Shown: piece by piece, positions 1 through 45,195 of the stretch
Layout of the letters: each line of letters starts with the position of its first letter
Numbering within the stretch: position 1 is the first letter of the stretch
Position numbers and translations under genes: made by a program
Source of the DNA: Candidatus Alcyoniella australis
GTDB taxonomy: Bacteria > Lernaellota > Lernaellaia > JAVCCG01 > Alcyoniellaceae
Direction: 5' to 3'
DNA: 45,195 bases
Assembly (NCBI GenBank): GCA_030765605.1
Contig: JAVCCG010000001.1
Span: forward strand, 1 to 45,195
Notes under the pieces: generated by a model
What the model was told of the DNA's origin: nothing
Databases searched by the model: none
The model's input: only the letters and a program-made list of their open reading frames with translations

Positions 1-41
1 GTGAAATTTGGTAATTTGGTTCTTTGGTCATTTGGGGGAGT

Positions 42-84
42 CCAGAGGGGCATCCCCTCTGGTGGGTCCAAGGCGAAGCCTTGG
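42..84. repeat. two consecutive perfect hairpins
   Basis: Two adjacent perfect inverted repeats. The first has arms CCAGAGGGG (42-50) and CCCCTCTGG (54-62) around CAT. The second has arms CCAAGGC (68-74) and GCCTTGG (78-84) around GAA. They lie just upstream of an Avd-like gene. Paired short hairpins like these are common next to diversity-generating retroelement genes, but no template repeat or reverse transcriptase is visible in the window. Confidence 0.6.
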
Positions 85-101
85 TCGCGGCATTTTCTTG
101 A

Positions 102-509
102 ATGGCGAAATACGATCACCTGCCGATTTACAAGAAGGCGTTGGAGCTGACGGTGTACGTGGAAGATGTGGCGAAGAACTTTTCCCGCTACCATAAGTAC
201 ACGATCGGCACGCGCCTTCGTGACGCCTGCTGGGAAGTCGTGACGGGCATTGTGAAAGCGAACAACACGCCTTCCGCCGAACGGCGGGGGCTTCTGGTTG
301 CGCTAGGAGCGCGAGGACGAGGTCAACTGGCTGCTCAACGGCTGGATCGAGCAGGGAATCGAACCGTGGAACACCGAGGGTTTCCTCGAGTACTGGTACG
401 AAAGTCGGTCGCCGATGAGGGGGGGGGCGTTCGGGGAAATTATCGAGACAGAGAAATACGAAAATTCGGGCATGTGTATCGATGCGATTCTGAGAAAGCT
501 CTACGATAA
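102..509 (+). pseudogene. Avd-like four-helix-bundle protein with altered 3' half
   Basis: The first 60 or so residues, starting at ATG 102, match the four-helix-bundle family that includes Avd, the accessory protein of diversity-generating retroelements, and the related S23/IVP proteins. The recognisable parts are the LPIYKKALEL start, the RYHKYTIGTRLRDA turn and the IVKANNTP helix end. Beyond about residue 66 the frame becomes Arg/Gly/Ala-rich and no longer resembles the family, although it stays open to 509. Avd proteins usually run about 110-130 residues with a second helical half containing a leucine-rich pair, and that half is missing in all three forward frames. I infer a frameshift or recombination near 285-306. 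Avd helps its reverse transcriptase mutagenise a target gene, and no such partner is seen here. The gene may be a relic or the edge of a locus that extends to the left. Confidence 0.5.
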
Positions 510-531
510 AAAAACGAATAGACTTTTCTAG
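307..531 (+). pseudogene. 74-codon open remnant in a second frame
   Basis: Directly after a TAG at 304-306, a different forward frame stays open for 74 codons to a TAG at 529-531. The peptide is Trp/Tyr/Glu-rich (it includes NWLLNGWIEQGIEPW), has GC-rich third positions like the host genes, and looks more like real protein than the overlapping frame. It has no start codon of its own. I do not recognise the family. It is probably the 3' end of a gene whose front has been replaced by the Avd-like segment. Confidence 0.3.
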
Positions 532-564
532 AGATACTTACATGGAAGAGATTCTATCTCTAGA
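527..564. repeat. 10-bp perfect inverted repeat upstream of HEPN gene
   Basis: TCTAGAGATA at 527-536 and its exact complement TATCTCTAGA at 555-564, separated by 18 bases. It spans the end of the upstream remnant and lies 72 bases before the HEPN start. It could be an operator or a transcript hairpin. No T-tract follows, so it is not a classical terminator. Confidence 0.5.
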
Positions 565-622
565 CCAACGTACATTTAAAGATTTCTGCTTTAGAATGGG
601 GTGGAAATTCACTTCTTCATGA
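542..622 (+). CDS. possible 26-residue peptide upstream of HEPN gene
   Basis: An ATG at 542 opens a frame of 26 codons (MEEILSLDQRTFKDF near its start) ending in TGA at 620-622, which abuts the GAGGAG ribosome-binding site (621-626) of the HEPN gene. A GAGA at 531-534 is a weak candidate binding site. The composition is plausible for a small protein or leader peptide, but nothing identifies it. It may equally be a chance frame in an AT-richer stretch. Confidence 0.2.
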   Translation: MEEILSLDQRTFKDFCFRMGWKFTSS

Positions 623-635
623 GGAGTAGCCACCG

Positions 636-1262
636 GTGGACGCAAAAACGAAATTCGATAAAGTGATTGCCCGCGCGATAAGTTTGTGTGATCTTCACGA
701 AAGGCTTGAAACAAATGGCATTCCAAACGGAACCGTGGTTGATCTGTCGCTTGATGATCTGCTGCGATCAGCCCTTATGCTTGGTGTTTCAGGAATGGAT
801 GCCTATTTTAGGGACAAGTTCTTAGACCGACTTGTCCCATATGTGACGAAGAAAAAAACACCCAAAACACTTGAAAAGCCTTTGTCTGACGCTGGGGTGT
901 CAATGAGCGATGTTCTTGAACTTCTCAACAACCAACGTCCACACAGAACCTTGAGGAATAAAATTGCAAACTGGCTGCTAGAAAAACCGATGCACGACCT
1001 TCGTCAAGTTGATGATCTGTTTCTTGGATTCGGAATTAAAAAACTGACGGAGAACGCTGCCAAGAAAAGTGGCGCACCCACTATAAACAAGAAGGTTTCT
1101 GACGCTGTCAATCGGCGTCACAATATCGCGCACTATGGTGATTACTTTGCAGGCAGGAGTAAGTTAAAAGAAATCAAGCGCGATTGGACAAAACGCCAAT
1201 TGAACTGGATTTCTAGACTTGTGAAAGAGGCAGACTCGATTATCGCGTCAGCGACTTCGTAG
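636..1262 (+). CDS. HEPN-domain protein, putative RNase
   Basis: A 208-residue, mostly helical, soluble protein. Near residue 166 it carries RRHNIAHYGD, which contains the R-x4-H signature of HEPN domains, the metal-independent RNase fold used in many toxin, abortive-infection and RNA-processing systems. Size and motif position fit the stand-alone RiboL-PSP-HEPN/MAE_28990-like group. GTG 636 is chosen as start because GAGGAG lies at 621-626, nine bases upstream. The gene is visibly AT-richer and uses more A/T-ending codons than its neighbours, which suggests horizontal acquisition. No nucleotidyltransferase or other antitoxin gene adjoins it, so it is an orphan here. RNase activity is inferred from the motif; the biological target is unknown. 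Confidence 0.6.
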   Translation: MDAKTKFDKVIARAISLCDLHERLETNGIPNGTVVDLSLDDLLRSALMLGVSGMDAYFRDKFLDRLVPYVTKKKTPKTLEKPLSDAGVSMSDVLELLNNQRPHRTLRNKIANWLLEKPMHDLRQVDDLFLGFGIKKLTENAAKKSGAPTINKKVSDAVNRRHNIAHYGDYFAGRSKLKEIKRDWTKRQLNWISRLVKEADSIIASATS

Positions 1263-1584
1263 TAAAAAAATTGTATCAATCGTCAATTTGTCGCGATTTC
1301 TTCCTATGAATTCGAACACCTCATGATCTTGTCCTTTCCGAGACGGACCCATATTCATGCTCGCATGAAGAAGCTGATGGCCTATCTGGAAGCCCTGATC
1401 GCTGAGGGATTCTTCGGCACTGCTGACCACGAATCCGGCAGCCGACGACTTTGTGCGCAAGGGGAAGTTCGGGGGACACCATACCTAACTATTGTCAGCC
1501 AATTCACAACAAATTCATCGTGCGAGCGTAGATCCTTCGGCCCAGGGCCTTTGGATGACGGTTATAGATAGGGTAGGCGGGCAA
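1263..1584. other. gene-free gap between HEPN gene and smc
   Basis: No convincing gene. A forward frame at 1323-1571 contains a helix-like piece (RMKKLMAYLEALIAEG) but runs into unrelated sequence and has no ribosome-binding site. It may be a remnant. The string GGGGGACACCATACCTAACT at 1470-1489 resembles sequence I associate with the ends of REP/IS200-type transposase genes in other genomes; this is only a memory-based impression. Confidence 0.3.
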
Positions 1585-1613
1585 GAAAAAGCCCCCGTGG
1601 ATGCTGCGGGGGC
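1585..1613 (-). terminator. rho-independent terminator of smc
   Basis: Arms GCCCCCG (1591-1597) and CGGGGGC (1607-1613) form a perfect 7-bp GC stem. Read on the minus strand the stem is followed by TTTTTC (1590-1585). It lies about 30 bases past the smc stop codon and in the right orientation. Confidence 0.8.
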
Positions 1614-1641
1614 AAAACCGTATTGCAGGAAATCGGATCGA

Positions 1642-4600
1642 TCAGTTCAGTTTCACCGAAACGATCTTACTGACCCCCTTCTCTTCCATGGTAACCCCGT
1701 ATAGCTGATTAGCTATCTCCATGGTTCGCTTATTATGCGTAATCAGCACCAGCTGACTGTGCTGGTTCATCTCGTGCAGCAGCGAGTTGAAGCGGTCGAT
1801 GTTGCTGTCGTCCAGGGGCGCGTCGACCTCGTCGAGCACGCAGAACGGGCTGGGCTTGATCAGGAACAGCGAGAAGATCAGGCCGATGGCCGCCAGCGCC
1901 TTTTCGCCGCCGGAGAGCAGCGAGACGTTGGTCAGGCGTTTGCCCGGAGGGCGCACCACGATATCGAGTCCGGCCTCGAGCACGTCGTCGGACTCGGTAA
2001 GCTCGAGCCGGGCGCTGCCGCCGCCGAACAAAATTGGAATCACCGCCTGGAACTGCTCGTTGACCCGCTCGAAGGTCTCGCTGAACAGTTTGCGCGAGGT
2101 TTGGTTGATACGGGTGATGGTGCGTTTGAGCGTGTCCATCGCCTTGAGCAGGTCCTCGCGCTGGGTGGTGTAGAACTCGAGCCGCTCCCGTTGTTCGGCG
2201 TGTTCCTCCACCGCGTTGGGGTTGACCTCGCCCATCTGCTCGATCTTCTGCCGCAGGTCGCGCCGCCGTTGGGACTGGGCCACGGGGTCGGACTCGAACT
2301 CGAGGTGTTGCGCGGCCTGCTGGGTCAGTTCGATGTTGTAGCGCTCAATCACCTGGCCGGTGACGTGTTCGAGCTTCATCCGCGCCTCGGTCAGGCTGAC
2401 ATCGCACGAGCGCTGTTCGTCGCGCAGGCGGTCGATCTCGCGTTGGCGGCGTTTGAGCCCTGATTCGCGTTCGGTCAGGGCCGAGCGTCCGGACTCGTAT
2501 TCCTCTTGGACTTTGCGCAGGCCCGCCGCGTGCTCGTCGCGCTGTGCGTGCAGCGTGCCCAGCTTGGTCTTGAGCTCGGTCTTGGTCGCGGCGATCTGCT
2601 CCAGCCGTTGTCCGGCGGAGGCGATCTCGCGATTGCGGCGCTCGACCACCGAACCCAGGTCCGCGCGGGATCTCTCGATGCGGGTCAGGCTCGAACCCAG
2701 CTGGTCGGCCCGTTCGCGCAGGGCGCTGATCTCGATCCGCCGTTCGGAGAGTTCGGCCAGCGAGTTGTCGAGCGCCGCGCGATCGGTCCGCAGCCGTGCG
2801 TCGAGTTCGCGCACCGTGCCGCCGATCCGTTCGCGCTCCGCGACGATGGTGCTCAGCCGCTGCTCGGCGTCGGCCAGCAGTTTGCCGTCACGTTCGGCGC
2901 GCTGGACCAGGGCGGAGCCCTCGTCGGTCAGCCGCTGCCGCTCGGACCCCAGGTCGCGCAGCTCGGACCCGGCGTTGTCGCGGGCGTTTTCAATGTTGAT
3001 GCGGTCGATGTGCAGCCGCCGCAGTTGCTCCTGGGCCTGCTCGAGCTTGTCCGCGACCTTCTGGGCCAGACCTTTGTTCATCAGGTAGGAGGACTCGGCG
3101 GCGGTGTACGATTTGGCCAGGCCGCTGATCTCTTGTTCGAGCTGTTTGATCTCGCGCTTGGCTTGCAAAATGCCCGATTGCACGGACTCGGGCGTGCCGC
3201 CGGTCATTGCGCCGCGGTCGTCCAGCAGCTCGCCCTCGATCGTTACCAGCATTCCGCGGTAGCCGTTGGCCTTCCACACTCGGTGCGCGGTGTCGATGTC
3301 CTTGACCAGCAGCGTGTCGCCCAGCAGGTAGTCGGCCACGGTCTCGTAGCCGGTCTTGACGTTGACCACCTCGCGTAGCGGGCACTCGGCCATGGACAGC
3401 GCGGTGTTGCCGAACTGGTTGGGGACCTGCTGCCGTAGGTTCATCGGGATGAAGGTCGAGCGTCCGGCCGAGCTGGACTTGAGGTACTCGATGGCCGAGA
3501 TGCCGCAGGTCTGATCGTCGACCACCACGCCCTGCAGCCGGTCGCCCAGCACCGCCTCGAGCGCGGTCTCGTAGCGCTGGTCGGTGTCCAGGAAGTCGGC
3601 CACCACACCGCGCACGTTCAGCGGCTCGGGGTGGTCGCCGCCCGCGTGGCGCAGGATGCTCTGCACGCCGCGCTGGTAGCCCTCGAGGTTGTCGCGCATC
3701 GCCTTGAGCGATTTTAGTCGCACGCGGCGGCTTTCCAGCTCGCCCTTGATGTCTTCGTAGCGTTCGCCCAGGCCGCTCCCCTCGTCGAGCAGCGCCTGCC
3801 GCCGCCGGGCCAGGTCGTCGCGTTCCGCGCCCGCCTCTTGTTCGCTCTTGGTCAGGGCGGCCAGGTCGGACTCGATCTCGCTCAGCCGCGCGCTGAGTTC
3901 GTCGTTTTGCTCGGCGTTGGCTGTCAGCCGCTGGGACCCCTCGCTGTTGCGCTCCTGAGCGTCGGCAATGCGCGCCGCGGCCGCCTCGCGCGAGCCCTTG
4001 AGCTGCGCCTCCTCGGTCAGCAGATCGACCAGCTCGCTCTTTTGCTCGTCGAGCCCGGACGCCAGTTGCTCGACTGTGCCCCGCGCCTCGATCAGTTGCG
4101 ACTCGAGGTTCGCCAGCTCGCCGTCCGACTCGGAGATCGTGACCAGCAGCGCGTTGCGCTCCTTGGCCAGCTTGTCGCGCTCGGACTCGAGCTGGTCGCG
4201 GCGGTTGCCGTAGTCCGCGATCTCGGCCTGGGCCGACTCGATCGATTGCTCGAGCTTGCCCGCCTCGCGCGTCAGGTGCTCGTACTCGGTCTCGGCGGCC
4301 TGGATTGCGCTATGGATCTCGAACAGCTCGCTTTGCCAGTTGTTCAGCCGTTTCTCCAGCTCGAGCAGCGTCAGCCGGTTGTCCTGGATTGCCAGTTCCT
4401 CGGCCTCGAGGCCGCCCGCGGCCTGCTCGACCTGCCGCGCGATGCGCGCCATGCGTCCGTTGATCAGGTCGGAGTCGAATTGCAGACCCGCGTACTCCCG
4501 CGCCGAGACCGCCAGGTCGATCCCGCGCAACTCGGTTTTGAACTCGTGATAGCGCCGCGCCTTGCCCGCCTGACGCGCCAATGAGTTGACCGAACGCGTG

Positions 4601-5199
4601 ATCTCGGCGATCAGATCGTTGACCCGCAGCATGTTTTGCTGGGTCGAATCGACCTTGCGCAACGCCTCGTCCTTGCGCGCCTTGTACTTGGTGATCCCCG
4701 CGGCCTCCTCGATCAAGGACCGCCGCTGCAGCGGCTTGGCCGCGATCAGCCGGTCGATCTGACCCTGCTCGATCATCGAGTAGGCGCGTACGCCCAGGCC
4801 GGTGTCCATGAACAGCTCGTTGATGTCGCGCAGGCGGCAGGGGACCTTGTTGATCAGGTATTCGCTCTCGGCCGAGCGGTAGAGTCGGCGGGTGATCATG
4901 ATCTCGGCGCAGCCCTCGTAGCCCGCGGGCGCGCCGGCCGAGGTGTCGAGCACCAGGTTGATCTCGGCCATGCCCATCGGCTTGCGCTCGTCCGTGCCGG
5001 CAAAAATTACGTCGGCCATGGCCGAACCGCGCAGGCTCTTGGCGCTCATCTCGCCCATTACCCAGCGCAGGCCGTCGAGCAGGTTGGATTTGCCGCAGCC
5101 GTTGGGCCCGACGATCGCGCTGATCTCCTCGTCAAAGGCGAGCACGGTTCGGTCGGCGAACGACTTGAATCCGAAAAATTCTATTTGTTTGATCTTCAT
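1642..5199 (-). CDS. smc: chromosome segregation protein SMC
   Basis: A full-length 1185-residue SMC ATPase that, with ScpA and ScpB, forms the bacterial condensin organising and separating chromosomes. It has the N-terminal Walker A GPNGCGKS at residues 31-38, a long coiled coil (about 170-500), and a hinge at about 515-670 with the conserved GAMTGG (663-668). A returning coiled coil leads to the C-terminal ATPase half with signature LSGGE (1095-1099) and Walker B VLDEVDA (1121-1127). All catalytic landmarks are present. The start is ATG 5199, with a promoter-like sequence about 75 bases upstream and a terminator after the stop, so it appears to be monocistronic. scpA and scpB are not in the window. 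Confidence 0.98.
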   Translation of the reverse strand: MKIKQIEFFGFKSFADRTVLAFDEEISAIVGPNGCGKSNLLDGLRWVMGEMSAKSLRGSAMADVIFAGTDERKPMGMAEINLVLDTSAGAPAGYEGCAEIMITRRLYRSAESEYLINKVPCRLRDINELFMDTGLGVRAYSMIEQGQIDRLIAAKPLQRRSLIEEAAGITKYKARKDEALRKVDSTQQNMLRVNDLIAEITRSVNSLARQAGKARRYHEFKTELRGIDLAVSAREYAGLQFDSDLINGRMARIARQVEQAAGGLEAEELAIQDNRLTLLELEKRLNNWQSELFEIHSAIQAAETEYEHLTREAGKLEQSIESAQAEIADYGNRRDQLESERDKLAKERNALLVTISESDGELANLESQLIEARGTVEQLASGLDEQKSELVDLLTEEAQLKGSREAAAARIADAQERNSEGSQRLTANAEQNDELSARLSEIESDLAALTKSEQEAGAERDDLARRRQALLDEGSGLGERYEDIKGELESRRVRLKSLKAMRDNLEGYQRGVQSILRHAGGDHPEPLNVRGVVADFLDTDQRYETALEAVLGDRLQGVVVDDQTCGISAIEYLKSSSAGRSTFIPMNLRQQVPNQFGNTALSMAECPLREVVNVKTGYETVADYLLGDTLLVKDIDTAHRVWKANGYRGMLVTIEGELLDDRGAMTGGTPESVQSGILQAKREIKQLEQEISGLAKSYTAAESSYLMNKGLAQKVADKLEQAQEQLRRLHIDRINIENARDNAGSELRDLGSERQRLTDEGSALVQRAERDGKLLADAEQRLSTIVAERERIGGTVRELDARLRTDRAALDNSLAELSERRIEISALRERADQLGSSLTRIERSRADLGSVVERRNREIASAGQRLEQIAATKTELKTKLGTLHAQRDEHAAGLRKVQEEYESGRSALTERESGLKRRQREIDRLRDEQRSCDVSLTEARMKLEHVTGQVIERYNIELTQQAAQHLEFESDPVAQSQRRRDLRQKIEQMGEVNPNAVEEHAEQRERLEFYTTQREDLLKAMDTLKRTITRINQTSRKLFSETFERVNEQFQAVIPILFGGGSARLELTESDDVLEAGLDIVVRPPGKRLTNVSLLSGGEKALAAIGLIFSLFLIKPSPFCVLDEVDAPLDDSNIDRFNSLLHEMNQHSQLVLITHNKRTMEIANQLYGVTMEEKGVSKIVSVKLN

Positions 5200-5272
5200 C
5201 CGATATACTTCACCTTAAGCTACACCCCTACAAGCAAGGTGCAGCCCGCTTGTTGATTCAACAATTGGCTGA

Positions 5273-5301
5273 AAATTAGCACTCAACGGGACAAGGGTCA
5301 A
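5273..5301 (-). promoter_or_regulatory. sigma70-type promoter for smc
   Basis: On the minus strand, TTGACC (5301-5296) and TAATTT (5278-5273) are separated by 17 bases. The -10 is preceded by TGC, an extended -10 element. The predicted leader to ATG 5199 is about 65 bases. Confidence 0.55.
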
Positions 5302-5405
5302 GCAAAAACCGCAACTTGTAGCGCCGTTTGTGTAGGCTGGCACAAGATATGGTATTGTAAGGTTTAAGGGGCTTTTCCCGCGGCAAGCGGAGCGCCGTTC
5401 TGATG

Positions 5406-5435
5406 TTGACCGCGTTCCAGCGCTTTCCTTATAAT
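5406..5435 (+). promoter_or_regulatory. strong sigma70-type promoter for the decarboxylase operon
   Basis: TTGACC at 5406-5411 and a perfect TATAAT at 5430-5435, spacer 18 bases, about 35 bases before the translation start at 5478. It is divergent from smc and drives the lipoprotein/oadG/biotin carrier/oadB unit. Confidence 0.75.
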
Positions 5436-5477
5436 GGATGATTGGCAATTGGGGCCTGGGAAAAGGGATTTTACCAG

Positions 5478-6074
5478 ATGCAACGACCGGCACTTTACAC
5501 CTTGATTCTGATTTTGGCCTTGGCGTGGGCCCTGGGCTGCACTGTGGGCGATTACGGCGGCAAGGAAACCGACGTGGCTGACGACGCTGAGGACGATGCG
5601 CCGGATCGCAACATTGACGATGACGACACGGCGGACGATGACGACGATGATCAGCTCGATTGTCAGCCCGACGGCTACGAGGTGAACGACGGATTCCCCG
5701 GAATGTTTCTCGGACAGCTCGGCAGCGAGCCTGTGCAGCTCAGCCCGACCTTGCATACGGCCGTGGACCACGATTTCTTTTCGTTCTACGTCGTGGACCT
5801 GTGGAACGAGACCTTCAGCCTGTACATCGAGCTGTGGCAGGTGCCCGCCTACGCCAACTACGAGCTCGAGCTCTACCGTTGCGACGACGAGCAGTGCGCC
5901 TCAACCGAGTTGGCCGCAACCTCGTACAACGCCGCGGGTCAGTCCGAGAGCATCGTGATTCACGATACCCCGGCCTACGAGGACGGCGGGTACTATTGCG
6001 TGCGCGTGTTCTCGGCCGACGATTATTCCTGCGACCCGTACGTGCTCTATCTCCAGGGACCGGGGGACAAGTGA
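5478..6074 (+). CDS. D-rich lipoprotein with PPC-like domain
   Basis: 198 residues from ATG 5478; an upstream in-frame ATG at 5442 is rejected because the 5478 start gives a clean lipoprotein signal. The N-terminus is a hydrophobic signal ending in the lipobox ALGC (Cys at 21), so the protein is probably lipidated and exported. Next comes a low-complexity Asp/Glu linker (about 29-60). A folded region follows with the pattern EVND, then DHDFFSFYVVD, then Cys-containing strands, which resembles the bacterial pre-peptidase C-terminal beta-sandwich. These domains are usually non-catalytic and surface-exposed. It is the first gene behind the promoter and overlaps the next gene by four bases (GTGA). 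Its role in a decarboxylase operon is unknown. Confidence 0.65.
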   Translation: MQRPALYTLILILALAWALGCTVGDYGGKETDVADDAEDDAPDRNIDDDDTADDDDDDQLDCQPDGYEVNDGFPGMFLGQLGSEPVQLSPTLHTAVDHDFFSFYVVDLWNETFSLYIELWQVPAYANYELELYRCDDEQCASTELAATSYNAAGQSESIVIHDTPAYEDGGYYCVRVFSADDYSCDPYVLYLQGPGDK

Positions 6075-6535
6075 CCGCACAGATTTCGAGCATCCTGGCG
6101 TCCGCGATTGTGGCGCAAAGCGCCGCCCCAACGGCCCGGCCGGGACAATTGCAGTTCGTGATCATCGGTCTGGGCACGGTCTTCCTGGTGTTGATCCTGC
6201 TCTACGCGGCGATCAGGCTGTTAGCATGGATTATCAACCGCGAGGCGCGCGCGCCGCAGCAGGTCGAACCGATCAGCGGCGGAATCGTGTCCCGGATCGT
6301 GTCACAGCCCCAGCCCGTGGCTGATGCCCCGGCCGCGTTCGAGCCGGAGCCCACGCGACCACAGCTCGACCCGCCGCAGGTGGCCGCGCTGGCCTATGCG
6401 GTCTATCGCCGTCGGCTGAGCCAGGGACGGCCGCCGGGAGTCCAAGGCGGACCGGGCAGCGACGGCGCCTGGTCGCGCAAGGCGCGTCTGGACCAAAGCG
6501 ATCGGCTGAGCAGCCGCTGGGAGAATCCGCGATGA
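6071..6535 (+). CDS. OadG-like small membrane subunit of Na+-pumping decarboxylase
   Basis: About 154 residues. GTG 6071 is chosen as start because it overlaps the previous stop as GTGA and places one transmembrane helix (QFVIIGLGTVFLVLILLYAA, about residues 27-50) after a short periplasmic N-terminus. A Pro/Ala-rich cytoplasmic tail follows. This is the layout of the gamma/delta subunit (OadG, MmdD) that anchors the carboxyltransferase and biotin carrier to the beta subunit and often binds Zn2+. The family is short and weakly conserved, so the call relies strongly on neighbours: a biotin carrier and an OadB homologue follow directly. Confidence 0.7.
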   Translation: MTAQISSILASAIVAQSAAPTARPGQLQFVIIGLGTVFLVLILLYAAIRLLAWIINREARAPQQVEPISGGIVSRIVSQPQPVADAPAAFEPEPTRPQLDPPQVAALAYAVYRRRLSQGRPPGVQGGPGSDGAWSRKARLDQSDRLSSRWENPR

Positions 6536-6987
6536 AGCGCTTTGAACTCGACGTGGAGGGCCGTCGCTACTGGATCAAGATCCTCGACGAAGGTCCCCAG
6601 GGCGCCACGGTGGAGGTGGACGGCAAGCCCTATAGCGTGCGCCTCGGCGCCAAGCTGGCCCTTGATGGCGAGCCCGCGTCCGCGTTGCCGAGCAGTGCGC
6701 AGCCCGCAGCGGCCTCAATGCCCGCGTCCCCGGCGCAAGCGGCGGAAGCCGCACCGGAACAGGGCTGCGTCGAGATTCGCTCGCCCATGCCCGGCACCAT
6801 TTTACAGTTGCTGGTCGAGCCAGGAACTTTGGTGCAGGCCGGGCAGGCGCTGATGGTGCTTGAGGCGATGAAGATGGAGAATCAGATTGCGTCCCCGGTT
6901 GCCGGGACTGTCGAGCGCCTTGAGGCCGTAGCGGGCCGCGAGGTGAGCAAGGGCCGACTGCTGGCCGTAATCCGCAAGCAAGACTAG
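6532..6987 (+). CDS. biotin carboxyl carrier protein of decarboxylase
   Basis: 151 residues, start ATG 6532 overlapping the upstream stop (ATGA). A small N-terminal beta region (1-45) is followed by an Ala/Pro-rich flexible linker (about 55-78) and a C-terminal biotinyl domain. The biotinylation motif is EAMKMEN, with Lys114 the expected biotin site. This domain moves CO2 from the carboxyltransferase to the membrane beta subunit. The linker-plus-biotinyl layout matches MmdC/GcdC-type carriers better than the acetyl-CoA carboxylase carrier, and the neighbours support that. Confidence 0.9.
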   Translation: MKRFELDVEGRRYWIKILDEGPQGATVEVDGKPYSVRLGAKLALDGEPASALPSSAQPAAASMPASPAQAAEAAPEQGCVEIRSPMPGTILQLLVEPGTLVQAGQALMVLEAMKMENQIASPVAGTVERLEAVAGREVSKGRLLAVIRKQD

Positions 6988-6991
6988 CACC

Positions 6992-8098
6992 ATGTTGGAA
7001 TTCATCCAGAGCACGGGGATCTATCAGCTCGACTGGCGCAGCCTGACGATGATCGTCATCGGGCTGGTTTTCATCGGCCTGGCGATCATCAAGCGTTTCG
7101 AGCCGCTGCTGCTGATTCCCATCGGCTTCGGCATTATCATTGCCAACATCCCGTTCTCAGCGGCCGATATCAACGATCCGCACAGCACGATGTACTATCT
7201 GTACATGGGCGTGGAAATGGAGATCTATCCGCCGCTGATCTTCCTCGGGATCGGCGCGATGACCGACTTCAGTTTTCTGCTGTCCAAGCCGCGGCTGATT
7301 TTACTTGGTGCCGCGGCCCAGATCGGCATCTTCAGTACGTTCTGGATCGCGGGCTCCCTGGACTTCACCCTCAAACAGGCGGCGGCGATCGGCATTATAG
7401 GCGGCGCTGACGGCCCGACCGCGATCTACACCACCTCGATTCTCGCCCCGGACCTATTGGCGCCGATCAGCCTGGCGGCCTACAGCTACATGGCGCTGGT
7501 GCCGATCATCCAGCCGCCGATAATGCGCCTGCTGACCACCCGGGCCGAGCGCCGGATCAGGATGGCCGCGCCGCGCGACGTCGGACGCGCCGAACGCATC
7601 GCCTTCCCCCTGGTCGGCACGCTGGTCACTGTGCTGATCGTGCCCAAGGCCGCGGTGCTGCTGGGCATGCTGTTTTTCGGCAACCTGCTCAAGGAGAGCG
7701 GCGTCACCGACCGGCTGTCGAACACGGCCAAGGGCTCGTTCATCGACGCGGTGACGATTTTGCTCGGCGTATCGGTTGGCGCGTCGGCCAAGGGAGCGAC
7801 GTTTCTGAGCAGCCAGAGCATCAAGATCTTTTTGCTCGGCGTGTGCGCGTTCGCCGTGGCATCGGCCGGAGGCGTGCTGTTCGCCAAGCTGATGAACCTG
7901 GTCTCGCGCGAGAAGATCAACCCCTTGATCGGCTCCGCCGGAGTCTCGGCAGTGCCCATGGCAGCGCGCGTTTCCCAGATGGTGGCCCAGAGCGAGTCGC
8001 CGGACAACTTCATCCTGATGCACGCCATGGGGCCCAACGTGGCGGGCGTGATCGGCTCGGCCGTGGCCGCGGGAGTGCTGCTCAGCTTCTTCGCCTAA
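6992..8098 (+). CDS. Na+-translocating decarboxylase beta subunit
   Basis: A polytopic membrane protein of 368 residues, the usual length for MmdB/GcdB/OadB. Family-typical stretches include GGADGPTAIYTTSILAP in the middle and NPLIGSAGVSAVPMAARVSQ and HAMGPNVAGVIGSAVAAG near the end. These line the site where carboxybiotin is decarboxylated and Na+ is exported. It is the last gene of the operon and is followed within 15 bases by a hairpin repeat. The substrate (methylmalonyl-CoA, glutaconyl-CoA or oxaloacetate) cannot be read from this subunit. A meaB homologue 2.5 kb downstream makes methylmalonyl-CoA attractive, but this is inference. The catalytic alpha subunit is not in the window. Confidence 0.93.
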   Translation: MLEFIQSTGIYQLDWRSLTMIVIGLVFIGLAIIKRFEPLLLIPIGFGIIIANIPFSAADINDPHSTMYYLYMGVEMEIYPPLIFLGIGAMTDFSFLLSKPRLILLGAAAQIGIFSTFWIAGSLDFTLKQAAAIGIIGGADGPTAIYTTSILAPDLLAPISLAAYSYMALVPIIQPPIMRLLTTRAERRIRMAAPRDVGRAERIAFPLVGTLVTVLIVPKAAVLLGMLFFGNLLKESGVTDRLSNTAKGSFIDAVTILLGVSVGASAKGATFLSSQSIKIFLLGVCAFAVASAGGVLFAKLMNLVSREKINPLIGSAGVSAVPMAARVSQMVAQSESPDNFILMHAMGPNVAGVIGSAVAAGVLLSFFA

Positions 8099-8111
8099 CA
8101 AGGGGTGGGGT

Positions 8112-8133
8112 AAAGATCGATAAATCGATCTTT
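8112..8133. repeat. 10-bp hairpin repeat, copy 1
   Basis: Arm AAAGATCGAT (8112-8121), loop AA, and the exact complementary arm (8124-8133). It begins 14 bases after the oadB stop. An identical copy is at 8224-8245 and a covarying copy at 45045-45066. Confidence 0.9.
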
Positions 8134-8205
8134 GGCACCTTTTGAGGTGCCGCAAAACTCGCGTAGGTCGCTGGTCGTAGTGCCACGACCCACCCCGCGT
8201 CGAAA
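8134..8205. repeat. dispersed intergenic repeat with hairpin, minus-oriented copy
   Basis: Arms GGCACCT (8134-8140) and AGGTGCC (8145-8151) form a hairpin fused to the core that reads CGCGAGTTTTGCGGCA on the minus strand (8163-8148). A GC-rich tail (8164-8205) resembles the repeats at 28139-28316 and 44886-45044. Confidence 0.7.
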
Positions 8206-8223
8206 GATTGGGAAGGGGTAGGT

Positions 8224-8245
8224 AAAGATCGATAAATCGATCTTT
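8224..8245. repeat. 10-bp hairpin repeat, copy 2
   Basis: Identical in arms and loop to 8112-8133. The right flank (GTGTGTAGGGCTCGCGGGGC) resembles the right flank of the copy at 45045-45066 (GTGTATAAGGCGAGCGGCGC), so the repeat unit is longer than the hairpin. Confidence 0.9.
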
Positions 8246-8253
8246 GTGTGTAG

Positions 8254-8444
8254 GGCTCGCGGGGCATTGGAACGAAATTTCTTAATATCGTTCTGCATGC
8301 CGCCTCTAACATTATCCGCGACCCTCAACAGTCAGTAGGTCAGCCGTACCGGGTTCTCCACGCTCTTTTTCTTCGACATGCGCGCGGAAAAGTTCGTTGT
8401 TTGGCCCACCTCAAAATAAATTTCGTTCCAACACCCCGCGAGCC
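8254..8444. repeat. element bounded by 27-bp inverted repeats
   Basis: The left arm 8254-8280 (starting GGCTCGCGGGG) and the right arm 8418-8444 are reverse complements at 25 of 27 positions and enclose about 137 bases. No open frame inside is convincing. The arrangement resembles a miniature inverted-repeat element. No target-site duplication is evident to me. Confidence 0.65.
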
Positions 8445-8460
8445 AGGGTGGGGGCAGGCA

Positions 8461-8493
8461 GGCGGCGCGATGGCGGCACGCCATCGCGCCGCC
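8461..8493. repeat. 15-bp perfect GC hairpin
   Basis: GGCGGCGCGATGGCG (8461-8475), loop GCA, and its exact complement (8479-8493), followed by a pyrimidine tract. This is an exceptionally stable stem. Confidence 0.85.
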
Positions 8494-8507
8494 GTCTCTC
8501 TCCCCCC

Positions 8508-8752
8508 GCGCGAGCAGAGTATTGGATTGTTTATCGCTCACTGCGAGAGAAGCACGATGGCCCGATCTGCGCGTTCTCATCCGAGGGTGGACTGATACGC
8601 GAAGTTTGCGGTGCCATGTGCCAAGCCACGATCTATGATCGATAATCGTGCGGAATATCTTGCCTTGATGAACAACACTTCTTTGAGAACGCGCAGAGCG
8701 GGCTATCGTGCGTAGTCAGGTGGTAAATCTCAATCCAATACCCTGCTCGCGC
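8508..8752. repeat. large two-stem inverted repeat
   Basis: Outer arms 8508-8529 and 8731-8752 pair at 21 of 22 positions. Inner arms 8552-8578 and 8685-8711 pair at 25 of 27. Between outer and inner arms the sequences do not match. The central loop (8579-8684) includes a further core-like copy (CGCGAAGTTTGCGGTGCC from 8598). Confidence 0.75.
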
Positions 8753-8784
8753 CCACCCAATAATGTTATTCAACATTATTATTC
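8743..8784. repeat. 42-bp repeat with AATAATGTT hairpin, copy 1
   Basis: Contains AATAATGTT (8759-8767), a 4-base loop and AACATTATT (8772-8780). It matches 36295-36336 at 38 of 42 positions. It partly overlaps the outer arm of the preceding inverted repeat. Confidence 0.8.
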
Positions 8785-8813
8785 CCCCACCTTATATTGT
8801 GGGAAGACTTGAT

Positions 8814-8843
8814 TTGACGCCCCAGGTTGATCGCGGATAGGAT
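8814..8843 (+). promoter_or_regulatory. promoter for the mutL operon
   Basis: TTGACG (8814-8819) and TAGGAT (8838-8843), spacer 18. The predicted transcription start near 8850 lies downstream of the alternative TTG start at 8827, which favours translation from GTG 8875. Confidence 0.5.
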
Positions 8844-8874
8844 TCTTAGCCTTGAATTCGCAGGATTGCATGAC

Positions 8875-10626
8875 GTGAACCGAATAAAACTGCTCGACGA
8901 CGGAACCATCAACCGCATTGCTGCGGGCGAGGTGGTCGAGCGCCCGGCCTCGGTGGTCAAGGAGTTGGTCGAGAACAGCCTCGACGCCGGGGCCACGGAG
9001 ATCGTGGTCGAGATCGAGCGCGCCGGTCGGCGGCTGATTCGCGTGGCGGACAACGGCTGCGGCATGGGGTACGACGATTGCCTGCTGGCCGTGGAGCGCC
9101 ACGCCACGAGCAAAATCAACGACGAGTCCGACCTGCTGGCCGTGCGCACCCTGGGCTTTCGCGGAGAGGCGCTGCCCTCGATCGCCGCGGTCTCGCGTTT
9201 CGCTCTCACCAGCTGCGGGCCCCAGGACGAGGGCGGAACCAAACTGACGATCAACGGCGGAGTGATCCAAAGCGTCGAGCAGGTCGGCTGCCCGGCCGGG
9301 ACGATGGTCGAGGTGCGCGAGCTGTTCTACAACACCCCGGCGCGCAGGCGCTTTCTCGCCGGATTGCAGACCGAGCTGGGGCACATTATCGATCGGCTGA
9401 CGCGCATCGCCCTGGCGCGTCCCGAGGTGCGTTTCGTGCTGCGGCACAACGGCCGCAACGTGTTCGTGCTGCCCGCATTGGACGACGCGCTGCTGCGCGT
9501 GTCCAGCCTGATCGGCGACGACGTGTCGCGGGCGCTGATTCGGCTCGAGCTCGACCAGGACGAGGTGATGATTCGCGGCGGAATCGCCGCGCCCGAGGTC
9601 AGTCGCGGCAGCGCGCGCCAGATCTACGCGCTGGTCAACGGCCGGGCCGTGCGCGACAAGGTGACCACCGGCGCGGTAATCGAGGGCTTCCGCGACCACC
9701 TGATGCGCGGCCGCTACCCCGTGGCGGTGATCGATTTGAATACTGCGCTGGACATGGTCGACGTCAACGTGCACCCGGCCAAGACTGAGGTGCGCTTCCG
9801 TGATTCGCGCAGCGTGTTTCAGGCGCTGAGCCAATCCGTGCGCCAGGCGTTGCGCTCGCACGCGGAAAGCAGCATGCCGCAGCCGACGGGGCAGGGCGGC
9901 GGGTCCGAACAGGTTTTGCCCGACCAGCGCGAACAGCGCGTGGCCGACGCGGTGGCGCGTTACAGCGTGGGACGCGGCAGCGACGCAGGCGCACAGCCCT
10001 ATTTTCCGCGACAAGAACAGCCCGAGCTGATCCAGCGGCACGACGAGCGTCGCCCCTGGCGGATCATCGGCCAGGTGCTGGACTGCTACATCCTGGCGCA
10101 GGACGAGCAGGGGCTGGTGATTATCGATCAGCACGCGGCCCACGAGCGGGTGGTCTACGAGCGACTGCTGGGGCAGATCGAGCAAGGCGCGGCCCAGAGC
10201 CAGCGGCTGTTGCTGCCGATCACGCTGGACCTGGCCGGGACCGAGGGCGCGGCCCTGGAGCAGTTCGCGCCCGAGCTCGAGGGTTTCGGCATTACGGTCG
10301 AGCGTTTCGGGCCGCAGACGTTCGTGATAAAATCCCTGCCCGCCTTGGTGCCCGAATCCGCGGCTTCGAACCTGGTGCGCGATTTGGTCAGCGACCTGGC
10401 GGAGATCGGGTCGGCGGGACGGATCGAGGACGCGCGCGATCAGGTGGTGGAGCGCATCGCCTGCCATGGAGCGATTCGCGCCGGCACCGAGCTGAGCGAG
10501 GCCGCAATGCGCAGGCTGCTCGACGAGCTGCTGCGGACCCGCAATCCCGAGCATTGCCCCCACGGCAGGCCCACGGTGCGGCGAGTCAGTAGCGTAGAGC
10601 TGGAAAGGATGTTCAAGAGAACGTGA
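8875..10626 (+). CDS. mutL: DNA mismatch repair protein MutL with endonuclease site
   Basis: About 583 residues from GTG 8875, preceded by AGGA at 8862-8865. The product then begins NRIKLLDDGTINRIAAGEV, like other MutL proteins. The GHKL ATPase motifs are intact: ELVENSLDAGA (catalytic Glu33), DNGCGM (59-64) and TLGFRGEAL (92-100). The C-terminal dimerisation domain carries DQHAAHERVVYE (from 418), the DQHA-x2-E-x4-E metal site of nicking MutL, plus ACHGAIRAG and CPHGRPT near the end. It should therefore nick the new strand itself rather than rely on MutH. It is first in a compact operon and overlaps meaB by four bases. mutS is not in the window. Confidence 0.97.
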   Translation: MNRIKLLDDGTINRIAAGEVVERPASVVKELVENSLDAGATEIVVEIERAGRRLIRVADNGCGMGYDDCLLAVERHATSKINDESDLLAVRTLGFRGEALPSIAAVSRFALTSCGPQDEGGTKLTINGGVIQSVEQVGCPAGTMVEVRELFYNTPARRRFLAGLQTELGHIIDRLTRIALARPEVRFVLRHNGRNVFVLPALDDALLRVSSLIGDDVSRALIRLELDQDEVMIRGGIAAPEVSRGSARQIYALVNGRAVRDKVTTGAVIEGFRDHLMRGRYPVAVIDLNTALDMVDVNVHPAKTEVRFRDSRSVFQALSQSVRQALRSHAESSMPQPTGQGGGSEQVLPDQREQRVADAVARYSVGRGSDAGAQPYFPRQEQPELIQRHDERRPWRIIGQVLDCYILAQDEQGLVIIDQHAAHERVVYERLLGQIEQGAAQSQRLLLPITLDLAGTEGAALEQFAPELEGFGITVERFGPQTFVIKSLPALVPESAASNLVRDLVSDLAEIGSAGRIEDARDQVVERIACHGAIRAGTELSEAAMRRLLDELLRTRNPEHCPHGRPTVRRVSSVELERMFKRT

Positions 10627-11606
10627 CACAGCTTGTAGACAAAATGCTGCACGGCGACCCGCGGGCCCTGGCCCGGCTGATGTCGATCGTCGAGAGCGGC
10701 GGAGCGCAGCGGCGCAAGATCATGGCCGAGGTCTATCCCCACGCGAACAACGCCCGGGTGCTGGGGATCACCGGCCCGCCCGGCGCGGGCAAGAGTACGC
10801 TGGCCGACCGGCTGATCAGCCGTTTTCGCTCCCAAGATAAACAGGTCGGCGTGCTGGCGATCGACCCCTCGAGCCCGTTCAGCGGCGGCGCGCTGCTGGG
10901 CGACCGGATTCGCATGTCGCGCCACGCAGGAGACCGCGGAGTTTTCATCCGCTCGCTGGGCACCCGCGGCAACCGCGGCGGCCTGGCCCGCGCCACGCGC
11001 GAGTTCGCCATGCTGCTTTCCGCATTTGGCAAGGACGTGGTGATCGTCGAGACCGTGGGAGTAGGGCAGACCGAGCTGGACATCATGGACCTGGCGCACA
11101 GCGTGCTGGTGGTTTTCGTGCCCGAGAGCGGCGACGTGATCCAGACGATGAAGGCCGGGCTGACCGAGATCGCCGACATTTTCGTGGTCAACAAGGCCGA
11201 CCGCGAGGGAGCCGACCGGATGGTGGCCGAGCTGCGGGCGATGGTCGAGATGAACCGACCGCAACAGAACGGTTGGACCATTCCGGTGCTGCAATCGCAG
11301 GCGTTCAAGGACGTGGGCGTCGAGCAGATTGCCGTGCAGATCGATCTGCACTGGGAATACCTCCAGCGCAAGGGCAACGGCCCGTGCGATCAGGCGTTCC
11401 GTGACGAGCTGTGCGAGGTGCTGCTCGAGCAGGTGCGCGACAATCTGAGCAGCACGGCCTGTGACGCCGATCAACTGCGCCGCATGGCGCGGGTCAGCGG
11501 CGACGAAGCGCATAACCCCTACCTAGTGGCCGAACGGATCGTGGCCGACAGCGCGCTGGCGCGTCGGCTGATCCTTGATTACAAGGCGGACAAATCCGAT
11601 GACTAA
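10623..11606 (+). CDS. meaB: MeaB/ArgK-type GTPase, methylmalonyl-CoA mutase chaperone
   Basis: 327 residues from GTG 10623, overlapping the mutL stop as GTGA. It is a G3E-family P-loop GTPase with Walker A GPPGAGKST (51-59), the family hallmark DPSSPFSGGALLGDRIRM, the switch region ETVGVGQTE and the guanine-specificity motif NKAD. MeaB protects methylmalonyl-CoA mutase and assists adenosylcobalamin loading. Neither mutase subunit is in the window. Together with the Na+-decarboxylase subunits at 5.5-8.1 kb it hints at a succinate/propionate route through methylmalonyl-CoA. Confidence 0.93.
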   Translation: MTQLVDKMLHGDPRALARLMSIVESGGAQRRKIMAEVYPHANNARVLGITGPPGAGKSTLADRLISRFRSQDKQVGVLAIDPSSPFSGGALLGDRIRMSRHAGDRGVFIRSLGTRGNRGGLARATREFAMLLSAFGKDVVIVETVGVGQTELDIMDLAHSVLVVFVPESGDVIQTMKAGLTEIADIFVVNKADREGADRMVAELRAMVEMNRPQQNGWTIPVLQSQAFKDVGVEQIAVQIDLHWEYLQRKGNGPCDQAFRDELCEVLLEQVRDNLSSTACDADQLRRMARVSGDEAHNPYLVAERIVADSALARRLILDYKADKSDD

Positions 11607-13218
11607 GTTGAGCAATGCTTCAATCCATCCGATCAAGGCGGCCCTGCTGCTCGCGGCGCTGCTCGCGGCGCTGCTTTGCTGCACCGGTTGCCCCGAGGAC
11701 GAGCCGGATTTGGACGAGGATGAGACCGACATCGACGCGCCCTATGCGGTCAGTCTGTTCTCCGCGGCAGGCTATATCGACCGCGTGGAGCTGACCTGGA
11801 CTAATCCCACATCGCGCGACAGCGACATGAACAAAGACTTTGTCGGCGTGATGATCCTGCGCAACGAGGGCACGCCGATCAGCGCCCTGCCGCTGCGCGA
11901 CTTGCGCTACATCGTGGGCGAGCAGATCGGCGCGGACACGGTGGTCTTCGTCGGCAGCTCCCAGAGTTTTATCGACGGCGACGTCGAGCCCGGGAAAACC
12001 TATTACTACGCGGCGGTCAGCTTTGACGAGGTGCCCAACTACGGCGACTCGGCGCAGACCAACGCCACGCCGGGCAGCTCGATCAAGGCGCGCATCGCCC
12101 ACACTCTGACCGTGCTCGACGACGGGCGGGTGCTGATCGTCGGCGGCGTGAGCTACGACGGTCCCCAGGACACGGCCGAGATCTACGACCCGGCAAGCGG
12201 CACGTTCAGCCTGCTCGAGGCGCGGATGCACGAGGAGCGCTACTGGCACAGCGCGACCAAGCTTGCCGACGGCCGGGTGTTGATCGCCGGCGGTCAGCTC
12301 GAGGCGTTCGCCGACAGCCTGTCCAACGCCGAGATCTTCGATCCGCAGAGCGAGACCTTCGACCTGATCGGCTCGACGCAGATGGGCACCGGCCGCGCCG
12401 GGCACTGCGCCGCTGTGCTCGAGGACGGCGCGGTGTTGCTCGTGGGCGGCACCGACGGCCAGGACCAGCTCGACGACGCGGACCTGTTCAACCCGGTCGG
12501 CGGGTTTGCGGCAAGCGCGGCACAGCTGTGCGCCCCGCGCTCCAGCGCCACGATCAACGCGCTGACCATCGAGGGCCAGACGCGTCTGCTGGTCTGCGGC
12601 GGGTTCGACGGCGAGACCAGCCTCAACTCCTGCCAGCTGTACTCCGCGACGGAAGATGCGTTCACCGACTTCGCGGGCGTTACCGGCGAATGCGACGAAA
12701 TGGCCGACAGGCGGTTGAGCCACAGTGCGACTTTGATCCAACTGCCCGTAGCGCCGGCAACGATTGACGACGACGACGACGACGACGAGCCGCAGTACGC
12801 GGTGCTGCTCGCCGGCGGCGACGCGGGCGATTTGGCCGCGAGCAACGTCGTTGACTCGGCCGAGATCTACGACCCCGCGGACGAGGCGCTGCTTTACGAG
12901 GTCGGCCCGATGAGCACTCCGCGCTCGGGGCAGGCCGCCGTGGCTTTGGATGACGCGGTGCTGTTGATCGGCGGCGTGGACGAAAACATCAACGCGCTGT
13001 CCTCCGCCGAACTCTACGACGTTGAGCTCGAGAGCTTTGTGCAGACCGGATCGATGGGCTTTGTGCGCGCGGTGCCCCAGGCGGTGCTGCTGGGCGACGG
13101 CCGGGTGCTGGTGGTCGGCGGCAACCTGAGCACCAACGTGTTCGAGCCGCGTCCGCTCTCCGCGGCGGAGATCTACGACCCCCTGGGCGGGTCGTTCGGC
13201 GTGGCCTACGGCGAGTGA
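11599..13218 (+). CDS. kelch-repeat lipoprotein
   Basis: 539 residues from ATG 11599, overlapping the end of meaB by eight bases. A hydrophobic signal ends in lipobox CTGC, followed by an acidic linker (PEDEPDLDEDETD) and a fibronectin-III-like segment (about 50-155). At least five kelch-type blades follow, each with a pattern like GRVLIVGG, then AEIYDP, then a variable strand. A second Asp run (TIDDDDDDDEPQ) interrupts the propeller in its second half. Kelch propellers are binding scaffolds, not enzymes in general, though galactose-oxidase-like proteins share the fold. The protein is probably anchored in the envelope. It sits between meaB and miaA in a housekeeping operon with no obvious functional link. 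Confidence 0.8.
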   Translation: MTKLSNASIHPIKAALLLAALLAALLCCTGCPEDEPDLDEDETDIDAPYAVSLFSAAGYIDRVELTWTNPTSRDSDMNKDFVGVMILRNEGTPISALPLRDLRYIVGEQIGADTVVFVGSSQSFIDGDVEPGKTYYYAAVSFDEVPNYGDSAQTNATPGSSIKARIAHTLTVLDDGRVLIVGGVSYDGPQDTAEIYDPASGTFSLLEARMHEERYWHSATKLADGRVLIAGGQLEAFADSLSNAEIFDPQSETFDLIGSTQMGTGRAGHCAAVLEDGAVLLVGGTDGQDQLDDADLFNPVGGFAASAAQLCAPRSSATINALTIEGQTRLLVCGGFDGETSLNSCQLYSATEDAFTDFAGVTGECDEMADRRLSHSATLIQLPVAPATIDDDDDDDEPQYAVLLAGGDAGDLAASNVVDSAEIYDPADEALLYEVGPMSTPRSGQAAVALDDAVLLIGGVDENINALSSAELYDVELESFVQTGSMGFVRAVPQAVLLGDGRVLVVGGNLSTNVFEPRPLSAAEIYDPLGGSFGVAYGE

Positions 13219-14138
13219 GCGCCCGCGTCCTGGCGATCGTCGGGCCCACTGCCTCAGGCAAGACCGAACTGGCGGTGGGACTGGCCCTGGAGCTTGGAGC
13301 GCAGATCGTTAACGCCGATTCGATGCAGGTTTACCGCAACATGGACCGCGGAACCGCCAAGCCCACGGCGCAGCAGCGCGCGCAGGTGCGTTTCCATTTG
13401 GTGGACGTGGTCGATCCGCAGCAGGGATTTTCAGCCAATCAATTCGCCCAGCTCGCCCGCGAAGCCATCGAGCAGATCGGCAGCCAGGGGATGCTGCCGC
13501 TGGTCTGCGGCGGCACCGGGCTCTACATCAAGGCGCTGTTCAGCGGGCTGTTCCAGGGGCCGGAAGCCGACCCGGATTTGCGCGCCGAGCTGATGGCGCA
13601 AGAGGCGGCGCAACGCGGCAGCCTGCATCAGCGGCTGGCGCAGGTCGATCCGCAATCCGCCGAACGGATCAGCGTGGCTGACAGCGTGCGGCTGGTGCGC
13701 GCGCTGGAGGTCTATCAAAAAACCGGACGCAGCATCAGCGAGCTGCAAGCGGAGCACGGGTTTGGCGGCAGCGACTTTCAGGTGACGATGATCGGACTGG
13801 ATCCGCCGCGCGATGAACTCTACCGCCGCATTGAGCAACGGGTGGACGCGATGTTCGCAGCGGGCCTGGTGCATGAGGTGGCCGCGCTGCTCGCCGCCGG
13901 ATTGCAGCCCGCGCTCCCCGCGTTCAAGGCCATCGGCTACCGCCAGGTGGTGGCGCACTTGGCCGGTGAGTACGACCTTGACGAGGCGCGGCGCCTGGTC
14001 AAGCGCGACACGCGGCGTCTGGCCAAACGCCAGCTGACATGGTTTCGCGGCCAGGCCGACGTGCGTTGGCTCGACGATCCCCAAAATTTGGATGCGGCAA
14101 TGGCGATCTGGTCCGGGCAGGGAGGGGCGCCGTGCTGA
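13215..14138 (+). CDS. miaA: tRNA dimethylallyltransferase
   Basis: 307 residues from GTG 13215 (GTGA overlap with the kelch gene). It adds a dimethylallyl group to N6 of A37 in tRNAs reading UNN codons. Walker A-like GPTASGKT (10-17), NADSMQVYR, the GTAKP motif and CGGTGLYIKAL are all present, as is the C-terminal GYRQVVAHL and KRDTRRLAKRQLTWFRG segment that contacts tRNA. Length is normal. The 3' end overlaps aroA by seven bases. Confidence 0.97.
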   Translation: MSARVLAIVGPTASGKTELAVGLALELGAQIVNADSMQVYRNMDRGTAKPTAQQRAQVRFHLVDVVDPQQGFSANQFAQLAREAIEQIGSQGMLPLVCGGTGLYIKALFSGLFQGPEADPDLRAELMAQEAAQRGSLHQRLAQVDPQSAERISVADSVRLVRALEVYQKTGRSISELQAEHGFGGSDFQVTMIGLDPPRDELYRRIEQRVDAMFAAGLVHEVAALLAAGLQPALPAFKAIGYRQVVAHLAGEYDLDEARRLVKRDTRRLAKRQLTWFRGQADVRWLDDPQNLDAAMAIWSGQGGAPC

Positions 14139-15436
14139 AGGCCAAACTCAAATCGCTGCCCGTGGAGCGCATGCGCGGCGAGGTGCGTCCGCCGGGCGAC
14201 AAGTCGATCAGCCATCGGGCGCTGATCCTCGGTTCGTTGTGCCAGGGCCGGGTCGAGATCAGCGGGCTGGCCCAGGGCGCTGACGTGCGTGCCACTGCCT
14301 GGTGCCTGGCGCGGCTGGGCGTGGATTTACAGCTCGACGGCTGCGACGCGCTGATTAACGGCCAAGGGCTCGGCGGATTTCGCCAGCCGGACTCGGCGCT
14401 GGATTGCGGCAACTCGGGCACCACGTTGCGGCTGCTCTCGGGGCTGGTCGCCGGTGCGCGGATTACGACGACGCTTGGTGGCGATAAGAGCCTGCAAAAG
14501 CGACCGATGGGACGCATCAGCGCTCCGCTGCGCAAGATGGGCGCGCTGATCGGTGGACCGCAAGACGGGACCCGCGCGCCGCTTTACATCGAGTGTCGCG
14601 GCGTGCGTCCGCGGCTGCACCGGCTCGAAATCGCCTCGGCCCAGGTCAAGTCGATGATCCTGATCGCCGGTGGATTCGCACACGGACTGACCCAGGTCGA
14701 GGAGCCCGCGCCGACCCGCGACCACACCGAACGCATGCTGTGCTTTCTCGGAGCCGATCTTTGCACCGAGTTCCCGCGCGTGTCCCTGCGCGGCCCGCTG
14801 GACTTGGGACCGGCCGCGCTGCGCGTGCCCGGCGATCCCTCGTCCGCCGCGTTTCTGTGCGCGGCCGCACCGTTCATCCGACGCTCGCGTGTCGTGGTTC
14901 GAGATTTGTGCCTCAACCCCACGCGCACCGGGTTTCTCGAGGTGCTGCGCAATATGGGCGCGCGTTTTGAAACCCAGAACCTGCGCGATGTCGACGGCGA
15001 GCCGGTGGGCGATCTGGTGATGCGCTACGGAGCGCTGCGCGGCTGCACGATCCTGGGTCGGCTGGTGCCGCGCACCATTGACGAGCTGGTGGTGCTGGCG
15101 TTGATCGCGTCCATGGCCCGCGGCGAGACCGTGATCAAGGACGCGGCCGAACTGCGGCACAAAGAGAGCGATCGTATTGCGGGCACGGTCGATGCGATCA
15201 ACGCCCTGGGCGGAAGTGCCGAGGCCACCGACGATGGAATGTTGATCCACGGCCTGGACGGGCCGTTGCTCGGCGGCACGATCCGTTCGCGCGGCGACCA
15301 TCGCCTGGCCCTGGCCGCGCTGGCGATCGGTGCGGTCACCCAGCGCGGCGTGAGCGTGGAGGGTGCCGAGGCGATAGCGGTGAGCTACCCGGAGTTCGTG
15401 CAGCAGTTCAATTCGCTGGGAGGATCGATCCAGTGA
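14132..15436 (+). CDS. aroA: 3-phosphoshikimate 1-carboxyvinyltransferase (EPSP synthase)
   Basis: 434 residues from GTG 14132, with GGGAGGGG about five bases upstream inside miaA. It is the shikimate-pathway step joining phosphoenolpyruvate and shikimate-3-phosphate. Landmarks are PPGDKSISHRA (Lys24 region), GNSGTTLRLL, GDPSSAAFL and HKESDRI. A longer upstream-open frame exists, but the family start and ribosome-binding site favour 14132. It overlaps cmk by four bases. Confidence 0.96.
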   Translation: MLKAKLKSLPVERMRGEVRPPGDKSISHRALILGSLCQGRVEISGLAQGADVRATAWCLARLGVDLQLDGCDALINGQGLGGFRQPDSALDCGNSGTTLRLLSGLVAGARITTTLGGDKSLQKRPMGRISAPLRKMGALIGGPQDGTRAPLYIECRGVRPRLHRLEIASAQVKSMILIAGGFAHGLTQVEEPAPTRDHTERMLCFLGADLCTEFPRVSLRGPLDLGPAALRVPGDPSSAAFLCAAAPFIRRSRVVVRDLCLNPTRTGFLEVLRNMGARFETQNLRDVDGEPVGDLVMRYGALRGCTILGRLVPRTIDELVVLALIASMARGETVIKDAAELRHKESDRIAGTVDAINALGGSAEATDDGMLIHGLDGPLLGGTIRSRGDHRLALAALAIGAVTQRGVSVEGAEAIAVSYPEFVQQFNSLGGSIQ

Positions 15437-16119
15437 GCGCCGAAAGCCGCGAGCCGGTGGTGGCGATCGACGGACCGTCCGGTGCGGGCAAGAGCACGGT
15501 CAGCCGTAGCGTGGCCCGCAGCCTGGGATTCACCTACATCGACACCGGAGCGATGTACCGCGCCGTGGCCCTGGCCGCGCAGCGCGCAGCAATCGCTGAA
15601 CACGACGATCAAGGCCTGTCTGCGCTGTGCTCCGAGATCAATCTTTATTTCAAACCGGTCCGGGACGGGCAGCACATCGTGCTCAACGGCGAGGACGTTG
15701 AGCGGCTGATCCGCACGCCCGAGATCTCGTTGGCCGCGTCCGCGGTTTCGGCCCGGCCGGCGGTGCGCCGTGCGATGGTCGATCTGCAGCGCCGGATGGG
15801 AGCCGCGGGCGGCGTGGTGATGGAGGGGCGCGACATCGGCAGTCATGTGTTTCCCGACGCCGAGGTCAAAATCTTTCTTTGCGCCTCGGCACTGGTGCGC
15901 GCGCAGCGGCGCAATTGCGAGCTGGCCGGACGCGGGATTGACGAGGATCTGAGCGCCACCCTGGAGCAGATGCGCAAGCGCGACGCTGACGACAGCAGTC
16001 GCGAACTCGCGCCGCTAATTAGGGTCGCGGACGCGCACGAGTTGGACACCACCGAGCTGAGCCTGGAGCAGGTGATCGGGCGCGTATTGGAAATCGTTGA
16101 GCAGGCGCGAAAAAAATAG
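15433..16119 (+). CDS. cmk: cytidylate kinase
   Basis: 228 residues from GTG 15433 (GTGA overlap with aroA). It phosphorylates CMP/dCMP. Walker A GPSGAGKST (14-22), the TGAMYRA motif, GRDIGSHVFPDAEVKIFL and the lid-region RKRDADDSSRE are present. aroA-cmk-rpsA is a common bacterial gene order, which supports both neighbours. It is the last gene of the mutL operon before a new promoter. Confidence 0.96.
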   Translation: MSAESREPVVAIDGPSGAGKSTVSRSVARSLGFTYIDTGAMYRAVALAAQRAAIAEHDDQGLSALCSEINLYFKPVRDGQHIVLNGEDVERLIRTPEISLAASAVSARPAVRRAMVDLQRRMGAAGGVVMEGRDIGSHVFPDAEVKIFLCASALVRAQRRNCELAGRGIDEDLSATLEQMRKRDADDSSRELAPLIRVADAHELDTTELSLEQVIGRVLEIVEQARKK

Positions 16120-16128
16120 ACAATTCGC

Positions 16129-16157
16129 TTGTCATGGCCCATGCGCTCGGCTATGAT
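16129..16157 (+). promoter_or_regulatory. sigma70-type promoter for rpsA
   Basis: TTGTCA (16129-16134) and TATGAT (16152-16157) with a 17-base spacer, starting ten bases after the cmk stop. It gives rpsA its own transcription start near 16164. Confidence 0.7.
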
Positions 16158-16164
16158 GCGCCCC

Positions 16165-16200
16165 TGCTTTTTACCCGGCCCAGCGGGCCCGCGTAAAGCA
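16165..16200 (+). promoter_or_regulatory. structured 5' leader of rpsA
   Basis: The start of the predicted leader folds into a hairpin: TGCTTT (16165-16170) pairs with AAAGCA (16195-16200), with an inner GGCCC/GGGCC stem around AGC. S1 is known to repress its own mRNA through leader structure in enterobacteria. A similar role here is inference. The ribosome-binding site AGAGG lies further down at 16214-16218. Confidence 0.45.
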
Positions 16201-16229
16201 AATCCAATAGTTTAGAGGTTGAACACCGA

Positions 16230-18464
16230 ATGGAAGAAAAAGACAGAACGCAAGACCCGTCTGAGCAGACGGCCCCTGAAACGCAAGAGGCTGAAAACGT
16301 CAGTCCCGAACAGCAGGTCGAACAAACGACCGAGGGCGACTTGGATGAAAGTCCGGTAAGCTTTGAGGAGCTGCTGGAAATGTCCACGGTCAATCTCAAG
16401 GAAGGAGAGGTGGTTCCCGGTAGGGTGATCGCCATCCATCGTGAGATGGTCGTGATCGACGTGGGCTACAAGTCCGAGGGCGCTGTCCACATGTCCGAGT
16501 TCCTCAACTCCGACAGCGACCAAAACGTCAAGGTCGGCGATACGGTCAACGTGCTGATCGAGAGCCAAGAGGACGATGAAGGCAACATCGTCTTGTCCAA
16601 GGAAAAAGCGGACAAGATGAAAATCTGGGACAAAATCGCCAAGGCCTACGATAACGACGAGGCGATCGAGGGCCGGATCGTCAGCCGAGTCAAGGGCGGA
16701 CTGGCGGTCGACATCGGCATCCGCGGCTTCCTGCCCGGATCGCAAGTCGACCTGCGTCCCGTGCGCAACCTCGAGGCGTTGATCGGCAAAGAGGATCGAT
16801 TTAAAATTCTCAAGTTCAACAAGCGCCGGGGCAACATCGTGCTCAGCCGCCGCGCTCTGCTCGAGAAAGATCGCGAGGAGCTGCGCCAGAAGACGCTGGC
16901 CAAGCTCGAAGAGGGCGAGGTGATGGACGGCATCGTCAAGAACATCACCGAGTACGGCGCGTTCATCGACCTGGGCGGAATCGACGGTCTGCTGCATATT
17001 ACCGACATGACCTGGGGCCGCATCAGCCACCCCAGCGAGAAGCTCGAGATCGGCGACGAGATCCAGGTCCGCGTGCTCAAGTACGACGAGGAGCGTCAGC
17101 GGGTCAGCCTGGGACTCAAGCAGCTCTCGCCCGACCCCTGGCTGTCGGTGGACGATCGCTACCAGATCGACGATCGCGTTACCGGCAAGGTCGTCAGCCT
17201 CACCGACTACGGCGCATTCGTCGAGCTCGAGGAGGGGATCGAGGGCCTGATCCACGTTTCCGAGATGAGCTGGACCAAGAAGGTCAAACACCCGAGCAAG
17301 GTGCTCAACGTCAGCGACGAGGTCGAGTCGGTAGTGCTCGACCTTAAGAAGGACCAGCGCCGGATCAGCCTCGGACTCAAGCAGACCGAGCCCAATCCCT
17401 GGGTAGTGGTCGAAGATAAATACCCGGTGGGCACCCGTATCGTGGGCAAGATCCGCAACATCACCGATTTCGGCATTTTCGTCGGCATCGAGGAAGGGAT
17501 CGACGGCCTGATCCACATTTCGGACATCTCCTGGACCCAGCGCGTGCGCCATCCCGGCGAGATGTATAAGAAGAGCCAAGAGGTCGAGGCCGTGGTGCTC
17601 AACATCGACCGCGAGAACGAGCGCTTCAGCCTGGGCGTCAAGCAGCTTACCCCCGATCCGTGGTCAACGATCCCCAACCGCTACAGCGTGCGGCAGGTGG
17701 TCGAGGGCGAGGTGCTCAACATCACCGACTTCGGCATCTTCGTGTTCCTCGAGGACGGCATCGAAGGACTGATTCACGTCAGCGAGCTGGGCCGCAAGAA
17801 GGTCGAAGACCCGAACACCATCGCCAAGGTCGGCGACAAGATCAAAGCCGAGATCATCAGCATCGATCAGGGCGAGCGCAAGATTCGTCTGTCGATCAAG
17901 AGCCTCCAAGAAAAGTCGGAGGCGGACGACGTCCATGATTACATCAAGCGCCAGGAGAGCGGCACATCGAGCATCGGCGATCTGATCAAGCAGGCTGCGG
18001 CCAATGCCGAGACCACGACCGAGGCAGGCGAAGAGCCGGCTGAAGAAGCTGGTGACGAGCCGGCTGAAGAGGCTGGCGACGAGCCGGTTGAAGAGGCCGC
18101 CGATGAGCCGGTTGAAGAAGCTAAAGAAGAGCCTGGCGACGAGCCAATTGAAGAGGCCGCCGATGAGCCGGTTGAAGAGGCCGTCGACGAGCCGGTCGAA
18201 GAGGCTAAAGAAGAGCCTGCTGATGAGCCCGTCGAAGAGGCTAAAGAAGAGGCTGCTGACGAGCCCGTCGAAGAAGCTGGCGCCGAGCCGGTTGAAGAGG
18301 CCGTTGATGAGCCGGTCGAGGAGACCGTCGACGAGCCGGTTGAAGAGGCTGACGATGCGCCGGTCGAAGAGACCGACGATGAAGAGAAGCAGGACGAGAC
18401 CAAGACAGACAGTGCCGACTCGGACGACGACGTAGAGCAAGACGACCAGGACAAGCAGGACTGA
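16230..18464 (+). CDS. rpsA: 30S ribosomal protein S1 with long acidic repeat tail
   Basis: 744 residues. After an acidic N-terminus it has six S1 RNA-binding domains at about 57-126, 143-209, 228-298, 313-385, 400-472 and 488-558. Domains 3-6 show the standard GxVxxITDFGxFVxL and GLIHxSE patterns. S1 unwinds and binds mRNA leaders on the 30S subunit. Typical S1 ends shortly after domain 6. This one continues with a repetitive tail (about 598-744) built from DEPVEEA-like units and ending in an Asp/Glu/Lys run. The tail is encoded by a degenerate tandem repeat (about 18020-18370). Confidence 0.96.
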   Translation: MEEKDRTQDPSEQTAPETQEAENVSPEQQVEQTTEGDLDESPVSFEELLEMSTVNLKEGEVVPGRVIAIHREMVVIDVGYKSEGAVHMSEFLNSDSDQNVKVGDTVNVLIESQEDDEGNIVLSKEKADKMKIWDKIAKAYDNDEAIEGRIVSRVKGGLAVDIGIRGFLPGSQVDLRPVRNLEALIGKEDRFKILKFNKRRGNIVLSRRALLEKDREELRQKTLAKLEEGEVMDGIVKNITEYGAFIDLGGIDGLLHITDMTWGRISHPSEKLEIGDEIQVRVLKYDEERQRVSLGLKQLSPDPWLSVDDRYQIDDRVTGKVVSLTDYGAFVELEEGIEGLIHVSEMSWTKKVKHPSKVLNVSDEVESVVLDLKKDQRRISLGLKQTEPNPWVVVEDKYPVGTRIVGKIRNITDFGIFVGIEEGIDGLIHISDISWTQRVRHPGEMYKKSQEVEAVVLNIDRENERFSLGVKQLTPDPWSTIPNRYSVRQVVEGEVLNITDFGIFVFLEDGIEGLIHVSELGRKKVEDPNTIAKVGDKIKAEIISIDQGERKIRLSIKSLQEKSEADDVHDYIKRQESGTSSIGDLIKQAAANAETTTEAGEEPAEEAGDEPAEEAGDEPVEEAADEPVEEAKEEPGDEPIEEAADEPVEEAVDEPVEEAKEEPADEPVEEAKEEAADEPVEEAGAEPVEEAVDEPVEETVDEPVEEADDAPVEETDDEEKQDETKTDSADSDDDVEQDDQDKQD

Positions 18465-18489
18465 GCCGAGCCACGTGGGAGGTTAGGCG

Positions 18490-19404
18490 TTGCGAAAGCG
18501 ACCCATACTCTTCGGCTTTATAATCACCAGCATCGTGCTGGTAATATTCGGTTCGATGCTCGTGCTTTCGCTTTGGATGCTGCGCGGGTTGCGTGGCGAG
18601 AGTTCGCTGTTCAATCTCGGCGACTCTGTGGCGATCATTGAAATACGAGGGGTGATTCTCGACTCGCGCGGCGTGATCGAGCAACTTCGCAAATATGACG
18701 ACGACGGCGGGATCAAGGCGATCATTCTGCGCATCGAGTCGCCCGGCGGAACCGTGGGGCCCTCCCAGGAGATCTACCAAGAGGTGATGCGCATCCGCAA
18801 CCAGGGCAATGAGGACGGCAAGCCGGTTGTCGCCTCGATGGGCTCGGTGGCCGCATCCGGGGGCTATTACATCGCTGCGGCCGCGGACCGCATCGTGGCC
18901 AATCCGGGCACGATCACCGGAAGCATCGGCGTGGTGATGGAGTTTCTCAACTACGAGGGCGTGTACGAATGGGCCGGGCTCAAGAGCAACGTGATCAAGA
19001 CCGGTCGCTTCAAGGACATCGGCTCTCCGACCCGAGAGATGTCCCAGGATGAGCGCGACCTGTTGCAGACTATGATCGAATCGGTGCTCGACCAGTTCGT
19101 GGGGGCGATCGTCGAGGGCCGCAGCATGGACCAGTCGCTGGTTCGCGAGAATGCCGACGGACGTGTCTTCTCCGGCCAGCAGGCCCTCGAATTGGGATTT
19201 GTCGACGAGCTGGGCAACCTGCAGGTCGCCATTGACCTTGCGGCGCAACTAGCCGGGATTGAGGACGAGCCCAACGTGATATATCCTCCGCGCAGGCAGC
19301 AGCGCGGACTGTTCTACATGCTATTCCGCGGAGCGGCCGACGCGTTTTTCGACGCTGCGGCGCAGCACGATACAGGCGATTTGAAACTGCTTTACTGCCA
19401 GTAA
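18490..19404 (+). CDS. sppA: signal peptide peptidase SppA, short form
   Basis: 304 residues from TTG 18490, chosen because GGGAGG sits at 18477-18482. There is one N-terminal transmembrane helix (about 7-30) and a single S49 serine-protease domain. The nucleophile is Ser123 in SVAASGGYY. Lys175 in KTGRFKDIGSP is the likely general base, at the same 52-residue spacing as in Bacillus SppA. It cleaves leftover signal peptides in the membrane. It lies 25 bases after rpsA and may be co-transcribed. Confidence 0.95.
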   Translation: MRKRPILFGFIITSIVLVIFGSMLVLSLWMLRGLRGESSLFNLGDSVAIIEIRGVILDSRGVIEQLRKYDDDGGIKAIILRIESPGGTVGPSQEIYQEVMRIRNQGNEDGKPVVASMGSVAASGGYYIAAAADRIVANPGTITGSIGVVMEFLNYEGVYEWAGLKSNVIKTGRFKDIGSPTREMSQDERDLLQTMIESVLDQFVGAIVEGRSMDQSLVRENADGRVFSGQQALELGFVDELGNLQVAIDLAAQLAGIEDEPNVIYPPRRQQRGLFYMLFRGAADAFFDAAAQHDTGDLKLLYCQ

Positions 19405-19432
19405 TTTTATGCAAGACCGGAGGGAGCTTCGG

Positions 19433-19711
19433 ATGACCAAGAGCGAATTGATCAACAAGGTGGCCGAGAGAATTCCAGGTGGCCGCAAGAAAGATGCTGA
19501 AGTAATCGTCAACACGATCTTCGATAACATGACTGAGGCGTTGGCCGGCGGCGAGCGGATCGAGATTCGCGGCTTCGGCAGCTTCAGCCTGCGCAAGCGC
19601 CGTGCGCGCGCCGGTCGCAACCCCAAGACCGGCGACAAGGTTTCGGTCGACAGCAAGAACGTACCGTTTTTCAAGGCGGGGAAGAGCCTGAAGAAGCTCG
19701 TGGACTATTGA
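19433..19711 (+). CDS. ihfB: integration host factor beta/HU-family DNA-bending protein
   Basis: 92 residues from ATG 19433, with GGAGGGAG at 19419-19426. MTKSELINKVAERI opens the helical dimer body. IEIRGFGSFSLRKR and GRNPKTGDKVSV form the beta arms, with the intercalating Pro present. The order and residues are closest to the IHF-beta/HimD branch, and the gene follows rpsA/sppA much as ihfB follows rpsA in proteobacteria. HU is the alternative. An in-frame ATG at 19409 is less likely. Confidence 0.9.
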   Translation: MTKSELINKVAERIPGGRKKDAEVIVNTIFDNMTEALAGGERIEIRGFGSFSLRKRRARAGRNPKTGDKVSVDSKNVPFFKAGKSLKKLVDY

Positions 19712-19715
19712 TGAT

Positions 19716-20204
19716 ATGCGGGTCGGGGTAATCTCCGACACCCACCTGACGAGCGGATCCGATAGGCGATCGCTGGACAGGATCTTTGCCGGCCCGCTGT
19801 TTGGCGTAGACCTTGTATTGCACGCCGGTGACTTGATCGACCTCGAAGTATTTGAGCCCTATGCCCGTGATTGCGAGCTGCTGATGGTGGCCGGCAACAT
19901 GGATTCGGCCTACACTCGCTCGCGTTTGCCGCAGACACGGATGATCGAACTCGAGGGGCGGCGCATCGGCCTGGCCCACGGCTGGGGCGCTCCCGAGGGG
20001 ATCGAGCAACGCCTGCTGGGGCTGTTCGACGAGCCGCCGGAGCTGCTGGTCCACGGACATACCCATTGCGCGCGCATCGAGCGCATCGGCGATGTGACGT
20101 TCTTCAATCCGGGCTCAGCCACTGATCCGCGCTTCACACCTAGGCCCAGTGTTGGCATAATCGAAATCAACGGCGGGATTAAACCGCGAGTGATCGAGCT
20201 GTGA
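19716..20204 (+). CDS. YfcE/MJ0936-family metallophosphoesterase
   Basis: 162 residues. All calcineurin-fold metal motifs are visible: SDTH (7-10), HAGD, GNMD in place of the usual GNxD, and HGHTH, followed by FNPGSATDPR. Family members are Mn2+-dependent phosphodiesterases on small substrates; the natural substrate is rarely known. It is four bases downstream of ihfB and overlaps the HIT gene region. Confidence 0.9.
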   Translation: MRVGVISDTHLTSGSDRRSLDRIFAGPLFGVDLVLHAGDLIDLEVFEPYARDCELLMVAGNMDSAYTRSRLPQTRMIELEGRRIGLAHGWGAPEGIEQRLLGLFDEPPELLVHGHTHCARIERIGDVTFFNPGSATDPRFTPRPSVGIIEINGGIKPRVIEL

Positions 20205-20215
20205 GCGGAGGAGCG

Positions 20216-20707
20216 ATGGACAGGCTCTGGGCGCCGTGGCGCATGGAATACATCAAGGGACCCAAAAGCGAGGGCTGCATCTTCTGCGATCTGCCCGATC
20301 CTGCGGGCGACCGCGAGCGGCTGATTTTGCGCCGTGGTAAAGCAGCCTACGTGATGATGAACCGCTATCCGTACTCCAACGGACACCTGATGGTCGCGCC
20401 CTACGCCCACCTGGGCCAGATCGAGTTGATCGACCGCGAAGTGCGGCTCGAGATGTTCGACCTGGTCGACGAGTGCGTGCGCGCGCTTAAGGCGAAGTTC
20501 GATCCGCAGGGGTTCAACGTGGGGATCAACCTGGGTCAAGTCGCGGGCGCGGGCGTGCTGGACCATGTTCACATTCACGTGGTTCCGCGCTGGAACGGCG
20601 ACACCAACTTCATGACCGTAGTCGGCGAGCTGCGCGTGATCTCCGAGCATATCCTCAACACCTACGATCAGCTCGTAGGTGAATTTAAGGCTGGGGAGGG
20701 GAACTGA
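20216..20707 (+). CDS. HIT-family nucleotide hydrolase/phosphorylase
   Basis: 163 residues from ATG 20216 (GGAGGA at 20206-20211; a GTG at 20201 is possible). MDRLWAPWRMEYI followed by a CxxC (21-24) and the histidine triad HVHIH (117-121) identifies the Ap4A-phosphorylase-like HIT branch, which acts on dinucleoside polyphosphates or nucleoside phosphoramidates. The Cys pair with a His often binds zinc. It overlaps the next gene by one base (TGATG). Confidence 0.92.
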   Translation: MDRLWAPWRMEYIKGPKSEGCIFCDLPDPAGDRERLILRRGKAAYVMMNRYPYSNGHLMVAPYAHLGQIELIDREVRLEMFDLVDECVRALKAKFDPQGFNVGINLGQVAGAGVLDHVHIHVVPRWNGDTNFMTVVGELRVISEHILNTYDQLVGEFKAGEGN

Positions 20708-21087
20708 TGCGTTTTTTAAAGTGGCTGATCATTCTGCTGTTCTTTGCTTTCCTGTTCCTGCTGGGCTACGGCAACTCCCTGGGCCTGTTCGACACGATGG
20801 TGATGTTCAAGTTCGAGCTCAAAGGACTGCTGCCCGGATTATTCGCATCGAGCTATCAGCCAACGCTGTACCAGACGCCGGTGATCATCGTGGCCCTGTT
20901 CAGCTTCTTTGGCGGAGCGCTGCTGTTCGCGCTGTTCGAGATTCGCACCATCCTGCGCCAGCGCCGGATAATCCGCCGCAAGAACCGCCGCATCGAGCAG
21001 CTCGAGGACGAGCTGATTCGGCTGCGCGGCGAGCCGCAGGAGGCCGACGACCTGCGCTCGGACGCCGACCAAACCTACGACGATTGA
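20707..21087 (+). CDS. LapA-like two-helix membrane protein
   Basis: 126 residues. It has two transmembrane helices (about 6-25 and 58-80) joined by a short loop, then a basic Arg-rich stretch and a coiled-coil/acidic tail. This is the layout of LapA/DUF1049 proteins, which in enterobacteria regulate lipopolysaccharide synthesis with LapB. The next gene encodes a periplasmic TPR-type protein, which is suggestive because LapB is a TPR protein, although that product has a SPOR domain and is not LapB. The family call rests on topology more than on motifs. Confidence 0.6.
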   Translation: MRFLKWLIILLFFAFLFLLGYGNSLGLFDTMVMFKFELKGLLPGLFASSYQPTLYQTPVIIVALFSFFGGALLFALFEIRTILRQRRIIRRKNRRIEQLEDELIRLRGEPQEADDLRSDADQTYDD

Positions 21088-21094
21088 TATTGTT

Positions 21095-22099
21095 TTGAGG
21101 CCGCTGGGCCTGCTGCTGTTGATCCTGTGCTGCCTGCCCGGGGCGGCGGCTGCCCAGGATGCGTCGGCCCAATCGCTGCTCGCGCTGCACGCTGGGGGCA
21201 ATCTGCCACATTTCTGCCGCGAGGTCGGCCGCTATCTCGACCATCATCCCGATGACCCCCAGACTGCGGCGCTGCTGCTTTGCTCGGCCGATTGCTCGGA
21301 CCAGGCCCTGGGCCGGATCGCGGTCTATCGCCAGGTGCTGCGCATCGAGCCTCAGGGCGCGGAGGCCGGGAGCGCGGCCCTGGCTTTGGCCGAGCTGAGC
21401 TATCTGCTGGGCGACTACGCCTCGGCCCTTGAGGCGACCCGGGTCTTGATCGAGGGTAAGTATTCCGTGCCGGAAGTACTGCGCGCCCATCGGCTGGCCG
21501 CGGATTGTCACCGGGCGCGCGGCCACCCCGACCTGGCGGCCCGCGATCTGCGGGCGCTGCTCGAGGCTGCTTCGGAGGGCTATGGGCCGATCGACGCGGC
21601 ACGGGTCGATTTAGCACAGATCGAACTCGAGGCCGGACGGCCGCGCCAGGCCATTGAATTGTGCCGCACATTGATTCCCGATGGCGATCCGGAGCAGCTG
21701 CCGCGGGCGCTGTTGATCGCGGGCAGGGCGCACCTGGCCTTGGCCGAGCCCGGGGCCGCGGCGCGGATGTTCAACGCTACGCTGATCTTCGGCAGCAGCG
21801 AGCAGGCCGAGCAGGCGCGGCTGCTGCTGCGCAGCTCCTCGCCGGTGCACGACAATCCGCTGACCTATCAGACGCAGGACGCTTTCGCTATTGTGCTCGG
21901 CCCGTTTGGCGACGAGCGCTCCGCCGCATCGGCCGCCGAGATGGTCGCCGTCCTGGGCTACGGCGCGCGGCCGCGCGTTGCCGGTGTGCAGCAACAGGTG
22001 CGGGTCGGACCGTTCGACGCGGAGGTCGATGCGTTTCTGGCCCTGCGGCGCATCGAACGCGAGCTGGGACTCAAGGGGCGGCTGGAACGTATACAATGA
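21095..22099 (+). CDS. exported TPR/SPOR-domain protein
   Basis: 334 residues from TTG 21095, the only plausible start; no strong ribosome-binding site, so it may depend on translation of the gene seven bases upstream. A signal peptide (LLLLILCCLPGAAAA) precedes an Ala/Leu-rich helical-repeat region of TPR type (about 25-245). The C-terminal SPOR domain (about 262-334) includes DAFAIVLGPFGDERSA and VRVGPFDAEVDA. SPOR domains bind denuded septal peptidoglycan, so a role in cell division or envelope remodelling is likely. The substrate of the TPR part is unknown. Confidence 0.75.
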   Translation: MRPLGLLLLILCCLPGAAAAQDASAQSLLALHAGGNLPHFCREVGRYLDHHPDDPQTAALLLCSADCSDQALGRIAVYRQVLRIEPQGAEAGSAALALAELSYLLGDYASALEATRVLIEGKYSVPEVLRAHRLAADCHRARGHPDLAARDLRALLEAASEGYGPIDAARVDLAQIELEAGRPRQAIELCRTLIPDGDPEQLPRALLIAGRAHLALAEPGAAARMFNATLIFGSSEQAEQARLLLRSSSPVHDNPLTYQTQDAFAIVLGPFGDERSAASAAEMVAVLGYGARPRVAGVQQQVRVGPFDAEVDAFLALRRIERELGLKGRLERIQ

Positions 22100-22111
22100 C
22101 GGAGAGGGACG

Positions 22112-23104
22112 ATGAAAGAACTGGTTGAGTGCGTACCCAACTTCAGCGAGGGGCGTGACGAGGCCACAATCGAGGCCATCGTCGGCGCCGTGCGCGCGGT
22201 GCCCGGGGTCAAGGTGCTCTCGGCCGAGTCCGACGCGGACTACAACCGCACGGTGCTGACTTTCGTGGGCAGCCCCCGCGCGGTGTCCCAGGGCGCGCTG
22301 GCCTGCGCCCGGGCCTGCTTCGAACAGATCGACATGAGCGAACACCACGGCGGACATCCACGGCTGGGCGCGTTGGACGTGCTGCCCTTCGTGCCCGTAC
22401 GCGGGATCGACATCAACGGCGCCGCGGCCCTGGCGCGGGCCGCTGCCGTGAGCATCGCCGACCAGCTTGACGTGCCGGTCTACCTCTACGGCGCGGCTGC
22501 CGCACGGCCCGAGTTCGCCAACCTGACCAAGGCGCGCAAGGGGCAGTACGAGGCGTTGGCCCAGCGGCTGGCCGATCCGCAGCAGCGACCGGACTTCGGC
22601 CCGGCGCGTTTTGTGCCGCGCTTCGGCGCGGCGTTGGTCGGCGCGCGGCCGTTCCTGATCGCCTACAACGTCAACCTCAATTGTGACGACGAGGAACTGG
22701 CCAACGAGATTGCGCGGCGCGTGCGCACCTCGGGCTACAAGCGCGAGGGTGAGCGCGTGCCCGGCATGCTGCCCGAGGTCAAGGGCATGGGCGTACTGCT
22801 CGAGACTCAGGGCCTGGCCCAGGTGAGCATGAATCTCACGGACTTTCGCTGCACCTCGATGCACAAGGCGTTTGACACGGTGCGCGAGCTGGCGCGCGAG
22901 CGCGGGGCCGATGCGGACGGCAGCGAGCTGGTCGGGCTGGCGCCGCTGCAGGCGCTGCTGGACACTGCGATTCACGCCGGCGGATCGGCCGACGAGGATC
23001 AGCGCAGAGCGGTGGCGCGCGCCGTGGAGTACCTGGGCCTGGACCGGCTGGGGCCGTTCGACCCCGACAAAAAAGTGCTGGAGCTGATGCTGGAGGATCG
23101 ATGA
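22112..23104 (+). CDS. ftcD: glutamate formimidoyltransferase
   Basis: 330 residues, ATG 22112 behind GGAGAGGGA. It corresponds to the N-terminal catalytic part of mammalian FTCD, transferring the formimino group to tetrahydrofolate. VECVPNFSEGRD at the start, EHHGGHPRLGALDVLPFVPV (His in the active site) and MLPEVKGMGV are strongly family-typical. The cyclodeaminase follows as a separate gene, overlapping by four bases. No histidine-utilisation genes are nearby, so it may serve folate one-carbon metabolism or 5-formyl-THF recycling. Confidence 0.94.
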   Translation: MKELVECVPNFSEGRDEATIEAIVGAVRAVPGVKVLSAESDADYNRTVLTFVGSPRAVSQGALACARACFEQIDMSEHHGGHPRLGALDVLPFVPVRGIDINGAAALARAAAVSIADQLDVPVYLYGAAAARPEFANLTKARKGQYEALAQRLADPQQRPDFGPARFVPRFGAALVGARPFLIAYNVNLNCDDEELANEIARRVRTSGYKREGERVPGMLPEVKGMGVLLETQGLAQVSMNLTDFRCTSMHKAFDTVRELARERGADADGSELVGLAPLQALLDTAIHAGGSADEDQRRAVARAVEYLGLDRLGPFDPDKKVLELMLEDR

Positions 23105-23727
23105 TGAGCGGGCTGATCGACTGCGACCTCGACCGACTGTTGGGCAGATTCGCCGACGCCGAACCCGCGCCCGGCGGCGGATCGGCCGCGGCGTTGGCCG
23201 GAGCGCTGGCCGCCTCGTTGGTGTGCATGGTGGCGCGCATTACGCTGAAGAAGGCCGACGAGCAGGCTGCCGAGGAGCTGGGCGAACTACTGGGCCGCGG
23301 CGAGTCATTGCGCGATCGGTTGACCAACCTGGTGCAGGAGGACTCCGATGCGTTCACCGCGTTCATCGAAGCGCGGCGAGCGCCCAAACAGACCGACGAT
23401 GAAAAAGCGGCGCGTCGCGCGGCAATTGGCGAGGCTGCGCAACGCATGACCCTGGTGCCGCTGACCACGCTGCGCTCGGCGTTCGAGGTGCTGGGTATGG
23501 CGCAACGAATGGTTCAGATCGGCAATCCCAACGCGATCACCGACGTGGGCGTGGCCGCGGATCTGGCCCACAGCGCGCTGCTCGGAGCGCGGCTCAACGT
23601 GTTGATCAACCTTTCGACTCTGCCCGAGCAGCAGCGCGGCGAGCTGCAATCGGAGGTCGACTCGCTGATGCAACGGGCGGACGCTGCCGCAAAGCAGGTT
23701 GCAGCGGCGCTGGAAGCGGCATTGTGA
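23101..23727 (+). CDS. fchA: formimidoyl-THF cyclodeaminase / methenyl-THF cyclohydrolase family
   Basis: 208 residues, all-helical. The family signature PAPGGGSAAALAGALAASLV is at about 21-40 and GNPNAITDVGVAADLA lies near residue 141. It matches the C-terminal half of FTCD and the stand-alone FchA proteins, and would convert 5-formimino-THF to methenyl-THF plus ammonia. ATG 23101 overlaps the ftcD stop, so the pair is translated together. Confidence 0.93.
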   Translation: MMSGLIDCDLDRLLGRFADAEPAPGGGSAAALAGALAASLVCMVARITLKKADEQAAEELGELLGRGESLRDRLTNLVQEDSDAFTAFIEARRAPKQTDDEKAARRAAIGEAAQRMTLVPLTTLRSAFEVLGMAQRMVQIGNPNAITDVGVAADLAHSALLGARLNVLINLSTLPEQQRGELQSEVDSLMQRADAAAKQVAAALEAAL

Positions 23728-23765
23728 AAACGCCGCGTCGTGGGATAAGATCGAAAATAAAACGG

Positions 23766-24662
23766 ATGACGCTCATGAGAACAAGCATTGCACTAATCGC
23801 GGGTCTGGGACTTTTGCTGTTCGTCATCGGCTGCGAGCAGCAGGACGACCTGGAGTTCGACTCGCCTTATTACACCGGGGCCGACGCCTCGCCGCTGGTG
23901 CAGATCCCTGCCGGCGGATTTTTACGCGGCAGCCCGAGCAACGGCCTGGACCAGCTGTTCGGCGATGATCCGGAGCAGGGGCACTACGACGAATGGCCGC
24001 GCTCGGTGGTCGAGGTCAGCGCGTTTAGCATCGAGCGCTACGAGACGACCAACGCCCAGTACCGCTCCTGTGTGCTGGAGGACGTCTGCTCCGAGCCCAA
24101 GATCACCAACTCATTCACCAACGATTGGTACTACACCAACCCGGACTTCGACCAATATCCGGTGTTGGGCGTCACCTGGTATCAGGCCGAACAGTATTGC
24201 ACCTGGCGCGGACGCCGGCTGCCGACCGAGGCCCAGTGGGAGAAGGCCGCACGCGGCAGCGCCGACGACCGCTCCTGGCCCTGGGGTCCGGACTATCCGG
24301 ACTGTTTAAAGGCCAACTACGGCAAGATCATCAGCGACGACCAGGGGAACAAATTCACCGGCTGCTACGGCGACACCACGCCGGTCGGATTATTTACGCT
24401 TTGGACCAGCCCCTACGGCATTTACGACATGGCAGGCAACGTCAGCGAATGGGTCGCGGATTGGTACGCCGCGGACTACTACGATCCCGCACTGTATCCC
24501 GATACGCTGTATAACCCGCAGGGTCCGCCCACGGGAGAGTACAAGGTCGTACGCGGCGGGTCGTTCTTCGACGGAGCGTACATGATCAGGACCAGCTACC
24601 GTGACGGCCGACTGCCCGACCAGCCCAACCTCACAGTCGGATTCCGCTGCGCGGCCGATTAA
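23766..24662 (+). CDS. lipoprotein with formylglycine-generating-enzyme fold
   Basis: About 298 residues from ATG 23766 (ATG 23775 is also possible). The signal ends in lipobox VIGC, then a short linker leads to a full FGE/SUMF1 (C-type-lectin-like) domain: VQIPAGGFLRGS, ERYETTNAQY, VLGVTWYQAEQYCTWRGRRL, PTEAQWEKAARG, GIYDMAGNVSEWVADWY and VRGGSF. True FGE uses two C-terminal Cys residues. Here the second survives in GFRCAAD, but the position of the first (in the SYRDGRLP segment) has no Cys. Sulfatase activation is therefore unlikely, and a binding or scaffold role is more plausible. Confidence 0.85.
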   Translation: MTLMRTSIALIAGLGLLLFVIGCEQQDDLEFDSPYYTGADASPLVQIPAGGFLRGSPSNGLDQLFGDDPEQGHYDEWPRSVVEVSAFSIERYETTNAQYRSCVLEDVCSEPKITNSFTNDWYYTNPDFDQYPVLGVTWYQAEQYCTWRGRRLPTEAQWEKAARGSADDRSWPWGPDYPDCLKANYGKIISDDQGNKFTGCYGDTTPVGLFTLWTSPYGIYDMAGNVSEWVADWYAADYYDPALYPDTLYNPQGPPTGEYKVVRGGSFFDGAYMIRTSYRDGRLPDQPNLTVGFRCAAD

Positions 24663-24833
24663 CAGCGGGCCGGTCCCGGCGAGCATTTACACATCTTATC
24701 TAGAATCAGCGTCCTGCCGCTCGTGGGGCGGGCTGTTGTATTACAACTGTGGTTGTACGCGAGCCATGCTGCCAAGGTGCCGTCGCGGAGAGGCACGCTG
24801 TATTACAAAAAACCTGGTGATACGCGAGTTTTG
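24663..24833. repeat. intergenic region with two units of the dispersed repeat
   Basis: Cores CGCGAGCCATGC (from 24758) and CGCGAGTTTTG (24823-24833) mark two plus-oriented units. GTCGCGGAGAGGCAC (24782-24796) is exactly matched on the opposite strand at 45023-45009. The second unit ends at the stop codon of the minus-strand gene that follows. Confidence 0.65.
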
Positions 24834-26810
24834 TTAAAGTGCCTCGCGCTGGAGCATGATTTGGCGGGCGATCAGCAGTCCTGAGATGTTGTGCTGGTTG
24901 TAGTCGATCTGGATTTTGCTGTACGAGCTGTTGTGACGAAAGCCGCCTAGGGCCATTGACGGGTCGGGGTAGAGGAAGGCGGTCTCGGGCCGGATCATCG
25001 TTGAGATCTGGAAGGTGGTGCCGGCGCGGATCGTGCGGTAGATGCGGTCCATCATCTCGCGGTCGCCCTCGCGCTGGGCCAGCAGGTAGACCGCGGTAAA
25101 GCCTTCCATCCGGCTGCCCGCGGGCGTGACGTTGGGCGTGCTCACCGGCCCGATCCACAGGTCGAGCTTGCGGCTGGTGCTGTAGCCGCCCAGCCAGTCG
25201 GGGAACGGCGCGCGCGTCAGGTACTGATCCTTGATCATGTTCTGGGCCAGCAGGTAGGCGTAGTCGCGGTAGGCCGGATCGCCGGTGACCTCGTGCAGCT
25301 CTTCCAGGGCGAGCATCATCCAGGCGTCGGGCGGCACGTACATCTGCATCCAGAGGACTTTCCAGCGGTCGTGCACCAGGAAATCCGCGCCGCGCCGCGC
25401 GTACTCGAGCCACTGCGGATTGCCGTCGAGCTGGTAGAGCCGAACCAGGCCGAAAATCGCCTCTCCCGGGTAGTAGATCGAGCGCCGGTTCTTGGCGGGC
25501 CGATTCGGGTTCATCGAGGCGTAGTTGATGAAGTCGCCGTTGGGAAGCTGTAGCTGGCAGATCCCGCGCGCCAGGCCGTCCATCGCGTCCTTGTGCGACA
25601 TGTCGCCCGTGGCCCGCGCGTGGGCCACCAGGGCCAGGATCGCCAGACCCGCGCCGCCGAGCTTGGCCTGATTGCGGCCGTCCTCAAGCATCACCAGCGC
25701 GCCGGGAACTCCGGGCATCGGCACCGCGCGTTTGAGCATCCAGCCCAGGGCGCGCTCGCCCCCCTCGCGGAAGCGCTCGAGGCCCGTGGCGTCGTAGAGC
25801 TGCATCAGCGAGTAGGTGGTTCCGCAGTGCCGCAGCAGGTTGTAGCCCTTATCGTCGAATCCGTCGCCTATCAGGTAGCGCCCGAGCAGGGCCTGCGGGT
25901 CGTCGCGCGCGGTTTTGCGCCTAAGCGGGTAGTAGCGGTAGTAGAACTTGCCGTTGGGCTTGAGCAGCCGCAGCAGAAAGTCGCCGCCGATCAGGCAGGC
26001 GCGCTCGATCTGTGCAGGCGAGATCTCGTCGATCCGGCCGCCGACGCGGTAGATCGACTGTACGCCGCGCCCCGGGAAATGTTCGATGAACGAGTCGGTG
26101 CGAAAGCGGTAGAGTCCCTGGTCGAGCTGCAGCGGGATCTCGATCCCGCGCCCGGCCTTGAGTCGGGAGATGAAGTTGCGCGGGTGCAGCTCGAGGCGCA
26201 CCGAGTCGTCGGGCATGGCGCAGCTCAGCGCTTGACCGTCGGACCAGGCCACGCCGCTCACGCCGCGTTGCAACGAACGGTTGGTGAAGAAGTCGCTGAG
26301 CAGCCGCAGCCGGTCGATCTCGCGCACCAGCTCGACCTGCAGTCGATAGCAGTCGAGCAGCCGCGGATCCAGGCCGATGTCGATCAGCGCCGAGCGTGAC
26401 GCGGCCAGGGCCGAGGCGTAGCTCTCGCCCGACGCGGCCGCGCGCAGCCGGGTCGGCTCGGGCGGCGCAACGCTGAGCGCGCGCGCTTCGGGGTCAATGT
26501 GTCGCAGTGCGATTTCGCTGGCGCGCTGCACCGAGCGGCGCAGCTCCTGCATTTCCCACGCGGGCCAGAGCGTGACGACCACTGCCGCCCGGCCGTTATC
26601 AGGAGGCAGATCGGGCAGCCCGTTTGCCAATCCTTGATCGTCGATTTCGCCCGCGAGGCAGGCGCGGGTCAGCTCGAGAATCTGTGCTTTTTGTCCGTCG
26701 TTCAGATCGTCGAACGCCTGGAAGGGCGCAGGGCTGTTGTAGTTAAGCAGCAGGCCGGCAATCAAAACGATTACGGCCGCACCAAGCAGATATCGCCAAG
26801 CTCTACCCAT
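24834..26810 (-). CDS. membrane-anchored six-hairpin glycosidase-like protein
   Basis: 658 residues. One N-terminal transmembrane/signal-anchor helix (about 5-22) is followed by a poorly characterised region (25-270) with a segment RGVSGVAWSDGQALSCAMPD that faintly recalls AMMECR1 proteins. A long C-terminal helical region (about 280-640) has repeated pairs such as GGAGLAILALVAHARATG, GEAIFGLVRLYQLDGN, WMMLALEELHEVTGD and EGFTAVYLLAQREGD, the alpha/alpha-barrel style of six-hairpin glycosidases, lyases and epimerases. No catalytic residues can be assigned. It is transcribed divergently from a propeller lipoprotein through a shared promoter region. No ribosome-binding site is obvious. Confidence 0.6.
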   Translation of the reverse strand: MGRAWRYLLGAAVIVLIAGLLLNYNSPAPFQAFDDLNDGQKAQILELTRACLAGEIDDQGLANGLPDLPPDNGRAAVVVTLWPAWEMQELRRSVQRASEIALRHIDPEARALSVAPPEPTRLRAAASGESYASALAASRSALIDIGLDPRLLDCYRLQVELVREIDRLRLLSDFFTNRSLQRGVSGVAWSDGQALSCAMPDDSVRLELHPRNFISRLKAGRGIEIPLQLDQGLYRFRTDSFIEHFPGRGVQSIYRVGGRIDEISPAQIERACLIGGDFLLRLLKPNGKFYYRYYPLRRKTARDDPQALLGRYLIGDGFDDKGYNLLRHCGTTYSLMQLYDATGLERFREGGERALGWMLKRAVPMPGVPGALVMLEDGRNQAKLGGAGLAILALVAHARATGDMSHKDAMDGLARGICQLQLPNGDFINYASMNPNRPAKNRRSIYYPGEAIFGLVRLYQLDGNPQWLEYARRGADFLVHDRWKVLWMQMYVPPDAWMMLALEELHEVTGDPAYRDYAYLLAQNMIKDQYLTRAPFPDWLGGYSTSRKLDLWIGPVSTPNVTPAGSRMEGFTAVYLLAQREGDREMMDRIYRTIRAGTTFQISTMIRPETAFLYPDPSMALGGFRHNSSYSKIQIDYNQHNISGLLIARQIMLQREAL

Positions 26811-26843
26811 AGTCTGCGGAGGTTAGCACGCCCTTTTTACGCC

Positions 26844-26880
26844 AGTCAATTGTTGACACTTGATCGGTGGTGCATACTAT
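26844..26880. promoter_or_regulatory. divergent promoter region with shared palindrome
   Basis: Plus strand: TTGACA (26853-26858), 16-base spacer, TACTAT (26875-26880), serving the gene at 26918. Minus strand: TTGACT (26849-26844) with a weak -10, serving the gene ending at 24834. The two -35 boxes form the palindrome GTCAA-TTG-TTGAC (26845-26857). Confidence 0.5.
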
Positions 26881-26917
26881 GAAAGCAAATACTTAGGCTT
26901 CTTGGGAGACTCATCCG

Positions 26918-28066
26918 ATGAGACGCTACGGGCTCGTAGTCTGCTTTGTGTTGCTTTGCGTTGTGGGACTGTGCGCAGTTCCGTTCCTGGGCTGTCTGGA
27001 TACTTCGACCCCAGTCGATCAATCCGACGACGACGTTATTGACGACGACGATAATGGCGACGACGACGACGGGCAGATGGTCTGGATCGCAGGCAAAGAC
27101 TGGGTCGGGGGCCGGGGAGTGCTGCTGCAACGCGAGCAGGACGGCTGGAAAAGGCTCGACCCCCTCGATCCGGACGGCAACTGGGACCTGAAGCAAGTCG
27201 CCGTGGGCGGTGCGAACTACGCCGTGGCGGTGGGCAACCTGCTATCCGAGTATCAGGGGCTGATCGCCTATTTCAACGGCGAGAAATGGAGCTCGATCTC
27301 CCCCTCGAGCGCTCCTGAAAAATGGTCGCTCAACGCCGTGGACATCGCCGATGACCACGTGGTGGCCGCGGGATCGGACCAAGAGAATCTCGCCTCTCCG
27401 GTGGGGTTGCTACTGCACTACGACGGCAACAGCTGGCACAACCGCGACCTGCCGCAGGTCGGATCGGAGTGGGAGCTGCTCGACCTGGACATGCTCTCGA
27501 ACGAGAACGGCTTTGCCGTGGGCCACTCGGGTCGCAACGGCAGCCGACAGGGCGTGATCCTGCGTTGGAAGGACGCGGAGTGGATCGACTACACTCTTCC
27601 CGACGTGTCCGACGACTGGGAACTGCACGCGGTATCGTTCGCCGGAACCGGCGCGGTATGGAGCGTGGGCGTGGACAACTCGGGGACCGTGTCGCGGCCC
27701 GTAACGCTGTATAAGTCCGAGGGCCCGTGGCAGCAGGTCGACGTTGAGGACACGCGGATGGAGCTCAACGGCGTGAACTTCATCAGCAGCTCGTTGGGAT
27801 TTATTTGCGGCGAGAGCCTGGGCAAGGGGATCGTCTACCGCTTCAACGTCGGCGACTGGGAGAAACAGGATCTGCCGGACGTCGACGGTCAATGGTTGCT
27901 CAACGATATCGCCATGGTCAGCCAGACCGAGGCCTACGCCGTTGGCAAGTCCGTGCAGGACGACCAGGGGATCGCCCTGTACTGGAACGGCGCACAGTGG
28001 TCTCAGATCGACCTGCCGCAGATTAGTTCGAACTGGGAGCCGTTGGGCATCGGCGTCACCCACTAG
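26918..28066 (+). CDS. D-rich lipoprotein with beta-propeller repeats
   Basis: 382 residues from ATG 26918 with GGGAG at 26904-26908. The signal ends in FLGC. An Asp-rich stalk follows (DQSDDDVIDDDDNGDDDDG). The rest is about seven to eight repeats of roughly 45 residues, with a Trp-rich strand (such as GWKRLDP), WxLxxVxx and an Ala-Val-Gly strand (YAVAVG, GFAVGHSG, AYAVGKS). This resembles BNR/photosystem-stability-factor-like propellers. It is probably surface-displayed; no catalytic motif. It resembles the converging gene at 28367-29587 in architecture and repeat pattern, so the two are likely paralogues. Confidence 0.75.
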   Translation: MRRYGLVVCFVLLCVVGLCAVPFLGCLDTSTPVDQSDDDVIDDDDNGDDDDGQMVWIAGKDWVGGRGVLLQREQDGWKRLDPLDPDGNWDLKQVAVGGANYAVAVGNLLSEYQGLIAYFNGEKWSSISPSSAPEKWSLNAVDIADDHVVAAGSDQENLASPVGLLLHYDGNSWHNRDLPQVGSEWELLDLDMLSNENGFAVGHSGRNGSRQGVILRWKDAEWIDYTLPDVSDDWELHAVSFAGTGAVWSVGVDNSGTVSRPVTLYKSEGPWQQVDVEDTRMELNGVNFISSSLGFICGESLGKGIVYRFNVGDWEKQDLPDVDGQWLLNDIAMVSQTEAYAVGKSVQDDQGIALYWNGAQWSQIDLPQISSNWEPLGIGVTH

Positions 28067-28138
28067 TTCTAATCATCAAGCTTCCACTGCTGCGGCAGCT
28101 TCCAGCCGCAGTTAATCCAGCTCTTACCGGTTGGTTCT

Positions 28139-28210
28139 CTTTACGTCGCGGCGAGCGTCGTTGACCCACGAGACTAATACGATCACGAGTTTTGCGGCAG
28201 CTCCAAGCTG
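28139..28210 (+). repeat. 72-bp direct repeat, copy A
   Basis: Matches 28245-28316 at 69 of 72 positions. It ends with the core CACGAGTTTTGCGGCA (28184-28199) and half of a GCAGCT/AGCTG hairpin. Confidence 0.95.
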
Positions 28211-28244
28211 TATCAAGGGTGCGCAGGTTGTTGCCGCTGAGCCG

Positions 28245-28316
28245 CTTTACGTCGCGGCGAGCGTCGTTGACCCACGAGACTGGTACGATCGCGAGTTTTG
28301 CGGCAGCTCCAAGCTG
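28245..28316 (+). repeat. 72-bp direct repeat, copy B
   Basis: Second copy, 106 bases after the first. The core CGCGAGTTTTGCGGCA lies at 28290-28305, and the perfect hairpin GCAGCT-CCA-AGCTGC at 28303-28317. Confidence 0.95.
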
Positions 28317-28344
28317 CAAAAGGGCGGCCGCAATGGCCGCCCTT
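28317..28344 (-). terminator. rho-independent terminator of the minus-strand lipoprotein gene
   Basis: Arms AAGGGCGGCC (28320-28329) and GGCCGCCCTT (28335-28344) form a 10-bp stem. On the minus strand it is followed by T residues (TTTTG). It lies 23 bases beyond the stop of the gene at 28367-29587. Confidence 0.7.
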
Positions 28345-28366
28345 AGTGTTGAATTCGCGGTTGGTA

Positions 28367-29587
28367 CTAGTGAACGGTCAGGTCGTTGAGCTGGACGCTG
28401 ATCGTGTCCTCGAATGTCGGCAGGGTCTCGTCGGACCAGGAGTCGCCAGTATATTTGGTGAGGATTCCTCGGCCCTGTTCCAGCTCGGTGTCGAAGTAAA
28501 CGCCGCAGACCCAGGGCACATTAGCGGTGTCAAGGGTGCCGCCGATAAGAGCCCAGGTGTCGTACGCCAAGTCGGGCGGGATCTCCTCGAAGCTTTCGCC
28601 GCTGACAAAGCCGACCTGTCCGCCGCTGGCGGCGCCGCTGTTGTCATTGCCCACGATCAGCACCGCGTCTCCGGTGTGGGTCACCGAGCCGATGTTAACG
28701 TCGCTGATTGAGAAGAGCGGCGGAGTCAGTTCCCAGGTGTCGAATTCGGGTTTGTAGATCATGGTCACCGACTCGGATCCGGCCGTGTTGTAACCCGCGA
28801 CGAACGAGTCGATCGCCTTATCCGGGCTGATGCCCAGGGCGTAGAATTCCCAATCGGCGGAGATCTCGGGCATTAGGTAGGGCTCGCCAAAGCCTTCGTT
28901 CGTCCACTTGAGCACCAGGCCGGTCTTGCCGCCGGTTGTGGGGAACTCGGCCCCGGCGAACCAGGCTTCGCTCTGGGAGATACAGGTTACAGTATTGAGA
29001 TACCAGTCGGTTAGATAGGTCGGCGCCACGTCGCTCCAGGTGCCGTTGCTGTAGCGATAGATCAGGGCCTGGGTTCCGTCGCGGCCGGCTACGAAGCCGA
29101 AATCCGCGGAACAGAAGTCGACGTCGTGAAGCTCGAAGGACTCGGGAAGGGTAATGCCGCTGAAGTCGATATCAGCCCAGCCCTTGCCCGTATACTGCAG
29201 GGCGATGCCCACATCTTCGTCGTTGCCAACGGCGTAGCCCGCGGTTGCGGATACGAAATCCACGGCGTCGAGGGTCCAGGATACGCCTTCGGCGCGTTCG
29301 GGCACGGCCACCTCGCTCCAGCTGCCCTTGGCGTCGCGCTGTAGGGTCAGGCCGGTTAGCTCGTTGCCCTCGGGTGCAAGGGTTCCCTTGAAGCCTACAG
29401 CCCAGGCGTAATCGACCACAACATCATCGTCATCATCGTCGTCGTCATCATCGTCGTCATCATCATCGTCGTCATCGTCGCCGGAATGATCGTCGTCGTC
29501 GTCATCGGACGAGCAAGTCACCGTAAACAGCATGGCGATTGCCAGTAGGATAACCAGCCATAGGCTGAACCATTTATAATTCGACAT
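28367..29587 (-). CDS. poly-Asp lipoprotein with beta-propeller repeats
   Basis: 406 residues from ATG 29587 (GAGGAGA just upstream on the minus strand; a longer in-frame start at 29656 lacks a signal). The signal peptide ends in lipobox VTC followed by SS. Next is an extreme Asp stalk of about 27 residues interrupted once by HSG, encoded by a GAC/GAT trinucleotide tract (about 29418-29512). The remainder shows propeller-like repeats with WxLxAVDFVSATAGYAVG and similar strands, like the lipoprotein at 26918. A lipidated, highly acidic tether presenting a propeller at the cell surface is the simplest reading. No enzymatic motif is seen. Confidence 0.75.
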   Translation of the reverse strand: MSNYKWFSLWLVILLAIAMLFTVTCSSDDDDDDHSGDDDDDDDDDDDDDDDDDDDVVVDYAWAVGFKGTLAPEGNELTGLTLQRDAKGSWSEVAVPERAEGVSWTLDAVDFVSATAGYAVGNDEDVGIALQYTGKGWADIDFSGITLPESFELHDVDFCSADFGFVAGRDGTQALIYRYSNGTWSDVAPTYLTDWYLNTVTCISQSEAWFAGAEFPTTGGKTGLVLKWTNEGFGEPYLMPEISADWEFYALGISPDKAIDSFVAGYNTAGSESVTMIYKPEFDTWELTPPLFSISDVNIGSVTHTGDAVLIVGNDNSGAASGGQVGFVSGESFEEIPPDLAYDTWALIGGTLDTANVPWVCGVYFDTELEQGRGILTKYTGDSWSDETLPTFEDTISVQLNDLTVH

Positions 29588-29622
29588 AGTGTTTCTCCTC
29601 AAGGGCCCCTTATGTTTTGAAA

Positions 29623-29652
29623 ATAGTACTACAGGAGCTTGGCGCACATCAA
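29623..29652 (-). promoter_or_regulatory. possible promoter of the poly-Asp lipoprotein gene
   Basis: On the minus strand TTGATG (29652-29647), 18-base spacer, TACTAT (29628-29623). It is about 36 bases before the start codon. Confidence 0.4.
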
Positions 29653-29728
29653 TCAATTATCTCACGCGGCCGTGGCCGCGCAGGGGTCGTTGATTGACGA
29701 TAATCAAAATCAGCGAGGTTTTGGGCAT

Positions 29729-30202
29729 CTACTTCGCGGACCCCACCGCTGCTGGATCTTGGGTCCTAGCGGCGAGCCGTTTACGGCGCCGCACAACCAG
29801 CCAAGCGCTGAACAGACCCAGCAGGGTGCCGAGCAGCACACCGAGCACCAGTCCGCCGACCAGCCAATCCAGGAACAGCACCTTGGCTTGCACCAGGCTG
29901 AAATCGGAGAAGCTGACGTGGTACCAAGCGCCGTAGAGAATCCGGTTGCCTACGTGTACGCAGGCGTAGATCACGGGCAGGGCGATGATCGGGTTGCTGA
30001 CCTGAGTGCCCAGCAGCGAGGCGAGTTTGTTCAATCGCAAAGCGTAGGCCAGGCCAAGGGTCATCAGCGTGTGCAGGCTGTAAAAGGGCGTCAGCCCGAT
30101 GATCACGCCCGCGGCCACGGCCAGTCCGATGCGCCATGGGCTGACGTGTTCCGAGACAAGCCGGGCCAATCCCGCACGAATCGATCGGATAGGATTGCGC
30201 AT
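29729..30202 (-). CDS. DUF2062 membrane protein
   Basis: 157 residues from ATG 30202 (an in-frame start at 30262 would add a polar 20-residue tail). Family-typical features are GVIIGLTPFYSLHTLM near residue 33, RLNKLASLLGTQVSNPI in the middle, and three to four transmembrane segments ending in a basic C-terminus. DUF2062 proteins are inner-membrane proteins of unknown biochemistry, sometimes fused to or near glycosyltransferases. It stands alone here. Confidence 0.85.
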   Translation of the reverse strand: MRNPIRSIRAGLARLVSEHVSPWRIGLAVAAGVIIGLTPFYSLHTLMTLGLAYALRLNKLASLLGTQVSNPIIALPVIYACVHVGNRILYGAWYHVSFSDFSLVQAKVLFLDWLVGGLVLGVLLGTLLGLFSAWLVVRRRKRLAARTQDPAAVGSAK

Positions 30203-30264
30203 GGACTTTTTTAACCCGGACTGTTCATCAGGCTTATGCTGCGGCTCACATTCTACTCTCAATA

Positions 30265-30321
30265 GCGGCGTCTTAAAGCCGCGAGCCGGGCAGGGCGGTT
30301 CGCTCCGCTCTCAAGCCCGGC
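30265..30321. repeat. two GC-rich hairpins between DUF2062 and OmpA-like genes
   Basis: A GCGGC/GCCGC stem around a TCTTAAA-containing loop is followed by a long hairpin with outer arms GCCGGGC (30285-30291) and GCCCGGC (30315-30321) and an inner GCGG/CCGC stem. They are in the style of the hairpins at 36257-36293. No T-tract. Confidence 0.6.
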
Positions 30322-30343
30322 CCGTCGGCAACAGGGAGCAAGG

Positions 30344-31996
30344 CTATTTAATGACCAGGAACTCCACTCGGGCGATCGGCTCGGCGCTTCCCATGCCCTT
30401 GGTCTTCAGCCGTCCGGCCGTGATTCCGCGGCGCACCAGGTAGTTGCGCAGGGTCTGAGCGCGACGCTCGCTGAGCTGCTGCAGCTCGTCGGCCTCGCCG
30501 ACATCGTCGGTGTGCACCCTGATTTCAACGGTCAGCTCGGGATGGGCCATCAGGATGTTGGAGATGTCGTTGAGCATCGTCAGGCTCTCGGCCGATACGC
30601 GCTTGTCGCTACCCTGGGCAAAAACGATCGGCGTGGGCAGCCGGATCTCCTCGGCGAAGAGCACCACGCCGCTGGGGCGGCGGTCGATCTCGACCTCGGG
30701 GCAGCCGTCGTCGTCGCGGTAGTTGTTGAAGGTCTCGGCCTGCAGCGGGCATTGGTCCGTTGCGTCGGCGATGCGGTCGCCGTCGGTGTCGGCCTTGAGC
30801 GGATCGCTCTTGAGCTCGTTGACCTCGCGGCCGTCCTCGATGCCGTCGCCGTCGGTATCGACGTTGCGCGGATCGGTGTTGGCGATTTTGACCTCTTGGC
30901 CGTCGGACAGGCCGTCGTCGTCGCTGTCGGCATCGCGCGGATCGGTGAGCGTAACTTTGAGCTCCTCGCCGTCAAGCAGTCCGTCGCCGTCGCTGTCGGG
31001 ATTGTTCGGATTGGTGTTGGCCTGCTTCTCCTCGAGGTTGGTCAGGTTGTCGCGATCCGGGTCGGCCGTGGGCGCTGCCGACGCGGATGCCGAAGCCGCG
31101 CGACTGGGCCGCTCGAGCGGCGGGTAGGTGAAGCTCAGTCCGGCGAACCCGCGGTAGGACGGGCTGCCGATGCCCGGGGTAATACCCGCACCGCCGCCGA
31201 GCACCAGCGCGATTCCCGCGCCGGGATAGATCTTAATACCGGCCTGGGCCTCGATCGGCATCTCGGCGTCGATTCCCTCTACGCCGTAATCCGAGGTCTT
31301 GCCGAAGGTCTCGCCGAACAGGTCGATCCGACGGTGAGCCGCGATGTCCAGACCGATGCCCCACAGCAGTTCGCCCGCGGGCTCGATTTCGTCGGTGGCT
31401 CCCTTATAGCGGTATCCGCCGTTGATCACGATGTTGACCATGTCGAAACGCTTGTCCAGCACCAGCTTGGCGCCGAAGTCGTTGGCGCCCGCGCCGATGT
31501 ACAGTGCGTCGTCGCCGGTGGCGAACGAGCCGAAGGGCACCAGTGCGATGCCGAAAATCCCGTCCGGGCTGTTCTCGAGAATGCCGATCTTCAGCGCGGC
31601 CTGTAGATCGCCAAATCCGTTGCCGTCGGCATCCTTGGTGGGAAAGCCCTTGAGCCCGACCGCGCCCTGACCGCTGCTGGCGACCATGTTGTAGCTGCCG
31701 CCGAGCATTACGTCCAGGCGCTTGATCACGCCCACCGAGGCGTAGACGTGGTTGGCGAACAGGCTTTCGACCGCCACCAGATCGCCGCGATCGCCGATCG
31801 AGAACACCAGCGGCTCGCCCGCGTAGTTGGCCAGGTAACCCAGGCTGAACTGTCCCATCTCCAACGTGTCGGAGTTGTACAGTGACATCAGGCCGGTGGT
31901 GGTCAGCGCCGGGTTCATGTTCTGGATGTCGATTGCCGCCGCGGGCGCGGCCAGCAGGCCGACGATCAGTAGCGCGATTGACAGGCGTTTTGGCAT
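30344..31996 (-). CDS. OmpA-family protein with thrombospondin type-3 repeats
   Basis: 550 residues from ATG 31996 with GGAGGG upstream. The layout is a signal peptide (1-22); an N-terminal outer-membrane beta-barrel-like domain rich in Gly/aromatic strands (about 23-292); an Ala/Ser linker; then four to five calcium-binding type-3 repeats (312-415) of the form DSDGDGLLDGEE, DSDDDGLSDGQE and DTDGDGIEDGRE. The C-terminal OmpA-like peptidoglycan-binding domain (about 445-550) contains VEIRVHTDD and LSERRAQTLRNYL. The final loop with the usual NRRVEF context is shortened to GMGSAEPIARVEFLVIK. It probably links outer membrane and cell wall. It starts one base after the metallophosphoesterase stop. 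Confidence 0.88.
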   Translation of the reverse strand: MPKRLSIALLIVGLLAAPAAAIDIQNMNPALTTTGLMSLYNSDTLEMGQFSLGYLANYAGEPLVFSIGDRGDLVAVESLFANHVYASVGVIKRLDVMLGGSYNMVASSGQGAVGLKGFPTKDADGNGFGDLQAALKIGILENSPDGIFGIALVPFGSFATGDDALYIGAGANDFGAKLVLDKRFDMVNIVINGGYRYKGATDEIEPAGELLWGIGLDIAAHRRIDLFGETFGKTSDYGVEGIDAEMPIEAQAGIKIYPGAGIALVLGGGAGITPGIGSPSYRGFAGLSFTYPPLERPSRAASASASAAPTADPDRDNLTNLEEKQANTNPNNPDSDGDGLLDGEELKVTLTDPRDADSDDDGLSDGQEVKIANTDPRNVDTDGDGIEDGREVNELKSDPLKADTDGDRIADATDQCPLQAETFNNYRDDDGCPEVEIDRRPSGVVLFAEEIRLPTPIVFAQGSDKRVSAESLTMLNDISNILMAHPELTVEIRVHTDDVGEADELQQLSERRAQTLRNYLVRRGITAGRLKTKGMGSAEPIARVEFLVIK

Positions 31997-31997
31997 C

Positions 31998-34268
31998 TCA
32001 TGCCCTCCGTCGAGCAACAAGCAGAAATAGCATGCCGAGCAAAACAAATATCAGCGTTGCGGAAGTTGGGCCGTTTTTCGCGGTCTGGCAGCCGCAGCCC
32101 TCTTCCTCTTCGTCCTCATCGTATTCGAGTTTAATCGTTGTCTGGCTCTGCGATTGGGCGCCGTGCTCGTCCATCACGATCAGTTGCACGATGTAGTAAC
32201 CCTGGCCCGGCGCGTGAAACGTCAGCCGGTCGCCTGAGAAGCGCTCGGAGCTGATGAACCAGTCGTAACGCACGATGCGGTCGTCCTGGTCCGGGTCGAA
32301 GCTGTCCTCGGCCGAGACCACGAACAGGCCCCGCTTGTGGTCCACGCGCTCGACGGCGATGGAGGCCAGGGGAGGAGCGTTGTCCGTGTCCGGCGCGGCG
32401 ACGATGGTGTGCAGCCCGCCCTGCCAGGGCTGGGGCGGGAACTGCGCGGCCTCGCACGCGGCGGGCAGTGCGGCGCGGGCGTAGATTACGGTCTCGCCCT
32501 CGTCGCCCAAGCCCAGGTCGACGATCGGCAGCTGGGTCTGAGTAAACAGGTCGTAAACGCGGTAGCCCGTGCCATCGCCGCGCATGTAGAACTCGAGGTT
32601 GATCGTCACCGGCTGGAACAGCGAGTTGTTGGCCAGCACCTCGACCACATTAGTGGTGCCGTCGTTGTAGGTCAGCGGCAGGGTCCAGACGTTGCCCGCG
32701 GGGAGCGATTGCAGCGAATTCTCGGCCGAGAAATCGACGTCGCGCAATATCCCGCCCTCAACGTCGATCAGCCGGTAGCCCCAGTAGTCCATGTCGGTGT
32801 AGATCGAGGAGCAGGCCGTGGTGGTGTGCACCCAGCGCATCGGCCCCTGGGTCGCAATGCCCGTGGACCGGCCCTCGTAGTCGATCAGTTCGTCGCCGGG
32901 CTCGAATACGTCGACCCAGTCCGAATGCACGTGGCCCAGAAACACGTGGCTCACGCCGTGGTCGACAAACGCCTTGAGCGCCAGCACGCCGGTGTTGACC
33001 TCCGGCGTCTCGTTGCTGATCGGGTCGGCCGGATCCGAGTCCCAGACCTCGCTGTCGTAGTTCCACTCGTCGTTGGTCAGGCCCAGCGGCTTGGCCGGGA
33101 ACTTGGTGTTGGGAGAGTAGGGGCCGCGCATATCGTGGTGGCCGAAGACGATCGTCTGTCGGCCTTCCACATCGTTGGCCTCGAGATCGGCGTAGAGCCA
33201 ATCGAGCTGCGGCTGGGTCATGAAGCCGCCGTAGTTGTCCACCGGGCTTGCCAGCGGCGGCAGCGGCAGCGAATTGCGGCGCTCGCGGCTGCCGTCGTAA
33301 GTGTTCAGGCCGACGACATGCAGCGGGCCGTAGTCGAAGCTGTAGTAGGGCGGGCCGAAAGTTCGGCGGAAATAGTCCAGACCGTCGTACTGCCAGTCGG
33401 CTTGGCGGACCATGCTCGCCATGCCGTCGTGGTTGCCCGGGACCATGAAGATCGGCACCTGGGTGTTCTTGAGCAGATCGTAGGCGTTACCGTATTCCTC
33501 GACGTAGTCCAGTCCGTAGACCAGGTCGCCGCTGAGCAATACGAACGCCGGCTTGAGCAGGTTCAGCTCGCTGATCTGCTGGCCGACGATTGCCGATACC
33601 AGCTGCTTGTCATCTTCGGTGTAGCCCGGGAAGTCGGCCGAGTTGAGCATTCTGCCGCCCGAGGCGCCGCGCGGGTCGTCGATGTGCACGTCGGTGATGT
33701 GGGCGAAGGTCAGGTCCGGCGAGATCTCGCGTACAACGTGCAGCGCGTTGAGCTGCTTATCGGCGAAGAATACCGTCGAGACGCGCACGGAGTAGGCGTC
33801 GGCGGGCGCTCCTCCGTTGACCCGGCAGCCAAGCTGGTACACGCCCCAGTCCTCTAAGTAGTCCACGGACTCGATGCTCAGCGGATAGGTCTGGGCCACG
33901 GCGTCGCCGACCTTCTCTTCCTCATTGTAGGGGTCGCTTTCGCGGGTCGTGATGTATCCGCGCCAACTGTCCGGATCGAGCAGCCGGTCCGCGAAGTGCG
34001 CGGCCATCAGCACGGTCAACTCGCCGCCGGGCTCGGTGATCGCGGGCATGCCCAGCACCGGGTAGATCATCTCGCCGATGCGCGGGAAAATCGGCCACTC
34101 CTGGTCCACGGCCAGGGCGTCGGAATAGCCCAGCCCCTCGGCGTCCACTGTTCCGTAAGGCCAGCCCGCGATGCTCGATAGGCTGTCGGCTGCCGCCGGG
34201 GCGGTGAGGCCGACGATTAGCGCCAGGCAAAGGATCGCTGTTGATATCGTATGCTTCGACGTTGCCAT
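31998..34268 (-). CDS. secreted metallophosphoesterase with MYXO-CTERM-like tag
   Basis: 756 residues from ATG 34268 (GGGAGAT upstream). Signal peptide (1-27), an N-terminal beta domain (to about 180), then a calcineurin-like phosphoesterase domain with all metal motifs: HITDVHIDD (Asp193, His195), LLSGDLVYG, VPGNHDG, FGHHDMRG and FLGHVHSDW. A C-terminal PKD-like beta-sandwich (about 640-715, with DSFDPDQDDRIVRYDWFI) precedes a Glu/Asp run, a Cys pair GCGCQ, a hydrophobic helix and terminal ARRRA. That ending resembles MYXO-CTERM/GlyGly-CTERM sorting signals that anchor exported proteins. The phosphoesterase substrate is unknown. Co-transcribed with the OmpA-like gene. Confidence 0.85.
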   Translation of the reverse strand: MATSKHTISTAILCLALIVGLTAPAAADSLSSIAGWPYGTVDAEGLGYSDALAVDQEWPIFPRIGEMIYPVLGMPAITEPGGELTVLMAAHFADRLLDPDSWRGYITTRESDPYNEEEKVGDAVAQTYPLSIESVDYLEDWGVYQLGCRVNGGAPADAYSVRVSTVFFADKQLNALHVVREISPDLTFAHITDVHIDDPRGASGGRMLNSADFPGYTEDDKQLVSAIVGQQISELNLLKPAFVLLSGDLVYGLDYVEEYGNAYDLLKNTQVPIFMVPGNHDGMASMVRQADWQYDGLDYFRRTFGPPYYSFDYGPLHVVGLNTYDGSRERRNSLPLPPLASPVDNYGGFMTQPQLDWLYADLEANDVEGRQTIVFGHHDMRGPYSPNTKFPAKPLGLTNDEWNYDSEVWDSDPADPISNETPEVNTGVLALKAFVDHGVSHVFLGHVHSDWVDVFEPGDELIDYEGRSTGIATQGPMRWVHTTTACSSIYTDMDYWGYRLIDVEGGILRDVDFSAENSLQSLPAGNVWTLPLTYNDGTTNVVEVLANNSLFQPVTINLEFYMRGDGTGYRVYDLFTQTQLPIVDLGLGDEGETVIYARAALPAACEAAQFPPQPWQGGLHTIVAAPDTDNAPPLASIAVERVDHKRGLFVVSAEDSFDPDQDDRIVRYDWFISSERFSGDRLTFHAPGQGYYIVQLIVMDEHGAQSQSQTTIKLEYDEDEEEEGCGCQTAKNGPTSATLIFVLLGMLFLLVARRRA

Positions 34269-34360
34269 TACGTGATCTCCCTGGTGTCCACCGCTTGCAC
34301 GGGCGCACAAATCCAGAACTGGAACGCGCGCCTGTACGTTTCAAACACAGTACAGGTAGT

Positions 34361-34366
34361 ATTATA
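34361..34366 (-). promoter_or_regulatory. -10 element upstream of the metallophosphoesterase gene
   Basis: A perfect TATAAT on the minus strand (34366-34361), about 93 bases before the start codon. No good -35 box is found at 16-18 bases, so an activator or an alternative arrangement may be needed. Confidence 0.35.
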
Positions 34367-34444
34367 TGGTACACTGCGCATCCGGATTATTAAACATCGG
34401 CAAGGTTCTTTTTATCCGACCGACCGCGCGGCAGCGATAGACCC

Positions 34445-34474
34445 TTGACATACGGGACCCAAAGGGTGTAAAAA
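34445..34474 (+). promoter_or_regulatory. promoter of the rplU operon
   Basis: Perfect TTGACA (34445-34450), 18-base spacer, TAAAAA (34469-34474). The predicted leader is about 60 bases. Confidence 0.6.
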
Positions 34475-34538
34475 TCCGCGCTCTAATTGCTCGAGCCCGG
34501 TTCTTTTTTGATCGGGGCCCGTAACACAAGGTGTAATC

Positions 34539-34850
34539 ATGTACGCGGTATTAGAATCCGGTGGACAGCAGTTGAAGGTCGCTGAGGGCGACGTGGTCAA
34601 GATCCATAAGATCGAGGCCGAGGACAGCGCCGAACTCGTGATCGACAAGGTGCTGATGATCTCCAAGGACGGCGACCTGCAGGTCGGCAAGCCCTACGTT
34701 CCCAACGCCAAGGTCACCGCCGAGGTGCTCGGACAGGGGCGCGACAAGAAGGTGATGGTTTTCAAGAAGCGGCGTCGCACCGGCTTTCGTGTGATGCGCG
34801 GCCATCGTCAGCCGTATACCGAAATCAGGATCGTCAAGATCGAGGCCTGA
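34539..34850 (+). CDS. rplU: 50S ribosomal protein L21
   Basis: 103 residues, normal length. MYAVLESGGQQLKVAEGDVV at the start and KKRRRTGFRVMRGHRQPYTEIRI near the end are diagnostic. L21 binds 23S rRNA near L20. It is followed after ten bases by rpmA, the usual pairing. Confidence 0.98.
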   Translation: MYAVLESGGQQLKVAEGDVVKIHKIEAEDSAELVIDKVLMISKDGDLQVGKPYVPNAKVTAEVLGQGRDKKVMVFKKRRRTGFRVMRGHRQPYTEIRIVKIEA

Positions 34851-34860
34851 GGAGTAAGCA

Positions 34861-36293
<1,433 letters not shown>

Positions 36294-36294
36294 G

Positions 36295-36336
36295 CTGCTC
36301 GCGCCTACCAAATAATGTTATCCAACATTATTATCC
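36295..36336. repeat. 42-bp repeat with AATAATGTT hairpin, copy 2
   Basis: Matches 8743-8784 at 38 of 42 positions. Arms AATAATGTT (36311-36319) and AACATTATT (36324-36332) are fully conserved, while the loop differs by one base. Confidence 0.8.
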
Positions 36337-36378
36337 ACACCCATTTGGCTTGTGTTCCGATTACAGTCCTGCCGGAGA

Positions 36379-36407
36379 TTGCCAACGGGCGGCTGAATTA
36401 CGATACT
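36379..36407 (+). promoter_or_regulatory. possible promoter of the guanylyltransferase gene
   Basis: TTGCCA (36379-36384), 17-base spacer, GATACT (36402-36407), 20 bases before GTG 36427. The -10 match is moderate. Confidence 0.35.
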
Positions 36408-36426
36408 TAACTCTTTGGAGGATTAA

Positions 36427-37500
36427 GTGAGACACGCCGTGATTATGGCCGGGGGCACGGGAACGCGCTTCTGGCCGCGATCCAGAGAGAATAAGCCCAA
36501 GCAGCTGCTGGCGATCACCGGAGAGCAGTCCCTGCTGCGCCAGACCTTCGAGCGCCTGGCCCAAATCGTCGGTCCGCAGAACGTCTGGATCGTGACCTCC
36601 GAGCAGCTCGCGCAACAGTGCATGGACGAGCTGCCCGAACTGCAATCGGAAAACGTGCTGGCCGAGCCATTGCGACGCAACACCGCGCCCTGCGTGGGAC
36701 TGGCCGCGGCCGCCATCGAGCGCCGCGATTCGGATGCGGTGCTCGGCGTGTTCCCGGCCGATCACCTGATCGGCAAGCCCGAGAGTTTCGCTGCCGTGGC
36801 GCAGGCCGCATACGCTGCGGCCGAGGCTCAGGACGTGCTGGTGACCCTGGGAGTGGAGCCGTTCGAGGCGGCCACGGGCTACGGCTACATCGAGTTCGGT
36901 GAGGTGGTCGAGCGCATCGCGGATCAGCCGCTGCACAGTGTTGTGCGCTTCATTGAGAAGCCCGAACGCGAACGCGCCCAACAGATGATCGATTCCGGCG
37001 GTCACTTTTGGAATGCGGGGATCTTCTTTTTTTCCGCGCGCGCGATTTTGGCGGCCATTGACCAACACATGCCGCAGCTCGGCGCGCAGATCGCAATCTT
37101 GCGCAATGCTGCGGACGACGAGCAGTTCAACGCGGAACTGGCGCGGATCTATCCGCAGATCGAGCCGCAGTCCATTGACAACGGAGTGATGGAGCATGCG
37201 TCGAACCTGCGCGGCATTCCGGTGGATATCGGCTGGAGCGACCTGGGCGCCTGGACCGCCCTGGCCGAGCTGCTCGAGGCGGACCAGAGCGGCAACGTCA
37301 ACGTCGGTCGGCTGTTGGCCCTGGACTCATCGGGCTGCATCGTACACTCGGCGGACAAGCTGGTGACGCTGATCGGCGTGGACGACCTGGTCGTGGTTAC
37401 GACCGACGACGCGGTGCTGGTCTGCGACCGCAAGCGCGCCCAGGAGATCAAACGCGTGTTCCAGGAGCTCAAGGACCGCGGCTGGGAGGAGTACCTGTGA
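36427..37500 (+). CDS. mannose-1-phosphate guanylyltransferase
   Basis: 357 residues from GTG 36427 with GGAGG at 36417-36421. It makes GDP-mannose for polysaccharides and glycans. The nucleotide-binding loop GGTGTRFWPRSR with KPKQLL, then PLRRNTAPC, FPADHLIGK, GYGYIEFG, FIEKPE, GHFWNAGIFFF and DIGWSDLGAW are all diagnostic. There is no C-terminal isomerase domain, so this is the monofunctional (ManC-core) type. It overlaps proB by four bases. Confidence 0.95.
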   Translation: MRHAVIMAGGTGTRFWPRSRENKPKQLLAITGEQSLLRQTFERLAQIVGPQNVWIVTSEQLAQQCMDELPELQSENVLAEPLRRNTAPCVGLAAAAIERRDSDAVLGVFPADHLIGKPESFAAVAQAAYAAAEAQDVLVTLGVEPFEAATGYGYIEFGEVVERIADQPLHSVVRFIEKPERERAQQMIDSGGHFWNAGIFFFSARAILAAIDQHMPQLGAQIAILRNAADDEQFNAELARIYPQIEPQSIDNGVMEHASNLRGIPVDIGWSDLGAWTALAELLEADQSGNVNVGRLLALDSSGCIVHSADKLVTLIGVDDLVVVTTDDAVLVCDRKRAQEIKRVFQELKDRGWEEYL

Positions 37501-38657
37501 CCCTCGACCGCCGCGAGCTGATGTCCCAGACGCGCACCGTGGTGATTAAAGTCGGCTCGGGCGTGCTGGCCGACGCTGACAACAGCGGGCTGAGCATGGC
37601 GCGGGTGGCCGAGCTGGCGCGCGACGTGCAAGGCGTGCGCTCGCGCAACGTGCGCGTGGTGCTGGTCAGCTCGGGAGCGATTCTCGCCGGTCGCGGCAGG
37701 CTGGGGCTCAACGCGGGACCGTGCAGCCTGGCCGAGACCCAGGCCGCGGCCGCCGTGGGCCAGAGCGCGCTGATGCAGGCCTACGAGCGCTACTTCGCCA
37801 CCTGGAACGGCAAGGTGGCCCAGGTGCTGCTCACCGGATCGGGACTCTCGGCGCGTGCGCGTTTCAACAACGCGCGTCAGACCCTGCGCGTGCTGATCGA
37901 GCGCGGATTCGTGCCCATAATCAACGAGAACGATACCGTGGCCACCGAGGAGATCACCTGCGGCGACAACGACAAGCTCGCCGCGTTGGTGGTCAATCTG
38001 GTGGAGGCCGACCTGCTGGTGATGCTCTCGGTGGAGCAGGGGATTTTCGATGCCGATCCGCGCGGCGGCGACGCCAAGCTGCTGCCGCTGATCCGCGATA
38101 TCGACGAACTGGCAAAGCGCGTGGGCGAACCCAAGCCCTCGATGACAGGCCGCGGCGGAATCGCCAGCAAGGTCGCCTCGGCCAAGATCGTGGCGCGCTA
38201 CGGCGTGCCGACCGTGGTGGCCCACGGTCGCGAGCCCGATGTGCTGCGACGGCTGTTCGACGGCGAAGATTTGGGCACGTTGGTGCTGCCCGCGACCGAG
38301 CAGCTGGGCTCGCGCAAGCACTGGATCGCCTTTGGCAGTCGGCCCAACGGTGCGCTGGTGATCGACCAGGGCGCGGCCAGCGCCCTGCGTCGCGGCGGCA
38401 CTAGTCTGCTGCCGCGCGGGGTGATCGAGGTGCGCGGATCGTTCAAGGCCGGCGAGCTGATCGCGATCGTCGAGCAGTGCGGGACCGAGGTCGGCCGCGG
38501 GGTTGCCAACTACTCCGGTGAGCAGTGCGCCAAGGTCATGGGCCATGCCGGCAGCGAGATCGAGGCGCTGCTGGGCGTATCCGGCGCGGACGAGCTGGTG
38601 CACGTGGACAACATGGTGCTCTCAGATCCGATCGAGGATCGGCCCAACGGTGTGTAA
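37497..38657 (+). CDS. proB: glutamate 5-kinase
   Basis: 386 residues from GTG 37497 (GTGA overlap). First step of proline synthesis. The amino-acid-kinase domain (1-265) has VVIKVGSGVL, LVSSGAILAGRGRLG, PIINENDTVATEE, FGDNDKLAA-type CGDNDKLAALV and MTGRGGIASKVASA. A C-terminal PUA domain (about 285-370) makes this the long form. proA is not adjacent, although obgE-proB proximity is common. Confidence 0.96.
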   Translation: MTLDRRELMSQTRTVVIKVGSGVLADADNSGLSMARVAELARDVQGVRSRNVRVVLVSSGAILAGRGRLGLNAGPCSLAETQAAAAVGQSALMQAYERYFATWNGKVAQVLLTGSGLSARARFNNARQTLRVLIERGFVPIINENDTVATEEITCGDNDKLAALVVNLVEADLLVMLSVEQGIFDADPRGGDAKLLPLIRDIDELAKRVGEPKPSMTGRGGIASKVASAKIVARYGVPTVVAHGREPDVLRRLFDGEDLGTLVLPATEQLGSRKHWIAFGSRPNGALVIDQGAASALRRGGTSLLPRGVIEVRGSFKAGELIAIVEQCGTEVGRGVANYSGEQCAKVMGHAGSEIEALLGVSGADELVHVDNMVLSDPIEDRPNGV

Positions 38658-38712
38658 TCGTAACTACTGTTATTAGGGGCCGATGGGCGGATAAAGGTGG
38701 CGTTGTAACGGG

Positions 38713-38757
38713 GCGCGATATGTTGACATCCTCGCGGTACGGCGTTTAATATCGCGC
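38713..38757 (+). promoter_or_regulatory. por operon promoter inside a 9-bp inverted repeat
   Basis: Perfect TTGACA (38723-38728) with TTTAAT (38745-38750, spacer 16) or TAATAT (38747-38752, spacer 18). GCGCGATAT (38713-38721) and its exact complement ATATCGCGC (38749-38757) bracket the promoter, the right half overlapping the -10. This is the arrangement expected for a repressor or looping site. The regulator is unknown. Confidence 0.65.
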
Positions 38758-38830
38758 TGCGCGACACTCCGCTTTTCCGTGTTTAGAAAATTAAGATGAA
38801 TCCTCCATTTATCATGAGGTTTGCCGGAAA

Positions 38831-39382
38831 ATGATCGAGATTCGCTTTCACGGACGGGGCGGCCAGGGTGCCGTGACCTCGGCCGAATTGCTGGCCCAGG
38901 CGGCGATCGGCGAGGGCAAGTACGCCCAGGCTTTCCCCAGCTTCGGACCGGAGCGCCGCGGCGCGCCGGTGTTGGCCTTTGCACGCATCGACGAGCAGCA
39001 GATTCGCTCGCGGGAGCAGGTCTACGAGCCCGACGTGGTGATCGTGCTCGACCAGGCGCTGCTCTCGATCGTCGATGTTGAGGCCGGGATCCGCGAGGGC
39101 GGACTGGTTGTGATCAACAGCGGCCGATCGGCTGCGGAGCTGCGCCAAGAGTACAAACTGCGTTCGGAGATCTGCCTGGTCGACGCCACGCAGATCGCAA
39201 TGGAAGTGCTCAAGCGTCCGATCACCAACACCACGATGCTCGGCGCGATGCTCAAGGGCCGCAACCTGGTCGAGCTTGAGAGCCTGCGCGCGCCGCTGGA
39301 GCATCGCTTCGGCGCACTTGCCGCGCGCAACTTCGACGTGATGAGCAGGGCCTTCGAACAGGCGCTGCTCGAGAAAGCCTAG
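38831..39382 (+). CDS. porG: pyruvate/2-oxoacid:ferredoxin oxidoreductase, gamma subunit
   Basis: 183 residues. It begins [20 protein letters not shown] and continues with [13 protein letters not shown], characteristic of the gamma (domain III) subunit, which shapes the CoA-binding region. It is first of four por genes in the order gamma-delta-alpha-beta seen in Thermotoga. A GAGG at 38815-38818 is the candidate ribosome-binding site, spaced rather far. Confidence 0.94.
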
Positions 39383-39391
39383 GAGAAACAG

Positions 39392-39709
39392 ATGGCAAAG
39401 CTACCCGGTTGGAAAGATCTCAGTCTCGGGATCGCCATTACCGATGCGGGGAACGCCAAGGAGTACCGCACCGGCGACTGGCGCTCGATGCGGCCGGTGA
39501 CCGACGAGTCCAAGTGCATCTCCTGCGGATGGTGCTGGCTTCTGTGTCCGGACCACAGCCGCCAGCCTTTCCCGCGCAAAAGCCCCAAGGCCGATTGCCC
39601 GTTCGACGATTTCTACGACGTTGACGAGTACTACTGCAAGGGCTGCGGGATCTGCGCTGCCGAGTGCCCGACCGGCGCGATCAAAATGGTCCCGGAGGTG
39701 GGACAATGA
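39392..39709 (+). CDS. porD: pyruvate:ferredoxin oxidoreductase, delta (2x[4Fe-4S]) subunit
   Basis: 105 residues. Two ferredoxin-type clusters: CISCGWCWLLCP (from Cys42), with a further Cys near 70, and CKGCGICAAECP near the end. It passes electrons from the TPP site of the beta subunit to external ferredoxin or, in this operon, perhaps to the diaphorase. It overlaps porA by four bases. Confidence 0.93.
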   Translation: MAKLPGWKDLSLGIAITDAGNAKEYRTGDWRSMRPVTDESKCISCGWCWLLCPDHSRQPFPRKSPKADCPFDDFYDVDEYYCKGCGICAAECPTGAIKMVPEVGQ

Positions 39710-40908
39710 GCGCTGAACAGGCCAACCACAAGCGGATCGGCATGGAGGTCAGCTTCGCCGTGGCCGAGGCGGTGAAGATGCTCGAGGTCGAGGCGATCGC
39801 CGCCTACCCGATTACGCCGCAGACGCATATCGTCGAGGAACTCAGCCAGATGGTGGCCGACGGCGACCTCGACGCCGAGTACATCCCGGTCGAGAGCGAG
39901 CACTCGGCGATGTCGGCCTGCCTGGGCACGTCGCTGGCCGGTGCGCGGACCTACACCGCGACCTCGAGTCAGGGTTTGGCGCTGATGAACGAGGTGCTGT
40001 TCGTGGCCTCCGGGCTGCGGCTGCCGATCGTGATGACGATCGTCAATCGTTCGCTTTCCGCGCCGCTTTCGATCTGGGGCGACCATTCGGACATCATGTC
40101 GATCCGCGACGTGGGTTGGTTGCAGTTTTTCGCGGAGAACGGCCAGGAGGCGTTCGACCTGACGATCTGCGCTTTCAAGGTTGCCGAGGATAAACGCGTG
40201 CTGCTGCCCACCGGGGTCAACCTCGACGGGTTCAGCGTCAGTCACGTGGTCGAGCCGATGCTGATTCCCGATCCCAAGCTGGTGCGCGACTTCGTGCCCT
40301 CCTACGAGCCGCAACTGCGCGCCGATCCCGCCGACCCGGTAATGATCGGCCCGATCGGCATCCCCGAGATCTACACCGAGGCGCACATGGCGCGCGACGT
40401 GGCCTTGATCCAAAGCCGCAAGCTGATCGACGAGGTGTTCGCCGATTTTGAAAAGGTCTTCGGTCGGCGCTACCACGCGCTTGAGAGCTACCGCGCGGAC
40501 GACGCCGAGGTGATCGTGATGGCGATGGGCGGCATGGCCGAGACCGCGATGGGCGCCGTGGACACCCTGCGCAACGAGGGCATCAAAGCCGGGCTGGTTC
40601 ACATTCGGGTCTGGCGGCCGTTCCCGTTCGACGATCTGCGCGCAATGCTTAAAAACGCCGAACTGGTGCTGGTCATCGACCGCGCGCTGTGCGCCGGCGG
40701 CCCCGGCGGCCCGGTGGCCTCCGAGGTGCGCTCGGCGCTCTATCCGCTTGAGAAGCGGCCGCAGGTCGCCTGTCAGATCGCCGGGCTCTCCGGCCGCGAC
40801 GTGCGCGCGCTGCACATCGTCCAGATGCTCAAGCGTTCGATGGCTCAGGCCGAGGCGGGCGAGCTTCCCGAATACGAACTGCACAACGTCAGGGAGGTGG
40901 CACAGTGA
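39706..40908 (+). CDS. porA: pyruvate:ferredoxin oxidoreductase, alpha subunit
   Basis: 400 residues from ATG 39706; the open frame upstream is overlap with porD. Typical features are AYPITPQTHIVEEL, ESEHSAMSACLGTSLAGART, TSSQGLALMNEVLFVASG and GDHSDIMSIRDVGW, with a C-terminal domain containing RVWRPFPFDDLR. The length (about 390-400) and the neighbours favour the pyruvate enzyme over 2-oxoglutarate, but substrate specificity is not proven by sequence alone. It overlaps porB by four bases. Confidence 0.94.
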   Translation: MSAEQANHKRIGMEVSFAVAEAVKMLEVEAIAAYPITPQTHIVEELSQMVADGDLDAEYIPVESEHSAMSACLGTSLAGARTYTATSSQGLALMNEVLFVASGLRLPIVMTIVNRSLSAPLSIWGDHSDIMSIRDVGWLQFFAENGQEAFDLTICAFKVAEDKRVLLPTGVNLDGFSVSHVVEPMLIPDPKLVRDFVPSYEPQLRADPADPVMIGPIGIPEIYTEAHMARDVALIQSRKLIDEVFADFEKVFGRRYHALESYRADDAEVIVMAMGGMAETAMGAVDTLRNEGIKAGLVHIRVWRPFPFDDLRAMLKNAELVLVIDRALCAGGPGGPVASEVRSALYPLEKRPQVACQIAGLSGRDVRALHIVQMLKRSMAQAEAGELPEYELHNVREVAQ

Positions 40909-41846
40909 GCGACTACAACGTCTACGCTGCGCGGCTGCTGCCCCGTTCCGAGTTCTTCACCCCCGGGCACCGCGCTTGCCAAGGCTGCGGCCCGGCGATC
41001 GTGCTGCGCCAGGTGGCCAAGGCCCTGGGACGCAACACGATCGTGGTCAACGCCACCGGATGCATGGAGATCGTGGTCAGTCCGTTTCCGCATTCGGCCT
41101 GGGAGATCCCGTGGGTGCACACGCTGTTCGAGAACACAGCGGCAGTGGCCAGCGGCATTGAGGCCGGCATCAAGGTGCTGGCGCGGCGCAAGCGGCACTT
41201 CACCGACAGCGGCAAGATCAACATCATCGCCATCGGTGGAGACGGCAGCACCGCGGACATCGGTATGGGCTGCCTTTCCGGTGCGCTGGAGCGCGGCCAC
41301 GACTTCATCTACCTGTGCTACGACAACGAGGCCTACATGAACACCGGCATCCAGCGCTCGAGCGCCACGCCGATGGGAGCCTCGACCACCACCAGCCCCG
41401 CGGGCAAGGCCAGCAAGGGCCAGTTCTCGCGCAAGAAGGACCTGGGCTACATTGCCGCGGCGCACCACATCCCGTACGTGGCCACGGTCACCCCGGCGCA
41501 TCCCTTCGACCTGATCGACAAGCTGCGCAAGGCCGCAGCGGTCGAGGGCCCCGCGTTTATCCACGCCTTTGCTCCGTGCCCCACCGGCTGGCGCTGCGGT
41601 GCGGACACCACGATCAAACTCGCGCGGATGGCGGTCGATACCGGCGTGTTCCCGCTGTACGAGGTGGTGGACGGCAAGTGGAGTCTGACCCACGAGATCG
41701 AGGATTTCGAGCCGCTGGACGAATACCTGTTCGCCCAGGGGCGTTTCCGTCATCTGAAGAACGACGCCGAGTTCGTCAAGCAGCTCGAGTGCGACGTGCA
41801 TCAACAATACGAAGAAATCCGCGCGCGCACCAAAGCAGGGGCATAG
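40905..41846 (+). CDS. porB: pyruvate:ferredoxin oxidoreductase, beta (TPP) subunit
   Basis: 313 residues from GTG 40905. The [4Fe-4S] ligands begin with CQGCG (25-29), with ATGCME and later CPTGWRCG supplying more Cys. The TPP/Mg2+ motif is GDGSTADIGMGCLSGALERG followed by YDNEAYMNTGIQRS. GHRACQGCGPAIVLRQV and SAWEIPWVHTLFENTAAVAS are close to Thermotoga-type PorB. It ends six bases before nuoE. Confidence 0.94.
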   Translation: MSDYNVYAARLLPRSEFFTPGHRACQGCGPAIVLRQVAKALGRNTIVVNATGCMEIVVSPFPHSAWEIPWVHTLFENTAAVASGIEAGIKVLARRKRHFTDSGKINIIAIGGDGSTADIGMGCLSGALERGHDFIYLCYDNEAYMNTGIQRSSATPMGASTTTSPAGKASKGQFSRKKDLGYIAAAHHIPYVATVTPAHPFDLIDKLRKAAAVEGPAFIHAFAPCPTGWRCGADTTIKLARMAVDTGVFPLYEVVDGKWSLTHEIEDFEPLDEYLFAQGRFRHLKNDAEFVKQLECDVHQQYEEIRARTKAGA

Positions 41847-41852
41847 ACGCTT

Positions 41853-42329
41853 ATGGAATTCGAAAGCCAACGCATCGACGAGTTTATCGGGCGCTACGGC
41901 CGGGAACAGAGCGCGCTGATCCAGGTGCTCCAGGATATCCAGGCCGAGTACAACTACATTCCCAAGCCGGCGTTGAAATACCTCGCCGAGCAGCTCAAGG
42001 TGCCGCTGAGCGAGGCCTACAACGTGGCCACGTTCTACGAGACGTTCAGCCTCGAGCCCAAGGGGCGCAACCACATCAGCGTCTGCTTGGGCACGGCCTG
42101 CCACGTGCGTGGGGCGCAGCTGATTCTCGAGAAGTTCGAACGCGAACTCGGGGTCCGCACCGGTTGCACCAGCCAGGACGGCGAATATTCGCTGGACCGC
42201 GTGGGCTGCCTGGGCGCCTGCGCCCTGGGGCCGGTAGTTACAGTCAACGGCGAGTACCACGGCCACATGACGCTCTCCAAGATTGACAAGCTGCTGAAAA
42301 ACATCAGGGCCGAAAAGAAGGATGAGTAA
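41853..42329 (+). CDS. nuoE: NuoE-like [2Fe-2S] subunit
   Basis: 158 residues. Thioredoxin-fold [2Fe-2S] protein with the four ligands arranged C-x4-C (CLGTAC) and C-x3-C (CLGAC), plus the N-terminal helical region with YNYIPKPALKYLAEQL and ATFYETFSL. Same family as HoxE/HydC. It pairs with the NuoF-like protein that follows after three bases. No other complex I genes are present, so it belongs to a soluble diaphorase. Confidence 0.94.
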   Translation: MEFESQRIDEFIGRYGREQSALIQVLQDIQAEYNYIPKPALKYLAEQLKVPLSEAYNVATFYETFSLEPKGRNHISVCLGTACHVRGAQLILEKFERELGVRTGCTSQDGEYSLDRVGCLGACALGPVVTVNGEYHGHMTLSKIDKLLKNIRAEKKDE

Positions 42330-42332
42330 GCC

Positions 42333-44183
<1,851 letters not shown>

Positions 44184-44192
44184 GAGGGGCAG

Positions 44193-44885
44193 GTGGACAG
44201 CACTCCCCAGAAGGTAAAAGTCACCATCAACGGCCGTTCGATCGAGGTCGAGCAGGACACCACCATCGTCCAGGCTGCCGAGCAGCTGCGGATTCATATT
44301 CCGACCCTGTGCTACAACGAGAATCTCGCGCCCTACGGCGTGTGCCGTGTGTGCATGGTCGAGATCGACGACGGTCGCCGCAAACGGATGGTCCCCTCCT
44401 GCGCCTTCCCGATCCGCCGCGAGATCAGCGTATCGACCAACAACGAGCGCGTGCGCCGCATTCGGCGCTCAGTATTGCAACTGCTGCTGGCGCGCTGTCC
44501 CAATGAGCCGGTCGTTAAAAAGCTCGCCGCCGAGTACGGCGTCGACGCGCCGCACCCGCGGATGCTCATTAAGGATGATGACTGCATTCTCTGCGGCCTG
44601 TGTGTGCGCACCTGCCAACAGATCGTTGGCGTGGCCGCCATCGGCTTTGAGGGGCGCGGCTACGAGCGTCGGGTGGTGCCGCCCTACGACGAGCAGAATT
44701 CGCAGTGTCTGGCCTGCGGCGCCTGCGCCTACGTCTGCCCCACGCAGTGCATCGACTTCAGCACCAGCGGCGATCTACACAAGCTGGAGCGCTGGCACCG
44801 CGATCTGGACGTGTCCAAACTGCCCGAGGCCGAGCGCGGCCGCTACAACGCGTTCCTGGGCAACTTCTTCAAGGACAAGATGTAG
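44193..44885 (+). CDS. HoxU/NuoG N-terminal-like Fe-S subunit
   Basis: 230 residues from GTG 44193. The N-terminal [2Fe-2S] plant-type domain has Cys40, Cys51, Cys54 and Cys70. Two [4Fe-4S] motifs follow: CILCGLCVRTCQQIVG and CLACGACAYVCP. The His-Cys3 motif (HxxxC..C) usual between these in NuoG is not seen; only one Cys lies in that stretch. The protein stops where NuoG or [FeFe]-hydrogenase HydA would continue into a catalytic domain. It completes a three-subunit diaphorase with the two preceding genes and probably wires it to PorD or ferredoxin. Confidence 0.88.
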   Translation: MDSTPQKVKVTINGRSIEVEQDTTIVQAAEQLRIHIPTLCYNENLAPYGVCRVCMVEIDDGRRKRMVPSCAFPIRREISVSTNNERVRRIRRSVLQLLLARCPNEPVVKKLAAEYGVDAPHPRMLIKDDDCILCGLCVRTCQQIVGVAAIGFEGRGYERRVVPPYDEQNSQCLACGACAYVCPTQCIDFSTSGDLHKLERWHRDLDVSKLPEAERGRYNAFLGNFFKDKM

Positions 44886-45044
44886 CAGGGGCGGCTTGGA
44901 GCCGCTGCATGGCTCGCGTAGTTCGCTGGCCGTAACGCCACGACCTTTTTCGCGTCGGCAGCTTTGAGCTACAGCAAAATTCGCGCAGAACGCTGGTCGT
45001 AATCCAATGTGCCTCTCCGCGACCAAAGATCGGGGGAAATGGGT
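44886..45044. repeat. two units of the dispersed repeat after the por-diaphorase operon
   Basis: Starts with the hairpin GCGGCT-TGG-AGCCGC (44891-44905), then a CTCGCGTAGTTCGCTGG-type unit closely matching 8159-8191. A second unit has GCAAAATTCGCG (44974-44985) and GTGCCTCTCCGCGAC (45009-45023), the exact complement of 24782-24796. No gene is supported between 44886 and the window end. Confidence 0.7.
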
Positions 45045-45066
45045 AAAGATCGTTAAAACGATCTTT
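45045..45066. repeat. 10-bp hairpin repeat, covarying copy 3
   Basis: Arms AAAGATCGTT (45045-45054) and AACGATCTTT (45057-45066) around AA. Compared with 8112-8133 and 8224-8245, one base pair is changed on both sides, so pairing is kept. Confidence 0.9.
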
Positions 45067-45195
45067 GTGTATAAGGCGAGCGGCGCATTGCCTCAGGGTT
45101 TTCATAAACTCCTCACCTTGCCACCTCGAACAACACCTCTTCTCTCGGCATAAATCCGAGGCCGATTTTTAATCGAAATCGATTCGCTTCGTTGA

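Follow-up and report, generated by a model that had tools for sequence, protein, structure and literature searches.

A long acidic octad-repeat tail on ribosomal protein S1 of Candidatus Alcyoniella australis

Why would ribosomal protein S1, which binds RNA, end in a long, repetitive and strongly acidic tail? The question is raised by rpsA of Candidatus Alcyoniella australis (phylum Lernaellota), which occupies positions 16,230–18,464 on the + strand of the 45,195-nt stretch of contig JAVCCG010000001.1 (assembly GCA_030765605.1) that we analysed and refer to as the window. The open reading frame encodes 744 residues, ends in TGA and was assigned through Pfam and curated-model matches: PF00575 marks six stretches, NF004952 (30S ribosomal protein S1) spans residues 21–590 with 940 bits against a cut-off of 524, and TIGR00717 scores 654 bits against 577 at what is the single locus in the genome above that cut-off. 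The curated S1 models match end to end and bear out a preliminary description of this DNA, which had placed six S1 domains ahead of the tail. An AlphaFold2 model built on a 47-row alignment has the secondary-structure pattern of six barrels, predicted with high confidence, followed by a helix at residues 556–577 and a short helix at residues 585–591. The sixth domain, delimited by Pfam, sequence and the model, covers residues 481–562 (17,670–17,915, + strand). At the other end of the protein, residues 1–45 (16,230–16,364, + strand) form an acidic extension (net charge −12) of low confidence in the model, and the 517 residues of the six-domain core carry a net charge of −18, so that the core too is acidic as a whole. 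The gene lies between cmk (15,433–16,119, identified by reading its translation rather than by a model) and an sppA-like gene (from 18,490), which is followed by an ihfB-like gene (from 19,409), the latter two recognized by model matches; the resulting order, cmk–rpsA–(sppA)–ihfB, compares with cmk–rpsA–ihfB in Escherichia coli. Apart from its acidic C-terminal extension, the S1 of the window is otherwise ordinary.

Beyond domain 6 the protein first carries the motif IGDLI (residues 582–586; 17,973–17,987, + strand), which overlaps the short modelled helix and fits a pattern that we defined as [LIFVM][GA][DE] plus two hydrophobic residues about 20 residues after domain 6. The tail proper covers residues 601–744 (18,030–18,461) and is strongly acidic as first described, with 73 Asp or Glu among its 144 residues and a net charge of −67, all in frame. 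The interval 18,021–18,461, originally reported as a 147-residue acidic end, does correspond to S1 residues 598–744, the repeats themselves starting at residue 601 (18,030). They comprise 13 octads with the consensus DEPVEEA plus a free eighth residue (24 bp each, in frame), interrupted by three four-residue inserts (residues 601–716; 18,030–18,377, + strand); the original estimate of about 15 repeats was therefore close, the exact count being 13 octads and three half-units, and the Asp/Glu/Lys end that it placed after them is a 28-residue stretch of Asp, Glu, Lys and Gln (residues 717–744; 18,378–18,461, + strand). Tandem Repeats Finder returned the same 24-bp array and its multiples with scores of up to 285, in agreement with the earlier reading of the DNA as a degenerate tandem repeat. 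Past the first 35 residues beyond domain 6 the composition is 34% Glu, 16% Asp, 15% Ala and 10% Pro, with a proline at every eighth residue of the octad array. AlphaFold2 assigned neither helix nor strand to residues 601–744 (pLDDT block means of 38–54), and the highly charged tail is predicted to be intrinsically disordered.

The substitutions among the octads indicate that the tail is maintained as protein. Over the first seven codons, all pairs of the 13 octads gave a pS of 0.557 against a pN of 0.071, and comparison of the octads with their consensus counted 23 synonymous and 8 non-synonymous changes; in 5,000 neutral simulations with an equal total of changes, the non-synonymous count averaged 23.4 with a minimum of 16, and none fell as low as 8. 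Divergence is thus large at synonymous sites and small at replacement sites, and the octads have therefore been kept as protein since they arose, a pattern that supports constraint on the tail. Because the inter-octad substitutions are mainly synonymous in the S1 frame, we rejected the overlapping frames (143 aa on the + strand; 171, 258 and 335 aa on the − strand) as real genes. Across the 4.29-Mb genome the degenerate octad pattern occurred ten times in the forward and never in the reverse orientation, always inside the rpsA tail, and its reversed control occurred twice; with the pattern confined to rpsA, a genome-wide habit of the same repeat was rejected. The PNPase of this genome, called as such by its length and S1 match rather than by a model, ends without an acidic tail.

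How S1 ends in the same phylum was examined in six other genomes of the same class, drawn from other families and genera, whose S1 cores are roughly 60–70% identical to that of the window. Beyond the motif, all seven genomes encode a net negative stretch (range −68 to −7), whose length varies between families from 18 to 158 residues. For loci L001–L006 and then L023, the lengths are 158, 60, 151, 62, 18, 65 and 57 residues, with net charges of −68, −22, −63, −17, −7, −15 and −12, respectively. In L003 (genome G002) the pattern caught a chance match at position 6, ahead of the proper motif, which ends at position 20; its 151 residues therefore take in 14 that lie before that end. Two of these genes, both in draft genomes, show apparent frame changes: in L002 (G005) the frame changes close to where the acidic tail ends, and residues were counted as far as that point, and in G006 the S1 gene is split between L023 and a neighbouring frame. 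Under a stricter definition of a long acidic tail (at least 60 residues after domain 6, a net charge of −8 or lower and at least 25% Asp or Glu), four of the seven genomes qualify, L002 having missed this threshold because its out-of-frame end was included there. The window tail, used as a query against the seven phylum genomes at E values up to 0.1, found no other S1 tail; it matched two of the seven genomes, and the match in the relative (contig C377 of G006) is not on that genome's S1 contig, C94. The comparison with relatives that had been proposed at the outset thus found acidity in every S1 end, and the octad sequence was absent from the other six tails. The S1 tails of the phylum have kept their charge while being unrelated in sequence.

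To place these tails among other bacteria, we searched 154 genomes and found an S1 match at E values up to 1e-60 in 136; the 116 in which the match reached query residue 555 were kept (7 from the same class and 109 from other families), and 20 that stopped earlier were dropped. A long acidic tail as defined above is present in 26 of the 109 six-domain S1 genes from other families, and 83 are without one; 4 of the 109 run off the stretch of sequence taken. Stretches of 60 or more residues of any kind after domain 6 were seen in 35 of the 109, and clearly basic tails of 40 or more residues in 2. A second, named set of 80 loci, of which 76 were complete and usable, was kept separate because it partly overlaps the survey (for example, L068 and L147); in it 17 of 76 tails are long and acidic, and relatives in the contig scan behind it reached at most about 61% identity. 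The tail of the window is the second most acidic of those compared, exceeded by that of L190, whose gene extends past its stretch. A quick tree was built from 115 S1 cores, of which 27 have a long acidic tail. Placing this label on it takes 20 changes (24.5 with shuffled labels), and starred branches force 13 or more of the 20; several long branches of the tree are uncertain, and gains and losses are not separable on it. The composition is also shared: 43 further acidic S1 tails, including some near-duplicates, have 30% Glu, 16% Ala and 10% Pro.

Recurrence in 26 of the 109 genes, together with about 20 changes on the tree, makes acidic S1 tails common, convergent and labile. They have been gained or lost many times on S1 across bacteria, so the window tail is an extreme but not isolated case of a common S1 design rather than a new kind of system. 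An acidic tail on S1 had at first been called unexpected; these frequencies, and the Ala/Glu-rich C-termini described for ribosomal proteins (PMC6821194), argue otherwise. E. coli S1 has already been called the most acidic ribosomal protein (PMC3858243). Term searches of two S1 sequence surveys (PMC6566611 and PMC6705787) found neither 'tail' nor 'acidic', and in the open-licence literature we found no description of acidic S1 tails, or of the motif that precedes this one and its function.

S1 has to hold mRNA and also let it go, so the tail is most simply explained as a tethered polyanion that reduces non-specific contacts. We tentatively favour, at less than even confidence, the reading that the tail may act as an electrostatic mimic of nucleic acid, loosening non-specific RNA binding and making mRNA exchange faster, a role close to the tuning of RNA release suggested in the preliminary description. 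Tethered near the six OB-fold domains, it would transiently occupy their RNA-binding faces or repel RNA; weak, non-specific contacts would be shed and mRNA exchanged more quickly, while the proper S1 contacts on the 30S subunit would persist. That the tail competes with RNA within the protein, and thereby affects RNA release, we infer by analogy: the acidic tip of the Hfq C-terminal domain is reported to compete with RNA for the core (PMC5606850), acidic clusters in Nop15 to suppress non-specific RNA binding (PMC8348266), the acidic disordered tail of HMGB1 to compete with nucleic acid for its own protein and D/E repeats to speed target search when decoys are present (both PMC10250230). The charge of the tail, its predicted disorder and its amino-acid constraint are consistent with such a role, as are the retention of negative charge rather than sequence within the phylum and the recurrence of acidic tails across lineages. 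Against it stand the acidic core, the 83 survey proteins that do without a long acidic tail and the rise of tail length and acidity with GC content in the survey, which would fit mutational drift equally well. Net tail charge is also uncorrelated with net core charge (Spearman 0.12, p 0.20, 115 proteins), a crude stand-in for surface patches, so that acidity is not matched to a basic core across homologues as an Hfq-type tail would have it; more basic cores would be expected with more acidic tails, and the null result therefore counts against simple autoinhibition. A charge balance between core and tail was rejected on these data.

The main rival, which we consider somewhat unlikely, is a tolerated low-complexity expansion, in which replication slippage, acting in a GC-rich genome on a stretch rich in GAG, GAC, GCC and CCG, extends a C-terminus that tolerates such additions, while selection keeps only solubility and the reading frame. 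The lability of the tails (about 20 changes among 115 proteins) and their wholly different sequences between relatives are what it would predict, and in the survey both length (Spearman 0.40) and net charge (−0.50, n = 110) follow local GC, tails becoming longer and more acidic as it rises. That the C-terminus is a permissive place is suggested by E. coli, which survives the loss of C-terminal S1 domains, domains 5 and 6 being deletable with limited effects on growth according to PMC3858243. Pure drift is, however, hard to reconcile with octads that hold seven of eight residues while their synonymous sites diverge. In the named set (n = 76) charge correlates with GC in the opposite sense (0.40) and length shows no relation to it (−0.16, p 0.18); the two sets contradict each other, and GC was set aside as the driver of the tails. 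S1 is normally made in large amounts, so 144 spare residues would be a cost to the cell.

Alternatively, the tail might be an entropic bristle, a solubility and spacing device that counters aggregation or crowding on the ribosome independently of any RNA mimicry. Its predicted disorder, high charge and regularly spaced prolines would suit such a device, as would the composition common to the 43 other acidic tails; the sign of the charge, however, would then not matter, yet 26 long acidic tails stand against 2 clearly basic ones among the 109 survey genes, and we regard this explanation as improbable.

More doubtful still is a binding arm for a basic partner such as a ribosomal protein, RNA polymerase or a basic RNA-binding protein, with S1 as a hub, a role that the preliminary description had also considered. 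Additional contacts have been proposed for the low-complexity ends of ribosomal proteins (PMC6821194), and the neighbouring protein S6 receives post-translational Glu tails through RimK (PMC11957791). The one candidate that we looked at was Tex, whose tails in the relatives, where readable, are Arg/Pro-rich and basic. Tex (PF16921) is present in all six relatives (G001–G006) and has no match in the 98%-complete genome studied here (G000), which nevertheless carries one of the two most acidic tails; a basic-tailed Tex was accordingly rejected as the partner in this genome. None of the eight matches to RimK (TIGR00768) in the genome passes the curated 143.4-bit cut-off, the best scoring 45.3, and modification of the RimK type was likewise set aside. 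Nor is the tail sequence conserved between relatives, as a specific interface would need.

An assembly error, or absence of the repeat from the mature protein, is very improbable: although the genome is a draft in 157 contigs and the S1 tail of one relative (G005) changes frame close to its end, the frame here is intact, the substitution pattern is that of coding sequence, S1 ends are acidic in all seven genomes of the phylum, and a halved or collapsed repeat, which the preliminary description had named as a possible refutation, is unlikely because the longest exact repeat in the tail region (31 bp) is easily spanned by ordinary short reads.

If about one quarter of six-domain lineages carry self-regulating acidic tails, the affinity of the ribosome's mRNA-catching arm would be an evolvable quantity. 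The natural series of lengths within one phylum, from 18 to 158 residues, would then offer a ready test.

The motif ahead of the tail is possibly a more useful outcome than the tail itself. Its pattern is present in 50 of 102 other-family tails of at least 15 residues, in all 7 of the class and in 53 of 76 of the named set, where per-sequence shuffles average 2.3, 0.25 and 1.4, respectively. Fixing the Gly lowers the counts to 40 of 102, 5 of 7 and 51 of 76; the middle half of the survey then has the motif at position 19–21, and the most frequent residues spell T-L-G-D-L-L-K-E. Many of the misses are near variants, such as FGMLIKEKM and FESILNEEL. The end of E. coli S1, NNAMAEAFKAAKGE, fits the pattern in the equivalent slot in the diverged form AMAEAF. 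The motif is a concrete and testable feature in a part of S1 to which we found no function ascribed. Several S1 proteins terminate shortly past the motif, and the tail is therefore an extra segment downstream of it. Of the 26 long acidic tails 8 contain the motif, compared with 42 of the 76 other tails of at least 15 residues; this lower frequency speaks against motif and tail working as a functional pair. It is conceivable, though we think it unlikely, that six-domain S1 proteins share a two-part C-terminal control region, in which a helical motif docks on a partner and the remainder is a freely evolving charge reservoir; acidic reservoirs would then be repeatedly evolved, RNA-mimicking release arms, and S1 an Hfq-like, self-regulated chaperone.

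Elsewhere in the window, two similar-looking secreted proteins (26,918–28,066, + strand; 28,367–29,656, − strand) carry runs of Asp directly behind a cysteine that is probably that of a lipoprotein, in a presumed lipobox; these runs would be poly-Asp linkers at the membrane. Judged by eye from its translation, the product of 30,344–32,047 (− strand) is a beta-barrel-like protein with an OmpA-like end and calcium-binding-looking repeats of the DxDxDG type (about 23 residues, or 69 bp; 30,776–31,021). The gene at 31,998–34,310 (− strand) encodes a phosphoesterase-like secreted protein ending in Cys-Gly-Cys, a membrane stretch and an Arg-rich tail, an arrangement that presumably resembles myxobacterial sorting signals. 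Within the frame 21,095–22,099, ARAGORN called an 87-base tRNA-Gly (21,946–22,032, + strand); this call is probably false, since no Rfam family attains its gathering threshold in any part of the window.

Among known systems, the tail resembles the C-terminal low-complexity regions of S2, S16, L25 and other ribosomal proteins, which are Ala/Glu-rich extensions found in many genera (PMC6821194), in being C-terminal, of low complexity and rich in Ala and Glu; it differs in its octad repetition with Asp, Pro and Val, and the section of that paper on such regions does not name S1 as one of the proteins rich in them. The RimK-made poly-glutamate of S6 likewise places a Glu run at the C-terminus of a 30S protein, one whose tail is said to meet S1 (PMC11957791), but that run is post-translational and removable, whereas the S1 tail is encoded in the gene, in a genome without a RimK match above the cut-off. 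Actinobacterial S1, including Mycobacterium tuberculosis RpsA, also has a lineage-specific C-terminal extension (PMC10931766), although most actinobacterial S1 proteins have four S1 domains (PMC6705787) rather than six. HMGB1 tails, D/E repeats and electronegative clusters are, similarly, long acidic disordered tails that inhibit their own protein's nucleic-acid binding (PMC10250230, PMC8348266), in proteins that are mainly eukaryotic and of other folds. Hfq of E. coli and Caulobacter carries a short acidic tip on a linker, with competition against RNA that has been measured, whereas in S1, where we infer it, a repetitive tail of 144 residues follows OB folds; common to both is an acidic C-terminal tail, disordered in Hfq and predicted to be so in S1, on a bacterial RNA-binding core, its length and sequence varying between species (PMC5606850).
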